Shown here one piece after another: positions 1 to 64,000 of a DNA stretch of 64,000 nucleotides. Location: assembly GCF_003609995.1 (NCBI RefSeq), contig NZ_AP018786.1, positions 878,001 to 942,000 on the forward strand. Direction: 5' to 3'. This DNA comes from Sutterella megalosphaeroides. GTDB taxonomy: Bacteria > Pseudomonadota > Gammaproteobacteria > Burkholderiales > Burkholderiaceae_F. The translations under genes were made by a program, and so were the position numbers. The number at the start of each line of letters is the position of its first letter. Within the stretch, counting starts at the first letter, position 1. The notes beneath the pieces are model-generated. The model was given only the letters and a program-made list of their open reading frames with translations. It was not told the origin of the DNA and made no database searches.

Positions 1-1931
1 CCGTTCCCGGCGACACGCCCCGAAAGACCGCGGTCGAACCCGCCGCGGCTCCGCAGGCGGTCGACGTCGGTACGGCCGAGCGCGTCGCCCGTCTGCAGGG
101 CGCGATCGGCGCGAGCGAAGCGGGGGACGCTCCCGACGAAGTCCCCTTCACGCGCGTCGAAGATCCGTTGCAGCTCGCGGACTTTGCGGCGCGTCTTGCG
201 GACGCCTCCGCGAAGAGCGAATTCCCCGCGGGCATTGCGCTTCACTTTGAGGGCGACTGCCGTCACGCGCGCCTTGCGGGCGTTGCGGTTGCGCTCTCGC
301 CCAAGGACGTGACCCTCGTTCTTGCGTCCGAGAGCCTTCCCGCCGAAGCGATTGCGGCGGGGCTTTCGGCATGGTTCGCGAGCGACGCTCCCAAGGTCTT
401 CCACGACGCGAAGACGATGCTTCACGTTCTCGCCGCCGCGGGGGTGCCCGTCGAAGGGCGGGTCGACGACACGATGCTCATGGACTACGTCGTCGAAGCG
501 CACGTGAAGCACGAGCTTCCGAAACTTGCCGCCCGCTACCTCGCCCGCACGATTCCGGAGCGCGACGTCGTGTTTGGGAAGGGCGCGAAGCGCAAAGTTT
601 GGACCGATGTGCCGCGCGAAGAGGTGGAAAAGCTCCTTGCCGAAGAAGCCGCGGCCGTTCGGGCGATTTCGTCCGTCTTGGGTTCGGTCCTTCACGCTGA
701 CGAAGTGCTTTGGCCTATTTACGACGAAATCGAGCGTCCGCTTCTCAAGGTCCTTTTCCGCATGGAAAATACGGGCGTTGCGGTGGACGGGTTCCTCCTT
801 GCGCGCGAATCCGAAGAGCTCGGGGTGCGTATCGATGCGCTCGAAGCCGAAGCGGAACGCGTCGCGGGAACCGCCTTCAACCTTTCGAGCCCGAAGCAGT
901 TGGGGAAGATCCTCTTCGAAGACCTGAAGCTCCCCGTTCTCAAGAAGACCCCGTCGGGGACGCCTTCGACGGACGAAGACGTCTTGACGGAGCTTGCGCT
1001 CGACTATCCGCTCCCGAAGATCGTGCTTGAACACCGTCGTTTGACGAAGCTGCGGAGCACGTACCTCGAAAAGCTCCCCCGCATGGCGGACCCCGTCGAC
1101 GGGCGCGTGCACACGACCTTCGGTCAGGCGACGGCCGTGACGGGGCGCTTGGCAAGCTCCGACCCGAACCTTCAGAACATTCCCGTTCGAACCGAAGAGG
1201 GTCGGCGCGTGCGCGAAGCGTTCGTCGCCGAGCGGGGCTCCGTCATCGTGTCCGCGGACTACTCGCAGGTGGAGTTGCGCATCATGGCGCACCTATCGAA
1301 GGACCGGGGGCTTCTCGATGCGTTTGCGCGCGGCGAAGACATCCACCGTTCGACCGCAGCCGAAGTCTTCGGTCGTCCGATCGAAGCGGTGACGCCCGAC
1401 GAGCGCCGCATGGCGAAGGTGATCAACTTCGGTCTCATCTACGGGATGAGCGCCTTCGGTCTCGCGCAGAATCTCGGGATCGACCGGCGTGTCGCCGCCA
1501 ACTACATCGACGCCTACTTCACGCGCTATCCGGGCGTGAAGCGCTACATGGACGAAATGCGCGCGCTCGCGCACGAGCAGGGGTTCGTCGAAACCGTGTT
1601 CGGTCGCCGACTCTGGATTCCCGACATCAAGAGCGGTCGCAAGCCCGTGCAGGCTGCGGCCGAACGTGCGGCCATCAACGCCCCCATGCAGGGGACGGCC
1701 GCCGACGTCATCAAGAAGGCGATGATTGTGGTGGACGCGTGGCTGCGCGAACGCAAGCTCGGCGCCCGACTCGTCCTTCAGGTGCACGACGAACTCATCC
1801 TCGAAGTGCCCGAGGGCGAGGTCGAACTCGTGAAGACCGAAGTGCCGAAGCTCATGCGCGAGGCGGCCGATCTTGACGTGCCCCTCATCGCCGAAGTGGG
1901 CTCGGGCGAGAGCTGGGAGGCTGCGCACTGA
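1..1931 (+). CDS. polA: DNA polymerase I, 3' part of the gene (5' end outside window)
   Basis: The reading frame is open from the first bases (nt 3) with no start required, so the N-terminal 5'-3' nuclease domain lies upstream of the window. What is visible is the exonuclease-like domain and the complete family A polymerase domain. Motif A reads SADYSQVELRI (about nt 1250-1285), motif B RRMAKVINFGLIYG and motif C QVHDELILEV, with the catalytic Asp residues present. The enzyme fills gaps and replaces RNA primers during repair and lagging-strand synthesis. The proofreading domain looks dead: the position of the DxE motif reads HFEGD, the second Asp motif reads KTMLHVL, and no third Asp motif is visible. 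A bidirectional terminator follows directly. The family call is certain; loss of proofreading is inferred from by-eye alignment with E. coli Pol I. Confidence 0.97.
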   Translation, partial: VPGDTPRKTAVEPAAAPQAVDVGTAERVARLQGAIGASEAGDAPDEVPFTRVEDPLQLADFAARLADASAKSEFPAGIALHFEGDCRHARLAGVAVALSPKDVTLVLASESLPAEAIAAGLSAWFASDAPKVFHDAKTMLHVLAAAGVPVEGRVDDTMLMDYVVEAHVKHELPKLAARYLARTIPERDVVFGKGAKRKVWTDVPREEVEKLLAEEAAAVRAISSVLGSVLHADEVLWPIYDEIERPLLKVLFRMENTGVAVDGFLLARESEELGVRIDALEAEAERVAGTAFNLSSPKQLGKILFEDLKLPVLKKTPSGTPSTDEDVLTELALDYPLPKIVLEHRRLTKLRSTYLEKLPRMADPVDGRVHTTFGQATAVTGRLASSDPNLQNIPVRTEEGRRVREAFVAERGSVIVSADYSQVELRIMAHLSKDRGLLDAFARGEDIHRSTAAEVFGRPIEAVTPDERRMAKVINFGLIYGMSAFGLAQNLGIDRRVAANYIDAYFTRYPGVKRYMDEMRALAHEQGFVETVFGRRLWIPDIKSGRKPVQAAAERAAINAPMQGTAADVIKKAMIVVDAWLRERKLGARLVLQVHDELILEVPEGEVELVKTEVPKLMREAADLDVPLIAEVGSGESWEAAH

Positions 1932-1956
1932 CCTTCCTCCCTGCGTGAGACGCACA

Positions 1957-1996
1957 TGAAAAAAGGGGAACCCCCGCGGGGGGTCCCCTTTTCTCA
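1957..1996. terminator. Bidirectional rho-independent terminator between polA and the META lipoprotein gene
   Basis: Stem AAAAGGGGAACCCCC with complementary GGGGGTCCCCTTTT, with A and T runs on either side, so it can end transcription from both convergent genes. Confidence 0.85.
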
Positions 1997-2017
1997 AATC
2001 GGTGTCGAGCTCTCGGC

Positions 2018-2458
2018 TTATTTGCAGTTCCCGGCCTTTTCCGGAACGAGCGTCACGAGCTTTTCTTCGTCCTTCGACCAGAGCGTGATCCCTTCGCCTT
2101 CGCTCGTCACGAACGCCACCTGATTGAGGATGCCGAGGAACTTCTGCTCGACTTCCATGAATTCGGGGGCGCACATCTTCATCGTGGAGCCGAGCGGGCC
2201 CATGGTGATGGCCTTGCCTTCGAGCTTCCAGCCGCCGATCAGGTTGTTGCAGCCGGCGTTCCCAGAGACGCGGCCGTCGGCGCCGAACGTGATCGAGGGC
2301 GGGAGTTCGCAGTTTTCGCTCACGGCTTCGGCCCACATGAAGGTCTTGCCGGCGAGTTCGGGGGCGTTGCCCGCGGGGCCTTCCTGGCCGCCGGTCGAGG
2401 CGCAACCCGCGGCGAGAAGCGTGGCGGCGAGAGCGGCGCAAATCTTGATCTTGGTCAT
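2018..2458 (-). CDS. META-domain lipoprotein (HslJ-like)
   Basis: 146 aa. It begins with a lipoprotein signal (LLAAGC around residues 13-18, Cys followed by AST), so it is probably anchored in the envelope. The rest matches the META domain seen in HslJ and related proteins: GRVSGNAGCNNLIGGWK, then a MKMC segment and a hydrophobic end. The ATG at 2458 was chosen because it starts the signal peptide and has GGAG at a suitable distance upstream; longer in-frame extensions lack any sign of coding. In E. coli HslJ is a heat-inducible protein linked to novobiocin resistance, but META proteins have no general assigned reaction. It is transcribed towards polA and shares its terminator. Confidence 0.88.
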   Translation of the reverse strand: MTKIKICAALAATLLAAGCASTGGQEGPAGNAPELAGKTFMWAEAVSENCELPPSITFGADGRVSGNAGCNNLIGGWKLEGKAITMGPLGSTMKMCAPEFMEVEQKFLGILNQVAFVTSEGEGITLWSKDEEKLVTLVPEKAGNCK

Positions 2459-2933
2459 GTTGTTTGTCTCCGTAGGAAAGTTCCGCCCGACCGTATCGGA
2501 CGGGACGAGTCGGACGTGCGGCTTGCGCACGGCCGTTGGCGTCGGTTGTCGACGTTTCCCGGGCACCCGTTCGGTCCCCGAGGTTCTCTTCTTCTTTCGA
2601 AGGGGCGGGCGAAAAGCGCCGGGAAGCCCCGAGGCTTCGCTTTTGTCCCCGCCCGCAATCGTACACCGTGTCGCCCGTCGGACAAAGGGGGCGGGCGACG
2701 GAGTCAACATCCGGAAACAAATCGGGTCGCCCGTCGAACAAGCGTTTCCCCTCCGTTAACGTCCTCAGTTGCTTTGCCGCAGGGCATATCTTTTGCGCTT
2801 TGACAGGCACCGCCCGCAAAGTCGGAACCGAACGGATCGACAATGCTCTTCGTAGGACTCTCGGATCGGATGTTGCGGGCGAGAAGAGGCCCGCCGATTC
2901 GAGGCGAAACTGTTTACTAGTGGGGGTAGAAAA
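2459..2933. other. Divergent intergenic region
   Basis: About 475 bases between the META lipoprotein gene (left) and the BOF gene (right). It must hold both promoters. I see no convincing -35/-10 pair, no repeat and no credible small gene. Confidence 0.6.
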
Positions 2934-3284
2934 ATGAGAAAGGCGTTCGTACTTCTGGGGCTTGTCGCCGCGCTCAGCTGCGCGACGGCGTCGGCCGAAA
3001 TCGTGGTGCCGCACCGCATCCATCCGACGATCGATACGGTCTCGGAGGTGCTCGCTTCGGGGAAGGACGAAGATTGGGTGATGCTCACGGGCGCGCTCGT
3101 ACGCAAGGAACGCGCGAACGAATACGTCTTCCGTGATTCGACGGGCGAAATCAAGGCGACGGTGCTGAGCGACGTTTTCGCGGGGCGCGTGCTCCACTCC
3201 GATCAGACGGTCCGCGCCGTGGCCCGCGTCTCGCGCCCGCCCTTTGAAACGCCGACCATCGACATCGAACGCATCGACGAATAA
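2934..3284 (+). CDS. Periplasmic OB-fold protein, BOF/YgiW-YdeI family
   Basis: 116 aa with a clear Sec signal peptide (cleavage near ATASA-EI). The mature part fits the bacterial OB-fold (BOF) family typified by E. coli YgiW and YdeI: a strand pattern around VMLTGALVRK, YVFRDSTGEI and VRAVARVSR. Such proteins are periplasmic and linked to stress tolerance, with no known enzymatic reaction. The ATG at 2934 has GGGGG about eight bases upstream. A second member of this family lies at 21119-21529 on the other strand, with low identity by eye. It appears monocistronic. Confidence 0.85.
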   Translation: MRKAFVLLGLVAALSCATASAEIVVPHRIHPTIDTVSEVLASGKDEDWVMLTGALVRKERANEYVFRDSTGEIKATVLSDVFAGRVLHSDQTVRAVARVSRPPFETPTIDIERIDE

Positions 3285-3693
3285 TTCGCGTGCTGCACGG
3301 GTGATAAAGCGGATAAGGGAAAACCCCCGAAATACCCCCGAAAGTCGCGGGATACACTCGGGAGGAATTCGTTGGTTTTCCCCGAAGATTTGCCGGGCTT
3401 TTATGCTCGGTTTATCTTGAAAACACGCCGAATAAAGCCGAATTAAACCGAATGGTGCCGCAGTTTGCCGAAAGGGCGACGAACGAATGGGTTCGATCCC
3501 GAAGCGAAAAAACGGTCTGATCGGCGGCATTGCGGTTTTATTCGTCGTGTGCGGTTTATTGCCTTTTCGTGCTCGGCACGATGCGGGAAAAGCGCCTCGG
3601 GAATACCGGCGAAATCGGTTTCGGCCGGACGGCAGGATGTCGTTCGGGTGACGCAAATCGGCCGAACGGCCTTTGAGAAGAACGATTTCCGAC
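3285..3693 (+). other. Intergenic leader of the secreted-protein cluster
   Basis: About 410 bases, locally A+T-richer than its surroundings around 3300-3460. It contains several short near-repeats of the type GCCGAA/ACCGAA between about 3425 and 3480. I cannot assign a promoter or a small gene with confidence. Confidence 0.5.
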
Positions 3694-4914
3694 ATGCTTT
3701 TCTCCCGACGTCTTTTCCTCGCGCTCTGCGCGAGCGGAGCGCTCGCGGGTTGCAGCGAGACGCTCCCGACGAAGCGCCGCTCGCCCGTGGCGGCGCTCGA
3801 GCCCGTCAACGTGCAGTTTGCGGGCGTTTCTTTCAGCGGGGACTTCAAGGACAACGAAGCCCATACGCCGTACGCCTACGCCGTTTCGAAGGAGGTGGAT
3901 TTCGACGCGATTTTCCGTCGCAAATTGGCGGCCGTCGATCCGACGAGTTTCAAGAATTTCCGCCTCACGACCGACAATGCGGGCGCTCGAACGACGGATG
4001 TCGGAGCGCAGGCTTTCACGCTCGCCATCGACCTTGAAACCGTGACCGTGAGTCGCTTGGGCAAGAACGAATACAAGGTGATTCTGGACCTCTACGCGAG
4101 CCTTCTCTTTTTCGATTTTTACGAAAAGAAAGTGCTCAACACGCGCCCGATTCACTTGCAGTACGTGACGCTCGAAGCCTCCAAGCCGGGGAAAAAGCGC
4201 TTGCAGGAACTCATGCGCGGCATGTTCACCGGGGGCCTCTCCGGGCTCGATCGCGACCTCTTCGACGTGGCCGTCGAACGACTTCAGACGCTCGAACTCC
4301 TTTCGGGCGACGCGGGCGCGCGCCTCAAGGTGCGCAACGTCACCGTGCACGAGCGCACCGCAGAGGCGCTCCGCTCGGCGGGTATCAAGGCGGACGAACT
4401 CGAAACGCTCTGCGCGCAGCTCGTCACGCGTTCGCTCGTCGACACGCTCGGTCAGCCGATGCTCCCCTACACGAAGGGGCAGGCAATCGGCGCCAAGATG
4501 AGCGGGCGGTTCGTGAACGGCGACGCCTACGCGCTTGTCATTCCCGACGGCGACTACGGGATCGATCTGCAAATCGAGTCGCTTCGCACCGAGCGGCTTC
4601 CCGAAACGGACGAGCGGACCTACGAGCAGGCCTTCTTCACGTTCGTCACGATCTCGGCCTATCAGCCCGATCTCGGCAAAACCTACTTCAAAGAAACCCT
4701 GCGTGGCGTCGGAACGGCGCTCCTGCTTCAGGGGCAGGAGCCCGGCCTCAAAGCCAGCTACCTCGAAACGCTCGTTCGCCTTTTCGACGGGTTCGCTCGC
4801 AACATCGAAAAGCCCGAGGACGAGTGGACGGAGAGCGCCGTGCCGCCCGAGCGCGTCGGAACGCTCGAAACCCAATTCGAACAACTTGAGGAAATGCTCG
4901 AAAAATGTCGCTGA
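3694..4914 (+). CDS. Lipoprotein of unknown function, first gene of the envelope cluster
   Basis: 406 aa. An N-terminal RR followed by a hydrophobic stretch and the lipobox LAGC (Cys about residue 19) mark it as a lipoprotein. No domain is recognised. The body is mixed alpha/beta with no internal membrane segment and ends in a charged helix (EQLEEMLEKC). The ATG at 3694 begins the signal peptide; a TTG seven codons earlier is possible but less likely. The stop codon lies inside the next gene (10-base overlap), so the two are probably translationally coupled. All five genes 3694-9533 encode exported proteins, suggesting a shared envelope task. Function unknown. Confidence 0.8.
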   Translation: MLFSRRLFLALCASGALAGCSETLPTKRRSPVAALEPVNVQFAGVSFSGDFKDNEAHTPYAYAVSKEVDFDAIFRRKLAAVDPTSFKNFRLTTDNAGARTTDVGAQAFTLAIDLETVTVSRLGKNEYKVILDLYASLLFFDFYEKKVLNTRPIHLQYVTLEASKPGKKRLQELMRGMFTGGLSGLDRDLFDVAVERLQTLELLSGDAGARLKVRNVTVHERTAEALRSAGIKADELETLCAQLVTRSLVDTLGQPMLPYTKGQAIGAKMSGRFVNGDAYALVIPDGDYGIDLQIESLRTERLPETDERTYEQAFFTFVTISAYQPDLGKTYFKETLRGVGTALLLQGQEPGLKASYLETLVRLFDGFARNIEKPEDEWTESAVPPERVGTLETQFEQLEEMLEKCR

Positions 4915-6005
4915 AAACTCTTTACGCCGCGCTCGGCACCGCGCTTCTCGTTGCGGGTACGGTTTCTACGCCCGCTTCGGCCGTCGAAGTGAAGGCCACC
5001 GCCACGGTCCCCTATGAGGCGGGGCTCTTTTCGAAGAACCCCACCGACGAAGAAAAGGCGCGTGCCGTCGCCGAAGCCAAACTCGGTGCGATCAAGGAAT
5101 GGTCCGCGTCGCTTTCCCCGGCGCAGCAGCGCCTCTACGCCAAGATCGAGCCTCAGGTGCTCTCTCAGGTCGACCGCTACATTTCGAGCTGGGTGATCGT
5201 GGCCGAGGATCAGGATCGCGGGTTGAAGACCCTCACGCTCGTCGTTCGCGCGAACGTGAACGACAAACTCCTGCGCAGCGAAATGACCGCGCTCGCGGGC
5301 GACGCCGCAGCGCCCGCTCCGGCCGCGGAAGGCCTGATGGCGTCGCTTTTCGTCGCGCGCCTCACGAATTCGAGCACCGCGTTCGAGGCGAAGGTTTCGA
5401 AAGCGAGCGAATCGCAGTCGCAGCGTTCGGCGTCGGCTTCCGGGAGCGGCTCGGGTGTTGAGGAAAGCGCCGAAGAACGTCGTCTCACGACGACGGGCGG
5501 AAGCACCTCCCGCAAGAGCGCGAAGGAAACCTACACGTACCTGTCGAGCGCCGACTTCGACGCCGCCTTCAATGCCGAAATGACGCAGCTCGGGTACGAA
5601 TCCTCCACGTACGGCGACGTCTACGAAACCTGCTCGGGCGGCCCTGCCGTCGAGGCGGTCGAACGCGAATTCATCGCGAAAAACGACATTTCCTCGAAGT
5701 CGAGGAACGGCATGTTCAACGCTGCCCGCGCCTGCGACGTCACGTACTTCACGGTCGGCAACATGGACGTCTCGGTTCCCTACACCGACAGCGTCACCGG
5801 GAACCTCAAGGTCTACGTGTCCGTTTCGGGTCGCGTCTACGACATCACGAAGAAACTCCCGCGCACGCTTGCCTCGGTCGGGCCCATCCTCGCGACGGGC
5901 TTCGGCGAAGACGAAGCGAGTGCGCGCCGCGCGGCGCTTGCCGAAGCCGCAAAACTCGCGGGTCAGGCGGTGGCCGACACGCTTCGCAGCAAGAACGTTC
6001 GCTGA
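4905..6005 (+). CDS. Secreted protein with a FlgT-N/LPP20-like N-terminal region
   Basis: 366 aa with a Sec signal peptide (cleavage near TPASA-VE). After it comes a helix-rich segment beginning ATATVPYEAG, in which many Ala and Glu residues precede VLSQVDRYISSW and a strand TLTLVVRANVNDKLL. This resembles the N-terminal fold of FlgT and LPP20-type proteins, although I can only judge this by pattern. A Ser-rich low-complexity stretch follows (roughly residues 160-190). The second half ends with repeated Ala-Arg helices (SARRAALAEAAKLAG). It overlaps the upstream lipoprotein gene by 10 bases. Probably periplasmic; role unknown. Confidence 0.78.
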   Translation: MSLKTLYAALGTALLVAGTVSTPASAVEVKATATVPYEAGLFSKNPTDEEKARAVAEAKLGAIKEWSASLSPAQQRLYAKIEPQVLSQVDRYISSWVIVAEDQDRGLKTLTLVVRANVNDKLLRSEMTALAGDAAAPAPAAEGLMASLFVARLTNSSTAFEAKVSKASESQSQRSASASGSGSGVEESAEERRLTTTGGSTSRKSAKETYTYLSSADFDAAFNAEMTQLGYESSTYGDVYETCSGGPAVEAVEREFIAKNDISSKSRNGMFNAARACDVTYFTVGNMDVSVPYTDSVTGNLKVYVSVSGRVYDITKKLPRTLASVGPILATGFGEDEASARRAALAEAAKLAGQAVADTLRSKNVR

Positions 6006-6062
6006 TGCGTTCGTCGAACTGTTTTTTTTATTTTCACCACTTGAACATCCAAAGGAACTCCA

Positions 6063-6752
6063 ATGAAAAAGACTCTTCTCGCCGTGCTTTTCTCCGCCGC
6101 CATCCTTTCCCCGGCCGCTCAGGCGTTCGACCTCGGGGGGCTCGCGAGCAAGGCGGGTGCCGTCGCGGGTGCCGTGCAGGGCACGCCCTCGGCGCTGATG
6201 GACGAACAGGCCGCGCTCGTTGCGAGCTACACGAAGGCGTCCGTCAAGGTGCTTGAAGCGCAGCAGATCTTCGCGAACGCGCTCAACCTGAAGAAAGATT
6301 CCGAAAGCCTCTCCAAGGTGATTTCGAGCCTTCAGAGCGGCAACCTTTCGACCTCGGACATCGATGCCGTCAAGGCGCAGAGCGCTTCGATGAACGACAA
6401 GGTGGTGTCCATTCTGAAGGAAAAGCAGAAGCTCACCGACGCGCAGAAGAAGGAACTCACGAACGGTGCGCTGGCCTACGCCGAAGGCGCCGTTTTCTCC
6501 GCCGCCACCGTGGCCGCCGCGAAGAAGTTCGGTACGTCCGCCGCCGACGCCATGAAGAGCGCCGACGTGGCCGGCAAGGCCCTCATTGCGAAGGACGTCG
6601 CCGCGGGCGTCGCCCTCTCGACGAAGTTCCCGGGCCAGGCGGTCGAACTCGTGAAGGGCGGCAAGCAGATGTTCGAACTGATGCAGTCGAACGGCGTTGA
6701 CACGAAGGCTGCGGTCACGAAGTTGAACGACGCCGCTCAGTTCAAGCTCTGA
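6063..6752 (+). CDS. Small secreted helical protein of unknown function
   Basis: 229 aa with a standard Sec signal peptide (MKKTLLAVLF start, cleavage after AAQA). The mature protein is almost entirely predicted helix, rich in Ala, Lys and Ser, lacks Cys and aromatic-rich cores, and has no membrane segment. I recognise no family with certainty. It starts 57 bases after the preceding gene; that gap is A+T-rich and a purine-rich AAAGGA precedes the ATG. A hairpin follows it, so it may be the end of one transcript or a point of partial read-through into the next gene. Confidence 0.78.
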   Translation: MKKTLLAVLFSAAILSPAAQAFDLGGLASKAGAVAGAVQGTPSALMDEQAALVASYTKASVKVLEAQQIFANALNLKKDSESLSKVISSLQSGNLSTSDIDAVKAQSASMNDKVVSILKEKQKLTDAQKKELTNGALAYAEGAVFSAATVAAAKKFGTSAADAMKSADVAGKALIAKDVAAGVALSTKFPGQAVELVKGGKQMFELMQSNGVDTKAAVTKLNDAAQFKL

Positions 6753-6776
6753 TAGGACCGAACGGTCAATCCACGG

Positions 6777-6813
6777 AAAGCGCCCCGCCCGAGCGGTTCG
6801 GCCGGGGCGTTTC
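6777..6813 (+). terminator. Hairpin inside the envelope cluster (terminator or attenuator)
   Basis: Stem GCGCCCCG pairing with CGGGGCG, loop about 15 bases, followed by TTTCC rather than a long T run. It sits in the 92-base gap between the third and fourth cluster genes. Confidence 0.55.
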
Positions 6814-6844
6814 CATCTCGGAACGCTTTTTTGGGAAATACGAC

Positions 6845-8290
6845 ATGCTGAAGACCCAAGTGTTCGCGGCGCTTGCCGCACTCTTCGTGATGGGCGGTGC
6901 ACCGGTTCGGGCCGCGGAAGCGCCCGTCGCTCCCGCCGCCGATGCCACGAACGCGGGCGAACCCGCGCCCGTCGAAACGGCCGTCAACGAAACGGACGCC
7001 TTCTTCGGAGCGGGCTCCGAAATCGACAAGGTCTACCAGGAATGGTTGGATTCGGCGAGCGCGAAGACGCTCGAAGGTTGCAAGAAAAAGGGACGCGACC
7101 TCTCGCAGCCCGAATGCCGTCTGGAGCAGATCATCTACACGGGCGACGCCACGGTGACCGCGGAAAAGACCGACCCGAAGTGGATCGAACGTCGACAGCT
7201 CGCCTTCATGGAAGCGAGCCTCAACGCGCTCGCGCAGTTTGCCGAAGGGCAGAGCCTCACGAACAGCGTTGAAAGCCTGCGCGAATACGTTCAGGACGAT
7301 CGGCCCATTCCCGAAGATCCGTTCCGCGCCAAGGGTCGCATCTCGGAAATGCTCGACAAGGTCATGGCGCTCGGCGATGCGATGCTCAACAAGTACCTGA
7401 ACGACTACGGGGTCGATCCGGCCGCCTACGCGGCGCTTCCTCAGGAAGAGCGCAAGAAGATGCTCGAATTGAAGCTCACGTCCCGCAGCACCATGCGGGC
7501 CGCGGCCGAGATGACGGGGCTCGTGCCGCTCATGACCTTCGAAGGCTCGGACGGTCGGGGCGGTCATGTCGTGCGCGTCGTCTACGTGGCGTCGCCCGAA
7601 CGCGTGAGTACCGCAAAGAGCATCCTTCGCAATCAGGCGAAGATCGGCCCGAACGACGCGAAGAAGAACCCGCGCGGGGTCGCACGCTTCTACGAACTTC
7701 CCCCCGAAAAGCTCTTCACGGCGTACGGCGTTCGCATGGTCTACGACGAAGAAGGCTACCCGGTACTTCTTGCCTACGGCCAGAGCGGCGTGGAAAAGAC
7801 GCCCGACAAGAATCTTCAGGGGATGCTCATCACCCAGGCGCGCAACGACGCCCGCAGCGCCGCCATCAATCAATTGACGCTCCTTTTGCAGTCGTCCGTG
7901 GCGAAGAAAGCGGCGCGCTCGAGCGTGAGCACTCTGGCGAGCGAAGCCGTGAAGGTGCGCAACGCCGACGGGTCGGTGGCCTCGAAGCAGGAAACCGAAA
8001 ATACGCTGTATAAGCAGGTCGAAGAAGCGACCTCGGTGACGGGCCGCATCAGCAACTTCGCGGGCGTTCGCGTCGTGAAGACCTGGCAGTGGGTCGAACC
8101 GCAGAGCCACCTCCCCGTCGTGGGCGCTGTCGTCATGTGGTCGCCCAAGACCGCTTCGGTGTCCGAGGCCATCGCTACGGCCCGTCCCACGAGCCCGAGC
8201 GCTCCGGCTCCCGCTGCGGCCGCCAAGCCCGCCGTGAAGGAAAAGAGCGGCGTGTCTTCCGGACTGGAGGCGGACGACTATGAATTTTAA
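6845..8290 (+). CDS. Large secreted protein of unknown function
   Basis: 481 aa with a Sec signal peptide (cleavage near PVRAAEA) and an Ala/Pro-rich spacer. A helical region follows, containing the lone CKKKGRDLSQPEC Cys pair, then a mixed region (MTFEGSDGRGGHVVRVVYVA, VVKTWQWVEPQSH) that looks like a stable domain. An Ala/Pro tail ends in the acidic LEADDYEF. I recognise no named domain with confidence. Its last 11 bases overlap the start of the next gene in another frame, so the two products are likely made together. The AAATACGAC before the ATG is a weak ribosome site. Confidence 0.75.
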   Translation: MLKTQVFAALAALFVMGGAPVRAAEAPVAPAADATNAGEPAPVETAVNETDAFFGAGSEIDKVYQEWLDSASAKTLEGCKKKGRDLSQPECRLEQIIYTGDATVTAEKTDPKWIERRQLAFMEASLNALAQFAEGQSLTNSVESLREYVQDDRPIPEDPFRAKGRISEMLDKVMALGDAMLNKYLNDYGVDPAAYAALPQEERKKMLELKLTSRSTMRAAAEMTGLVPLMTFEGSDGRGGHVVRVVYVASPERVSTAKSILRNQAKIGPNDAKKNPRGVARFYELPPEKLFTAYGVRMVYDEEGYPVLLAYGQSGVEKTPDKNLQGMLITQARNDARSAAINQLTLLLQSSVAKKAARSSVSTLASEAVKVRNADGSVASKQETENTLYKQVEEATSVTGRISNFAGVRVVKTWQWVEPQSHLPVVGAVVMWSPKTASVSEAIATARPTSPSAPAPAAAAKPAVKEKSGVSSGLEADDYEF

Positions 8291-9533
8291 GAAGCTCTGC
8301 GCGGCCCTCGTTCTTGCCGCAGCCTTCTGCGCCCAAGCGAAGGTCGTAACCGTTGAAACGAGCGGCGTCGGGGCAAGCCCCGACGAAGCGCGCATCAACG
8401 CGCTTCGCGACGCGATCATGCAGGTGACGGGGACGGAACTCAACGTCGAAGCCGTGAGCGTACTGCAGAGTGCCATCCACTCCGAAACGCAAAACGGCGT
8501 CGGCAACCAAACCGTCGCGGTTGACAAGGCTTCTCAGCAAAGCATCATCGAGAATACGAAAGGCTACGTCGAAGGCTTTCGCGTCCTCTCGCGCAACAAG
8601 AACCCGGACGGCACGTACGAGGTGACGCTTTCCGTCGACATCGACAAGTACGACGTCAAGGGCGTCACCGACGAGCGTCGCTCGATTGCCGTGCAGGGGA
8701 TCGGCGTGGAGGGCGCCTGCCGCTGCTTCGGCAAGAACCTTCCCGCCGAGCGCGTGGCTTCGGGGCTTGAAGAAGCGCTGCGCACGGATCTTGTCGGCAC
8801 GCGCAAGTTCGCGGTGCTGAAGCGCGGCGACGCGGGCGTGGCGCTCGAGCGCGAAGCGCTTCGCGACGAAAACGTGCACGCGCGCGAACGCAACCGTCTC
8901 GGTCTCGGGCGCGGTGCGGACTACGTCATCTCGGGGACGATCAAAAACTTCTCGGTTTCGGAGTCGAAGCGTACCGTGAAGCTTACGGGCGACGTGCTGA
9001 CGAGCCGCTCGGCGACCTTCACGGCGCAGCTCGATTTGTCGTTCGTCGCGACCGATCAGGTGAAATTCTCGAAGACCGTCACCGTGCGGCTTTCCGACAA
9101 GGAAATCGGCGGACGCAATTGCGAGGAAGTGCTCGCTCTCGCAAGTTCCCGTGCCGCTCGGGCCATGGTGCACGACGCGACGCGCGACATCTATCCTCCG
9201 ATGATCGTCTCCGTCACGGGCGGGCGCTTCATGGTGAATTACGGGAACGAGGACCTCAAAAAGGGCGACACCTTCGTCGTGAATGCCATGGGTGAGAAAA
9301 TCATCGATCCCTACACCAAGGAGTCGCTCGGTCGCGAGGAGGTGCCCGTGGGCAAGGGCCGCATCGTCGACACGAAGCCGAAGTATTCCGTTCTCGAGCT
9401 GATCGAGGGCGACCCGGCGCTCGTCAAGACGGGCAGCGTCCTTCGTCCTGCGCCCGAAGAGAAGAAGCCCGAACCGAAGGCGGCGCCCTCGAAGAAGGCT
9501 TCGCTCAAGGCGAAGATGGACGAGGCTTGGTAA
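8280..9533 (+). CDS. FlgT-like/CsgG-like envelope protein
   Basis: 417 aa with a Sec signal peptide (cleavage near AFCAQA-KV). The layout recalls FlgT. An N-terminal domain carries the hallmark VGASPDEARINALRDAI pattern (residues about 30-50). A middle CsgG/TolB-N-like domain contains RKFAVLKR and the segment LGRGADYVISGTI. A C-terminal beta region ends in VKTGSVLRP. In Vibrio FlgT builds the flagellar H-ring, and CsgG-type proteins assemble outer-membrane pores. No flagellar gene is visible here, so a non-flagellar envelope role is more likely. It overlaps the upstream gene by 11 bases. A Lys/Pro tail (residues about 390-417) is disordered. Confidence 0.8.
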   Translation: MNFKKLCAALVLAAAFCAQAKVVTVETSGVGASPDEARINALRDAIMQVTGTELNVEAVSVLQSAIHSETQNGVGNQTVAVDKASQQSIIENTKGYVEGFRVLSRNKNPDGTYEVTLSVDIDKYDVKGVTDERRSIAVQGIGVEGACRCFGKNLPAERVASGLEEALRTDLVGTRKFAVLKRGDAGVALEREALRDENVHARERNRLGLGRGADYVISGTIKNFSVSESKRTVKLTGDVLTSRSATFTAQLDLSFVATDQVKFSKTVTVRLSDKEIGGRNCEEVLALASSRAARAMVHDATRDIYPPMIVSVTGGRFMVNYGNEDLKKGDTFVVNAMGEKIIDPYTKESLGREEVPVGKGRIVDTKPKYSVLELIEGDPALVKTGSVLRPAPEEKKPEPKAAPSKKASLKAKMDEAW

Positions 9534-9560
9534 TCGCCTAACAATCAAGGAGGATTTCTC

Positions 9561-9812
9561 GTGGGACTTCGCTTTCAACGACGAATTCGGCTTTTCAAGG
9601 GCGTGTACCTCAACCTCTCGAAAACGGGCGTGAGTTTCTCGCTTCGGGGTCGAGGGGGCGGCATCACGGTCGGTAAGAGAGGACCGCGCGCGAGCGTGGG
9701 GATTCCCGGGACGGGGCTCTCGTACCAAACGAAGCTCGGCTCCGGGGGCGGCGTGATCGGGATCGTGGTCGCCGTCATTGCGGCGATCGTCATCCTCGCT
9801 CAGTTCATTTGA
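9561..9812 (+). CDS. DUF4236-like small membrane protein
   Basis: 83 aa. The N-terminal half has the pattern of DUF4236 proteins: MGLRFQRRIRLFKGVYLNLS, then SKTGVSFSLRGRG and RASVGIPGTGLSYQT. One C-terminal membrane helix follows (GVIGIVVAVIAAIVILAQFI, residues 64-83). Translation starts at a GTG with a strong AAGGAGG eight bases upstream. It lies 27 bases after the FlgT-like gene on the same strand and may be co-transcribed. The biochemical role of this family is unknown. Confidence 0.85.
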   Translation: MGLRFQRRIRLFKGVYLNLSKTGVSFSLRGRGGGITVGKRGPRASVGIPGTGLSYQTKLGSGGGVIGIVVAVIAAIVILAQFI

Positions 9813-9868
9813 GGGTTGCTCGCCAACCCAAAGTCGAAGCCTCAAAGGCTGAAGGCCGAAACTTCAAA

Positions 9869-9899
9869 GGCCGCTTTCCGACGGGAAGGCGGTCTTTTC
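9869..9899 (+). terminator. Terminator after the envelope cluster
   Basis: Stem CCGCTTTCC / GGGAAGGCGG (with one G-T pair) followed by TCTTTT. Confidence 0.7.
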
Positions 9900-9917
9900 C
9901 CAACTGCGGGCGGCGAA

Positions 9918-11186
9918 TCAGAGTTGCGCGAGCACGATCGGGGAGAGTGCTTCTGCGTCGGAGCCGAATCGCGTCCCGAGACACCGCGCGAGCTCGTGCC
10001 TGCCGGCCGTGCGCGGCAAGGGCTTGAGGCCGGTTGCCCGCAGGATCGCCTCGATGCCCGCGGGCTTTGCTTTCTCTGCCTCCATCGAGGCAAGAAGCGC
10101 CTCGGTGCTCGCGTCGGGACATTGCCGCCTCGGGTTGGAAACGTCTCCGACATGCAGGAAGGCGAGTGCGTCGCCGCTTTGCAGAAGGGCGGTCGACGCC
10201 GAGCTCAATATGCGGCCGATTTCCTCCGCGCTCATGAGGACGTTCGCCTTCCGGAGTTTCTCCTGCAAAAGCCGCACGATGAGGAGCGCGAGCACGCAGA
10301 TGCCGACGTGACCTTCGATGCGGGCGCTCTTTTGCGCACACATCGGATGAAATCCGAAGCGGCTTGCCATGGCGCGGAAGGCGTCCGAGATCGCCTCAAC
10401 GTTTTCAATAGCCTCATCGACTCCGTACTTCCGTTTGAGCGTCTCGAAAGCATTCGTCGAGCTCGCCGAGCAGTCGCCCGCACGGACGGCAAAGTCCCTC
10501 GGGAAGCTCGCGGCGTCGACGACAAGCGCGACGGAAAGGGGGTCCGACGCGAAGTCCGTGCTCACATCGCAGACGGCGAGCGTCAAGGGCGTTTTGCCGA
10601 ACTGCGCGTCGAGCCGTCGGTTCACCCAACCGAAGAGTTCGTCCTTGGCGCCCGTCATAAAGTCGAGTGCCGATCCGAGGTCGTCGAGCGCGAGGTCCGC
10701 CGCCGGGTCGCCGATGAATTCGTCCTTGCTCGCGAAGTCGAATCGGGCGGAGTGCGGGTCGGGGACCTTCATGAAGGCAAGGAACGAGAGCGCTGCGTTG
10801 AGATCGAACGGGCGGGCGCTCTTCGCTTGCAGATTCCGAAGCTTGACGTCGAGCTGCAGGTCTTTCGTCCAGATGCGGCGCAGCGGAAAGTGCCCGTAGC
10901 GAACAACGAGCATGGAAAGGTGAGAATCCTCGGCGGAGTCGAGCTGGGCCCGGAGCCGTTCGTCGCGCACGGCCGCGGCCGTGGTGCGCTTCGCTTCCCG
11001 ATCGCTTCGGAAGCGGGCACGCAGTTTTTCAAGCGCTTGCGGATCCTTTTCGATGAGCGCGTCGAGCGGCCCGAGGTTTTGAACCGTTCGCGAGCGGGGA
11101 CGACCTTGCTCGTCGCGAAACGACTCCTTCACCAAAACATACTTCTTGGCGGACCCGCGTCCGCCGCCGACAACCGCTACGTACAT
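9918..11186 (-). pseudogene. IS1634-like transposase lacking its catalytic core
   Basis: Continuous frame of about 422 codons from ATG 11186 (a GTG two codons upstream is also possible). The N-terminus (GSAKKYVLVKESFRDEQGR, then RSRTVQNLGPLDAL) and the C-terminal block (AISDAFRAMASRFGFHP, RIEGHVGICVLALL) are typical of IS1634/IS4-group transposases. First-Asp surroundings are visible in CDVSTDFASD. The stretch that should hold the second Asp is missing: the sequence jumps from ALVVDAASFPRDFAV almost directly to the C-terminal block. The usual IEDAFR catalytic Glu also reads ISDAFR. No terminal inverted repeats or target duplication were found. It is therefore an internally deleted, presumably inactive element; the intact frame leaves domestication open. 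Confidence 0.75.
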
Positions 11187-11273
11187 GCACACAACCTCGT
11201 TCGACCCGGTGCCTCAAGCCTACCATCGAGGCGACTCGGATGTCGGCGACTGCGGGAGGGGTGCAGACAAAGG

Positions 11274-11309
11274 AAAACGGCCGGAAGCGCATGAAGCGTT
11301 TCCGGCCGT
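11274..11309. terminator. Terminator downstream of the symporter gene
   Basis: Long stem ACGGCCGGAAgCGC / GCGTTTCCGGCCGT; on the minus strand it is followed by TTTTCC, so it best serves the symporter gene ending at 11376. Confidence 0.8.
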
Positions 11310-11375
11310 CGGGTCTCGGGAGCGTCGCAAGCCTCGTTGTCGGAGGAACCGGAGGCTTGCGGCGGATTCCGGGAA

Positions 11376-12608
11376 TCAGGCTTCGCCTTCGACGTAGGGT
11401 TCCTTGCCGAGGTCGCCTTCGAGGTTCGTGACGATGACCGCGGAGGCCACGTCGCCCACCACGTTGATCGAGGTGCGGATCATGTCGAGGATACGGTCGA
11501 TGCCGGCGATGAGCGCCACGGCTTCGAGCGGGATGCCGACCTGCGTGAAGACGATCGTCGTCATGATGAGGCCCGCACCGGGGACGCCCGCGGTACCGAT
11601 GGCGGCGAGAACGCCCATCAGAACGATCGTCACCTGGTCGACCATCGTGAGGTCAAGCCCGTAGACTTCCGCGGCGAAGATCGAGCACACGCCCATGTAG
11701 ACGGCCGTGCCGTTCATGTTGATGGTGTTGCCGAGCGGAATCGAGAAGGAGGCGATGCTCTTCGTCGCGCCGAGACGGCGGGCGGCGGCGAGGTTCGCCG
11801 GAAGGGCCGCAGCCGACGAGCAGGTCGTGAAGGCGATGAGCCAGGGCTCGAAGATGCCGCGCAGGAACTTCATCATCGGAACGCGCGCCAGGATGTAGAC
11901 GAGCGGGATGAGGACGAGAAAGACGAGCGTCGCCGTCGCGAGGAAGGACGAGAGAATGAGCTGGAAGAGCGGCAGCAACACCTGAAGCCCGTGACGCGAA
12001 ACCGTGTAGGCCATCAAACCGAAGACGCCGATCGGAGCGTAGTGCATGACCATGTTCGTCACGCGAACCATCGTGTCGCCCACGAGTTCGAAGAATTTGA
12101 GCACGGGCTTGCCGCGTTCGCCGAGGCCGGCGAGCGCAAAGCCGAAGATCACCGCAAAGAAGATGATCTGAAGCATGTTGCCCTTGGCGAACGCTTCCAT
12201 CGGGTTGATCGGCACGATGTCAAGGAGAGTGTCGACGAGCGCCGGAGGCGTCACCTGCTTGGCCTGGAGGCCTTCGGTCGAGAGGTTGATCCCGACGCCG
12301 GGCTGAATGACGGAAGCGAAAACGAGGCCGATCGCCACGGCGACGGCCGTCGTGATCGCATAGACGCACAGGACCTTCGTCGCGACGCGCCCGAGCTTGG
12401 ACGTGTCGGAAATGCCCGCCGCACCGGCGATGATCGTGGCGATCACCAACGGAACGACCACCATGCGGATCAAACGAATAAAGAGCGTGCCGAGCGGCTG
12501 CAGGTACGTCTGCGCGAAGCTCGAATCGACCACGGCACCGACGGCGATACCGAGTGCAAGGCCGATCATCATCTGCCACGCAAGGCTGATTTTCATTTTG
12601 GAGGCCAT
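11376..12608 (-). CDS. Dicarboxylate/amino acid:cation symporter (DAACS family)
   Basis: 410 aa, with the expected length and membrane pattern of GltP/DctA-type secondary carriers (eight helices plus two re-entrant hairpins). Key elements are visible: the HP1 serine region FTTCSSAAALP and the substrate-binding motif in helix 7, here NTINMNGTA where most glutamate carriers have NMDGT. The late helix motif AGIDRILDMIRTSINV is typical for the family. It imports acidic amino acids or C4-dicarboxylates with Na+ or H+; the Asn in NMNGT makes the substrate uncertain. ATG 12608 has GGAG six bases upstream. It appears monocistronic, with promoter and dyad just upstream. Confidence 0.93.
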   Translation of the reverse strand: MASKMKISLAWQMMIGLALGIAVGAVVDSSFAQTYLQPLGTLFIRLIRMVVVPLVIATIIAGAAGISDTSKLGRVATKVLCVYAITTAVAVAIGLVFASVIQPGVGINLSTEGLQAKQVTPPALVDTLLDIVPINPMEAFAKGNMLQIIFFAVIFGFALAGLGERGKPVLKFFELVGDTMVRVTNMVMHYAPIGVFGLMAYTVSRHGLQVLLPLFQLILSSFLATATLVFLVLIPLVYILARVPMMKFLRGIFEPWLIAFTTCSSAAALPANLAAARRLGATKSIASFSIPLGNTINMNGTAVYMGVCSIFAAEVYGLDLTMVDQVTIVLMGVLAAIGTAGVPGAGLIMTTIVFTQVGIPLEAVALIAGIDRILDMIRTSINVVGDVASAVIVTNLEGDLGKEPYVEGEA

Positions 12609-12737
12609 ATCTCCACCCCTAGCGATTGTTGGAATTGTGTTGGCGTCCGGGTGCGAGGGCGCAACCGAACCGAAACGGAAATCCGTGCCGTTGACTCGAT
12701 TCTAGGGATCGGCGTCCTTGCTCATAATGGGTAAACA

Positions 12738-12757
12738 ATTACGTGAAAATACGTAAT
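12738..12757. promoter_or_regulatory. Perfect inverted repeat, candidate operator of the symporter gene
   Basis: ATTACGT-GAAAAT-ACGTAAT, seven-base arms with a six-base spacer. It lies just downstream of the -10 of the predicted minus-strand promoter, where a repressor would block initiation. Confidence 0.55.
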
Positions 12758-12767
12758 TCTCGTGTAT

Positions 12768-12796
12768 AGAATACTAAATAACGTGGTTTATATGAA
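12768..12796 (-). promoter_or_regulatory. Predicted sigma-70-type promoter of the symporter gene
   Basis: On the minus strand TTCATA (12791-12796), 17-base spacer, TATTCT (12768-12773). It is followed by the inverted repeat at 12738-12757. Confidence 0.5.
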
Positions 12797-12887
12797 ATTT
12801 TGTAAAAATCCAACCTGAAAATCGAATTTCAGGCGGTTTGCGCCAACGCAAAAAACCGCGAAAATCCGCAAATCGTGCACACATGAG

Positions 12888-12909
12888 AATTACTCCTTAA
12901 GGGGTAATT
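12888..12909. promoter_or_regulatory. Near-perfect 22-base palindrome followed by a T run
   Basis: AATTACTCCTT / AAGGGGTAATT with one mismatched pair, followed by TTTT on the plus strand. It could be a regulator site or a weak hairpin upstream of the ZIP gene. Confidence 0.4.
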
Positions 12910-13134
12910 TTTTCGTAAAGACGAGACTTTCTTTTGAGAAACCTCTATTTTTTGTAAGATGTAGCGCCGTTCGGAGGCGGGTTCGGAGAGTAGCGGCGGT
13001 ACGGCTCGGGCTCTTTTTTCCGTGCACCCGCCCATAATCGGCTAACCTTAAGCGTTTCCCGCAGTCCGTTGCCCCGAGTTCGCCGGCTTCGGTTCCCTCC
13101 GTTTTTTGCATTCAGGCAAAAGGCTCCCCCGTTC

Positions 13135-14067
13135 ATGCTTTGGCTCGTTATCGAAGTGGCGCTTGCCAACCTTCTCACGCGTTTCGTTGCGCTTGCCGCG
13201 GCCCTCTGGGTGTCACACCGCTCGCTTGCGCGCTGGGGCGAGCGGCTCCTGGGGGTGGCAAGCGGCTTCCTTGCGACGCTCTCGCTCACGCACCTCCTGC
13301 CCGAAGCCTTTGAGTCCGAAGCGGCCGATCCGCACGCGCTCGGTCTCGTGATGTTGGGAACGCTCTTTGCATTCGTGTTTCTCGGGCTCGCGTCGGGGCA
13401 CGCCCATGCGCACGGCCACGACCACGATCGGCAGGCTGCGGAACACCGCTCCGACGCGGGGGCGCTCCTCACGGGCGCGGCACTTCACAACATCGTCGAT
13501 GGCACGCTCGTGGCGGCCGCCTTCATGACGGACGCGCGCGCGGGGTGGCTCGCGGCCGCGGCGGTGCTCGTGCACGAAATTCCTCAGCAGATCGGCTACG
13601 CGATCGTGCTCAAAAACTGCGGCTATTCGGAACGGAAGACCGTCGCTTGTCTGGCGGCGCTGGCGCTTGCGGCCCTCTTCGGGGGCGTGCTCGGGTGCGG
13701 GGCGGTAGGGATGAGCGCGGAACTTCTTCCGTACCTGCTTGCGGCCTCGAGCGTCGCATTTCTCTACATCACCTTTTCGGCGCTTCTTCCCGAAGTGCTT
13801 CACGCCGCGCTTCAAAAGGGCACGGCGGGCGCCCGCCTTCAGGTGGCCGCGTCGCTTGCGGCCGGGGCGGCGCTGTCGATGGCGCTTCTCGGCGTCGGGC
13901 ACGGGCACGAGCACGGACTTGCGCACGCGCACGATCACGCGGTCGAGACGGTCGAGACGGTTGAAGCGTCGGGCGCCGACGAGCATGGTGCCGAACACGC
14001 CTTTGCCGACGAAAACACGGCCCCGCGCCCTGTGACGGAAAAGCCCGAGACCTCCGGAGTCCGCTAA
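13135..14067 (+). CDS. ZIP-family metal (zinc/iron) transporter
   Basis: 310 aa. The two signature metal-binding helices are visible: HNIVDG (residues 118-123, helix 4) and HEIPQQ (147-152, helix 5), with about eight membrane helices in total. A His-rich cytoplasmic loop sits at residues 89-104 (HAHAHGHDHD). Unusually, a second His/Glu-rich tail of about 60 residues follows the last helix, beginning GHGHEHGLAHAHDH. ZIP carriers bring Zn2+ or related divalent metals into the cytoplasm; the His segments probably buffer or sense the metal. ATG 13135 was chosen because it begins the first helix; the upstream in-frame codons show no coding character. Ribosome site is weak. Confidence 0.9.
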   Translation: MLWLVIEVALANLLTRFVALAAALWVSHRSLARWGERLLGVASGFLATLSLTHLLPEAFESEAADPHALGLVMLGTLFAFVFLGLASGHAHAHGHDHDRQAAEHRSDAGALLTGAALHNIVDGTLVAAAFMTDARAGWLAAAAVLVHEIPQQIGYAIVLKNCGYSERKTVACLAALALAALFGGVLGCGAVGMSAELLPYLLAASSVAFLYITFSALLPEVLHAALQKGTAGARLQVAASLAAGAALSMALLGVGHGHEHGLAHAHDHAVETVETVEASGADEHGAEHAFADENTAPRPVTEKPETSGVR

Positions 14068-14167
14068 AATTGTCTGATTTCGGAGCGCGTGCCCGATCGG
14101 GAAACGGTCGGGAGCCCCGCGGCGAAGCGCGCTTTCCTTTCATCCCATCCTTGCGGAGGACGATCCG

Positions 14168-14443
14168 ATGGCCAAGACCGCGAAGGCAGCTTCCGAGGCC
14201 CTTCCCGAGCCCGAAACGTTGACGTTTGAAGAAGCGCTCGACGAACTCGAGTCGCTCACGGCCGCCATGGCCACGGGCACGACGACGCTGCGCGAGAGCG
14301 TCGCGGCGTACGAGCGCGGGACGAAGCTCCTCGCGCGCTGTCGCAACGAACTTGCCGACGCGCGCGCGACGATCGAGCGCCTGCGCGAAACCGAAGAGGG
14401 CGACGTGGAGCGCCGTCCGCTCGACGACGAAGACGAGGACTGA
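14168..14443 (+). CDS. xseB: Exodeoxyribonuclease VII small subunit
   Basis: 91 aa, normal family size. The core LTFEEALDELESLTAAM followed by a long coiled helix (LRESVAAYERGTKLLARC) is diagnostic. Several small subunits coat the large XseA subunit to form the enzyme that degrades single-stranded DNA from both ends. GGAGG lies about nine bases before ATG 14168. It leads a xseB-ispA-dxs run; the 76-base gap to ispA contains no terminator. Confidence 0.95.
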   Translation: MAKTAKAASEALPEPETLTFEEALDELESLTAAMATGTTTLRESVAAYERGTKLLARCRNELADARATIERLRETEEGDVERRPLDDEDED

Positions 14444-14519
14444 GGATGACCGAAGAGGTCGGGGGAGATTTTTCTTTCGGCCTTTCGCATTGAAACCCAT
14501 TGACTGACGAGGACGACAC

Positions 14520-15488
14520 GTGACGACCGAAATTGATGCCGACCGTACGGCGCAGACCGAGGGCTCGTCCGAAGCCCGGATCGACTTTTCCGTTTGGGCC
14601 CACGAGCGCGCCCGGCACTTCGAATGGCTCGCCGAAAAAGGGCTCCCGCAGCCCGGACGCGATCCGAAGCGCCTGATCGGCGCCATGCGTTACGCGGTGC
14701 TCGGCGGCGGCAAGCGCATTCGCCCCCTGCTCTGCTACGCGGCGGGTGCCGTGACGGGGGCGCCGCAGCCCGTGCTCGACGGCGCCGCGCTCGCGCTCGA
14801 GTGCATTCACGGCTACAGCCTCGTGCACGACGACATGCCCGCGATGGACAACGACACGCTCCGGCGCGGTCGTCCGACGGTGCACGTTCAGTACGGCGAA
14901 GCCTGCGCGATGTTGGCGGGCGACGCCCTGCAGACGGAAGCCTTCTCGGTGCTTTCCAAAATCGACGCCGCGCCCGAAGTGGTCGTGCGCCTTTTGCAGA
15001 CGCTCTCGCGCGCTTCGGGCGTTGCGGGGATGGCGGGCGGTCAGGCGATCGACCTCGAAATGGTGGGCGCGCACCCCGACGAAGGGGCGCTTTTGCGCAT
15101 GCAGTCGATGAAGACGGGCGCTTTGATCGTCGCTGCGGTTCTCATGGGCGCGCAGTCGGGCCGTTGGGAAGAGCTTTCCGAAGCGTCGAAGGGCGGTTTG
15201 GCGCTTTACGGCCACTCGCTCGGCATCGCCTTCCAGGTGGTGGACGACATTCTCGACTGCACCCAGGATACGGCGACGCTCGGCAAGACGGCCGGCAAGG
15301 ACGAAAAGGACGACAAGCCCACGTGGGTTTCGATCCTCGGGCTCGAAGGCGCGCGCGAGCGCGCCCGGGCATTGCGCGCCGACGCGCAGCGCGGGCTCGA
15401 TCTGATCGCCGCGGACCCGTCGGTTCCGGAAGGGGCGCTCGTGCGTCTTACCGAAATCGCCGATTACGTCGTCGCCCGAAGCTACTGA
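14520..15488 (+). CDS. ispA: Farnesyl diphosphate synthase (polyprenyl synthetase)
   Basis: 322 aa. Both Asp-rich motifs that bind diphosphate-Mg2+ are present: DDMPAMD (residues 104-110) and DDILD (242-246), with the upstream GGGKRIRP (62-69). The enzyme condenses dimethylallyl diphosphate with isopentenyl diphosphate to farnesyl diphosphate, feeding undecaprenyl and quinone synthesis. The start is a GTG at 14520 preceded by GAGGA. Lying between xseB and dxs is the classical order in proteobacteria and supports ispA over longer-chain synthases. Confidence 0.95.
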   Translation: MTTEIDADRTAQTEGSSEARIDFSVWAHERARHFEWLAEKGLPQPGRDPKRLIGAMRYAVLGGGKRIRPLLCYAAGAVTGAPQPVLDGAALALECIHGYSLVHDDMPAMDNDTLRRGRPTVHVQYGEACAMLAGDALQTEAFSVLSKIDAAPEVVVRLLQTLSRASGVAGMAGGQAIDLEMVGAHPDEGALLRMQSMKTGALIVAAVLMGAQSGRWEELSEASKGGLALYGHSLGIAFQVVDDILDCTQDTATLGKTAGKDEKDDKPTWVSILGLEGARERARALRADAQRGLDLIAADPSVPEGALVRLTEIADYVVARSY

Positions 15489-15536
15489 TTTACCGAACGG
15501 GATCCCGAACAAAACCCGTCGATCTAGGAGAAGGTC

Positions 15537-17438
15537 GTGAGCAACTATCCGCTTCTTGACACCATCAATAGCCCCGAAGACCTGCGTCGCCTGCCCGAGG
15601 ACGAACTTCCCGAGGTGGCCGAGGAATTGCGCGGCTTCATGGTGGAGAGCGTTTCGAAGACGGGCGGACACCTCTCGAGTTCGCTCGGCGCGACGGAGCT
15701 TGCCGTGGCGATCCATTACGTTTTCGATACGCCCCGCGACCGCATCATCTGGGACGTGGGTCATCAGGCCTACGCCCACAAGATCCTGACGGGGCGTCGC
15801 GAACAGATGGCGACCCTCAGACGCCACCACGGTCTCTCGGGCTTTCCGAAGCGCAACGAGTCCGAGTACGACGCATTCGGTACGGCCCACTCGTCGACCT
15901 CGATTTCCGCGGCGCTCGGCATGGCCGTGGCGGACAAGTTGAAAGGCGACGACCGTTGGCACGTGGCCGTGATCGGCGACGGCGCCCTTACGGGCGGCAT
16001 GGCGATCGAGGCCTTGAACGACGCGGGCGTCTATAAGAAGGACGTGCGTCTCCTCATCATTCTCAACGACAACGACTGCTCGATTTCGCCCGCGGTCGGG
16101 GCTCTCTCGGGACACCTTGCGAAGATCGTCTCGACGCGCGCTTTCAACGGGGCGCGCGAGCTGAGCAAGAAAGTGCTCAAGCCCGTCCCGGGCCTCTGGG
16201 AAGTCGCCAAGCGCATGGAAAAGCAGGCGATCAACTTCGTGAGTCCCCCGTCGGGCATCTTCAGCAGCTTCGACATCAACTACTACGGTCCCGTCGACGG
16301 TCACAACCTCGAAGAGCTGGTCGACATCCTTCGCAACCTGAAGGCGCACGACTGTCCGATCGTTCTCCACGTGACGACGAAAAAGGGGAAGGGCTACGCC
16401 CCCGCGGAAGCCGATCCGACAACGTACCACGGCGTCTCGCCCTTCGACCCCGCCGTGGGGATTGTGCCCTCCGGGAAACCGTCGAAACCCACCTTCACGC
16501 AGGTCTTCGGTCGCTGGATTTGCGACACGGCCGCGCGCGACGAACGCCTCTACGGGATCACGCCCGCGATGCGCGAAGGCTCGGGCCTCGTCGAATTCGA
16601 GAAGAAGTTCCCCGATCGCTACCGTGACGTGGCGATCGCCGAGCAGCATGCGGTGACGTATGCGGCGGGTCTTGCGTGCGAAGGGATGAAGCCCGTCGTG
16701 GCGATTTATTCGACGTTCCTGCAGCGTGCGATCGACCAGGTGATTCACGATGTCGCGCTTCAGAACCTGCCGGTTGTCTTTGCGGTCGACCGTGCGGGCC
16801 TCGTGGGGGCGGACGGCGCGACGCACCACGGCGCTTTCGACGTCGCGCTCCTGCGTCCGATTCCCAACATGACGATCATGACGCCCTCGGACGAAAACGA
16901 GTGCCGACTGCTGCTCAACACCGCTTTCGCGATGGATACCCCGACCGTCGTGCGTTATCCGCGCGGCAAGGGGACGGGCGTGGAAGTGACGGCCGACGCC
17001 GAAACGGTCGAGGTCGGCAAAGCGCGCGTTCTGCGCCGCGGCAAGGGGCGCGTTGCGTTCGTCGGGTTCGGTCCCATGACGCACATGTTGGCGGAAGTCG
17101 CCGAACACCTCGACGGCACGCTTCTTGACATGCGTTTCGTGAAGCCCTTGGATCGCGAAGCGCTCCTTGAAGCCGCCGAGGAGCACGACCTCGTCGTCGT
17201 TGCCGAAGACAGCGCCCTCGAAGGGGGTGCGGGCTCGGCCGTTCTCGAAGTGCTCGTCGAAGCGGGCGTGACGGTCCCCGTGATGCGTTTCGGGCTGCCC
17301 GACCGCTTCATCGAGCAGGGGACGCAGGCGGAGCTGCACGAAGAGCTCGGCCTCACGGCCGCGGCCGTCGAAGAAAAGGTGAAGGCTCGCCTCGCCACGA
17401 TGAAGAAGTCTCCGTTCGGAGGCCTCTTCGGTCGCTGA
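15537..17438 (+). CDS. dxs: 1-deoxy-D-xylulose-5-phosphate synthase
   Basis: 633 aa, full length. The thiamine diphosphate motif begins GDGALTGG (residues 147-154) and continues to the Asn in ILNDND. The transketolase catalytic segment [14 protein letters not shown] is present, as is the C-terminal transketolase domain. It joins pyruvate and glyceraldehyde 3-phosphate to give DXP, the first step of the MEP isoprenoid route that supplies the neighbouring IspA. GTG start at 15537 with AGGAGAAGG seven bases upstream. A hairpin follows the stop. Confidence 0.98.
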
Positions 17439-17495
17439 GGGTTGCCAAGACCGCGAAGAGCCCGACGGCAAGGAGCGGCACAACGGCACACACAG

Positions 17496-17520
17496 GGCCC
17501 GGTACGGAAACGTCCGGGCC
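17496..17520 (+). terminator. Terminator after dxs
   Basis: Stem GGCCCGG / CCGGGCC, followed by TTCGTCGTTTT. Confidence 0.6.
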
Positions 17521-17601
17521 TTCGTCGTTTTCGATTTCGGCAGTCTTCGTCCGAAGTCGTATCCGTTCGTGTCGACTTCGAGCTCCCGGTCGACCCGTCC
17601 C

Positions 17602-17607
17602 TATAAT
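17602..17607 (+). promoter_or_regulatory. Consensus -10 box upstream of murB
   Basis: Perfect TATAAT 52 bases before the murB start. No good -35 is seen at 16-18 bases, so strength is uncertain. Confidence 0.4.
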
Positions 17608-17659
17608 TCTTGAAGAACCATGCAATTCGAGCGGGGGCGAAGGCCTCCGGCAAAACACC

Positions 17660-18673
17660 ATGATCGACCTCAAGCTTGACGTGCCCCTGGAGGGCCTTAC
17701 CACCTTCGGTCTTCGTTCGACGGCCGAAGCCTACGCCGAAGCGGCGACGACCGACGAGCTACGCGCCGTGCTTGCGGCGGCCCGCGAACGGAATCTCCCC
17801 GTGCATTTCCTCGGGGGCGGTGCCAACACCGTGGCAATGCCCCGCGTCAAGGGACTCGTCGTGCGCGTCACGATGAAGGGGTTCGACGCGCGTCGCGCGA
17901 CCGACGGCGACGTGCTCGTGACGGCCGCGGCCGGGGAAGTCTGGGACGAGGTCGTCTCGCGCACGGTCGCCGAGGGTTTCGGCGGACTCGAAAACCTCGC
18001 CGCGATTCCGGGTACCGTCGGGGGCGCGGTCGTGCAGAATATCGGCGCCTACGGGCTGGAATTGGCCGAGCGTCTTGAAAGCGTGACGGTCTACGACCGC
18101 GCGAGCGAGTCCGTTCGAACGCTCACGCGCGAAGCGTGCGACTTCGGCTACCGTCACAGTATCTTCAAGACGGATGCGGGGAAGGACCTCGTGGTCCTTT
18201 CGGCGACGCTGCGTCTCCCCGGCGAATGGACGCCCGTCATGACCTACAAGGGCCTCGACGAAGCCTTGGGCGGCGCGGAAACGACGCCCGCCGTACTCGA
18301 AACGGTCGTGCGCGCGATCCGCGCGAAAAAGCTTCCCGACCCGAAGGTGCTCGGAAACGCCGGGTCCTTCTTCAAGAACCCCGTGGTGCCGAAGGTGGTC
18401 GCGCGGCCGCTTTTGACCGTGCACCAGAGTCTCGTCGCCTATCCTCTCGGCGGCGCGCGCGTGAAGCTCGCGGCGGGCTGGTTGATCGAGCAGGCGGGCT
18501 TCAAAGGCTACCGCTCGGGTCCCGTGGGTGTCTGCGAAAACCACGCCCTCATCCTTGTCAATTACGGCGGCGCGACGGGCGAAGACGTAGAGCGCCTCAT
18601 GAAGGAAATCACGGCGGGCGTTGAAGCCAAGTTCGGCATCGCGCTGGAGCCTGAACCCGTCTTCCTTCAATAA
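17660..18673 (+). CDS. murB: UDP-N-acetylenolpyruvoylglucosamine reductase
   Basis: 337 aa, close to the type I MurB length (E. coli 342). The FAD-binding segments GGGANT (residues 52-57) and IPGTVGGAVVQNIGAYG are present. So are the catalytic Ser in GSFFKN (about residue 236) and the terminal EPEPVF with the late catalytic Glu. It uses NADPH to reduce enolpyruvyl-UDP-GlcNAc to UDP-MurNAc in peptidoglycan precursor synthesis. ATG 17660 begins at the conserved region. It is separated from dxs by a terminator and probably has its own promoter. Confidence 0.97.
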   Translation: MIDLKLDVPLEGLTTFGLRSTAEAYAEAATTDELRAVLAAARERNLPVHFLGGGANTVAMPRVKGLVVRVTMKGFDARRATDGDVLVTAAAGEVWDEVVSRTVAEGFGGLENLAAIPGTVGGAVVQNIGAYGLELAERLESVTVYDRASESVRTLTREACDFGYRHSIFKTDAGKDLVVLSATLRLPGEWTPVMTYKGLDEALGGAETTPAVLETVVRAIRAKKLPDPKVLGNAGSFFKNPVVPKVVARPLLTVHQSLVAYPLGGARVKLAAGWLIEQAGFKGYRSGPVGVCENHALILVNYGGATGEDVERLMKEITAGVEAKFGIALEPEPVFLQ

Positions 18674-18753
18674 AGCCGGGACGTCTTTCGACGGGACCCG
18701 CCTCGGGCGGGTCCGCGCGAGGCAAATCGCGCGACAACGCAAAAAACGCGCAT

Positions 18754-18796
18754 AAAAAAAGTCCCCGATCCTGAGGGTTATCGGGGACTCTTTTCA
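18754..18796. terminator. Bidirectional terminator between murB and rpsT
   Basis: Stem GTCCCCGAT / ATCGGGGAC with an A run on the left and CTTTTC on the right, serving both convergent genes. Confidence 0.88.
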
Positions 18797-18832
18797 TTCG
18801 GGGTTCGAGAACCCCGAGCGCTTCACTCGCAA

Positions 18833-19096
18833 TTAGGCCATGGCCTTGATCGAAGCGGAGAGGCGGCTCTTGTGACGAGCGGCGGCGTTGGCGTGGAGAA
18901 CGCCCTTGCGAGCCATCGAGTCGATCACGGATTCGGCCTTCTTGAAGGCTTCCTGAGCGGCGGTCTTGTCACCGGCGACGACGAGCTTGCGCACGGCCTT
19001 GATGGCGGTGCGGTATTCGCTGCGCTGAGCCGAGAGATGCAGGTTGCGCGCAACGATCTGGCGGGCGCGCTTGCGAGCTTGCTTGGTGTTAGCCAT
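18833..19096 (-). CDS. rpsT: 30S ribosomal protein S20
   Basis: 87 aa, very basic, with the diagnostic start [13 protein letters not shown] and the S20 helix pattern to the end ([16 protein letters not shown]). S20 binds 16S rRNA early in 30S assembly. ATG 19096 was chosen over an in-frame upstream codon because the mature protein starts ANTKQ and an AAGGAC box lies nine bases upstream. It is divergent from murJ, an arrangement common in betaproteobacteria. Confidence 0.98.
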
Positions 19097-19442
19097 TTGT
19101 AGTGTGTCCTTGATGAACGTCCCCGAATCGGGGAGCCCGGCCGGCCTCAGCTTCATGCGCCCGATGGGGGAGCGTGGGCCCGGCCGGTTCGTGTGAAAAA
19201 CAAAGCCCCGAAACGCACGAGCGTTCCGGCGGCGGCTCCGACAACCATCAGATCGATCAGTCGCGGAGTATTTTCGAAACGTTCGGCCGTCGTCCGCCTC
19301 GTCCGTCGTGCGTGCGGTTGCAAAATTTCACCACAGCCCGTCGTCCGCAGGCATTAAACTGCCAGGCTCCGAAAAGTCCTCAACTATACCAAATTTCGAA
19401 CGGCGCTACAAACCCAGAGCGCCCGAAATTTTCGAGTTTCGA
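19097..19442. other. Divergent intergenic region between rpsT and murJ
   Basis: About 345 bases. It contains the predicted rpsT promoter; the murJ promoter was not resolved. No small gene seen. Confidence 0.55.
19383..19411 (-). promoter_or_regulatory. Predicted promoter for rpsT
   Basis: On the minus strand TTGTAG (19406-19411), 17-base spacer, TATAGT (19383-19388). It lies about 290 bases before the rpsT start, giving a long leader. Confidence 0.45.
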
Positions 19443-20984
19443 ATGTCGCTCATCAAGTCCGCCGCCACGATTTCCGGCCTCACCCTGGTGTCCCGCATCA
19501 CCGGGGTGATCCGAGACATGCTGATCGCCCGCTATTTCGGTGCGTCTGCGGAAACCGACGCGTTCTACGTTGCGTTTCGTCTTCCCAACATGCTTCGACG
19601 GCTCTTTGCCGAAGGGGCCTTCCAGCAGGCGTTCGTGCCGATGCTCTCCGACGTGCGCGAGCGCGAAAGTCCCGAGCGCGGCGCGGCCTTCGTCGACCAC
19701 GTCTTCACGATTCTCGGTGCGGCGGTGCTGGCGGCAAGCGTCCTGGGGGTCCTCTGCTCGCCGCTGCTCGTCTGGGCGATTGCGGGCGGGATGAGCGAAA
19801 ACGGCGAGGCCTTCGATTTGGCGGTCGCGCTCACGCGCTTCATGTTTCCCTACATCGCCTTCATGAGTCTCGTGGCGTTGGCGGCGTCGATCCTCAATAC
19901 GCTTAAGCACTTTGCTATTCCGGCGGCGACGCCCATCCTTCTCAACCTCTCCTTCATCGGCTGCACGATCCTCGTCGCGCCCCGCTTGGAGGAACCCATC
20001 TGGGCGTTGGCGGGTGCCGTCATGCTCGGGGGCGTGTTGCAGCTCGGAGCTCAGTGGGTGGCGCTTGCGCGCCTCGGCGTGCGGCTACGGCCGCGTGCCT
20101 TCGGCACGAGCCTGGCGGACGCGGACGTGCGGCGCGTTCTGAAGCTCATGGTGCCCGCGCTCTTCGGCGTAGGGGTTGCGCAGCTTTCGATTTTGATCAA
20201 CACCAACATTGCTTCGCATCTCGGGCACGGCGCGGTGACGTGGCTCAATTACGCCGACCGCCTGATGGAATTCCCGACGGCGCTTTTGGGTGTCGCGCTC
20301 GGAACGGTTTTGCTCCCGGGTCTTTCCGCCGCCTTTGCGAAAAACGATCTGGAGCGCTACAACGGTCTGCTCGACCACGGGTTGCGTCTCGTCGTTCTCG
20401 TGGGGCTCCCCGCGAGCGTCGGGTTGTGGCTTACGGCAGACGCGCTCGTTGCATTCCTCTTTCAGGGGCGCAATTTCTCGCCCGAAGACGTCCGTCAAAC
20501 CGCGACCGCGGTCGTGGGTTACAGCGCGGGCCTGATGGGGCTCATCGCCTTGAAGATCGTGGCCCCCGCCTTTTACGCCCGCAAAGACATCCGAACGCCC
20601 GTGCGCGCGGCCTTCGCGTCGCTTGTGGTCGTACAGCTCGTCAACCTCGCGGCCGTGCCCCTTCTCGCGCACGCGGGGCTTGCTCTGTCGGTGGGGCTCG
20701 GGAGTTGCGTCAATGCCCTGACGCTCCTCGTTATTCTCGGAAAGCGCCGCATCTACAAGCCCCTTGCGGGCTGGGGCGTCTACGCGTTGCGGGTATTCCT
20801 TGCAACCGCCCTCATGGGGGCGGCCCTTTACTGGGTGCAGGACGGACAGGACTGGACGCAGCTCGGTTGGGCGTACCGTGCGCTCGGGGTGGCGCTGCTC
20901 GTCGCGGGCGCGGCGGTGCTCTACTTCGGGGTGCTCTTCGTCACGGGCTGGCGCCTGCGGGATCTGCGCCCGGCGAAGAACTGA
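19443..20984 (+). CDS. murJ: Lipid II flippase
   Basis: 513 aa, the expected length for MurJ (MviN) with about 14 membrane helices. The N-terminus has the family hallmark TLVSRITGVIRDMLIARYFG, and the loop FRLPNMLRRLFAEGAFQQAF is highly typical. MurJ moves lipid-linked peptidoglycan precursor across the inner membrane. ATG 19443 starts exactly at the conserved MSLIKSA segment; the open frame upstream of it is non-coding intergenic sequence. A strong hairpin follows the gene. Confidence 0.97.
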   Translation: MSLIKSAATISGLTLVSRITGVIRDMLIARYFGASAETDAFYVAFRLPNMLRRLFAEGAFQQAFVPMLSDVRERESPERGAAFVDHVFTILGAAVLAASVLGVLCSPLLVWAIAGGMSENGEAFDLAVALTRFMFPYIAFMSLVALAASILNTLKHFAIPAATPILLNLSFIGCTILVAPRLEEPIWALAGAVMLGGVLQLGAQWVALARLGVRLRPRAFGTSLADADVRRVLKLMVPALFGVGVAQLSILINTNIASHLGHGAVTWLNYADRLMEFPTALLGVALGTVLLPGLSAAFAKNDLERYNGLLDHGLRLVVLVGLPASVGLWLTADALVAFLFQGRNFSPEDVRQTATAVVGYSAGLMGLIALKIVAPAFYARKDIRTPVRAAFASLVVVQLVNLAAVPLLAHAGLALSVGLGSCVNALTLLVILGKRRIYKPLAGWGVYALRVFLATALMGAALYWVQDGQDWTQLGWAYRALGVALLVAGAAVLYFGVLFVTGWRLRDLRPAKN

Positions 20985-21017
20985 ACGCCGCAACCGGCTT
21001 AACCCGACGAGCATTGG

Positions 21018-21050
21018 AAAGGCCGCATTCCCGGTGGGGATGCGGCCTTT
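21018..21050 (+). terminator. Terminator after murJ
   Basis: Stem AAAGGCCGCATTCC / GGATGCGGCCTTT; symmetric, so it may also serve the minus-strand gene ending at 21119. Confidence 0.8.
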
Positions 21051-21118
21051 GATCATCCCGGTCCGTCCGAGGCTTTCGGATTCAGCCCGGAAGCTTTCGG
21101 AGGTCGGAGCGTCGGATG

Positions 21119-21529
21119 TCAGAGCGCGCGGGCGCTCTTCACGTCGAGTTCGATCACGGTCCCGAGGCGTTCGCGTTCGATTTCGGCCGTGATTTCAACG
21201 GGGGCGTCCTTGCGGATGTGGCTCCAGTTGCGGTCGTCGTCGAGTTCGGCCACGATCGTGCCCGTGTCGTCCGTGAATTCGAACTTTTCACGCGAGAGCT
21301 GCTTCGTGAAGCGCCCCTTCAGAACCACGTGCTGGTCGTCGTAGCCGTTCTTTTTCACTTCGGCGACGGTCTTCGGGACGTTCACGGGATCGAACCCCTG
21401 AGGACCCGCGGGCACGGCGGCGTTCTGGGGCGCGGGGTCAAACCCCTGCGGGGCGGCCTGAAGCGCGGTGACGCCTGCGAAGAGCGCGAAGGCGGAGACG
21501 ATGGAAACGGCGGTTTTCTTCGTAAGCAT
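21119..21529 (-). CDS. Second periplasmic BOF-family OB-fold protein
   Basis: 136 aa with a Sec signal peptide (cleavage near ALQA-AP). A short spacer carries PQGFDP twice (PQGFDPAPQN and PQGFDPVNVP). The OB-fold follows: VVLKGRFTKQL, KFEFTDDTGTIVAELDDD and VEITAEIERE. It is a closer match to E. coli YgiW than the paralogue at 2934-3284. Periplasmic stress-tolerance role by family, no defined reaction. ATG 21529 has AAGGAG eight bases upstream. It borders the decayed locus that starts at 21629. Confidence 0.88.
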   Translation of the reverse strand: MLTKKTAVSIVSAFALFAGVTALQAAPQGFDPAPQNAAVPAGPQGFDPVNVPKTVAEVKKNGYDDQHVVLKGRFTKQLSREKFEFTDDTGTIVAELDDDRNWSHIRKDAPVEITAEIERERLGTVIELDVKSARAL

Positions 21530-21628
21530 GGCGTACTCCTTGGAAGAGGAAATCGGTTGTCGTTGCTCGTTTTTTCGTTTGTCGGGAGAACTTTCCCCGA
21601 CCGTTGAGGAGAGTGTAGGAAACGAAAC

Positions 21629-21921
21629 TTAGGAGAAACATAGAGGTTGAATTTCCTCGAATAAAACGCAACCGACCGCATCGACCACGTCGACATCCCC
21701 GACCGAGTCGGTCGCCGAGAGCCTGCGGATGTCGCGTAGCGGCGGCTCTCCGAAAAGCCCCTTGTAGTCGCGCACGAACTACGACGAGCTTTCGTACCCG
21801 ACCGCAAACGACGACCCCGCGACGTTCATGCGGTGCGAAAGCAGAAGCTTTCTCGCTTCGTAGAGCCGCACGCGTTTACGAAACTGCACGGACGAGTGGC
21901 CCGTAAATCTTCGGAAATTCG
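21629..21921 (-). pseudogene. AraC-family regulator, C-terminal remnant with an internal stop
   Basis: Reading the minus strand gives the second helix-turn-helix half of an AraC/XylS regulator: NFRRFTGHSSVQFRKRVRL, then YEARKLLLSHRMNV, FAVGYESSS, a stop, and FVRDYKGLFGEPPLRDI. The in-frame TAG at 21779-21781 sits where the family has Gln (CAG), so one C-to-T change explains it. The match begins at 21917-21921, which is exactly where the plus-strand oxidoreductase fragment starts. The N-terminal sensor domain and the first helix-turn-helix are absent. This gene cannot make a functional regulator. Confidence 0.8.
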
Positions 21922-22307
21922 TGTGGCACTTCCCCTTCTATTGGTACTCGGTGCCCGCTCTCATGAAGACGTGGATGGATGCCGTTCTGACGCGAGGTTT
22001 CGCGTTCGGTACGGGCGGCACGGCGCTTCACGGCAAGAAGCTCGTTTTGTCCTTTACGACGGCCGCTCCCGCCGAAGAGTACGTGCGAGGGGGCGGCATG
22101 GGCTGGCCCGTCAAGGATTTCCTACCGCTCCTGATGCAGACGGCGCGCCTCTGCGGGCTGGAGATGCTGACGCCCATCTGGACGTGCGGCGCCATGTACG
22201 TTCCGGGCGTGAGCACCGAAGACGACTTGCGCCGCGTCCTTGAGGCGGCCGACGCGCACGCCGAGCGTCTCTCGGCCGAAATCGAATCGGTTGAAAAGTC
22301 CGCCTGA
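21919..22307 (+). pseudogene. NAD(P)H-dependent flavin oxidoreductase, N-terminally truncated
   Basis: About 128 codons encode the C-terminal two thirds of a flavodoxin-like quinone/NAD(P)H oxidoreductase (KefF/MdaB/YwrO type). It contains FPFYWYSVPALMKTWMD, GFAFGTGGTALHGKK and LSFTTAAPAEEY. The first roughly 70 residues, with the FMN phosphate-binding loop, are missing. The fragment starts within a few bases of the truncated AraC remnant on the other strand, so one deletion probably removed both 5' ends and the shared promoter region. A GTG at 21921 opens the frame, but no ribosome site precedes it. It precedes the YciI-type pseudogene by 12 bases. Confidence 0.8.
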
Positions 22308-22319
22308 GAAGGAAAAGCC

Positions 22320-22779
22320 ATGCAGTACCTTGTCAACGTGTGATTCACGACCGTGAAGCGGCGCCGCCCCACATCCCCGGTCACATCGCCTACCTGAACG
22401 CCTACCTCGAATCGGGCGACATTCTCTGCTTCGGCGGTTACGAAGACGGTACGGGCGGCATGATGATCGTGCGGGCCGCTTCGCCCGAAGCGCTGAGAAG
22501 CTCCTCGCCGTCGACCCCCTCAAGGATGCGGGTTGCGCTGAGGTGGGCCGCGAATCGATGCGGCTTGAGCCCGGCGTTCGCGTGCTCTACAGCCTTCAGG
22601 CAAAGAAGGATCCGACGTCGTTTGCGATCCTTGAAATCTACGAAAGCGAAGAGGCCTATCGGCATCACATCCGGACGCTGCATTTCCGCAAGTACAAGGA
22701 GGGAACGGCCGACATGGTGACGAGCCTCGAACTCGTCGACTGCGATCCGCTCGTCCCCGAAGCGCTCATCAAACCGTAA
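22320..22779 (+). pseudogene. YciI/antibiotic-biosynthesis-monooxygenase fusion gene with two frameshifts
   Basis: It begins ATG 22320 (MQYLVNV) after GAGAAGG, then runs into TGA at 22341. Shifting the frame by one base recovers IHDREAAPPHIPGHIAYLN and LESGDILCFGGYEDGTGG, a YciI-like domain, up to about 22487. A second single-base shift there recovers EKLLAVDPLKDAG and, after SMRLEPGV, a monooxygenase-like domain (FAILEIYESEEAYRHHIRT) to the stop at 22779. Both shifts are in the same direction, consistent with two single-base losses. Sequencing error is possible but less likely beside two other broken genes. Confidence 0.78.
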
Positions 22780-22826
22780 GCCCTGCTGCAAGGTCGGGTC
22801 CGAAGCCCTGACCCAAGAGCTCATGC

Positions 22827-22858
22827 AAGGCCGCCCCGGTTACGTCCGGAGCGGCCTT
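22827..22858 (+). terminator. Hairpin after the decayed locus
   Basis: Stem AAGGCCGC / GCGGCCTT with a 16-base loop, followed by only a short T-containing stretch. Confidence 0.4.
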
Positions 22859-23031
22859 CGTGCGTCGAAGATCCGAAGGCTCTTCGGTCCGGCCGATTGC
22901 GCAAACGGCAAAGTTTCTTTGCCCGCCGCGGTCTGGTGAGCCTCGGCTGCGTCCTCCTACACTCGGTGTAAATCTCGTGCGGACCCATTGACCCGGGGGC
23001 CGCACAACCGACCAGAAAAGGAGAACGCATC

Positions 23032-24198
23032 ATGACTCGACTCACCCGCTCGGCCTCGGCGGCCGCCCTCGCGCTCGCGATTTTCGGAATGTTCGGAACG
23101 GCCCAAGCCGCCGACGTTGAAGTCTACGGTCGTCTCGACACGGGCTTCCTTTATACGATCAACCACGGCGACGCGCAGGACACGGCGGAAATGACCTCGG
23201 GCCGCTCCACCGGGTCCCGTTGGGGCCTAAAAGGCAGCGAAGCGCTCACGAACGACGGCTGGGCCGTCCACTTCGTTCTGGAGTCGGGCTTTGACTCGGA
23301 TACGGGCGAATTCTCAAGCTCAGGAAAACTCTTCGGTCGGCAGTCGACGCTTTCGCTCTACCACCGCTCCTACGGCGAACTCGCCTTCGGCCGCTCCGGG
23401 AAGCCCATGTCGGGCTCCGACCAATTTACCCGCATCGGACGCTTTACGCCGTTCGGCGTCACGTACGGTGACGCGGGTCTGCTTTTCTACGGGAAGGGCG
23501 GGCGCGTCGACAACGGTATCTTCTACCAGTCGCCGAAGCTCGCGGGCTTTCGTGTCGTCCTCGCGGGCTCGCTCAATACGAGCGGCACCGAGGCCGAAAA
23601 GTGGAACGACAACAACCGCTTCCTCGGCGGCACCGTTGACTACACGTACGGGAACTTCGGCGTGATGGTCGGGGCGGAACGTATCTTCATGAGCGACGAA
23701 GATTACGCCGACAACGACGACGCCGATCCGACGACGCTCTTCGTCGGTGCGAAGTACGATTTCGGCTTCATGGAGCTTATGGGCGGCTACCAGCGCGGCT
23801 GGGGGCTCGACCGCGTCGGCGCTTTGCAGAGCATCAAGATCGGCAAGCACGGCGAAGTCGCGAAGAACGCGCAAATCAAGGATTGGGACGGCAACAGCTA
23901 CATGATCGGCGCACGGATTCCCGCGTGGGGCGGCTCCGTTCGCTTGAGCGGCATCTACGTCGAAGGCGAAAACAGCCGCAACATCGCGAACAACAACGTG
24001 GGCGACCTCGGTCGGGATGCGGGCTACTACGCGCTCGGCGCGGGTTACATTTATCCCTTCAGCAAGCGCACCAACGTCTACGGCGTCCTTTCGCACCTCG
24101 AAGGGCGCAAAGGGCTCGCGAAGGACTACAACATCTACAACGGCGACGGGGACCTCGACCGTACGACGATCGCGGTCGGTTTGGTTCACAAGTTCTGA
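23032..24198 (+). CDS. Burkholderiales-type trimeric porin
   Basis: 388 aa with a Sec signal peptide (cleavage at AQA-ADVEVYG). The mature start VEVYGRLDTGFLY and the region GSRWGLKGSEALTNDG are typical of Gram-negative (OmpC/Omp32-like) porins, and the protein ends in the obligatory C-terminal Phe (VGLVHKF). A 16-strand beta-barrel passing small solutes through the outer membrane is expected. GGAG lies eight bases before ATG 23032. The next gene starts 65 bases downstream without a clear terminator, so they may share a transcript. Confidence 0.95.
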   Translation: MTRLTRSASAAALALAIFGMFGTAQAADVEVYGRLDTGFLYTINHGDAQDTAEMTSGRSTGSRWGLKGSEALTNDGWAVHFVLESGFDSDTGEFSSSGKLFGRQSTLSLYHRSYGELAFGRSGKPMSGSDQFTRIGRFTPFGVTYGDAGLLFYGKGGRVDNGIFYQSPKLAGFRVVLAGSLNTSGTEAEKWNDNNRFLGGTVDYTYGNFGVMVGAERIFMSDEDYADNDDADPTTLFVGAKYDFGFMELMGGYQRGWGLDRVGALQSIKIGKHGEVAKNAQIKDWDGNSYMIGARIPAWGGSVRLSGIYVEGENSRNIANNNVGDLGRDAGYYALGAGYIYPFSKRTNVYGVLSHLEGRKGLAKDYNIYNGDGDLDRTTIAVGLVHKF

Positions 24199-24263
24199 CG
24201 CCCGAAACAACGCGGGAGCCGAGGCCTGACGGCCCGCGCCCGCATCTCACGAGGACTTCCATC

Positions 24264-25082
24264 ATGTCATTCGTTCGAAAGTTCGCCGCCGTTGCGGCCG
24301 GTGCTTTCCTTGCCGTCGGGTGCGCGCAGGCGCTCGAAAACACCGTCGCCCCCGACATGACCGCACCGCTTGCGAAAGCCCCGAAGGTTGCGCTCCTGGT
24401 CGGAAATTCCTATTCCTTCTACAACTGCGGGGTTCACACCTACCTGCGCGGCTTCATGCAAAACGGCACTCCGAAGGAAACGATGAAAACGCGACTGCTC
24501 ACGATTTCCTCGGGTTCGTTGTCGTTCCACGACATGCGGCACTACCTCGCGCCCCACGAGCAGGATCCCTACGCCGAAGTCAAGAACGGAAAGCTCGCGC
24601 ATCCCATGTTCGACGTCGTACTGTTGCAGGAAAATTCGGCGGGCGCCACGTCGAAAAAGCGGATTCCCTTCTTCGAAAAGTACGCGATCGAACAGGCGGA
24701 CATCATCCGCGAAGCGGGAAGCACGCCGCTTCTCGTCATGACCTGGGCGAAGAAGAACAAGCCCGACGACATCGTGCGGATCGCCGACACGACGATTCGC
24801 ATCGCCAACAAGGCGAAGATGCGCGTCGTACCGGTGGGGCTCGCTTTCGCGGAGGCGATCAAGTCGAAGCCCGAGCTTGAAATGTACATGCCCGACAAGA
24901 GTCATCCGTCGGCGGCGGGTTCGTACCTTTACGGTGCCGTCCTCTACGCGACGCTCTTTCACCGTACGCCTGCCGATATCAACTATTTCGGCGAGTGCGA
25001 AAAGCCGCTCGCCCCCGACACCGCCGCGTTCCTGCGCGACGTCGCCTGGAAGACCGTCTCGGAATTCAACGGTTGGAACTGA
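24264..25082 (+). CDS. Secreted SGNH/GDSL-type hydrolase
   Basis: 272 aa. The N-terminus is a signal peptide; Cys in LAVGC (residues about 16-20) could be a lipobox, otherwise signal peptidase I would cut after AQA. SGNH blocks are visible: VALLVGNSYSFYNCG (block I, nucleophile Ser), VVLLQENSAG (Asn block) and DKSHPSAAGSYLYG near the end, giving the Asp-His pair. It resembles DUF4886-type members. Such enzymes are esterases or acyl hydrolases acting on unknown envelope or dietary substrates. It lies behind the porin gene and may be co-expressed with it. Confidence 0.82.
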   Translation: MSFVRKFAAVAAGAFLAVGCAQALENTVAPDMTAPLAKAPKVALLVGNSYSFYNCGVHTYLRGFMQNGTPKETMKTRLLTISSGSLSFHDMRHYLAPHEQDPYAEVKNGKLAHPMFDVVLLQENSAGATSKKRIPFFEKYAIEQADIIREAGSTPLLVMTWAKKNKPDDIVRIADTTIRIANKAKMRVVPVGLAFAEAIKSKPELEMYMPDKSHPSAAGSYLYGAVLYATLFHRTPADINYFGECEKPLAPDTAAFLRDVAWKTVSEFNGWN

Positions 25083-25130
25083 GTCGCCCGCGTTGCAACG
25101 ACTCCCCAACCGCGCCCCCGAAGATAAAAA

Positions 25131-25163
25131 CGGCCCGCACGCTTCGCGAGCGTTCGGGCCGAA
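25131..25163. terminator. Bidirectional terminator
   Basis: Stem CGGCCCGcACGC / GCGTtCGGGCCG with a T-rich end on the minus strand (TTTTTATC). It lies between the SGNH gene and the convergent small acidic gene. Confidence 0.8.
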
Positions 25164-25184
25164 TTCTTTGAGAAAAGCGCCGGC

Positions 25185-25535
25185 TCAGGCTTCGGCGTCC
25201 TCGTCCTCTTCTTCGCAGCCGAGGTCGTCGATTTCGTCGAACGTGAGGAACGGCATCTTCGCCGGCCAGGCGATCACTTCGTCTTCGGAGAGGGCCGTGA
25301 GCGCGGCCGGGCCGAGGCGGGCGGAATTCACCGCGTAGTTGAGCTTCGCGTAGACATGCACGAGGTCGTGCTTGAGAATTTCTTCGGACGTCTCCTCGTC
25401 GGGATTCGCCTCAAGCTTGGCGAGCACCTCAAGGAGCGCTTCGCTCGCGTCGTTCAGGGTGGCCTGAAGCCATTCCGGATCGGGCATCAGGTGCGCCGCT
25501 TCGGTCTCGGAAAGGTCGCGGTCGATGTCGGACAT
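25185..25535 (-). CDS. Small acidic protein of unknown function
   Basis: 116 aa, strongly acidic, with no signal peptide or membrane helix, hence probably cytoplasmic. A central helical segment (EWLQATLNDASEALLEVLAK) is followed by ILKHDLVHVYAKLNYAVNSARLG and the tail CEEEDEDAEA. I recognise no family. ATG 25535 was chosen over a longer frame since GAGG stands nine bases before it and a good promoter lies about 110 bases upstream. Confidence 0.75.
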   Translation of the reverse strand: MSDIDRDLSETEAAHLMPDPEWLQATLNDASEALLEVLAKLEANPDEETSEEILKHDLVHVYAKLNYAVNSARLGPAALTALSEDEVIAWPAKMPFLTFDEIDDLGCEEEDEDAEA

Positions 25536-25857
25536 GTCGTTGAACCTCACAGTTGCGGGAAATAGGGAGAAAAAAAGGAAAAACGCCCGAACCGGGGTGC
25601 CCCTTCGGGGACGCAGGCGCGATACGGGATCGAACGGTTTCGCCTCATTGTATACCCGAGGCCGCACCTTCTCAAATCGGTCCTAAGATTTGTCCGAATC
25701 GTGCGTTGTCGGGAGGGACGGTCGGCGGCGCGAAAAGCGCAATCAAGACTTAAGAAATGCGCGCTAAAGTCTTTTTCCGACTGCGTCGAAAGGCCGCTGC
25801 GACGCTCCACTCTCAATTGCGGCCGCACACGAATACAAAAAAAGGACCCGCCCCATC
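25536..25857. other. Divergent intergenic region
   Basis: About 320 bases holding the minus-strand promoter above. A short A+T-richer stretch (25740-25775) probably carries the promoter for the gene at 25858, but no clear pair of boxes is seen. Confidence 0.5.
25647..25675 (-). promoter_or_regulatory. Predicted promoter of the small acidic gene
   Basis: On the minus strand TTGAGA (25670-25675), 17-base spacer, TACAAT (25647-25652); overlapping TATACAAT strengthens the -10. Confidence 0.6.
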
Positions 25858-26967
25858 ATGCCGGAGAGTAAGGTTGCGGCGCGCCGTGCGCGCAAATTGT
25901 CGAAGCGTCGTCAGGGAGGCGCCGATCGGCCCGTGAGCTACGTGCAGATGCTCGACTACCTGCGCGAATCGCTCAACAATCGCTTTTACGAAGAACAGGG
26001 CTTCCCGCATCTCGAATTCCTCGCCCAGAACTGGTCGGGCCCCGAGCAGCAGCACGGCGACCTCTCGAACTACTTCGAGCTCCAAGACATGTTCATCGGC
26101 TTTGCGTACTCGCTTGCCCGGGCGCTCCACAGCGGCGCGCCCTACACGCTTGAAGAACGCGAAGACCGCGTCGCGGCGGTGGCGTACGCTCTGGCGGCGA
26201 CGCTTCTCAACATCCGTCCCGACTACCGCGACGACTCGAACTGGATGGGTAACGGCGCGCTTGACGCCCTGCGCGAGCGCTGGGGCCTCGCGAAGATGAT
26301 TCACGCGGGCGTTCCCGTGCAGAACCGCTTCATGGAAAAGCGCGACCTCGTCTGCCTCTTCGCGATCGACTTCGTGATGTCGTTCCTCGACATGACGGGC
26401 GAACTCGCTCAGATGGGCGGCGACAAGGTGATTTCGGTCACGAACTGCAAGGACAGCCTCATTACCGCCTACACGGGGTTCGTCACGGCGAACCTGCAGC
26501 TTGCGAACTCGACCCTGCCCGACTTCGAAGGGATCATCAACCAGAACCGCGTGACGCCCGAATTCCTCAAGGACTACCCCGACTGGAAGCCCGAAGCCGC
26601 GGACGCGCTCGACGTCGAACGCGTGGGCTTCAACAGCGTCAATCCCCTCGACATGCAGTTCATGACGGAAATGATGGGGAACGCCGAATTCATGAGTGAC
26701 ATGCGCAACCTCTACCTCATGGATGAATCGGCCGCGATGCCGCAGGGTAAGCGCGAAGAAATCGTCATGGGTTACGTGCTGCGCTACGGTCCGCGCTGCA
26801 AGCAGGCCTTTGCCGAAGGGCGCGATCCGACGGAAGAAGAAATGGACCGCGACGCCGAGGTGGTGAATTCGATCGTCTACCACCTGATCGAATCCGTGCG
26901 CGGTGCGGGGGCTCCGGCGCCCGAAGCGCCCGCTCAGACTTCCGAGTCGAGCGACTCTCGGGCGTGA
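25858..26967 (+). CDS. Conserved-looking cytoplasmic protein of unknown function
   Basis: 369 aa, no signal peptide or membrane helix. A basic N-terminus (residues 1-23, ARRARKLSKRRQ) is followed by a largely helical body containing YVQMLDYLRESLNN, then FLAQNWSGPEQQHGDLSNYF and FMEKRDLVCLFAIDFVMSF. It closes with a disordered Pro/Ser tail. Codon use and composition match neighbouring genes. I do not recognise the family. ATG 25858 is at the natural start; upstream is non-coding. It stands alone between its own promoter region and a strong terminator. Confidence 0.8.
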   Translation: MPESKVAARRARKLSKRRQGGADRPVSYVQMLDYLRESLNNRFYEEQGFPHLEFLAQNWSGPEQQHGDLSNYFELQDMFIGFAYSLARALHSGAPYTLEEREDRVAAVAYALAATLLNIRPDYRDDSNWMGNGALDALRERWGLAKMIHAGVPVQNRFMEKRDLVCLFAIDFVMSFLDMTGELAQMGGDKVISVTNCKDSLITAYTGFVTANLQLANSTLPDFEGIINQNRVTPEFLKDYPDWKPEAADALDVERVGFNSVNPLDMQFMTEMMGNAEFMSDMRNLYLMDESAAMPQGKREEIVMGYVLRYGPRCKQAFAEGRDPTEEEMDRDAEVVNSIVYHLIESVRGAGAPAPEAPAQTSESSDSRA

Positions 26968-26978
26968 AGATCGCGAAA

Positions 26979-27019
26979 GAAAAAGCGGAGCCGCTCCGAA
27001 AGGCGTGCTCCGCTTTTTC
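26979..27019. terminator. Bidirectional terminator
   Basis: Stem AAAAAGCGGAGC / GCTCCGCTTTTT, shared by the unknown gene on the left and the ABC-F gene on the right. Confidence 0.88.
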
Positions 27020-27039
27020 TTGCTCGAGAGCGAACGGTC

Positions 27040-28953
27040 TCAGACCACGGCTTCGATCTGCTCGGAGAGTTCGAGCCAGCGCATTTCAAGCTCTTCGACC
27101 TGCGGCGCGAGTTCGCCGTGTTCGCGCGTCACGCGCGCAACTTCGTCGGGGTCCGCACTCGAATAGAGTTCCGGATCGGCGAGTCGGGCGGCGAGCGCCT
27201 TCAGGGCTTCGCTCTTGCGGCTCAGTTCCTTTTCGACCTTGTCGAGCTCCTTTTTGAGGGGCTTGCGCAGTTCCGCAATGCGCTGACGCTCCTGCGCTTC
27301 CTGACGACGCGCTTCCTTCTTGTTGACGGAGGGCGCTTCCTTTGCGGCCAGGCGCTCGGCGCGCTCGACGGCGGCCGTCGTGCGACGGTGTTCGAGGACG
27401 AGCTCTGCGTAGTCGTCGAGGTCCCCGTCGTACTCGTCGACGCGCCCTTCGTGCACGAGCCAGAGGCGTTCGGTTGCGGCGCGAAGAAGATGTCGGTCGT
27501 GCGAAACGATGAGGACCGCCCCTTCGAAGGTCGAGAGCGCCATCGTGAGCGCTTCGCGCGTTTCCATGTCGAGGTGGTTCGTCGGTTCGTCGAGAACAAG
27601 GAGGTTGGGCTTTTTCCAGGCGATGAGAGCAAGCGCGAGGCGCGCCTTTTCGCCGCCCGACATCGGACCCACGAGGCTCGAAGCAAAGTCGCCCGAGAAG
27701 CGGTAGATCCCGAGGAAGTCGCGCAGATCCTGTTCGCGCACGTCGGGGGCGAGCCGCTTCATGTGTTCGAGAGGCGTCTCGTCCGTGCGCAGCTGATCGA
27801 GCTGGTGCTGCGCGAAGTAGCCGATTTCAAGCCCCTGACCGCGACGGATTTCGCCCGCCATCAGGGGAAGTTCCCCGACAATCGCCTTGACGAGCGTCGA
27901 CTTCCCGGCGCCGTTTACGCCGAGAACGCCGATGCGCTCGCCCGAGCGGACGGAAAAACTCACCTTGTCGAGAACGACTCGGTCGCCGTAGCCGATCCGC
28001 ATCGCTTCGGCGTCGACGAGGTGCTCGGGCAGTCGCACGGGCTTCGGGAATTCGAAACGCCATTCGCGCTTGGCGCGCACGGGTTCCACCGCCTTCAGGC
28101 GTTCGAGCATCTTGATGCGCGACTGCGCCTGACGGGCCTTCGTCGCCTTAGCGCGGAAGCGTTCGATGAAGCTCGTAAGGCTCGCCGCCTCGCGTTCGTA
28201 GGCTCGGTGGGCCGCGTCCTGAAGCTTCAGCTTTTCGATCCGCTCGGCTTCGAACTTCGTGTAGTTCCCCGCGTAGCGCACGACCGAATGGTCTTCGACG
28301 GACCAGACGGTCGTCACTGCACGGTCGAGAAATTCGCGGTCGTGCGAAATGATGAGTACCGTGGCTTCGACGCGCTTCAACCAGTTTTCGAGCCAGATGA
28401 GACTGTCGATGTCGAGGTGGTTGGTCGGTTCGTCAAGGAGCAGCAAATCCGCGGGACGCATCAGCGCTCGCGCGAGCGCGATGCGGTTACGCCAGCCGCC
28501 CGAAAAGTCGTAGACCGACCGGTCGCCGTCTGCCTGCGAAAAGCCGAGCCCCGCAAGAATCGTGCGCGCCTGCGCGACGACGGCACCTTCGTTGAGTTCC
28601 GCAAGGTTCGCGTGCGCGGTTGCAAGCGCCATTTCGTCGCCCGAGGCCTCCGCGGCGGCGAGCGCCGCGCGTGCCGCCATCAGAGGGGCGTGCCCCGAAA
28701 GGACGAAGTCGATGCAGGGCATCGGCTCCGCGACGAAACTCTGCGCGACGTGGGCGATGCGGTCCTGCGGGGGCGTTTCGATGTCGCCCGCTTCCGGAGA
28801 GAGTTCGCCCAGAATCGCGGCGAACAGGGTCGACTTGCCGCAGCCGTTCGGGCCCACGAGACCGATCCGTTCGCCGGGCGACGCAACGAGCGTCGCGTGT
28901 TCGTAAAGAACGCGGGTACCGCGGGCAAGCGCGAGATTTTGAAGACGCAACAT
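27040..28953 (-). CDS. ABC-F family ATPase, YheS type
   Basis: 637 aa, identical in length to E. coli YheS. Two ABC cassettes are complete: Walker A GPNGCGKST and GVNGAGKST, signatures SGGWRNRIALARAL and SGGEKARLALALI, and two Walker B segments LLLDEPTNHLD-like. The linker between them and a C-terminal coiled coil (EARRQEAQERQRIAELRK onwards) are typical. ABC-F proteins lack membrane helices and act on ribosomes to relieve stalled or difficult translation. It lies six bases after prmB and is almost certainly co-transcribed, joining two translation-related genes. Confidence 0.93.
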   Translation of the reverse strand: MLRLQNLALARGTRVLYEHATLVASPGERIGLVGPNGCGKSTLFAAILGELSPEAGDIETPPQDRIAHVAQSFVAEPMPCIDFVLSGHAPLMAARAALAAAEASGDEMALATAHANLAELNEGAVVAQARTILAGLGFSQADGDRSVYDFSGGWRNRIALARALMRPADLLLLDEPTNHLDIDSLIWLENWLKRVEATVLIISHDREFLDRAVTTVWSVEDHSVVRYAGNYTKFEAERIEKLKLQDAAHRAYEREAASLTSFIERFRAKATKARQAQSRIKMLERLKAVEPVRAKREWRFEFPKPVRLPEHLVDAEAMRIGYGDRVVLDKVSFSVRSGERIGVLGVNGAGKSTLVKAIVGELPLMAGEIRRGQGLEIGYFAQHQLDQLRTDETPLEHMKRLAPDVREQDLRDFLGIYRFSGDFASSLVGPMSGGEKARLALALIAWKKPNLLVLDEPTNHLDMETREALTMALSTFEGAVLIVSHDRHLLRAATERLWLVHEGRVDEYDGDLDDYAELVLEHRRTTAAVERAERLAAKEAPSVNKKEARRQEAQERQRIAELRKPLKKELDKVEKELSRKSEALKALAARLADPELYSSADPDEVARVTREHGELAPQVEELEMRWLELSEQIEAVV

Positions 28954-28959
28954 TTGGGA

Positions 28960-29886
28960 TCAGGCCCCGAAGTAGCGGTCGAGTTCGGCCTTGGTCGCCA
29001 TGAAGACCTGATCGTCCCCTCCCGAAACGGAAAGCCACGTGAGCTCAAGCCCCGGGAAGGCGGCTTCGACGGCTTCGAGCCCGTCGCCCACTTCGACGAC
29101 GATGATGCCGTTGTCGTTCAGGTGACGACGCGCTTCGGGGAGGAGTCGTCGCACGACGTCCATGCCGTCCGCACCCGCGCCGAGCGCCATTTCGGGCTCG
29201 TGACGGTACTCGGACGGAAGGCGCGACATCGAGTCCGTGGTGACGTACGGGGGGTTCGAGATGATGAGGTCGAACGTACAGCCTTGGAGGTTTTCGAAGA
29301 GGTCGCCCCGAACGAGTTCGAGCGCGTCCTCGAGGTCGTAGTCGCGGCGGTTGATCTTCGCGACTTCCAGAGCGTCTTCGGAAAGATCGCTCCCCGTCAC
29401 GGCCGCGTTCGGGAACACGCCCGCGGCGAGAATCGCAAGGCACCCCGATCCCGTGCAGAGGTCGAGCACGGAGGAAACGGCATAGGGATCTTCGATCCAG
29501 GGGGCGAGGTCTTCTTCGAGGAGTTCGGCGATGTAGGAGCGCGGAATGAGGGCGCGCTCGTCGATGTAGAAACGGTGCCCGGTGAGCCAGGCTTCCTTGA
29601 GAAGGTAGGCGGTCGGGACCTTGTCGTGGACGCGACGGTCGACGAGGTGTACGAGGCGAACGAGTTCGTTGTGCGTAAGCGCCGCGTCCTGGAATTCTTC
29701 GAAGTGCTCGAACGGGAGCTTGAGCGCGCGGCAGATGAGGAAGGACGCTTCTTCCCAGCTGTCGGGCGAGCCGTGACCGTAGGAGAGATCCGCCGTTTCC
29801 ATCTCGGTGATGGCCCAGCGGTAGAGGTCGCGGATCGTCTTCAGGTTGTGGATCGGGTCGTCAAGAAGCGGGGCGATTTCGTACAT
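28960..29886 (-). CDS. prmB: Ribosomal protein L3 glutamine methyltransferase
   Basis: 308 aa. The SAM-binding motif VLDLCTGSGCLAIL and the catalytic NPPY (ISNPPYVTT) identify an N5-glutamine methyltransferase. The N-terminal helical domain (TIRDLYRWAITEM) and length fit PrmB, which modifies ribosomal protein L3, rather than the release-factor enzyme PrmC. The reported PrmB arrangement beside translation genes is consistent with the following YheS-type gene. ATG 29886 is preceded by a CTGTGAGTGAG stretch, a moderate ribosome site. Confidence 0.92.
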   Translation of the reverse strand: MYEIAPLLDDPIHNLKTIRDLYRWAITEMETADLSYGHGSPDSWEEASFLICRALKLPFEHFEEFQDAALTHNELVRLVHLVDRRVHDKVPTAYLLKEAWLTGHRFYIDERALIPRSYIAELLEEDLAPWIEDPYAVSSVLDLCTGSGCLAILAAGVFPNAAVTGSDLSEDALEVAKINRRDYDLEDALELVRGDLFENLQGCTFDLIISNPPYVTTDSMSRLPSEYRHEPEMALGAGADGMDVVRRLLPEARRHLNDNGIIVVEVGDGLEAVEAAFPGLELTWLSVSGGDDQVFMATKAELDRYFGA

Positions 29887-30328
29887 GGCTCACTCACAGA
29901 AATGGATTGTCGGATGTCGGCGGCAAGGCACCCGAAGGCGCGTCGCCGCGAAGGGGCGAACGCGAACGCGTTCGCACGGGCGGGCTAATTATAGATGCGG
30001 GGATCGGTTGAGCGATTCCCGCGGGGTGTTTGCATCGCAGTGCTCTCACGGAGATCGGCGCAGAAGTCCTTCGACTTCAGGCGAAAGAGGAAGGCACAGT
30101 GTTCGAAAAATTGACGGCAACCTCGATTTTTGCCCCGACCGTGACGACTTTTTCGGAAAGAATACGTGAAGGCAGCCGCGACGGCACGAAGTTCGGTTCT
30201 CGTCAAGGCGGATTCGTACCGAAGCCCGGAACGGCCCGATGTGGCCATAATGAGCGGAAAAGAAGAGAGTTCTCGGCGGCCCGCATCGCGGGCGCGAACC
30301 CGGAGCAAAGTACAGCAAAGGAGAGAGC
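29887..30328. other. Divergent intergenic region between prmB and the LysR gene
   Basis: About 440 bases. Contains the sites given at 29962-29993. No small gene or RNA is evident in the remainder. Confidence 0.5.
29962..29993 (-). promoter_or_regulatory. -10 box and palindrome upstream of prmB
   Basis: Perfect TATAAT on the minus strand (29988-29993), though without a good -35. Just downstream lies the perfect 14-base palindrome GCGAACGCGTTCGC (29962-29975), a possible operator. Confidence 0.4.
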
Positions 30329-31321
30329 GTGGACATTTCGAAGAACATCCTGGCCTGGCGCGTCTTTCTGAGTGCGGTGCGAACGGGGAGCATCTCGCAG
30401 ACGGCGCTGGAACTCGACCTGGAGATCACGAAGGTGTCGCGGCTTCTGCTCGAGCTCGAGCGCGAGTTCGGGTGCGCGCTCTTTGATCGGACGCGGCGTC
30501 CGATGCTTCCCACCGATGCGGGAACGGAAATTGCGGCGGAGGTGGGGCCGCACGTCGAAGCCTTCGTCCGGCTCGAGCGGCGTCTTCGCGGCGAGGCGGA
30601 TCCGTTCGTCGTGCGGTTCACAGCCCCGGCCGATCTCACGTGCCTCTTTTTCGGGCCCATGTTGCGCGCCTATGCGAAGCGCTCGCCCGGATTCGAATTC
30701 GTGCTCTACCGCGAGCTCGCACTCGAGAAGTTCGCCGCAACCGACGAGGCCGACCTTGCGGTGCTCAACTGCGAGCTCTGCGACGATGCGGGACTCGTGC
30801 TGCGGCCCTACAGCCGCGGAAGCGCCGTTCCCGTTGCAACGCCCGAATATCTGCGCCGTTACGGGACGCCCGAGTGTCCGGAGGAACTCGCCGAGCATGC
30901 GGGGCTGCTCCTCTCGGGCGTGAACCAGACGCCCACCGAGTGCCTCTGGCGCGAGGGGGTGCCGAGCGCCCCTCTGCGCTGGAAGAGCGAATGTCACGAA
31001 CACGAGCAGCTCGTGCTCAAACGCCGCATGTTGGACCACGAGGGCGTTGCGGTCGACATCTATCTCGGGCACCTCGTCGAGGAGTTGCGCACCGGCGTCG
31101 TCGTTCCGCTCATGCGCGGCTGGGAGCGCCGCCGCTGGCACATGGCGGTGGCAACGCGCCTCGAGGACGAAATACGCGAGCCGCGGCTTCGCGCGCTTGC
31201 CGACTGGCTCGCGATCCAGGCGCGCGATCAGACCGGGGCGCTCGACGCCGCGGGCAGGCGCGAGACTGCGCTCGCCTACTGGAGAGTGCTGCAATCGGGC
31301 TCCGGGGTTCACGTGCGGTAG
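30329..31321 (+). CDS. LysR-family transcriptional regulator
   Basis: 330 aa. The N-terminal winged helix-turn-helix is clear: WRVFLSAVRTGSISQTALEL, then SRLLLELEREFGCALFDRTR (residues about 9-62). A LysR-type effector domain follows with weaker matches. GTG start at 30329 follows AAAGGAGAGAG. The gene converges on the molybdoenzyme operon and its last 13 bases overlap the end of the ferredoxin gene at 31309. It is a good candidate for controlling that operon in response to the enzyme's substrate, though the operon promoter is 9 kb away, so this is inference from position. Confidence 0.88.
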   Translation: MDISKNILAWRVFLSAVRTGSISQTALELDLEITKVSRLLLELEREFGCALFDRTRRPMLPTDAGTEIAAEVGPHVEAFVRLERRLRGEADPFVVRFTAPADLTCLFFGPMLRAYAKRSPGFEFVLYRELALEKFAATDEADLAVLNCELCDDAGLVLRPYSRGSAVPVATPEYLRRYGTPECPEELAEHAGLLLSGVNQTPTECLWREGVPSAPLRWKSECHEHEQLVLKRRMLDHEGVAVDIYLGHLVEELRTGVVVPLMRGWERRRWHMAVATRLEDEIREPRLRALADWLAIQARDQTGALDAAGRRETALAYWRVLQSGSGVHVR

Positions 31322-32553
31322 ACGGGGGCGTCGAACATCTCGGCTACGAGTGCTTCCGGGGAGAAGGCGGCGTTGATCTCGGACGCTGGAGCGTCCTCGC
31401 GTTGCAGAAGGTCCCCTTCGGCCCCGGCCGGACGGCTTCGGAGGAGGATTCGAGGCGAGAGGGATTCGCCCTGAGCGCGTGTGCGCATTCTCAAGGCGTC
31501 CGCCGTGCAGAGATCGGCGCAAAGGCCGCACCCGGAACAGCGTGCGGGATCGAGCGCGATTCCAGCGTCCTCCGAACGGAGCGCCTCCTGAGGACAAAAG
31601 CGCACGCACAGTCCGCACGATTCGCACGATCTGCAAGGCCCGCTTCGGCGGCCGGGAAGGACGTCGGGAAGATGCAAGTCCGCGGCGTCGAAGCTCCTCG
31701 GGAAGGCCGCACGGGAGGCGAGGAGGCGCTGGCGGACCGGAGCGAGCGGGACGGGTTCGAGCGCTTCGCGCCCGAGTAACGGGCCGAAGCTGCGGTCGGC
31801 AGAATCGGAGCACTCGGAGGGATCGGCGGAGCCCGCAAAGAGCCGGCGAAAGGACGCACGTTTCGCGGGCGACGCGGGCGTATCGCTCCCGTTCTCGTTC
31901 CCGGCCTCGTGCGCTTCCGTTGCGGTCGGGAGGCGCGCCTCCGGCATCGTCCCGTCCGACGTGCGCTCGATTTCGATCGAGATCTCGCCGCCGGCGCGGT
32001 GGACGCCCTCCGTCAGAGCCGCGGCGCGTCGGGAAAGGAGGGAGGGATCGGCCGAAGGCGCGGGGGATTCTGCTCCCTCACCCGGCGAACAGACCCCGCA
32101 AGTCGCACAGTCACCCGTTTTCCAGATCCAGCGGCGAATGCCTCCCGCCGCGCTCCAGAGCGCCCAGTCGACGCCGAGGCGCAGAAGACAGGGAAGCGTG
32201 ATTTCGGTCGGGTTCGGGGCGTGTGCCTCGTGCACCGCCGACGCCGCCCCGAATGACCCGCACCCCTCGCACGCGAAGACCACGACCTCCGCCCCCGCTG
32301 CGCGGCGTGCTCGGACGGCGTGAGCGAGCGTTTCGTCTGCGGGATTGAGAGCGAGCGCGCTCATGGGACAGAGGGCGGCGCAGAGTCCGCATCGGGTACA
32401 GGCCGAGGCGCGAAGCGTCAGAGTGCCGCGGTCGAGCGCGATTGCGTGCTGCGGGCAGGCGTCCGCGCAGACGGTGCAGCTGCTCGCCGCATGCCGCGTG
32501 CGAACGCAGCGTGCGGGATTGAGTTGAAGCTCGTGGAAGACGATGTCGGTCAT
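31309..32553 (-). CDS. Multi-cluster 4Fe-4S ferredoxin-like protein, last gene of the molybdoenzyme operon
   Basis: 414 aa, cytoplasmic by lack of signal. It has one ferredoxin pair at each end: CTVCADACPQHA and CTRCGLCAALCP near the N-terminus, CESCGLCVRFCP and CSGCGLCADLCT near residues 330-370. The middle section VVVFACEGCGSF ... LPCLLRLGVDW ... TGDCATCGVC recalls the MvhD/HdrA-type cysteine domain that moves electrons between flavoproteins and ferredoxins (pattern match only). A long acidic, probably disordered linker separates them. Stop of the upstream fusion gene overlaps its start (ATGA), so the two are coupled. It probably passes electrons within the same pathway. Confidence 0.82.
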   Translation of the reverse strand: MTDIVFHELQLNPARCVRTRHAASSCTVCADACPQHAIALDRGTLTLRASACTRCGLCAALCPMSALALNPADETLAHAVRARRAAGAEVVVFACEGCGSFGAASAVHEAHAPNPTEITLPCLLRLGVDWALWSAAGGIRRWIWKTGDCATCGVCSPGEGAESPAPSADPSLLSRRAAALTEGVHRAGGEISIEIERTSDGTMPEARLPTATEAHEAGNENGSDTPASPAKRASFRRLFAGSADPSECSDSADRSFGPLLGREALEPVPLAPVRQRLLASRAAFPRSFDAADLHLPDVLPGRRSGPCRSCESCGLCVRFCPQEALRSEDAGIALDPARCSGCGLCADLCTADALRMRTRAQGESLSPRILLRSRPAGAEGDLLQREDAPASEINAAFSPEALVAEMFDAPVYRT

Positions 32554-34925
32554 GATGCGATGCGGGTTTGCGCTTGAAGAGATGAGAGAGATTGTCGGGG
32601 CTGGAGCGGGCGGGGCGTGCCGGAGCCCGCACCGAGCGTTTCTCCCGGAGGCAGGACGCCGAAGTCGCGCAGAATCGCTTCCGCCGCGCGTCGTCCGTCG
32701 CCGACGGCCGTGGATACGAGGGAGGATCCGTGAACCGCGTCGCCGCCCGCGTAGATGCCCGGGCGCGCGGTCCGGGTATTCCGGGCGCGCACGCGACCGA
32801 TGGGGTCCGTCTCGACCCCGAGCGCGCGCACCCAGTCGGGGGCGCTCGGACGGAAGCCGACCCCGGCGACGAGACGGTCGGCCTCAATTCTTTCCGTCCC
32901 CTCGGGCGTGCGGACTTCAACCGCCTCGAAGCGTCCGTCTTCGTCCGCAAGAATGTCCGCAACTTCGTATTCGCAGAGAAACCGCACGCCTTCGGCTTCG
33001 GCAAGGAGCACGTCGCGCGCGTGCGCTCTCATGCGGTTTCGCGGGCTTCGAGAGAGAACGATCACTTGGGCGGCGCCTTCGCGAATCGCCGTGCGCGCCG
33101 CATCGACCGCCGTGTCGCCGCCGCCCGCGATGAGGACGCGCAGTCCCGTGAGCGACGCGTCCGACGGGCGCTCGAGGAGGTCCTTCGCCGAGAGGACCCC
33201 TTCGGCCCCTTCGTGCGCGAGTCCGAGCGGCGCGGGCGCTTCGGCTCCGAAGGCGAGAAAGATCGCGTCGAACCCGCCCGGAAGGGGACGAAGAGGGGTC
33301 GTGGCGCCCGGCGTGTTCGGATCGCAGGAATCGCTCGAGAGTTCGAGCCCTTTCGCGGCATCCGTGCCGGCGTGAAGGACGACGCCGAGCGCTTCGAGCG
33401 CCGCGACGCGCTTAGCGATCGTTTCGCGCGGCATCTTGAAGGGAGGCATGCCGTGCGAGAGCATGCCGCCGAAATTGCTTCTCTTCTCGAAGATCTCGAC
33501 CGTCGCGCCGAAGCGCGCGAGCGCGTCCGCGCAGGCGAGCCCCGCGGGGCCCGAACCGACGACGGCGACGCGGATGCGCTCGCGGGGACGGCGCACCGCG
33601 GGGCGCCGTCCCGAGGCGAGTCCGTTTTCGGCGATGGAGCACTCGAGCGCCGCAATCGCGATCGGTCCGCCCGTTCCGTCGGGGTCAACGGGGAGGATGC
33701 AGGCGCGTTCGCAGAGCCGCTCGCTCGGACAAACGAGTCCGCAGATTTCGGGAAGCGTGCCCGGACGAAGGAGAATCTCCTCGGCCTCGTCGAGCGAGCC
33801 GCGAGCCGCCGGCCGTAGCCACGCGGTCGGGTCCCGGTGCTGCGGACAGACCTTTGCGCAGGCGCCGCAGAGGAGACACCGTTCGGCCTCAAGAACGGTC
33901 TCGTAAGGTGTCATCGGGCCGGAGTCGCCCCGCACGCTGCGGCGAGGGATGCCCGCAGCCGCGCCGGTTGCGGAAGTCGTTGCCGAAGCCCCTGCGGAAG
34001 GCACGGTCTTTTCGACCATTTCGACCTTTTCAATTTTTTCGATCCGGTTGTCGTGCTCCGCGGCGAATGCGGCGGGCGTGAGCGGAAAGGCGATCGCGTG
34101 CGTCGGGCAGGCCGCTTTGCATGCGCCGCACTTCGTGCAGCGCGCAAGCTCCTCGGGCGGGAGCTGCCCCCGGAAGGCGCGCGCGAGATCAATTCCCTCG
34201 GGACAGGCCCGCGTGCAGAGCCGGCAGGCGAGGCCGCGCGTGCTCGCCACGCACGCCTTGGGGTCCGCGGCGGGGCGGAAGGTTCGGTTGAATCGGGACA
34301 GGAGCGTGAGGAGCGCGCCGATCGGACAGAAGCTCGCGCACCAGTGCCGAAGCACCAGAAGTTCGAAGGCGAGAAAGCCCGACGCCCAAAGAAGGGACCA
34401 CCCGAACTCCTGATGGAGCGCAAAGCGCCAGAGCCCCACGAGGAGAGCGAAGAAAAGCCCCACGGGACAAACGAGGCAGAAGACGGGAAAGCCGAAGGCC
34501 GCGGCGCTCGCGATCGCGCCGCCCAGGACCCAGTAGGGCGCGCGCGAGGGGCGAGCCTCTTCTCCGGATGCGGCTTCGGTCGCTTTACCGGCTGCCTCTC
34601 CGGGTTCATCCTTGGCATATTCGTGTTCCTTCTCCCGGTCGACCGGGCCTTCGCGCCCGAGTCGGCGCCGAAACCAGGGAATGGGGCAGATCCATCCGCA
34701 AAAGGCGCGGCCGATGAGAAGGACGGCGATCACCGTCGCGAGAAGCGCCCAGAAGGCCCTCGGGGCGATCGTTCCGGAGGCGGCCCAGGTCTCGAGGGCT
34801 CCGACCGGACAGAGCGCGGTGACGACGTCGACGCCGAAGGCCGAGGGCGTACCCCAGCCCGTGTGAAAGACGAGTCCGAGTGCGAAAAGAAGCGCGAAGA
34901 GCAGGGCGACGCGACCGGGTTTCAT
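32550..34925 (-). CDS. NapH-like membrane polyferredoxin fused to a GltD-like NAD(P)H/FAD oxidoreductase
   Basis: 791 aa. Residues 1-280: membrane helices with NapH-type Cys-Pro motifs (ALCPVG, FCGWICPIPW, CLVCPVG, CASFCPIG). Residues about 285-335: two ferredoxin clusters (CRLCTRACPEG and CTKCGACKAACP). Residues about 385-791: a complete glutamate-synthase-small-subunit-like module with its own Fe-S region (CLLCGACAKVCP, CGLVCPSERLCERAC), FAD fold VAVVGSGPAGLACADAL, NAD(P)H fold VLIAGGGDTAVDAA and the closing IYAGGDAVHGSSLVSTA. No frameshift is needed, so it is one polypeptide. It could feed NAD(P)H electrons through Fe-S clusters to the membrane. ATG 34925 follows GGAG and overlaps the NapG-like stop. 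Confidence 0.88.
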   Translation of the reverse strand: MKPGRVALLFALLFALGLVFHTGWGTPSAFGVDVVTALCPVGALETWAASGTIAPRAFWALLATVIAVLLIGRAFCGWICPIPWFRRRLGREGPVDREKEHEYAKDEPGEAAGKATEAASGEEARPSRAPYWVLGGAIASAAAFGFPVFCLVCPVGLFFALLVGLWRFALHQEFGWSLLWASGFLAFELLVLRHWCASFCPIGALLTLLSRFNRTFRPAADPKACVASTRGLACRLCTRACPEGIDLARAFRGQLPPEELARCTKCGACKAACPTHAIAFPLTPAAFAAEHDNRIEKIEKVEMVEKTVPSAGASATTSATGAAAGIPRRSVRGDSGPMTPYETVLEAERCLLCGACAKVCPQHRDPTAWLRPAARGSLDEAEEILLRPGTLPEICGLVCPSERLCERACILPVDPDGTGGPIAIAALECSIAENGLASGRRPAVRRPRERIRVAVVGSGPAGLACADALARFGATVEIFEKRSNFGGMLSHGMPPFKMPRETIAKRVAALEALGVVLHAGTDAAKGLELSSDSCDPNTPGATTPLRPLPGGFDAIFLAFGAEAPAPLGLAHEGAEGVLSAKDLLERPSDASLTGLRVLIAGGGDTAVDAARTAIREGAAQVIVLSRSPRNRMRAHARDVLLAEAEGVRFLCEYEVADILADEDGRFEAVEVRTPEGTERIEADRLVAGVGFRPSAPDWVRALGVETDPIGRVRARNTRTARPGIYAGGDAVHGSSLVSTAVGDGRRAAEAILRDFGVLPPGETLGAGSGTPRPLQPRQSLSSLQAQTRIAS

Positions 34926-35674
34926 GACGGTACTCCTTTGCGGGCGACGACTTCGATGCCGCGCGTCGCGCGAAGCGACTGGAAGACGTTCGACGGGCAC
35001 TCGAGGACGCACCGTCCGCACCCGTTGCAACGCTCGGGGTCGATTTCGGGGCGGTTTCCGTCGACGAGCGTCACGGCGTCGTAGGGACAGACGTCCGCAC
35101 AGACGCGGCACGCTCCGGTGCGAAGCGCGATGCAGGCGTCGGTGAGGCGTGCGAGCCCGACGCGCTCGGTCTCGGGGTCGAAGGGGAGGATCGCGCCCGT
35201 GGGACAGACGTCGGCGCAATCGCCGCAAAAGTCACACCACCCGAGCTTGAAGTCGAGGACGGGGGTGCGCATGACGAGGAGCCCTTCTTCGAGACCCCCC
35301 GGACGAATGACGTCGGCGTGGCACGCGCTACGGCAGCGGTCGCAACGCAGGCAAAGCGACGCGAAGTCGCGGCCGCCCGGCGGGCGAACGGGCTCGGGGC
35401 GCGCCGAGGCGTCGGGCCCCTCTTCGCTTCGGTGCACGAGCGTTCCGAGGAGGAGAAGCGCTCCGACGCCGCCCGCACCCGCGATCAGATCGCGGCGAGA
35501 ACGGGCGTACGGGTGCGGATGAAGGTCCGCACCGGCGTCGGACCTGTCGCCCGAAGCGCTTCGCTCGGTACATTCCTTTACTTTGTACTCAACTTCGCGC
35601 TCGCCTTCATGTTCACGGTCGCGTTCCGGACCGCATTCGCTCTTCGCGTGTTCATCCCGAGGGCTTTGTGTCAT
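34922..35674 (-). CDS. NapG/MauM-like periplasmic ferredoxin
   Basis: 250 aa. Four cysteine clusters are visible: CLRCDRCRSACHAD, CDFCGDCADVCPTG, CRVCADVCPYDA and CNGCGRCVLECPSN, the NapG/MauM layout. Before them RSRRDLIAGAGGVGALLLLG looks like a twin-arginine signal, but it begins only after about 58 residues of charged sequence, so either the true start is later or the signal is atypical. No good later start codon was found; ATG 35674 has AAGGAG eleven bases upstream. It partners the NapH-like next gene, whose start overlaps its stop by four bases. Confidence 0.85.
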   Translation of the reverse strand: MTQSPRDEHAKSECGPERDREHEGEREVEYKVKECTERSASGDRSDAGADLHPHPYARSRRDLIAGAGGVGALLLLGTLVHRSEEGPDASARPEPVRPPGGRDFASLCLRCDRCRSACHADVIRPGGLEEGLLVMRTPVLDFKLGWCDFCGDCADVCPTGAILPFDPETERVGLARLTDACIALRTGACRVCADVCPYDAVTLVDGNRPEIDPERCNGCGRCVLECPSNVFQSLRATRGIEVVARKGVPS

Positions 35675-35763
35675 GACAACGAGTATCTCCTTTTCGGCTC
35701 ACCGAGGCCGCTCCAACGGCCGGATCCTGCGGTCGCCCGCACGGACGACCGTCCGTCCGAGCG

Positions 35764-36471
35764 TCAGTTGTCGGAGGCGGCCTTGTCGGAAACCTCTTCG
35801 CTCTGAAGTTCCTCCCTCAGGTCCCGGAGCGTTTCCGCATCAAGTGCGAGCCACGCCTCGGTGAGGTCCGCGGCGTCCTGATAAAAGCCCGTCGTTCCCT
35901 TGATGCGGCGTACGTCGGCCGCAAGACGCGGAACCCAGCCGAGAAGGTGATCCCGCAGGAAGGTCTCCTCGAAGCGAAGTTCCTCAAGGAGCGCCTCGGT
36001 CGTTTCGGCCGATCCGTCCTGCGCGGCGAGCGACGCCATGAAGCCGAGCTCGACCCCAAGATGATCTTCGTAGAGTCCGATCCGGGGCTTCACGGCGATG
36101 CCGCGCTCAAGGTACGCGCGCCGCACGCTCTCCCAGGAGTTCTGCATAAGGAGCCGCTGCGGGCTCGTGTAGACGGATTCGTACGGGACGGCGGCGTCGC
36201 CTTCGGCGACACCCGCACCGAGGAAGATGCGCGCGTAGTCGACGGCGAGCGCCTCGAGGTCGGCTCTGAGCGTGTCGTCCGTCATCGCTTCGCACCGAGC
36301 GCGCAGCCGCGCGGCCGGCGCCGCAATCGCCTCGGGGGCGTTTTCGAACCGGAGCGCGCAAAGCGCCTTCAGTGTCTCGACGTCGACCTCCTCAAGGTAG
36401 AGGCACGAGAGAAGCTTGTAGAGCGTGGCGCGCGAGTCGGCGATCGCCCGAAGGTCAGCCGTGGTGGTCAT
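35764..36471 (-). CDS. TorD/DmsD-family molybdoenzyme chaperone
   Basis: 235 aa, all-helical. The family segment YARIFLGAG followed by PYESVYTSPQRLLMQ (residues about 75-105), the GLYEDHLGVELGFM stretch and the FLRDHLLGWVP stretch identify a TorD/DmsD chaperone. These bind the Tat signal of a molybdoenzyme catalytic subunit and help insert the cofactor before export. Its client is presumably the subunit encoded at 37950-40607. GGAG lies ten bases before ATG 36471. Confidence 0.92.
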   Translation of the reverse strand: MTTTADLRAIADSRATLYKLLSCLYLEEVDVETLKALCALRFENAPEAIAAPAARLRARCEAMTDDTLRADLEALAVDYARIFLGAGVAEGDAAVPYESVYTSPQRLLMQNSWESVRRAYLERGIAVKPRIGLYEDHLGVELGFMASLAAQDGSAETTEALLEELRFEETFLRDHLLGWVPRLAADVRRIKGTTGFYQDAADLTEAWLALDAETLRDLREELQSEEVSDKAASDN

Positions 36472-36492
36472 GAGAGGTTCTCCAAAAGGGGT

Positions 36493-37293
36493 TTATCCGA
36501 AAAAGCGCCAGGCCGCTTCGCCGAGCGCCGCAAGCGTCGCATGCGTCAATCCCATGGCGGCCGCCGTCGCGGCGAACGCCGCCGCGGCTTCCGCGTGCTG
36601 GGGTGCGCGGCGCAGCCAGGGACCGAGTGCGACGAGGGGCGTGACGATTGAGAGTCCGATGCAGGTCGCGGCCGGGAGCGCGAGCTCGACCGATAGGAGC
36701 CTTCGAAGCGGCTCGCTCTCCGGACCGAGCGCGAGCGCATAGAGCGCCGCACCGACCGGAGCCGAGAGTGCGAGGAGGGCTTCGCGCAAGGAGAGCGGCC
36801 GGCGCACGAAGGCCGCCCGTACCGCGACGGCACCCGAGGCGCACAGTCCCGCTTCGGGGAGTATCACGGCGGGCGAGGCCCAGGCTTCGCGCCAGGGCAT
36901 GTATTGGGTGGAGGCCTGCGCGAACGCAAGCGCACAGCCCGCGACGCCCGCGAGCGCGGCGAGTCGCCTGCAACGGCGCAGGTCGTCGCCGCTCGCCAGG
37001 GCGCGGGCGTAAGGGAAAAGGAACGCGAGCGCCGCAAGGCTTGAGGCGACGCCGCGAAAAACGGGGCTCGCAGGGTGCGCGAGCACGTTCAGAAGAAGCG
37101 CCGGCCGTCCGAAAGCGGCGGCCGTCGCCGCGAGGTGCGCGAGAAGTGCGAGGCCGACGAACGCGAGCACCGCGCGCACGCGCGCGTACGAAACGAGCTC
37201 GCGTTCGAGCGCGGGCAGGGCCGCCATGGCCGCGGCGGCCGAAAGCGCGGCCGTCGCGGCGAGGACGGAGAGTGAGAACAAACCGCCGCTCAT
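36493..37293 (-). CDS. DmsC-like membrane anchor subunit
   Basis: 266 aa with about eight hydrophobic helices, and Ala/Leu-rich, as in DmsC anchors. It has no heme-binding pattern that I can see. The segment QYMPWREAWASPAVI and the run of helices match the DmsC family loosely. It would bind the DmsB-like subunit at the membrane and take electrons from menaquinol or ubiquinol. It starts nine bases after the DmsB-like stop. Confidence 0.85.
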   Translation of the reverse strand: MSGGLFSLSVLAATAALSAAAAMAALPALERELVSYARVRAVLAFVGLALLAHLAATAAAFGRPALLLNVLAHPASPVFRGVASSLAALAFLFPYARALASGDDLRRCRRLAALAGVAGCALAFAQASTQYMPWREAWASPAVILPEAGLCASGAVAVRAAFVRRPLSLREALLALSAPVGAALYALALGPESEPLRRLLSVELALPAATCIGLSIVTPLVALGPWLRRAPQHAEAAAAFAATAAAMGLTHATLAALGEAAWRFFG

Positions 37294-37302
37294 CGCCGCC
37301 TC

Positions 37303-37896
37303 TTACTGCATCTTGGGCGGATGGGCCTGCCAGTGCCCGTTCTTTTCGTGCAGGATGTAGCGCACGGTGGGATGGTTCCCGGTGTCGGGCAGCGAGTGCA
37401 CGTTCTCGGGGCCGGCCGCTGCGAGAACCTTCGAAACGTCGCTTTCCGGATCGTCGACGTCGCCGAAGAAGCGCGCCTTGGCGCAGCATGCCTTGACGCA
37501 GGCGGGAGCTTCGCCCACTTCCTGCAGGTGGTTGCAGAGCGTGCACTTCTCGACGACCTTCGTTTCCGGATTGAAGGAGCGCGCGCCGTAGGGGCATGCC
37601 GTCATGCAGGCGCGGCACCCGATGCACTTTTCCTTGTCGATCATGATCTGACCGTCTTCGGTGCGGTAGGTCGCGCCCGTCGGGCACACCTTGACGCAGG
37701 GCGCGTCCTTGCAGACCTGGCAGAGCGTCGGCAGGAAGTACTGCTTGACGTCGGGGAACTTCCCCATCGGGCCGATGGAGAGCACTTTGTTGTAGTACAC
37801 CCCGAGCGGCACGCCGTTTTCCTGTTTGCAGGCGATCTCGCAAGCCATGCAGCCGATGCAACGGTCGAGATCGATAACCATGGTTTTTTGAGTCAT
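37303..37896 (-). CDS. DmsB-like four-cluster 4Fe-4S subunit
   Basis: 197 aa. Four cysteine groups in the standard order: CIGCMACEIACK, CQVCKDAPCVKVCPTGA, CIGCRACMTACPYGA and CTLCNHLQ..CVKAC. This is the electron-transfer subunit of DMSO-reductase-type complexes, passing electrons from the anchor to the catalytic subunit. ATG 37896 was preferred because GGAG stands nine bases upstream and the protein starts normally (MTQKTMVIDLDRCIGC). It follows the catalytic gene by 53 bases. Confidence 0.95.
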   Translation of the reverse strand: MTQKTMVIDLDRCIGCMACEIACKQENGVPLGVYYNKVLSIGPMGKFPDVKQYFLPTLCQVCKDAPCVKVCPTGATYRTEDGQIMIDKEKCIGCRACMTACPYGARSFNPETKVVEKCTLCNHLQEVGEAPACVKACCAKARFFGDVDDPESDVSKVLAAAGPENVHSLPDTGNHPTVRYILHEKNGHWQAHPPKMQ

Positions 37897-37949
37897 GATG
37901 GTCTCCGTCCGGGGCGCCAATCAGGCGTCGCCCCGGCGTTCGCGTTGAA

Positions 37950-40607
37950 TTAGAGTTGCGGGTTGGGCGTCCGATCGGTCGGCTGCGGCAGCCACGCCTT
38001 GAAGTCCTCGGGCTTTTCCCAGACGCCTTCGGGCTTGCCCGGCGCCTTGCTGACGCGCACGGCGATGCCGCGCAGCGTGTAGGTACCCACCATGTCGTTG
38101 AAGGGCGCGGTGTTCTTCGTGAGGACGTTGACGTTCATTTCCTGCCAGCCGCCCGTCGGCGTGTTGACGGTCTCGGGAGTCCAGAATCGTTCCATGTAGA
38201 CGACGTCCGGGGCCATGCCCTCCGTCAGACGGCACTTGCCGCGGATCTTTCCGCGCAGGGATTCGATCCAGGCCCAGTCCCCCTGCGCGAGGCCGTACTT
38301 CGCGGCCGTCGCCGGATTGATCCAGAGTTCGGGCACCGGATAGATTTCGCGCAGGAAGGGCGAATTGCGCAGCGTCCCGTGGTGGTAGACGGGGATGCGG
38401 CCGTTCGTGAGGACGAGCGGGAAGTCTTTGACGATTTCGGGCGCGGCCTCGCTCGGCTTCAGGTAGTAGGGCAACGGGTCGTAGTCCTTCTTGACCGGAG
38501 GTACCTCGTCGAGCGCGTAGGGCTTTCCGGTGCGGCCGAGCGTGATGAACACTTCACCGTAGAGCTCAAGCTTCTTCGAGGGCGTCCGGAAGCCCTTCGG
38601 AAGTCCCGTCTTCGGGTCCTTCTCGAGGTATACGCCATAGGTGTTCCACTTCTCGTAGGGGAGGTACTCGTAGGGGTTGTGCTCAAGGAGGCCCTTCCAC
38701 GTGAGGTTGACGGTCTTGAGGCGCTGATCGAGGAGCTCCTCCATCGAATCCCAGTAGGCGAGGTCGCCCTTCATGAAGGCGGGGTCGCAGGCGCGTTTGC
38801 AGTTCTCGTTGCCGAGTTCGGCGCAGCGCTTCGCGAGCTTGGACCAGAAGAGCGTCTCGTCCTCGGTCTCCCAGACGTGGGCAACCGCCTGTCGGGCGAA
38901 GATCATGTTGAGGGACTCGACGAGCATGTTCGTTTCGAGCCACTCGGTGGCGGGCAGCAGAATGTCCGCGTAGTTTGAGAACGAGGTCGGGTACATGTAC
39001 ATGTGGACGATGAGGTCCACGTTCTTCATCGCCTCGACCCAGCTCTGGGCCTGGCCGTTCACGGCCATCTTGTTGCCGGAACGCTCGAGCCAGACCTTGA
39101 TCGGGTAGGGCTTTCCGGTGAGCATGGCTTCAAGCACCGCGGTAGGCTGGGCTGCGTCCCACTGGATGAGGCCCTTGTGCTCGTTGCTGCCGAGACGCTT
39201 CGCGAGTTGTCCTTTCGGGAGGAGGTAGGAGCACCGGGTCGCAAGCGACCCCGCCGGCACGACGTTGCTCGTCGGGTTGCGCTGCATGAGGGAGCCCGGA
39301 CGCTCGACGTTGCCGGTGAGGGCGTTCAGGATGACGCAACCCATGGCGGCCTGCACGGAGTTCGGCGTCTGGTCGGTGGCGACGCCGAGCGCGATGCCCG
39401 AGGGGCCGTCCGCATAGATGCGGATTGCCTCTTCGATGCGTTTCGGATCGAGGTCGCACTCTTTGCCGGCGGCTTCGAGGGTCCAAGGTTCGACCCGTTC
39501 GGCGAGCATCGTCCAGCCGGTTTTGAGCGTGCGGCCGTTCCATTCGAACGTCCCCGCGAGCGCCGGGTCGAGTGCGTCGTCCCAGGGATAGCGGATCGCC
39601 TTCGGGGACTTCGTCTTGCGGTCCCAGACGACGTAGGTCTTCTCGTCCCCCTTCGGATCGAGTTCGTCGGCGCGCACGAGCATCTTCGTTGCGGCGTCGA
39701 CCAGATACGGGAGGTTCGTCCAGTGCATGACGAAATCCTCGTCGTAGAGCTTTTCCGTCATGATGAAGCGCATCCACGCAAGCATGAGCGCCACGTCGGT
39801 GCCCGGGCGGACCGGGAGCCACACGTCCGCGCGTGCCGCCTCGGGGACGAAGCGCGGGTCGATTGAGACGGTCTTGACGCCCTTGGCGCGCAACTCGACG
39901 AGTGCGAGGCCGCCCGTTGCGGGCGAGCTGTAGCTGCTGTCCGTGCCCCAGAGCACGATCGACTTCATCTTCGTGTTGGGATTGTAGATTTCGCGGCTCT
40001 TTTCGTCGGCGATGCTCGTGTCGGGACCGCCGTACATCATGTCGAAAGCGAGCGTGCGCGGGAGGTAACACTGCGCGCAACCCGGTTCGTAGAAGTTGGG
40101 CGTACCGAACGCGTTGCAGAAGCGGGCGATGCCGCGGAAGGCGGGGTTGCCGCCTCCGCCCGTCGTGACGAGTACGGATTCGGCGCCGTACTTCTCCCGA
40201 ACCTCCATCATCTTCTTGGCGATGGTGTCGATCGCTTCCTTCCAGGAGATGCGCTTCCACTTGTTCTCGCCGCGCTTCCCGACGCGAATGAGCGGATACT
40301 TGTTGCGGTTCGGGTGGTAGAGCGCGGTGATGCCCGAAAGCCCCTTCGCGCAGAGCGCGCCGTGGGACATCGGATATTCCGGGTTGCCTTCGAGCTTCAC
40401 GACGCGTCCGTTGCGCACGTGCGCAAGGACGCCGCAATTCTGAATGCAGCCGCGGCAGCAGGTTTTGACAATTTTCGTTTCTTCGGCGGCTCCTTCGGCG
40501 GCCTCGGCGGCCGGTACGAAGAGTCCATCCGCGTCAAGCGCGGCCGCGGCACCCGCCGCGACCGAAACCTTCAGGAAGGTTCGACGGTTGAGTGTGCACT
40601 TCGCCAT
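37950..40607 (-). CDS. Tat-exported molybdopterin oxidoreductase, catalytic subunit (substrate unknown)
   Basis: 885 aa. A twin-arginine signal opens the protein (NRRTFLKVSVAAGAAAAL, Arg 8-9). The [4Fe-4S] site has C51-x2-C54-x3-C58-x27-C86 spacing. The probable molybdenum ligand lies in PGCAQCYLPR, where C177 or C180 would be the ligand, making it a cysteine-type enzyme like thiosulfate/polysulfide reductases rather than a serine-type DMSO reductase. The rest follows the DMSO-reductase superfamily to the C-terminal dinucleotide-binding domain. The substrate is not deducible. ATG 40607 has GGAG upstream; it heads the seven-gene operon. Confidence 0.93.
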   Translation of the reverse strand: MAKCTLNRRTFLKVSVAAGAAAALDADGLFVPAAEAAEGAAEETKIVKTCCRGCIQNCGVLAHVRNGRVVKLEGNPEYPMSHGALCAKGLSGITALYHPNRNKYPLIRVGKRGENKWKRISWKEAIDTIAKKMMEVREKYGAESVLVTTGGGGNPAFRGIARFCNAFGTPNFYEPGCAQCYLPRTLAFDMMYGGPDTSIADEKSREIYNPNTKMKSIVLWGTDSSYSSPATGGLALVELRAKGVKTVSIDPRFVPEAARADVWLPVRPGTDVALMLAWMRFIMTEKLYDEDFVMHWTNLPYLVDAATKMLVRADELDPKGDEKTYVVWDRKTKSPKAIRYPWDDALDPALAGTFEWNGRTLKTGWTMLAERVEPWTLEAAGKECDLDPKRIEEAIRIYADGPSGIALGVATDQTPNSVQAAMGCVILNALTGNVERPGSLMQRNPTSNVVPAGSLATRCSYLLPKGQLAKRLGSNEHKGLIQWDAAQPTAVLEAMLTGKPYPIKVWLERSGNKMAVNGQAQSWVEAMKNVDLIVHMYMYPTSFSNYADILLPATEWLETNMLVESLNMIFARQAVAHVWETEDETLFWSKLAKRCAELGNENCKRACDPAFMKGDLAYWDSMEELLDQRLKTVNLTWKGLLEHNPYEYLPYEKWNTYGVYLEKDPKTGLPKGFRTPSKKLELYGEVFITLGRTGKPYALDEVPPVKKDYDPLPYYLKPSEAAPEIVKDFPLVLTNGRIPVYHHGTLRNSPFLREIYPVPELWINPATAAKYGLAQGDWAWIESLRGKIRGKCRLTEGMAPDVVYMERFWTPETVNTPTGGWQEMNVNVLTKNTAPFNDMVGTYTLRGIAVRVSKAPGKPEGVWEKPEDFKAWLPQPTDRTPNPQL

Positions 40608-41009
40608 GATGAGGGTCTCCTTTTCATGTGGCGTTGTTGCCGACGAGCCTCGCACAAGGTGGTCTCAGAGGGCGCGAGGACTGCATCGGTTGAGGCTGAG
40701 TGTCGCTCGGGGCTCCGGCGCCAGCAACGCACGAATTGCGAAGGAGTTTGGGAAAAATGCAAACTGCCGGCGGCCGAAGAATGCGGCGGTGCGAGAGGCT
40801 GAAGTGCTCGGGGCTCCGAAAGGCGGGACGGGCCGAGAGCTAGGGAGAGAACTTTCCCTACCCGGGAGAAGTTCGGAGGAGAAAACCTGAGGTACGCGGC
40901 GGGCGTAGCCCGAAGCGGGGCGGGCAAAGGAGGAGGTGGAAGAGGGGCGGTCGATCCTTGCGGTGGGAGAGTTGTGCCTGTCTCGTTTGCACTTTGGCTG
41001 AGTGGATGG
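40608..41009 (-). other. Leader of the molybdoenzyme operon
   Basis: About 400 bases between the tonB terminator and the operon. It must contain the operon promoter. A short near-palindrome AGGGAGAGAACTTTCCCT stands at about 40843-40860. No FNR-type TTGAT-ATCAA site and no small gene were seen. Confidence 0.45.
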
Positions 41010-41043
41010 AAAAAACCCCTCGATTTCCGCCGAGGGGAAACTT
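41010..41043 (-). terminator. Terminator after tonB
   Basis: On the minus strand CCCCTCG / CGAGGGG followed by TTTTTT. Confidence 0.88.
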
Positions 41044-41056
41044 TATAGGCCTTCGA

Positions 41057-41929
41057 TTACGAATTTTTGAGGCGGAAAGCGACTGGAAGGCGCAGACGCA
41101 CCGTGCGACCCGGAGCTCCCCAGAGCGACTCGGCCTTCGTGACGGCGGCAAGCGCCGCGCGGTCGAGCATCCCTTCGCCCGAAGACGTGTGGATGACGAG
41201 TTCGGAAAGCCGTCCGTCGTTGGCGACCGTGAACTGCACGAGGGCGGTACCCTCTTTGCCGAAACGGCGCGCCTTGCGAGGATAGACGAGGTTCGATTCG
41301 ATCAAACGCTTCACGTCGGCAAGGAACGGATCGTTCGTCTCCCCGTGCACGAGCGTCGCAATGCCCGCTTCGCCCGCGGCGGGAGTGCCCCCCGTTTGGG
41401 GAACGACGCCCGGAGGCAGGGGTTGCGTCGTTGCGGCCTTCGGTGTTTCGGCGGCCGGTGCGGGCTTCGCTTCGGGCTTCGGCGCCTTCTTTTCGACGGG
41501 CTTCTCGACTTTCTTCTCGACGGGTTTCGGTTTGGGTTGAGGCTTGGGCTCGGGCTTCGGAGCGGGCTCCGGAATAACCTCGGGTTCGGACTCAGGCTCC
41601 GGAACCGGTTCGGGCTCGGGCTCCGGAGGCGTCGCTTCGGGTTCCGGTTCCGGCTGCAGCTCGGGAGCGGGCTCGTCGACGATCTCTTCTGCGGGTTCGG
41701 GCGGTGCCGTTTCCGCCGCAGGGGCGCCGGCGGGGGCGGCGGCCCCCGCTATCTGCGCGAACGCAATCGTCATCGGGAGGGGCTCTCCCGCGGGAAGCGG
41801 TGCGTTGACCGTCAAGCCGAAGAAGGCGAGGGCGGTAAGAGGTGCGTAGATCGAGCAGGCGATCAGGAACGAGTGCCGGTGGCGTCGCGCGTCACTGTGC
41901 TTTTTCGGCAGCGATGGTGAAGTTTTCAT
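41057..41929 (-). CDS. tonB: TonB energy-transducing protein
   Basis: 290 aa. One N-terminal membrane helix (residues about 20-42) is followed by a long Pro-rich linker, first Glu-Pro repeats then Lys-Pro repeats (roughly residues 70-150). The C-terminal TonB domain follows (NLVYPRKARRFGKEG, then VQFTVANDGRLSELVI). TonB spans the periplasm to transmit the proton motive force to outer-membrane receptors. It overlaps the end of exbD by 38 bases in another frame and is transcribed with exbB and exbD. Confidence 0.95.
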   Translation of the reverse strand: MKTSPSLPKKHSDARRHRHSFLIACSIYAPLTALAFFGLTVNAPLPAGEPLPMTIAFAQIAGAAAPAGAPAAETAPPEPAEEIVDEPAPELQPEPEPEATPPEPEPEPVPEPESEPEVIPEPAPKPEPKPQPKPKPVEKKVEKPVEKKAPKPEAKPAPAAETPKAATTQPLPPGVVPQTGGTPAAGEAGIATLVHGETNDPFLADVKRLIESNLVYPRKARRFGKEGTALVQFTVANDGRLSELVIHTSSGEGMLDRAALAAVTKAESLWGAPGRTVRLRLPVAFRLKNS

Positions 41930-42281
41930 GGCCGTGCGTCTTGAAAAGGTCGATCACCTGGATGAAGCGGTCGAAGGTCGCCGCCTTGTCGATGCGCAAA
42001 AGCACGCGTTCTTCGGGCTTCAGGCCGCGTACGACCTCGTCGAGGCGTTCGAGTTCGTACTTTTCGTCGTTCCAGAAAATGTCGCCTGCCGCATCGATCT
42101 GCAGCAGCACGGGCGAGGCGTTCGCGCTCGGCGCGCTCGCGGAATTCGCCTTCGGCAGATCGATCGGGATTTCGCCCTTGGCGATGAAGGTCGAAATCGA
42201 GAGGACCATCGCCAGAAGGACGAGCATGATGTCGATGAAGGGAACGATGTTGAGCGGTTCCTTTTTCGGAATTTCGATCAT
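41892..42281 (-). CDS. exbD: ExbD, TonB-system proton-channel subunit
   Basis: 129 aa with a single N-terminal membrane helix. The helix carries the essential Asp in VPFIDIMLVLLAM (residue about 17), and a periplasmic domain ends in FTIAAEKAQ. With ExbB it forms the proton channel that energises TonB. ATG 42281 sits in an ATGA overlap with the exbB stop. Two upstream in-frame extensions read only the exbB gene in a wrong frame. Confidence 0.95.
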   Translation of the reverse strand: MIEIPKKEPLNIVPFIDIMLVLLAMVLSISTFIAKGEIPIDLPKANSASAPSANASPVLLQIDAAGDIFWNDEKYELERLDEVVRGLKPEERVLLRIDKAATFDRFIQVIDLFKTHGHENFTIAAEKAQ

Positions 42282-42706
42282 GCTTCGACCTCCCGGGGCT
42301 TCCAGCGGGCGGAAAGCACGTTGATGCGACGCTGCAGGGCGTTGTAGACGATGAGGGTCGGAATCGCGACCGCAAGACCGAGAGCGGTGGCCTTGAGAGC
42401 GAGCGAGAGCCCCGTCATGATGTGGCCCGCGTCGATGTTGCCGCTCATTCCCATGTCGTAGAACGTGATCATGATGCCGATCACCGTGCCGAGAAGACCC
42501 ACGTAGGGGGCGTTCGAATAAATGATGTAGAGCGTCGTGAGATTGTTCGTGAGCGCTTCGTCCCACTCGTCCTTCGTCGCGTAGTCCGACGGATCGAGTC
42601 GCTTGAGAAACATCACGCGTTCGATCGTGAGCCAGACGGTGACGAAGCCCATGAGACCGAGCACGGCGAAGATGATGTAATCGATGCTTTCTTTGAGAAA
42701 TTCCAC
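42278..42706 (-). CDS. exbB: ExbB, TonB-system proton-channel subunit
   Basis: 142 aa, short ExbB/TolQ type with three membrane helices (YIIFAVLGLMGFVTVWL, PYVGLLGTVIGIMITFY, SLALKATALGLAVAIPT). The start is uncertain. GTG 42706 has GGGAG six bases upstream and gives a normal N-terminus (VEFLKES); a TTG at 42724 is possible. First gene of exbB-exbD-tonB; a Fur-like site lies about 50 bases upstream, so iron limitation should induce it. Confidence 0.93.
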   Translation of the reverse strand: MEFLKESIDYIIFAVLGLMGFVTVWLTIERVMFLKRLDPSDYATKDEWDEALTNNLTTLYIIYSNAPYVGLLGTVIGIMITFYDMGMSGNIDAGHIMTGLSLALKATALGLAVAIPTLIVYNALQRRINVLSARWKPREVEA

Positions 42707-42757
42707 GATGGGCTCCCGTAACAAGAGTCGGAAGAGAATTGAGGATGCAATTCTAAC

Positions 42758-42772
42758 TGATAACCCTTCTCA
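42758..42772 (-). promoter_or_regulatory. Fur-like box upstream of exbB
   Basis: TGATAACCCTTCTCA matches the 7-1-7 pattern TGATAATnATTATCA at 11 of 14 positions. Confidence 0.6.
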
Positions 42773-42799
42773 TTACCAAATGCACGAATGCGAGATGCG

Positions 42800-42840
42800 A
42801 AAAAAACGGGCTTCGCGCCGGTGTCGGCGAAAAGCCCGTT
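42800..42840. terminator. Terminator downstream of the TonB-dependent receptor
   Basis: On the minus strand AACGGGCTT / AAGCCCGTT followed by TTTTT. Confidence 0.8.
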
Positions 42841-42912
42841 CGCGCAGCTTCCCTTCGGAATGCGCGCCCCGCGGGGAATGCCCCGCTGGGGCTCTCGTGC
42901 GACCGACGAGGC

Positions 42913-44988
42913 TTAGAAGCTGTAGGTGTAGGACACCCAGAGGTTGCGCCCGTCGACCATGTCGCTGTAGCGGTTCGCGTAGGAGACCTTGCCCTTCGAC
43001 TCGATGGCTTCCCAGTCGGTCGTCGACTGGTCGAGCACGTTGTTGACCGCCACCGAGATGCGGTGGTTCTTCATGAAGCCGTACGAGGCGCCGAGATCCA
43101 CGATCGTCACGTCGTTGTAGGTGTCCGAAGTCGGCGCGCCCTTCGTCGAGGTGACCGCCATGTCGAACTTCGACGTCGACTTCAGGTAGGCGCTGAAGTT
43201 GCCGTTCGCGTAGTCGAGGCGATTCTGCCAGCTGTGCTTCGGAAGCTCGTTCGGGCGCTTGCCGCGGCTCGCGCCGTCGCGGATTTCGGCGTCCGTCAGG
43301 GTGTAGCCCGTCGAGAAGGACCAACCGTGGAAGCTCGCCGTCTTGAGAAGGACTTCGATGCCGCGCGTACGCACGCTCCCGTAGTTGATCTGGATCTTGT
43401 CGGCCTTGCCGTCCGAGCCGATGTGGTCGGCGCCCGTCATGTCTTCGGTCGCGATCATGTTCTTGAAGTCGGTGTAGAAGCCCCCGACCGTCAGCTGCGC
43501 GGCGCGCGCGATGTCGAGCGTCGTGGAGAGTTCGTAGCTCCAGCTTTCTTCGGGCTTCAGGTCGGGGTTGCCGAACGTACGGTCGCCGGCCTGCGTCCCG
43601 CTGAAGGCGCCGTTCGTGAGCTGCTTGACGTTCGGGGTCTTGTAGCCCGCGGAAACGCCGCCCTTGAAGCTGAGCGCTTCGAGGGGCTTATAAACGAGGA
43701 AGGCGCGCGGCGAGAAGTGAGCGCCGAAGATGTCGCTCCAGGTCGCACGACCGCCCACCGTGGCGATCCACTGCTCGGTCATGAAGTATTCGGACTCGAG
43801 GAAGGCGGAGATCACCGACTGATCGAGCGTCTTGTCGCGGATGATTTCCGTTTGCGTGTCCTTGAAGGTTTCGTAGGTGCCTTCGAGCCCGCCCGTCACC
43901 ATCATGCTCCCGTAGGCGTCGAATTCGACGGGGGAGGTGAATTTCGTTGCGGCCGTGTAGCTCCAGGTCGAACGCAGGGGATCGTTCCAGGAGCCTTCCG
44001 TCGTGCTCGCAACCGCGTTGTTGCCGGAAGACCAGGGGTTGAGGGACGATTGCGTGCGCAGAAGATCGAGCCCGTTGGCCATCACGTAGGTTTCCGTGCG
44101 GCCGAAGTCGTACGTCCCTTCGTGAGCGGCGAGGAAGTTGTACTTCTGGTACCAGCGACGCGACTGAATGCTCGAGGAACTCGTTTGCATGGAGCCGCCC
44201 TGGAAGCGCGAGAAGTCGCCGTCGACGTAGAAGAAGTTTTCCGGGTCGACCGTGAGGTTGAGGCGCGCGCCGAAATTCCCGAGGTAGGTTTCGGTCGAGG
44301 AGTGCGTGGCGTACTGGCCGTTCGGGGCGGTGATTTCATCCTTGCCAGACTTCTGGTAGCGGCCGCGCATCGTCAGCGACGCGACCCCATCTTTCAGGGG
44401 GACGCCGAGGTAGAAGCTCGAACCGCCGCGGTTTCCGTACTCGTCGTGTTGCTGAATCGTGCCGTCGATCGTGATGCTCCCGGTGAGACGATCGGGGTGA
44501 CGCTTCGTGATGACGTTCACGACGCCGCCCACGGCATCCGACCCCCAGGCGACCGAGGCGGGGCCGCGCAGCACTTCGATGCGCTCGATCATGCCGACGG
44601 GCGGAATGAAGGCCGAGGTCGGATCGAACCCGTTGTCGATCATCGCCGTGCTGACGTTCTGACGCTTGCCGTCGATCATGAAGAGCGTGTAGGCGGCGTC
44701 GAACCCGCGGATCGACACCGTGCTGTTGCCCATCTTCGTCTGCGCGACGTCCACGCCCGGCACGTCACCCACGGCGGAGCCGAGGTCGGTCACGGGCTTG
44801 GTCTGCAGTTCGCGCTCGGTCGTAATGGAGATGCTCGCGGGTGCTTCGCGGGTGTCCTGCTCGTAGCCCGAAGCGGAAACGACGGATTCGTCAAGCGTGG
44901 TGTAGCCCGCCTCGGTCGCCCAGGCGGCGGAAACCGCGCAGGAAAGAAGAGCGAGAGAAAGAATGGGGGTGGTCTTCGAAGTCGTCAT
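42913..44988 (-). CDS. TonB-dependent siderophore-type outer-membrane receptor
   Basis: 691 aa with a Sec signal peptide (cleavage near AAWA-TE). A TonB-box-like DESVVSAS follows, then the plug domain (SVRGFD-like NSTVSIRGFDAAYTLFMIDG and RIEVLRGPASVAWGSDAVGG). A 22-strand barrel ends in aromatic YTYSF. Such receptors import ferric siderophores or vitamin B12 using TonB. Its divergent neighbours are a siderophore-type ABC importer, so a ferric siderophore is most likely. ATG 44988 begins the signal peptide; the ribosome site is poor. A Fur-like site lies about 115 bases upstream. Confidence 0.93.
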   Translation of the reverse strand: MTTSKTTPILSLALLSCAVSAAWATEAGYTTLDESVVSASGYEQDTREAPASISITTERELQTKPVTDLGSAVGDVPGVDVAQTKMGNSTVSIRGFDAAYTLFMIDGKRQNVSTAMIDNGFDPTSAFIPPVGMIERIEVLRGPASVAWGSDAVGGVVNVITKRHPDRLTGSITIDGTIQQHDEYGNRGGSSFYLGVPLKDGVASLTMRGRYQKSGKDEITAPNGQYATHSSTETYLGNFGARLNLTVDPENFFYVDGDFSRFQGGSMQTSSSSIQSRRWYQKYNFLAAHEGTYDFGRTETYVMANGLDLLRTQSSLNPWSSGNNAVASTTEGSWNDPLRSTWSYTAATKFTSPVEFDAYGSMMVTGGLEGTYETFKDTQTEIIRDKTLDQSVISAFLESEYFMTEQWIATVGGRATWSDIFGAHFSPRAFLVYKPLEALSFKGGVSAGYKTPNVKQLTNGAFSGTQAGDRTFGNPDLKPEESWSYELSTTLDIARAAQLTVGGFYTDFKNMIATEDMTGADHIGSDGKADKIQINYGSVRTRGIEVLLKTASFHGWSFSTGYTLTDAEIRDGASRGKRPNELPKHSWQNRLDYANGNFSAYLKSTSKFDMAVTSTKGAPTSDTYNDVTIVDLGASYGFMKNHRISVAVNNVLDQSTTDWEAIESKGKVSYANRYSDMVDGRNLWVSYTYSF

Positions 44989-45103
44989 ATCGGTGGAAAC
45001 GAAGAGAAACGCGCCCTCGGCTCGGGTGAAACGCGGTGGAAGCTTCGGGCGCCCGTTAGTCGGTTCGGGAAGGGTTCTCCCGTGAGTTGCGACGAAGTGT
45101 AAC

Positions 45104-45118
45104 TGATAACTATTCTCA
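45104..45118 (-). promoter_or_regulatory. Fur-like box upstream of the receptor gene
   Basis: TGATAACTATTCTCA, one of the best matches in the window to the 7-1-7 Fur pattern (12 of 14). Confidence 0.65.
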
Positions 45119-45298
45119 AATGGAGGTGAAAAAACCATGCTCGCCGTCGGTCAGAGGGGCCGAAGGCTCGCAGACCGTTCTTCGGAAAGCGAATGCGAAT
45201 ACCTGAAATACAACGGATTTTTCAGTCGTTTACAGGCGAGTATTTTACCTAACGGGGGGATTGTTAATTTAAATCGATAAAATGTAACTAAATACTAA

Positions 45299-45313
45299 TG
45301 AGAATGACTCTCA
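45299..45313 (+). promoter_or_regulatory. Fur-like box upstream of the ABC importer operon
   Basis: TGAGAATGACTCTCA, a near-palindrome of the Fur type. It shares TGA-n-AA and TCTCA with the two other sites in the region. Confidence 0.65.
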
Positions 45314-45437
45314 AAATCATTCTTCTATAGAGTGTGGGCATCGACAACCGTGCCGGGGTTTTCGAGTACTTCGGGACTTTGAGAAGTCCCGTCGATGCGA
45401 TTTCCTCTCCCGCGCACGACTTCGACCGTACGAAACC

Positions 45438-46481
45438 ATGACGAGATCCACTTACTGCCTCCTCGCCTTGACGCTTCTTCTTTCGGCAGCTTCCCTTTTC
45501 GTGGGTGCGGCCGACATTTCGCTCGCGCAGATCCTTTCGGGCGACGTCGAAGCGCTTCACGTTCTTGTGACTTCGCGCCTGCCGCGTCTTCTGGCCGTGC
45601 TGTGTACGGGGGCGGGCATGAGTATTGCGGGTCTCATCATGCAGCAGCTCTGCGCGAACAAGTTCGTCTCGCCCACGACGGGCGCGACGATTTCCTCGGC
45701 GCAGTTCGGGATTCTTCTCGCGCTTCTTTTTCTCCCCGACGCGGGCATCTGGGGGCGAGCGCTCTTTGCGTTTGCGGCCGCCATGCTCGGCACCTGGGTG
45801 TTCGTGTGGTTCGTGATGCGACTTCCGATGAAGGACGTCGTGCTCGTGCCGCTCGTCGGGATCATGTTCGGGAACGTGATCGGAGGGATCACGAACTTTC
45901 TCGCTTTCCGCTTCGACATGACGCAGGCGCTCTCGACCTGGATGGTCGGGCACTTCTCGCTTGTTCTCAAAGGGAATTACGAGCTCGTCTGGCTCTCGCT
46001 CCCTTTGATCGCGCTTGCTTTCGTTTTTTCGAGTCACTTCAACATCGTCGGCATGGGGAAGGATTTCTCCCGCAATCTCGGCGTTCGCTACGAAACGGTG
46101 CTCTTCATGGGGCTCAGCATCGCCGCGATGATCACGGCCTCGATCGTGACCGTCGTGGGGTCGATTTCCTACATCGGTCTCATCGTTCCGAACGTCGTGA
46201 GCCTTTTCAAGGGGGACAACCTCAAGGCGACGCTTGCCGACACGGCGCTTTTCGGCGCGCTCTTCGTGCTGACGTGCGACCTGGCGGGCCGCCTCATCAT
46301 CGCCCCCTACGAACTTCCGATCGAATTGATCGTGGGCTCCGTCGGCAGCCTCCTCTTCATCGGGCTCGTCTTCTACCGCCTGAAGTTCGGCCGCCGCTCG
46401 ATCGACCGCGACGTGCTTTTGAAGCTCTTCGGTCTCACCCGTGACCGCAACCCCAATCTCTGCGGAGGCTGCCGCCAATGA
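45438..46481 (+). CDS. Siderophore ABC importer permease 1 (FecCD family)
   Basis: 347 aa with about nine to ten membrane helices. FecCD signatures: RLPRLLAVLCTGAGMSIAGL near the N-terminus and SISYIGLIVPNVVSLFKGDN near residue 240. The neighbours match the catechol-siderophore systems VctDGCP/CeuBCDE/FatDCEB. It forms, with the next gene product, the inner-membrane channel. Start ATG 45438 is preceded by no strong ribosome site. ATGA overlap with the next gene (4 bases) points to coupling. Confidence 0.92.
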   Translation: MTRSTYCLLALTLLLSAASLFVGAADISLAQILSGDVEALHVLVTSRLPRLLAVLCTGAGMSIAGLIMQQLCANKFVSPTTGATISSAQFGILLALLFLPDAGIWGRALFAFAAAMLGTWVFVWFVMRLPMKDVVLVPLVGIMFGNVIGGITNFLAFRFDMTQALSTWMVGHFSLVLKGNYELVWLSLPLIALAFVFSSHFNIVGMGKDFSRNLGVRYETVLFMGLSIAAMITASIVTVVGSISYIGLIVPNVVSLFKGDNLKATLADTALFGALFVLTCDLAGRLIIAPYELPIELIVGSVGSLLFIGLVFYRLKFGRRSIDRDVLLKLFGLTRDRNPNLCGGCRQ

Positions 46482-47527
46482 GTGCCATGGAATCCGTTCA
46501 GTCCCTCGAACCCGTTCGGGCCCTGCCCGCTGCTTGCGGTCCCGACGCGAAAAGCGCGGCGCGGGCGCGCTCCCGCCGCATCGCGATCGGCATGACGGCA
46601 CTTGCGGCGGCGACGCTTGCCGCGGTGTTCGCCTACCAGTTCGCGTTCGTCAATCCGAAGTACTTCGAGTACGCGATGAGCCTGCGCTGGCCGCGCTTGG
46701 CCGCGATGCTCACCGCCGCCTTCGCGATTTCCGCGGCGTCGCTCGTCTTCCAAACGATCATCCGCAACACGATCGTGACGCCGTGCCTCTTGGGCATGAA
46801 TTCGCTCTACGTGCTCGTTCACACCGGGGTCTTCTTTTTCTTCGGTGCGGGAAGCGCCTTTGCGACCGATCCGCAGCTTGCGTTCTTCCTCGACATCGTG
46901 GTGATGGGTGTGGTGGCGACCTTCGTCTACAACACGATTTTCGAAAAGACGGGCGGGAACGTCCTCTACGTCCTTCTGATCGGCACCGTCCTTTCGACCT
47001 TCTTTTCGAGCGTGCAGTCTTCGATCACCCGCATCATGGACCCGAACGAATACGACGCGCTTCTGACGAGCCTCGTCGCGAGCTTCACGAACGTGAACGC
47101 GTCGGTGCTGATTCCGGGCGTTCTTCTTCTGGCGGCGATCGGCCTTTGGCTGCGGCGCGACCTCGCACTGCTTGACGTCATCGCTCTCGGGCGAGAGCCC
47201 GCCGTGAGTCTCGGCGTCGACTACGAGCGCACCGTACGGCGCCTCATGACGGGCGTCGCGCTTTCGATTGCCGTCGCGACGGCGCTCGTCGGACCGCTTT
47301 CTTTCCTCGGCCTCATCACGGCGAACCTTTCGCGACGGATCTTCCGTACGTACCGCCACGACGTTCTCATCGCGGGGTCGGTCTTCGTCGGGATGTTCAT
47401 CCTGACGGCCGGGCAGTTCCTCGTCGAACACGCCGCCAACTACAGCGTTCCCGTGAGCGTATTCGTAACGGTGGGCGGCGGCATTTACTTCCTCTACCTC
47501 ATTCTCACGACGACTCGAAACCGTTGA
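46478..47527 (+). CDS. Siderophore ABC importer permease 2 (FecCD family)
   Basis: 349 aa. Compared with permease 1 it has an extra charged N-terminal stretch (residues 1-30), then helices beginning AIGMTALAAATLAAV. Family segments WPRLAAMLTAAFAISAASL and LVGPLSFLGLITANLSRRI are present. It overlaps the previous gene by four bases. The cytoplasmic loop before LVGPLSF would contact the ATPase. Confidence 0.92.
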   Translation: MSAMESVQSLEPVRALPAACGPDAKSAARARSRRIAIGMTALAAATLAAVFAYQFAFVNPKYFEYAMSLRWPRLAAMLTAAFAISAASLVFQTIIRNTIVTPCLLGMNSLYVLVHTGVFFFFGAGSAFATDPQLAFFLDIVVMGVVATFVYNTIFEKTGGNVLYVLLIGTVLSTFFSSVQSSITRIMDPNEYDALLTSLVASFTNVNASVLIPGVLLLAAIGLWLRRDLALLDVIALGREPAVSLGVDYERTVRRLMTGVALSIAVATALVGPLSFLGLITANLSRRIFRTYRHDVLIAGSVFVGMFILTAGQFLVEHAANYSVPVSVFVTVGGGIYFLYLILTTTRNR

Positions 47528-47548
47528 TACGTTGACAGGAATTTCGAC

Positions 47549-48304
47549 ATGATCACCATCCGCAATCTTGAGAAGCGCTACGACGAGCGCGCCGTCGTCG
47601 ACGACGTTTCCGTGACGCTGCCCTCCGGGAAGGTCATCTCGATGATCGGCCCGAACGGGGCCGGCAAATCGACGGTCCTCGGCATGATCGCCCGACTCGT
47701 CGCCCGGTCGGCGGGCGACATCGACTTCAAGGGGCGCGACGTCTCTTCGTGGGAGAGCCGCGAACTCGCGCGTCACCTGGCCATTCTCACGCAGAGCTAC
47801 GCCGTCTCGATGAAGCTCACCGTGCGCGAGCTCGTCGCCTTCGGTCGATTCCCCCACAGCGGCACGCACCTGACGGCCGAAGACTGGGAAAAGGTCGACG
47901 AGGCGATCCGCTATATGGAGCTCGAACCCTTTGCCGAGCGCTTCATTGACGAAATGTCGGGCGGGCAGCGCCAGCGCGCCTTCATCGCCATGGTGCTCGC
48001 GCAGGATACGGAGTACGTGCTCCTTGACGAGCCGACCAACAACCTCGACATCTACCACGCCACCCAAATGATGAAGCTCGTTCGGCGACTCTGCGACGAA
48101 CTCGGCAAAACCGTCATTTTGGTCTTGCACGAAATCAATCTCGCCGCCTTCCACTCCGACTACATCTGCGCCTTCAAGGACGGGCGCGTAGCCGCCTTCG
48201 GCACGGTCGACGAAGTGATGACGAGCGAAACCCTCGAATCGATTTACGGCGTGCCTTTCGAAATCCACCGCATCGAAGGGCGCCCCCTCGCGATTTTCCA
48301 CTGA
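47549..48304 (+). CDS. Siderophore ABC importer ATPase
   Basis: 251 aa, complete ABC domain: Walker A GPNGAGKST, Q-loop LTQSYAV, signature SGGQRQRAFIAMV, Walker B YVLLDEPTNNLD and the switch His in LVLHEIN. The pattern fits VctC/CeuD/FatE. It powers the two permeases by ATP hydrolysis in the cytoplasm. It starts 21 bases after permease 2, with AGGA before ATG 47549. Confidence 0.95.
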   Translation: MITIRNLEKRYDERAVVDDVSVTLPSGKVISMIGPNGAGKSTVLGMIARLVARSAGDIDFKGRDVSSWESRELARHLAILTQSYAVSMKLTVRELVAFGRFPHSGTHLTAEDWEKVDEAIRYMELEPFAERFIDEMSGGQRQRAFIAMVLAQDTEYVLLDEPTNNLDIYHATQMMKLVRRLCDELGKTVILVLHEINLAAFHSDYICAFKDGRVAAFGTVDEVMTSETLESIYGVPFEIHRIEGRPLAIFH

Positions 48305-48382
48305 CGCCCGACCGGGGCGATCCCGGGAGGTCCGTTTTTTTCGTACCGCTTTACTCACGCCTTACTTCCAAGGAAACCATCG

Positions 48383-49348
48383 ATGTTCCGACGCTCTCTT
48401 TTCCGCGGCGCCGCCGCGCTTTGCTTCTCGGCCGCTCTTGCGCTGCCCGCGTTCGCGCGTGCCGCCGACATGATGACGCTCGACACGCTCGACGGCCGCA
48501 TGAAGGCGAAGACCGTGCAGGTTCCCGCCGATCCGAAGCGCATCGCCGTGCTCGACGTGGCGGTGCTCGACATGCTCGACCGCTGGGATCTCGGCGATCG
48601 CGTCGTCTCGCTTCCGAAGACGACGGCCGTGCCCTTCCTCTCGAAGTACTACGATCCGAAAAACGGCATCGCCAACGTGGGGACGCTGAAGGAAATCAAC
48701 ATGGAAGCGCTCATGGCGAGCGAACCCGACGTGATCTTCATCAGCGGCCGACTCGTGAAGAAGTACGACGAACTCTCGCGCATCGCGCCGGTCGTCTACA
48801 TGACGACGGACCGCACGATCGGCACGCTCGAGAGCTTCCGCCGCAACATGGCGAACGTCGCGCAGCTCTTCGGGCGCGAGGCCGAAGCTCAGGCGACGTA
48901 CGAAGAGTTCAAGAATCGTGCCGACGCGATCCGCAAGGCTTCCGAAGGCAAGACCGCGCTCGTCGGTCTCGTGACGGCAAGCCACGTGAACCTTCTCGGA
49001 AACGCCGCCCGGTGCTCCCTGATCGGCAACGAATTCGGCTTCACGAACGTCGCCGAAAAGGCCAACGCCAACCACGGCAACGAGTCCTCGTTCGAACTGC
49101 TTCTGAAGCTCAACCCCGATTACTTCTTCGTTCTCGACCGGGATTCCGCGATCGCCCGTCCGGGCGCGAAGCTTGCGGCCGACGTGCTCGACAACGACAT
49201 GGTGAATCGCATGAAGGCCAAGCAGGACGATCACCTCGTGCACCTCACGCCCTCGGCCTGGTACCTCGCCGAAGGCGGCATCACCGCGATGGACATCATG
49301 TTCACCGACGTCGAGCGCTCGCTCGGCATTGCGAAGGAGGCGAAGTAA
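48383..49348 (+). CDS. Siderophore-binding protein 1 (Sec-type signal)
   Basis: 321 aa. A standard Sec signal peptide (cleavage near FARAADM) is followed by a cluster A-II binding protein fold: KRIAVLDVAVLDMLD, EPDVIFISGR and HLTPSAWYLAEGGITAMD near the end. These proteins capture a ferric siderophore in the periplasm and dock on the permeases. It lies 78 bases after the ATPase and overlaps binding protein 2 by one base (TAATG). Confidence 0.92.
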   Translation: MFRRSLFRGAAALCFSAALALPAFARAADMMTLDTLDGRMKAKTVQVPADPKRIAVLDVAVLDMLDRWDLGDRVVSLPKTTAVPFLSKYYDPKNGIANVGTLKEINMEALMASEPDVIFISGRLVKKYDELSRIAPVVYMTTDRTIGTLESFRRNMANVAQLFGREAEAQATYEEFKNRADAIRKASEGKTALVGLVTASHVNLLGNAARCSLIGNEFGFTNVAEKANANHGNESSFELLLKLNPDYFFVLDRDSAIARPGAKLAADVLDNDMVNRMKAKQDDHLVHLTPSAWYLAEGGITAMDIMFTDVERSLGIAKEAK

Positions 49349-50304
49349 TGAGCGCTCTTTCCCGTCGCACGCTTCTCGGAGCGACCTCGGCCGCCGCGTT
49401 CCTGGCGGCTCTCCCCTTTGCCCGTACGGCTTTGGCCGCGGCCGTTGCCGCAACCGCCCCGAAGAACCCGTTGCGCGTCGTCTGCATCGACTACGCGACG
49501 CTTGACATGATGCGCCTCTGGGGGCTCGAAGACCGCATCGCTGGCTCGGCTGCGCTCACGAGCGTTCCTTTTCTCGCGCCCCTGCCCGCGGGGCTTCCCG
49601 TTACGGGCGGCCTGAAGGACGCGCCGCTTGAGAAAATCGCGGCTCTGAAGCCCGATCTGATCGTGATCACCGGGCGCCTTGCACGCCTCGAAAAGGAAAT
49701 CGGCGCGATCGCTCCCGTGCTCCTCATCACGCCCGATCAGCAAAACGGGGCTCTTGCGAGCTACGGCACGAACCTTCTGACGGTTGCGAGCCTCTTCGGG
49801 AAGGCCGATGCCGCAAACGCCCTGATCGACGAAGCGAAGAAGCGCGTCGCCGCCATTCGTGAACGCGCGGCCGGCAAGAGCGCCGCCGTCCTCATGGCGA
49901 ACGAAGGGCGCATCGGGATGCTTGCGCCTCAGGGTCGCTGCTCGATGATTTCGGCCGAAATGGGTTTTGCGAACGTCGTTCCGCCCCGCAAGGGGCCGGG
50001 CCCCAAGAAGGGCGGCCCGAAGCCCGACGCGGAAGCGATCGCGAAGGCAAACCGCAAGACGCTCGAGGATCTCAAGCGCCTCAACCCCGAGTACGTCTTC
50101 GTGCTCAACAAGGACATCGCGGTCGGCCGCACGCCTGTGACCGATTACCGCGCGATCTTCGGCGCCGAGTGGGACGCGCTTCCCGCCGTGAAGGCCGGGC
50201 GCGCCACCGAGCTCTCGCACGCGGCCTGGTACCTCGGCGAAGGCGGTCCGACGGCGATGAACCTCATGCTCGCCGACATCGAAAAGGCGGTCGGGATCCG
50301 GTAA
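49348..50304 (+). CDS. Siderophore-binding protein 2 (twin-arginine signal)
   Basis: 318 aa, a paralogue of the preceding protein: both end with a shared AWYL-EGG-TAM pattern and use the same fold. The signal differs: SRRTLLGATSAAAFLAA has the twin Arg of a Tat signal, whereas protein 1 is Sec-type. A lysine/glycine/proline insert (KGPGPKKGGPKP, residues about 213-224) interrupts the domain and is absent from protein 1. Two binding proteins may give the importer different substrates. ATG 49348 overlaps the upstream stop. Confidence 0.9.
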   Translation: MSALSRRTLLGATSAAAFLAALPFARTALAAAVAATAPKNPLRVVCIDYATLDMMRLWGLEDRIAGSAALTSVPFLAPLPAGLPVTGGLKDAPLEKIAALKPDLIVITGRLARLEKEIGAIAPVLLITPDQQNGALASYGTNLLTVASLFGKADAANALIDEAKKRVAAIRERAAGKSAAVLMANEGRIGMLAPQGRCSMISAEMGFANVVPPRKGPGPKKGGPKPDAEAIAKANRKTLEDLKRLNPEYVFVLNKDIAVGRTPVTDYRAIFGAEWDALPAVKAGRATELSHAAWYLGEGGPTAMNLMLADIEKAVGIR

Positions 50305-50375
50305 GCCGACGCGTTTCGGATTCCCGGAGCGATCGGACGTTCTTGAACGCCCGACTTCGGGAATTTTCGAGGTCG

Positions 50376-50419
50376 AAAAAGCCGCGCAACCCAAGTAGCG
50401 CTTGGGGTGCGCGGCTTTT
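50376..50419. terminator. Terminator after the siderophore importer operon
   Basis: Stem AAAAGCCGCGC / GCGCGGCTTTT with T-rich sequence on both strands. Confidence 0.85.
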
Positions 50420-50587
50420 CGGTTTTTTCGGCTCGTAGTTATGGAGAGGCCGAAGGACGCGCTTTTTCCGGCACCCCCGACGGTCTTTCGACGAACGGCT
50501 ACAATGTCGCCCGTTCCGCAAAGGAGGTGCCCGGCCGTAGCCGACCACCTCCATTATTTTTTCTCGTTTTCAAAGGGCCTATCCTCC

Positions 50588-53500
50588 GTGCGTCTTCGCC
50601 AGATCAAACTCTCGGGCTTCAAAAGCTTTGCCGATCCGACGTTGATCGAACTCAACGACCCCTTCGTCGGGGTGGTGGGGCCGAACGGTTGCGGAAAGTC
50701 GAACGTGATCGACGCCGTGCGCTGGGTGCTAGGCGAAGGGCGTGCGAGCGAGTTGCGCGGCCTCGGGATGACGGACCTGATTTTCGCGGGCTCCTCGGGC
50801 CGCGCCCCGATGGGGCGCGCGAGCGTGGAACTCGTCCTTGAAAACGACGACGGGCGCGTGAAGGGCCCGTGGGCGGCGTACGCGGAACTTTCGATCAAGC
50901 GCGTCGTCACCGCCGAAGGCGAGTCGGGTTACTTCATCAATCATCAGCAGGTGCGCCGCCGCGACGTGCAGGAAATCTTCCTCGGCACCGGGCTCGGTCC
51001 CAAAAGCTACGCGATCATCTCGCAGGGGATGATTTCGAACTTCATCCGAGCCAAACCCGAGGAGCTGCGCGTTTACCTCGAAGAAGCGGCGGGCGTGTCG
51101 CTCTATAAAGAAAGGCGTCGCGAAACGGAGTCGCTTTTGCGCTCCACTTTGGAAAACATCGAGCGCGCCGAAGACCTTCAGACCGTGCGCGGCGAAGAAA
51201 TAGCGCGCCTCAGGGAGGATGCGGGGCGCGCCGCGCGCTGGAAGGAACTCACCGACCGCCGCACTGAGTCCGAGGGTCTCCTTTATTTTCTTCAGTACGA
51301 AGACGCGAAAAACGAATTGGAGCGCGTGCGCACCGAGGGCCTGGCGACGGTTGCGGCCCTTCAGGAAAAGCGCGCCGCCTACGAGGAGAGCACGGCGCAG
51401 CACGAGGGGCTTGCCGGGCAGGCGACCTCGGCCGAGCACGCGCTCGCGGCCGCGGAGGCGGACGAACGGCGCGTCGAGCGCGAGCTCGCACGCCTCGAAG
51501 GGGAAGCCAAACGCACCATGGAGCGCCGCGCCGAAGCGGAGCGCCATCTTGCGGCCGCAACCGCCACGCTCGAAGCGAAAAAAGCGCGCCTTGCGGCCGA
51601 AAACGAACAGCTCGCCGCCGACCGCGAAAGCCGTGCGGCGTTGACGGACGCCTGCGACGAAGCCGAAGCCCTCGAAGCCGAAGCCGCGGAGCGCCTCGAA
51701 GCCGCGGAAATCGAACTCGAAGCGGCCGAAACGGGACGCCGCCGAACGCGCGAAGCGCTTGAAACCCTGCGTCGCCGCACGTCGGTCGACGAAGCCGCCC
51801 TCGGGCACGAACGCAATCGCCTTGCCGAAATCGAACGCAACCGCTCGAAAACCGAAGCGGACCGCGCAGCAGCCGAAGCATCGCGCCCCGACGAAAAGGA
51901 AACGGCGCGGCTGCGCGAGGAGGTCGACGAAGCGCAAGCCGCGGCCGAAGACTGCGCCGAGCGCCTCGAAGTCGCGGAAACGCTCCTTGAAGAAACCCGA
52001 AGCCTCGCGGATGAAGCGGACAAGGCCTATTTCGCGCTCCTCGGGGACCTCAAAGCCAAAGGGTCGCGCCTTGCGGCGCTGCAGGAAGTGCAGGCGGGGG
52101 CCGAACAGCAGGCCGCCTTTTCCGAGTGGCTCGAAGCGCGGGGTCTCACGGGGATCCCCGCCTTTTTGGAGGAAGCCCTCGTCGAAGAAGGCGCCCTCAC
52201 GGCGTTGGAGGCCGTGTTGGGGGCGCGCGTGCGCGCGCTGCTCCTCAGAGACCTGCGCGCCGCCTCCGGGTTTGAGCGAGAACGCCCGCCTGCGCTTTTG
52301 AGTTTTGCGGCGCCCGTTCCGGGGGAATCCGCGTCGGAAGCATCCGGCGGGGCGCTTTCCGAAGCGTTGCTGAAACTCGGCGAAAAATGCGCGCTGCGCC
52401 CCTTGTCGGACGTCGTTACGAGCGCGCACCCGGCCGTTGCGGCCGCCGTGCGGGATTGGTGTGCGGGCGTGGGGCTCGTCGAGTCGCTTGCAGAAGCGAT
52501 GCGCGTTCGGGAATCGATCCCCGAAGGCGTCATGCTCGTCACCCCCAAGGGCGACATCGTCGGGCGGGCGAGCATTACGTTTTTTGCATCCGACGCCCCC
52601 GAAAATTCGCTCCTTGCGCGCGCCCAGGAAATCCGGCGCCTTACGGACGAAATCGAAGCAGCCGAGGTTGAGCTCGGTCGCGCGGACGACAGCCGCCGGA
52701 AGGCCGCGGCCCGCGCGGCGGACGCGAAGCGCGCGGTCGACGACGCGCGTCGCGGCGCGTCGGACGCCGAACGGACGCTTTCCGCCCTGAAGCTCGAACT
52801 CAAAGACCGCGAAGCGGCCGCAGCCGCCTGGCGTCGTCGCGACGAAGATTTGCGTCGCAGCAGCGAAGAACTCGAAGCCGAACGCGCGGAGCGCACGCTC
52901 GAAATCGAATCGATTCTGGAGCGGCTTGAAGCGGGAGCGGAGGCGCTTGAAAACGCCGAACGGGCCGACGCGTCGGCCGCCGCCCGCGAAACCTCCGCCC
53001 GCGCGAGTTCCGTTCGGCTTGCGCGCGAAGCGGCCGACGCTCGCGAACGCGTGTCGATTCTCGCCCTCAAAGCCAAGCAACTCCGGGACGCGGACCTCGC
53101 GCGCACGCGCACGATCAAGGACCTGACGGACGACATCGAGCGCGAACGGCAGCGCGTCGAAGCCGCCCGCCGCACGATCGACGAGACGGACCGCGAAGAG
53201 CTCGACGCCGGAACGCGCGCGCTCGTCGAAGACCTGGAGCGGCTGCGCCGCGCGAGCGCCGAAGCGCGCAATGCGTTGGAGATTGCGCGTGCGACGCTTT
53301 CCGCCAACGAAGTCGTGAGTCGCGAATTGCAGGGGGCGATGTTGCCGCTCACAGAGGCGATCGGTACCCTGAAGCTCGCGGAGGGCGAACAGAAGACGCT
53401 TCTCGAACAGTACTCGCAGCGCATGGACGAAGTGGGTGCGGACTGGACGCGCATGTCGGTGGTCGCACAAACGCGCGGCGTCAAAATCGGCACCGTCCGA

Positions 53501-54202
53501 AACGAGGTCTCGCGCTTGGCGGGCGAAATCGCCGCGCTCGGCCCCGTCAATCACGCGGCGCTCCTGCAACTTGAAGAAGCGGAAAAAGTCTTCGAGGCGA
53601 CGCGCCTTCAGATCGAAGATCTTCGGACGGCCGCCAATACCCTCGAATCCGCCATCCGCACGATCGACGCCGACACCCGAAGCCGCATGCGCGAGACCTT
53701 CGAGCGTGTGAACGCTTACTTCAAGGAGACCTTCACGGGGCTCTTCGGGGGCGGGCACGCCGAACTCACGATGACCGGGGACGAAATTCTCGCCTCGGGG
53801 ATCGACGTCACGGCACAGCCCCCGGGAAAGAAAAACGCGTCCGTCCGGTCGCTCTCGGGGGGCGAGCAGGCCCTTACCGCCACGGCGCTTGTTTTCGCGA
53901 TGTTCAAATTGAATCCCGCGCCCTTCTGTTTGCTTGACGAAGTGGACGCGCCCCTTGACGAAGCGAACCAGGCGCGATTGGCGGGGCTTTGCCTCAAGAT
54001 GTCGGAGTCGACGCAATTCCTCATGATCACGCACCACCGCGTGACGATGGAATTCACGAAGGCCTTGATCGGCGTGACGATGCGCGAGCCCGGGGTGAGT
54101 CGCGTCGTGAGCGTCGATTTGGACGAGGCCGTACGGATCGCGGAGTCGGCGTCGAGCGATCGAGCGCCGGGCGACGCCGCAGCCTCAGGCGTCGGCGGGT
54201 AA
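50588..54202 (+). CDS. smc: Chromosome segregation SMC ATPase
   Basis: 1204 aa, typical SMC length. N-terminal head: MRLRQIKLSGFKSF with Walker A GPNGCGKSNV. A long coiled coil follows, then the hinge (roughly residues 510-680, starting LAALQEVQAG), the second coil, and the C-terminal head with signature RSLSGGEQALTATAL and Walker B FCLLDEVDAPLDEAN. SMC compacts and segregates the chromosome, usually with ScpA and ScpB. The GTG at 50588 is the start implied by homology; the open frame upstream is non-coding. smc-zipA-ligA is a common betaproteobacterial order. Confidence 0.97.
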   Translation: MRLRQIKLSGFKSFADPTLIELNDPFVGVVGPNGCGKSNVIDAVRWVLGEGRASELRGLGMTDLIFAGSSGRAPMGRASVELVLENDDGRVKGPWAAYAELSIKRVVTAEGESGYFINHQQVRRRDVQEIFLGTGLGPKSYAIISQGMISNFIRAKPEELRVYLEEAAGVSLYKERRRETESLLRSTLENIERAEDLQTVRGEEIARLREDAGRAARWKELTDRRTESEGLLYFLQYEDAKNELERVRTEGLATVAALQEKRAAYEESTAQHEGLAGQATSAEHALAAAEADERRVERELARLEGEAKRTMERRAEAERHLAAATATLEAKKARLAAENEQLAADRESRAALTDACDEAEALEAEAAERLEAAEIELEAAETGRRRTREALETLRRRTSVDEAALGHERNRLAEIERNRSKTEADRAAAEASRPDEKETARLREEVDEAQAAAEDCAERLEVAETLLEETRSLADEADKAYFALLGDLKAKGSRLAALQEVQAGAEQQAAFSEWLEARGLTGIPAFLEEALVEEGALTALEAVLGARVRALLLRDLRAASGFERERPPALLSFAAPVPGESASEASGGALSEALLKLGEKCALRPLSDVVTSAHPAVAAAVRDWCAGVGLVESLAEAMRVRESIPEGVMLVTPKGDIVGRASITFFASDAPENSLLARAQEIRRLTDEIEAAEVELGRADDSRRKAAARAADAKRAVDDARRGASDAERTLSALKLELKDREAAAAAWRRRDEDLRRSSEELEAERAERTLEIESILERLEAGAEALENAERADASAAARETSARASSVRLAREAADARERVSILALKAKQLRDADLARTRTIKDLTDDIERERQRVEAARRTIDETDREELDAGTRALVEDLERLRRASAEARNALEIARATLSANEVVSRELQGAMLPLTEAIGTLKLAEGEQKTLLEQYSQRMDEVGADWTRMSVVAQTRGVKIGTVRNEVSRLAGEIAALGPVNHAALLQLEEAEKVFEATRLQIEDLRTAANTLESAIRTIDADTRSRMRETFERVNAYFKETFTGLFGGGHAELTMTGDEILASGIDVTAQPPGKKNASVRSLSGGEQALTATALVFAMFKLNPAPFCLLDEVDAPLDEANQARLAGLCLKMSESTQFLMITHHRVTMEFTKALIGVTMREPGVSRVVSVDLDEAVRIAESASSDRAPGDAAASGVGG

Positions 54203-54381
54203 AACCCACTCACAAATTCCCCGGCCTCGTGTGCCACGTGCCCGTTCGTCGGCGAACGCGCGGGTTACAATGCAACGCAAACCCCGCGGATTTTCACCGC
54301 GCACGGGCGACCCGACTTGCTACGGCGTCGGCGTCGCGGATTGCTTTCCAACGCACTTCAATTCTTCGCTTCCCGAGCATC

Positions 54382-57962
<3,581 letters not shown>

Positions 57963-58063
57963 GCCCGAACGCCTGTTCGGGTTGAATCACCGCTTTTTTC
58001 GAATCCACGTTTTCCAATTTCAGACGCCCCCGGCTTTCCCCGGGGGCGAAGGATCTCAGACCC

Positions 58064-58831
58064 ATGTATGCGCTTATCGGCGGATCGGGCTTCACGTCGA
58101 ACGACGTCGTCACCGACCGCGAAGAAATCGAAATGACCACCCCGTACGGCGCCCCCTCGGCGCCGCTCGTCTTCGGGCGCCTCGGCGGAACGCCGATCGT
58201 GTTTCTGCGCCGCCACGGCGTGAACCACCAGTTCGCGCCCCATCGCGTGCCCGCGCGCGCGAACCTCTGGGCCTTGAAGCAGGCGGGGGTCGAAGGGGTC
58301 ATTGCCGTTGCCACCGTGGGCGGGATCGCCGCCGACATGGGTCCGGGCGGGATTGCGTTGCCCGACCAACTCATCGACTACACCTGGGGTCGCGAAGCGA
58401 CCTACTACGACACGCCCGAAGCGGGCGTGAAGCACGTCGACATGACGCACCCCTTCGATCGCACGCTCTCGGCGGGTCTTGCGGCCGCGGCGGCTAGGAT
58501 CGGTCGCACGGTGCGCACGGGCGGCGTCTATGCCGCGACCCAGGGGCCGCGCCTTGAAACCGCGGCCGAGGTCGAGCGCTATCGCCGCGACGGGGCCGAC
58601 ATGATCGGGATGACCGTGTATCCGGAATGCGCCCTTGCGCGCGAATTGGGTCTTGCGTACGCTCCCGTCTGCGTCTCGGTGAATCACGCGGCCGGAATCG
58701 GCACTTCGAACGAAGGGATCGACTTCGAGTCGCTCAAGGATACGGTTGCCGAGGCGGTGGTGTCGGTGGTCGACATCGCAAAGGCGTTCGTGGCGTTCGA
58801 AGCCCTAAAGACTCCGGGCGCCGCCCGATAA
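58064..58831 (+). CDS. Methylthionucleoside phosphorylase (MTAP/MTIP family)
   Basis: 255 aa. IGGSGF at the start (phosphate-binding), RRHGVNHQFAPHRVPARAN, ATVGGIAADMGPG and GMTVYPECALARE are MTAP-family motifs. By family the enzyme phosphorolyses S-methyl-5'-thioadenosine or the corresponding inosine derivative in methionine salvage; bacteria of this group often have the inosine-specific form (MTIP). The base-specificity residues cannot be judged here. The next gene, def, follows 19 bases later, suggesting one transcript. Confidence 0.88.
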   Translation: MYALIGGSGFTSNDVVTDREEIEMTTPYGAPSAPLVFGRLGGTPIVFLRRHGVNHQFAPHRVPARANLWALKQAGVEGVIAVATVGGIAADMGPGGIALPDQLIDYTWGREATYYDTPEAGVKHVDMTHPFDRTLSAGLAAAAARIGRTVRTGGVYAATQGPRLETAAEVERYRRDGADMIGMTVYPECALARELGLAYAPVCVSVNHAAGIGTSNEGIDFESLKDTVAEAVVSVVDIAKAFVAFEALKTPGAAR

Positions 58832-58850
58832 GACGCAAAGGGTCATCGAC

Positions 58851-59378
58851 GTGCAGCGTCCCGTTCTTCGTATGGGGAATCCCGTCCTCATCACGCCTTC
58901 GCTTCCGGTGCGCGAATTCGGCACGACCGAGTTGCGAAAACTCGCGGGCGACTTGTGGGATACGATGGAGCGCGAAGGGGGTTGCGGCTTGGCCGCTCCC
59001 CAGATCGGTGTCAATCTTCGCGTGATCTGCTTCGGGTTTAAATCGAGAAATCCCCTGCGCGAAGGGCGTTCGATTCCGCAGACGGTGCTCGTCAACCCCG
59101 TTGTCGAGCCGATCGGCGAGGAAACGGAAGAGGATTGGGAAGGATGTTTGTCGCTTCCGGGACTTCGCGGCGCCGTGCGGCGCGCGAAGAAAATCCGCTA
59201 TCGGGGGTTTGATATCGAAGGCAACCCGATCGAGCGGACGGCGACCGGCATGCACGCGCGGGTCGTGCAGCATGAAACGGATCATCTCGACGGGATCCTC
59301 TACGTGATGCGGGTCGAGGATTGGTCGAAGTTCGGTTTTCGAAAGGAAATTGAAAAGACGGAAGGCGGAGCGGCTTGA
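58851..59378 (+). CDS. def: Peptide deformylase
   Basis: 175 aa. All three family motifs are intact: GCGLAAPQIG (motif 1), EGCLSLPG (motif 2, metal-binding Cys) and QHETDHLDG (motif 3, metal-binding His pair and catalytic Glu). It removes the formyl group from nascent proteins and holds Fe2+ or Ni2+. It starts at GTG 58851 and is 19 bases behind the phosphorylase gene; the usual partner fmt is not adjacent. A hairpin follows. Confidence 0.95.
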   Translation: MQRPVLRMGNPVLITPSLPVREFGTTELRKLAGDLWDTMEREGGCGLAAPQIGVNLRVICFGFKSRNPLREGRSIPQTVLVNPVVEPIGEETEEDWEGCLSLPGLRGAVRRAKKIRYRGFDIEGNPIERTATGMHARVVQHETDHLDGILYVMRVEDWSKFGFRKEIEKTEGGAA

Positions 59379-59395
59379 ATCCGACCGCCCCGAAA

Positions 59396-59434
59396 CAAAA
59401 ACGCCCCGGCGCGCGCAGCGCGAGGGGCGTTTTG
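59396..59434. terminator. Bidirectional terminator between def and the GntR gene
   Basis: Stem AACGCCCC / GGGGCGTT with A and T runs outside, shared by two convergent genes. Confidence 0.85.
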
Positions 59435-59457
59435 ATTTTCGTTTTGCCGACGGGCAA

Positions 59458-60135
59458 TCAAGCCTGAAGCATGTCGACCTGTTCGCGCAGGTGTTCGCGC
59501 AGGAGCTCTTTCGCACGGTCTTCTTCGCCGCGCTTGATGGCTTGCAACAGCTCCCGCTCCTGACGGGCGATGTTGAGAAAAAACTCCGGATTGTTCTGCG
59601 GCAGGGTCGAGGTCGTCTTTTCGAAGTACGTGACGAGCGCCGCGGAGAAGACCTGAAGGACGCGGTTCCCGCAGGCTTCAAGGAGCAGCAGATGGAATTC
59701 GCGGTCCCAACGGTCCGCTTCCTGCGTGTTCGCGGCGTTTGCTTCGATGCGGTTGATCGCTTCGTCGAGTCGGCCGAGGAGGGCGGGCGTCACGCGGCGG
59801 ATCGCGAGCGGAATGATGTCGACCTCGATCAGGAGACGCGCTTCGATAAACTCGCGGATATCGAAGTTCGCGATGTCCATCTGAACCTGGATCTGCGCGG
59901 AGAGGTTCTTCGGGCCGAGATTGTTGACGGTCATGCCGCGCTTCGGAGCACGGTCGACGACGCCCATCTGGGAGAGAACGCTCAACGCCTTGCGGATCTT
60001 GTAGCGCGTCACGCCGAAGCGGGTGGCGAGTTCCGTTTCGGTATCGATGCGTCCGCCCGACTTGGCCTGGCGGAGAATGTGTTGATGAATCGCGCGAAAG
60101 AGCGCTTCTTCATCGACCAACGTGTCTTTTGTCAA
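59458..60135 (-). CDS. GntR-family regulator with FCD domain
   Basis: 225 aa. The N-terminal winged helix (ETELATRFGVTRYKIRKALS, residues about 32-51, then GVVDRAPKRGMTV) and a C-terminal all-helical FCD domain (REFIEARLLIEVDIIPLAIR, WDREFHLLLLEACGN) define the FadR subgroup. Such proteins bind carboxylic acids or other metabolites. The target genes are not evident; the divergent gene is a GDT1 exporter under riboswitch control, so it may act elsewhere. Start ATG 60135. Confidence 0.92.
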   Translation of the reverse strand: MTKDTLVDEEALFRAIHQHILRQAKSGGRIDTETELATRFGVTRYKIRKALSVLSQMGVVDRAPKRGMTVNNLGPKNLSAQIQVQMDIANFDIREFIEARLLIEVDIIPLAIRRVTPALLGRLDEAINRIEANAANTQEADRWDREFHLLLLEACGNRVLQVFSAALVTYFEKTTSTLPQNNPEFFLNIARQERELLQAIKRGEEDRAKELLREHLREQVDMLQA

Positions 60136-60355
60136 AGCCGTTCCCCGGAAAGTGCCGTCCGACGGGTGTGTTCCGCCCGGGTCGGATCCTTCGGGCGGAG
60201 ACGAACGGCTGCGTGCTGGTTGGAAAAAATTGAAGTGGCGCTCATTTTAGCGCAGAGACGCGACGGTATCGCTCGCCCAAAGACGAGCGAAGCGGAGGGC
60301 GCGCGGTCCGTGCTGTATATTCGACCAAACGCCAATCGGCACGCTTGAATTCTGT
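60136..60355. other. Intergenic region between the GntR gene and the riboswitch
   Basis: About 220 bases. It contains the promoters for the divergent units, but only the extended -10 at 60353-60361 is clear. Confidence 0.45.
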
Positions 60356-60361
60356 TAAAAT
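60353..60361 (+). promoter_or_regulatory. Extended -10 of the manganese exporter transcript
   Basis: TGTTAAAAT (TGn plus TAAAAT) sits immediately upstream of the riboswitch. A -35 is not evident. Confidence 0.45.
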
Positions 60362-60515
60362 CCCCGCTCTTCTCGCAGAGGAGTAGCCGGGAAGGGCGTC
60401 CGAGACGCCGTTTCCGTCCGCGTCAACATACTTGGCGTCCGTTTTTCCCACCTTGCGGACCCATGGCGCGGACAGCGGGGGTGCGTGCAACGCGCACCGT
60501 GTCGGCAAGATCTGC
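60362..60515 (+). ncRNA. yybP-ykoY manganese riboswitch
   Basis: The two conserved loops of this Mn2+-sensing class are visible: GGAGTAGCC (60380-60388) and CAACATACTTGG (60424-60435). The closing GGCAAGA (60504-60510) near the 3' end is also present, with the pairing GGCGTCCGAGACGCC between the loops. It lies about 100 bases before a GDT1/TMEM165-family gene, a known target of this riboswitch (MneA in Vibrio). High Mn2+ should turn the exporter on, as in E. coli mntP and alx. The 3' border is approximate. Confidence 0.85.
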
Positions 60516-60612
60516 GAAGGCATCCGATGCGACCGGGCGGGACCGGCGGCGGAGGCCTTCGTACGATTGTTTGTCGCCGACTGCCCGCCCTCTCCTTTCC
60601 CTGACCCCTATC

Positions 60613-61179
60613 ATGATCCTCGAGTCGCTTACCCTCTCGACCCTGGTCGTCACGGCCGCCGAAATCGGCGACAAGACGCAGTTGCTCGCACTTTGCCTTG
60701 CGGCGCGCTTTCGCGCCCCGGTGCCGATCGTGCTCGGCATTCTCGCCGCCACCGTTTTGAATCATCTGTTGGCCGGGCTCCTCGGCCTCTCGGTGGCGAG
60801 CTTTCTCACGCCCGAGACGCTCAAGTGGATTCTCGTCCTCTCGTTCCTTGCGATGGGTCTCTGGATGCTCGTTCCCGACAAGATCGACGAGGCGGACTGT
60901 ACGAGCGCTCCGAATACCTACGGCGTCTTCGTAACGACGGCCACGCTCTTTTTCCTCGCGGAAATGGGTGACAAGACGCAGCTCGCGACCGTGGCGCTCG
61001 CCGCGCACTACCACGACGCGATTTTCGTGGTGGCGGGTACCACGCTTGGGATGCTGATCGCCGACGTCCCCGCGGTCTTCGTGGGAGACAAGCTTTCGCA
61101 GAAAATCAGCATGGTCTGGATGCGTCGCATCGCGGCCGTGATCTTCCTCGGGTTTGCCGTGGCGTCCTACTTCGCCTAA
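60613..61179 (+). CDS. GDT1/TMEM165-family manganese exporter
   Basis: 188 aa with about six membrane helices, halved by internal symmetry. Each half carries the hallmark E-x-G-D-K-T: AEIGDKTQL (residues about 16-24) and AEMGDKTQL (about 117-125). Bacterial relatives (MneA) export Mn2+ and also affect Ca2+/H+ balance. Start ATG 60613; a weak purine-poor leader precedes it, consistent with translational control by the riboswitch upstream. Terminator follows at 61219. Confidence 0.93.
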   Translation: MILESLTLSTLVVTAAEIGDKTQLLALCLAARFRAPVPIVLGILAATVLNHLLAGLLGLSVASFLTPETLKWILVLSFLAMGLWMLVPDKIDEADCTSAPNTYGVFVTTATLFFLAEMGDKTQLATVALAAHYHDAIFVVAGTTLGMLIADVPAVFVGDKLSQKISMVWMRRIAAVIFLGFAVASYFA

Positions 61180-61218
61180 GACGCCGCAGAGCATTTCTCG
61201 CAACGAGATCAAAACGAC

Positions 61219-61257
61219 AAAAAGGGGCGCGTACCGCTGCGGTACGTGCCCCTTTTG
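61219..61257. terminator. Bidirectional terminator
   Basis: Stem AAAAGGGGCGCGTACC / GGTACGTGCCCCTTTT, shared with the convergent MipA gene. Confidence 0.9.
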
Positions 61258-61310
61258 AATATTCGGGCATTCGGGCGGCGGTTGCACCCCTCCGCCCGGA
61301 ACCTCTCAAC

Positions 61311-62072
61311 TTAGAAGTTGTAGCGCACGCCCGCGCCGACCAACCACTTCACGTCGTCTTCGACCATCGGGCTGTCCTTCACTTCGGAGGGGATCAAGGT
61401 CGCGGAAGCCGTACCGAAGAGCGACCAGTTCGCGCCGAGCGAATAGTCGACGTCCATGCCGAAGGCGGGCGTCACGGCGGCGTCGGGCGAGTAGGCGTTG
61501 AAGCCCGAGCGACGCGATTCGGCGTTGGAAACACCATAGTAGTAAGAGTTAAAGTTCTCGCTCGCCCACGTGATCGTGGTGAAGGGGACGAGCGTCAGGT
61601 CGCCCAAGCGCACCGGGTAGCGGTAGGAGCCGATCATGAGGACGCCGTCGCTCTTACCGAGCACGTCGACGTGCACGCTCGCGTCGACGATACCGAAGCG
61701 GCTCGTCCAGCGGTAGCCGACCGAGGCGGCCATCGAGGTGTCGCGCTTCTTGAGGGTCTTCATGCGCGCGTCGTCGGAGTCGTCCGGATCGAAGAACATC
61801 GGCATCCAGCCGAGACCGAGACGCACGGAATGGGCTTCGTTCTTGAAGAGATAAACGCCGCCCGCGACGCCGTGCATCCAGAAGTGATCCGATTCGACCG
61901 TGAGGGCGGGAAGCGGGTAGAAGACGGTGTCCGTGTCGCGGTATTCGGACGTGGTCGCGTAAAGCACGCCGCCGAGGCTCACCTGGGTGGGCGCAGCCTG
62001 AAGGGCGGCGGGCAGAGCAAAAGCGGCGGAAATCGCGGAAACGAGCGCAAGCTTGCGGAACGAAGCGGTCAT
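61311..62072 (-). CDS. MipA/OmpV-family outer-membrane protein
   Basis: 253 aa with a Sec signal peptide (cleavage near ALQA-AP) and a beta-barrel body in the MipA/OmpV style. It has an aromatic VGYRWTSRFGIVDASV-type hairpin, the region WASENFNSYYYGVSNAES and an aromatic C-terminus (VGAGVRYNF). E. coli MipA is a scaffold for murein enzymes; many relatives are simple porin-like proteins controlled by a neighbouring regulator. It is divergent from a TetR gene with two operator copies between them, so it is probably a TetR target. ATG 62072 was chosen at the signal start. Confidence 0.88.
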   Translation of the reverse strand: MTASFRKLALVSAISAAFALPAALQAAPTQVSLGGVLYATTSEYRDTDTVFYPLPALTVESDHFWMHGVAGGVYLFKNEAHSVRLGLGWMPMFFDPDDSDDARMKTLKKRDTSMAASVGYRWTSRFGIVDASVHVDVLGKSDGVLMIGSYRYPVRLGDLTLVPFTTITWASENFNSYYYGVSNAESRRSGFNAYSPDAAVTPAFGMDVDYSLGANWSLFGTASATLIPSEVKDSPMVEDDVKWLVGAGVRYNF

Positions 62073-62404
62073 GTGAAAACTCGCAAAAGACAAAGGAAGT
62101 CGGAGTCGTACGGATCGAAACGAGCGATTCGGAGAGCCGATCGGACGAGCGTAGGGTGAACTGAACCGTACAGTCCACTTTTGATAAAACTGAACCGCCG
62201 AGTTTATTTATAATTTTTTACGCTGTCAATGAACGGTTGTTCGTTTTTTTGAGAGACCGCTCGGGGCGTGTGTTTTTTCGCTTCGAGCGTTTTTCGTACC
62301 GACGACCGAACGCGCCTTCCGCTATGCTTTTTGTCGGATGTCGGTCGGCGCGCAGGAGACGAGCGCCGCCGACGCCGGGAACGACCGCTGAAAAAAAGAA
62401 ACGA
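62073..62404. other. Divergent intergenic region between MipA and TetR genes
   Basis: About 330 bases, A+T-rich near 62200-62260; holds the operator pair and both promoters. No small gene seen. Confidence 0.5.
62159..62206. promoter_or_regulatory. Two copies of a TetR-type operator between mipA-like and tetR-like genes
   Basis: AACTGAACCGTACAGT (62159-62174) and AACTGAACCGCCGAGT (from 62188) share AACTGAACCG and a later AGT. They repeat with a 29-base period, about 85 bases from the MipA start. Confidence 0.6.
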
Positions 62405-63031
62405 ATGAAGACCCTTTCTCCGATTCGCAGGGAATCCATCCTTGCTGCCGCCTATGCTCTGATTGACGTCGACGGGCTCGAGGGCGCCTCGATGGACCGC
62501 ATCGCCCGCGAAGCGGGCGTCTCGAAGACGACGCTCTACAACTACTACCCGTCGAAAGAGGAGCTTTTGCGAGCGGTGATCGTGCGGTACGCAACCTCCT
62601 TTCTCACGCGCTCCGTCGAGGATCTCGTTGCGGCGGAGGATTCGCCCGAGCCGCTCGAAGCGAAGCTCAAGACCTTTGCCCGGCACGTGCTCGACTTTCT
62701 CTACCGCGAGAAGTCGGTCGGACGCTTTTACCGTTTGATCGTGGGGGCGTCGGTGCACTCCGATGTGGGGCGCATTTTTCGAAGTGCGGGTCCCGAAGAG
62801 GCCATGCAGGCCGTGGCCGCCTACCTGAAGCGTCGCATGGACGCGGGCGAACTCGCGCCCGCCGACCCGTACGTGCGCGCGCGGCAGCTGATGGCGATCA
62901 TCCGCTCGGAAACGGACGCGTACCTGCTTTCGCAGGACTTCCCCGACTTTCGTCCCGAAGACGTCGAGGCGATGAGCGCTCGGGCGGCCGCCTTCTTCGT
63001 CGAAGGCGCGAAGGCCCGTTCGAACGTCTGA
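62405..63031 (+). CDS. TetR-family transcriptional repressor
   Basis: 208 aa. The N-terminal helix-turn-helix is typical: ILAAAYALIDVDGLEGASMD, IAREAGVSKTTLYNYYPSKE (residues about 11-52). A TetR C-terminal ligand domain follows, with ALMAII-like QLMAIIRSETDAYLL. It probably represses the divergent MipA-type gene and itself through the two operator copies. ATG 62405 precedes the conserved region; the longer frame upstream is non-coding. Confidence 0.92.
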   Translation: MKTLSPIRRESILAAAYALIDVDGLEGASMDRIAREAGVSKTTLYNYYPSKEELLRAVIVRYATSFLTRSVEDLVAAEDSPEPLEAKLKTFARHVLDFLYREKSVGRFYRLIVGASVHSDVGRIFRSAGPEEAMQAVAAYLKRRMDAGELAPADPYVRARQLMAIIRSETDAYLLSQDFPDFRPEDVEAMSARAAAFFVEGAKARSNV

Positions 63032-63063
63032 TCCAAGGATCCATCGAAAGTCCGAAAAGAAGA

Positions 63064-63088
63064 AAGGCCTGCCGAAGCGGCGGGCCTT
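63064..63088. terminator. Terminator between the TetR gene and the membrane protein gene
   Basis: Stem AAGGCC(t)GCCG / CGG-GCCTT with a short loop, followed by TTC on the plus strand. Confidence 0.55.
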
Positions 63089-63095
63089 CGTTCTT

Positions 63096-64000
63096 TCAGA
63101 TGTCCGACGAACCGAGTTCGCGAACGGGCAGACCCCGGCGCAGTCCGCGCAGCGCGTCGTCAAAGACGGAGGCGGCGTTGAACGAGAGTTCCACCGTGTA
63201 GGAGCGGTCGCCCGAGAGGAACGTGATGGCGGTGCCGTCCGAGGTGGCCGCGTCGAGGTCGGAGAGTCGAATGCTGAAGGGCTTTTCGGACTGAAGGAAG
63301 AGAACGCGTCGGGTCGTGAGCACGAGTTCCCCGGGCGTCGATTGCGCGACCCGACCGTAGATGGGTTTCCCGTCCATCCCGCCGAATTGCATGGAGATGT
63401 TCTTCGTGACGCGGAGGCTTCCGCCCAAGTAGCCGCCCGAATGTTCCGTCACGCGCTCCGTCACGTCCCGACGCCGGCCGGAACTCTGAAAGACAACGGA
63501 TTCGTCTTCGTCGAGCAACGGGCCGTTCGAGGTGTGGAGGATCGGAAGGTATCGACCTTGGCGAACCGTCTCGACAAAGTCGGGCGTCATGGGGCCCGAA
63601 CCGAAATCGGCTCGGAACGCCTTCAGCTTTTTGGCTCCGAACGCCTTCAACTTTTTGGCTTCGACAATCGCGCGGGCGCGTTCGGCCGCCCGAACCTTGT
63701 AGGCTTTGTAGGCCGGAGTTTCGACCCACAGCGCGCGGTGCGCGAGACCGAGCGTCACGACGTGCAGGCCGAGCGCAATCCCGAAGGCCGTAAGGTCGTT
63801 CGAATCGTCGTTCGAATCAACGAGAAGTGCGAACGCGGCCGCGAGAATGGCCGCAAAGAGGCTCAACGCGCTCGTCCCGTAGTAAAAGCGAAATTCCCAG
63901 TCGGCGACGAACTTCCACGGGCGCAGCCGCCCGTAGACCAAGTCCGCGACGATGGTTGCCGCGATCAAGACGGCGACGAGAACGATCCACCAAGGAGTCG
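63096..64000 (-). CDS. Membrane protein of unknown function, 5' end outside the window
   Basis: At least 300 codons are open up to the window edge. N-terminal hydrophobic segments are visible: one is TPWWIVLVAVLIAATIVADL at the edge and another LSLFAAILAAAFALLV, then VVTLGLAHRAL. A cytoplasmic region contains a short tandem repeat KKLKAFGAKKLKAFRA and a later beta-rich part (LVLTTRRVLFLQSEKPFSI, then SDLDAATSDGTAITFLSG) resembling a bPH-like fold that reads out lipids or proteins, by pattern only. No family is recognised. Confidence 0.75.
   Translation of the reverse strand, partial: TPWWIVLVAVLIAATIVADLVYGRLRPWKFVADWEFRFYYGTSALSLFAAILAAAFALLVDSNDDSNDLTAFGIALGLHVVTLGLAHRALWVETPAYKAYKVRAAERARAIVEAKKLKAFGAKKLKAFRADFGSGPMTPDFVETVRQGRYLPILHTSNGPLLDEDESVVFQSSGRRRDVTERVTEHSGGYLGGSLRVTKNISMQFGGMDGKPIYGRVAQSTPGELVLTTRRVLFLQSEKPFSIRLSDLDAATSDGTAITFLSGDRSYTVELSFNAASVFDDALRGLRRGLPVRELGSSDI

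Follow-up and report, generated by a model that had tools for sequence, protein, structure and literature searches.

The stretch of DNA analysed here, referred to as the window, is 64,000 nucleotides long and corresponds to positions 878001-942000 of the 2.73 Mb, single-contig genome of Sutterella megalosphaeroides. It contains a cluster of five genes, termed A to E, with a stem-loop between C and D and a further gene downstream of E. The window coordinates of these features are as follows:

3694-4914, + strand: gene A, 406 aa, exported lipoprotein with the lipobox LAGC, family without a name
4905-6005, + strand: gene B, 366 aa, secreted, predicted N-terminal FlgT-N/Lpp20-type domain, family without a name
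6063-6752, + strand: gene C, 229 aa, secreted, Ala/Lys-rich, probably helical, family without a name
6775-6814, + strand: stem-loop in the C-D gap, folding z-score -2.1
6845-8290, + strand: gene D, 481 aa, secreted, Pfam DUF6844
8280-9533, + strand: gene E, 417 aa, secreted, FlgT-like, Pfam CsgG
9561-9812, + strand: DUF4236 gene, 67 bits against a cut-off of 27, good ribosome-binding site

An earlier note on this DNA described five co-directional genes with two overlapping pairs, and this description is borne out: all five open reading frames lie on the + strand, A/B and D/E overlap by 10 and 11 bases, respectively, and B-C and C-D are separated by spacers of 57 and 92 bases. The codon-position G+C content of the five open reading frames (0.79-0.85 at third positions and 0.42-0.51 at second positions) is typical of real genes, and A to E are taken as such. 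The G+C content of the cluster (0.628) is close to that of the window (0.637) and thus gives no sign of recent import, and no matches of the cluster to defence-system or phage families were found. The DUF4236 gene starts 27 bases downstream of E in the same direction but was not counted in the cluster because no counterpart was seen beside the clusters of the relatives. An apparent sigma-70 promoter inside E was rejected as being within chance. The stem-loop that follows C may act as a partial terminator or as a hairpin for RNA processing. Stem-loops are also found 3' of C in an uncultured Duodenibacillus (L046, 11041-11128, z -2.65) and in a second species of the same genus as the window (L020, 8436-8552, z -1.3, weak); the three stem-loops have no sequence identity, and their recurrence is only suggestive.

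The cluster was originally read as encoding one lipoprotein and four Sec-exported proteins. Export signals are present in all five proteins, and ordinary signal peptides can be read from the sequences of B, C, D, and E. The part of the reading that is less secure is the export route of A, as its lipobox is preceded by SRRLFLA, which looks like a twin-arginine signal, and A may be exported by the Tat system instead of Sec. Window E begins MNFKKLCAALVLAAAFCAQAK and has no lipobox. In five relatives (L085-L089) the lipid anchor is swapped, being carried by E and absent from A, whereas it is found on A in the window; in most relatives, as in the window, E lacks it.

Searches of Pfam, NCBIfam, and the PDB with A gave nothing above chance, and its structural model, calculated from a two-sequence alignment, had a mean pLDDT of 34 and is not usable. 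C had no match in Pfam or NCBIfam. D matches Pfam DUF6844 at 69 bits (cut-off 27), and this family is matched by 14 of the 14 aligned D homologs; no paper naming DUF6844 was found in the literature. As a single sequence D matches the solved Francisella protein FTT_1539c (4QVR) with an E-value of 8.7e-19, and the D family profile, which includes close Francisella-type homologs, matches it at 8e-149. The tail of D is of low complexity, looks disordered, and ends in DDYEF. In 13 of 13 D proteins whose C-terminus is complete, the sequence closes with F, W, or Y, compared with 18% of the open reading frames called in the same loci, where the 13 ends belong to homologs and are not independent and the reading frames in the relatives were called by a simple script. 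The aromatic C-terminus of D is perhaps a docking peptide.

Two of the five proteins have features that resemble FlgT. E matches Pfam CsgG at 23.6 bits (cut-off 20.8) over profile positions 33-159 of 210, and the same family is matched by 10 of 13 E homologs at an E-value of 0.01. The match of E to FlgT_M is below the cut-off (15.8 bits versus 31.2), which among the E homologs is passed by that of L042 alone, and the match to LPP20 over residues 29-120 is weak and also below the cut-off (14.0 bits). When a profile of 13 E homologs was compared with a profile of eight FlgT-type proteins picked with the FlgT_M model, a match of 98.7% was obtained over 240 columns, which take in the middle domain and then the C-terminal domain. 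In a separate profile comparison, no match to FlgT was seen for the E N region; the B profile compared with the E N region gave 61.5%. The E profile also matched the solved C-terminal domain of TsaP (6ve2) with an E-value of 1.1e-11 and gave weak matches to CsgG structures. From these sequence comparisons, E appears to be laid out as an N region, a CsgG/FlgT-M-like middle, and a FlgT-C/TsaP-C-like end, in agreement with the FlgT/CsgG-like layout proposed in the earlier note. The C-terminal residue of E is W in the window, in the lipoprotein E of L085-L089, and in those clusters of the other version of the gene module (discussed below) that come from the Duodenibacillus family.

The CsgG match could also be explained if E formed a pore in the outer membrane, as CsgG does, for the export of a subunit. 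C, which is small, is a candidate for this subunit, and the stem-loop 3' of C could raise its expression; in addition, E is a lipoprotein in L085-L089. This explanation is weakened by the lack of a lipid anchor on window E, for which the suggestion of a CsgG-type pore is not upheld, and on the E of most relatives. The CsgG match is moreover partial, non-pore FlgT and LpoB relatives match the profile likewise, and the five proteins match no other curli or amyloid families in Pfam or NCBIfam; we regard a pore as quite improbable. The TsaP match brings in another possibility, namely that a trans-envelope machine other than a flagellum, for example a type IV pilus secretin, has E as its accessory ring, in the style of TsaP. 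E has no LysM domain, and no pilus or secretin genes adjoin the cluster in the loci examined; we consider a ring of this kind improbable.

No domain was found in window B with Pfam or NCBIfam, and the B relative from Duodenibacillus matched FlgT_N weakly (E 0.0087). The AlphaFold2 model of B is confident only for approximately residues 25-130, with residues 27-125 modelled at a pLDDT of mostly 75-92 and much of the rest at a pLDDT below 50. The best Foldseek matches of this N-domain were Helicobacter Tip-alpha and Lpp20. With VIA-align, the top match of B residues 27-125 was to FlgT residues 1-90 (3w1e), with a Z score of 6.7 and 2.2 Å over 72 residues, and Tip-alpha (Z 6.4) and Lpp20 (6.1) came next, ahead of a flagellar ring entry recently obtained by cryo-EM (5.8) and the dodecins (5.1-5.7); these scores are nearly tied and below 8, and the likeness is therefore one at the level of the fold. 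In this fold-level sense B is predicted to start with a FlgT-N/Lpp20-type domain, and the modelled domain agrees with the FlgT-N-like start that had been assigned to B from its sequence. The concern that neither a FlgT nor a CsgG fold would be found in these proteins is answered by the sequence profiles of E and the modelled domain of B.

The B N-domain can be compared with Lpp20/HP1454 of H. pylori, whose Lpp20/Tip-alpha fold it is predicted to have (Z 6.1-6.4), although no sequence similarity to B was detected. The H. pylori exported proteins are, like those of the cluster, encoded in one operon and, unlike the cluster, no CsgG/FlgT-type hub appears in the account of that operon (PMC11756786). 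The same source describes FlgP and FlgT as disc-forming flagellar accessory proteins with a likeness to Lpp20.

The genes A, B, C, and E make up a conserved operon. The complete A-B-C-D-E cluster is found in the second species of the same genus (G007, L020), and in the uncultured Duodenibacillus of the same family (G718, L046) the genes after A-B-C-E encode a protein of 394 aa and one that resembles D. A-B-C-E is also found in three genomes of one genus that belongs to a family outside the order (G154, L050; G738, L085; G825, L086), in two genomes from another family of the same order (G304, L087; G254, L088), and in Cupriavidus metallidurans CH34, where it lies on NC_007974 (L089, 4856-9190). 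The order A-B-C-(D)-E is thus kept in L020, L046, L050, and L085-L089, which represent at least three families, and the idea that the gene order might be conserved nowhere clearly fails. Rearranged versions are present in a distant gammaproteobacterium (G659, L041; D-B-E-x-A) and on a plasmid of Caballeronia SBC2 (L090, 2274-7638; E-x-x-A-B-C). The two genes marked x on the Caballeronia plasmid encode small exported proteins, one of which ends in HADEF, and two integrase genes are found further on.

Homologs of A were found in L020, L046, L041, and L085-L090, those of B in these same loci and in L050, and those of C, adjoining B, in L020, L046, L050, and L085-L090. An A profile built without L041 recovers the L041 copy at an E-value of 1.7e-12. 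A candidate relative of C in L041 was rejected, as the profile comparison gave a probability of only 12%. The 10-base overlap of A and B recurs in L085-L089, which suggests that the two genes are translationally coupled. B is rare, with copies in 3 of 67 genomes in the family and 6 of 398 in the phylum sample, and in 3 of 369 genomes in the class with a narrower model, where each count includes the genome of the window; the patchy spread within the family argues against a housekeeping role. Two scans of genome contigs yielded Duodenibacillus only. D is absent from five A-B-C-E loci and is therefore not part of the core. Most branches in the trees of E and D are without resolution.

A second arrangement also contains D and E, the latter in some cases as a short form, together with genes for a TPR lipoprotein and LpoB. 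This arrangement is found in other genomes of the same genus and family, in Azospirillum (L025), in Francisella-type genomes (L038-L040), and in others; within the family of the window YcfL is also found beside D/E in it, and D and E adjoin each other in both versions. A search for LpoB and YcfL covered 14 genomes, five with A-B-C and nine with the other version. In the five A-B-C genomes, nothing but E matched LpoB and nothing matched YcfL, whereas LpoB was over the cut-off in nine of the nine other genomes and beside D in eight of them, a split that is only suggestive as the genomes are partly related. Comparison of A, B, and C with the TPR lipoprotein, YcfL, and LpoB profiles gave nothing (the best value was 5.4%, from signal peptides only), so that the proposal that A, B, and C replace these proteins is based on position and on presence and absence, not on homology. 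A-B-C-E is best seen as the second version of a wider, undescribed module that consists of a TPR lipoprotein, YcfL in some cases, LpoB, DUF6844, and a FlgT-like protein. Duodenibacillus (L046, 12401-15303) and G011 (L024, 3020-5875) have an additional pair of proteins in common, though these two loci carry different versions of the module. One protein of the pair is 394-399 aa long, and the other is a divergent relative of DUF6844, with a D-likeness of 99.2% for the L046 and L024 copies taken together.

LpoB stimulates PBP1B, and the UB2H domain of E. coli PBP1B is the LpoB binding site. The cluster has a likeness to E. coli ycfL-lpoB in that LpoB- and YcfL-family genes adjoin D and E in close relatives. 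E and its partners might accordingly bridge the distance between the outer membrane and a penicillin-binding protein, which they would stimulate as LpoB stimulates PBP1B, and the presence of LpoB itself in the other version of the module would fit such a role. The middle domain of E is LpoB-like in several relatives, where it passes the Pfam LpoB cut-off in L029, L042, and L046, but window E is below that cut-off (15.4 bits versus 22.3). Unlike the E. coli system, neither LpoB nor YcfL was found in this genome, and no PBP1B UB2H domain over the cut-off was found in this genome, in G007, in G718, or in the Francisella-type genome G401, although G401 keeps LpoB. The best UB2H match in this genome is 21.7 bits (cut-off 27) and covers 43 of 85 positions. 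The lack of UB2H over the cut-off here and in the Francisella-type genome weakens the activation of PBP1B as an explanation, and we consider it unlikely.

The Francisella genes FTT1537c-1540c are predicted to form a single operon, and an insertion mutant of FTT1538c showed normal growth in vitro and modest attenuation, with polar effects being possible (PMC4696196). FTT1538c was ~100-fold enriched in outer-membrane vesicles (PMC6795709), FTT1539c was repeatedly seen as an immunoreactive vesicle protein (PMC10963506; PMC4207810), and FTT1540c is annotated as LpoB (PMC8149597). FTT1539c belongs to the D family and, by the gene order in L039, FTT1538c is read as an E-type protein; E compared with the neighbouring Francisella E-type protein gave 98.9%. 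The FTT1537c-FTT1540c operon is therefore like the window cluster in that FTT_1539c is homologous to D and is a neighbour of an E-type protein. It is unlike the cluster in that LpoB and a TPR lipoprotein take the place of A, B, and C and in that its E-type protein is shorter and lacks the N region. A location in the cell envelope is supported by the export signals of the five proteins together with the vesicle data on the D and E families from Francisella.

FlgT is the flagellar H-ring protein of Vibrio. The earlier note considered the cluster to have no flagellum and to lie in a region with no flagellar genes, and the absence of a flagellum is supported genome-wide by the lack of a match to FlhA, which was positive in four of 14 control genomes; as FlhA was the only marker used, this is one-marker evidence. 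The cluster resembles FlgT in that E aligns over the FlgT middle and C-terminal domains and the modelled B N-domain fits the FlgT N-domain. It differs in that E is below the FlgT_M cut-off and is encoded with A, B, C, and D, not with flagellar genes, in a genome with no FlhA match. In another genome, G146 (L031, 991-10955), the genes for the TPR lipoprotein, LpoB, DUF6844, and E directly adjoin flagellin genes, one of which was confirmed by Pfam, and a flagellar link of the module is possible in that genome.

We favor, with modest confidence, a reading in which the operon encodes a multi-protein periplasmic complex that is attached to the outer membrane through one lipid-anchored subunit, has E as its hub, and serves as an envelope scaffold. 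The outer-membrane anchor would be A in the window and E in Cupriavidus and in L085-L088. E would be the hub, as it is the sole member common to every cluster version and has the FlgT domain plan, B would contribute another FlgT-N/Lpp20-type domain, and D (DUF6844) and C would be accessory parts. A, B, and C would stand in for the LpoB-type and TPR lipoproteins of the other version of the module. We infer binding among the products, assembly of the FlgT-like domains into a ring or disc, and a role of the complex as an envelope scaffold. The complex is limited as a reading by the middling Z score of 6.7, the failed model of A, and the portion of B with a pLDDT below 50. The fold predicted for B is also present in proteins that are not known as ring-formers, such as dodecins, which form small cages, and Tip-alpha. 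The more specific proposal of a non-flagellar, outer-membrane-attached ring or disc of FlgT/Lpp20-type domains, with the LpoB/DUF6844/FlgT-like operon of Francisella and other bacteria as its sister version, would amount to a new envelope structure and is put forward as tentative and rather unlikely. The suggestion that these proteins build another envelope structure is supported as far as the location is concerned, and the building of a structure remains a proposal.

The cluster probably encodes a previously undescribed part of the cell envelope. Three nameless families, A, B, and C, are kept together in a single operon with a FlgT-like protein across several bacterial families. One of the carriers, Cupriavidus metallidurans, is an environmental species that can be cultured and would be suited to the study of A, B, and C. 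Through the connection of the cluster to DUF6844 and LpoB, two well-known, unexplained Francisella vesicle antigens are placed in a defined gene module. If the ring is true, FlgT-type ring building would exist without flagella, which would bear on the origin of the flagellar accessory rings.
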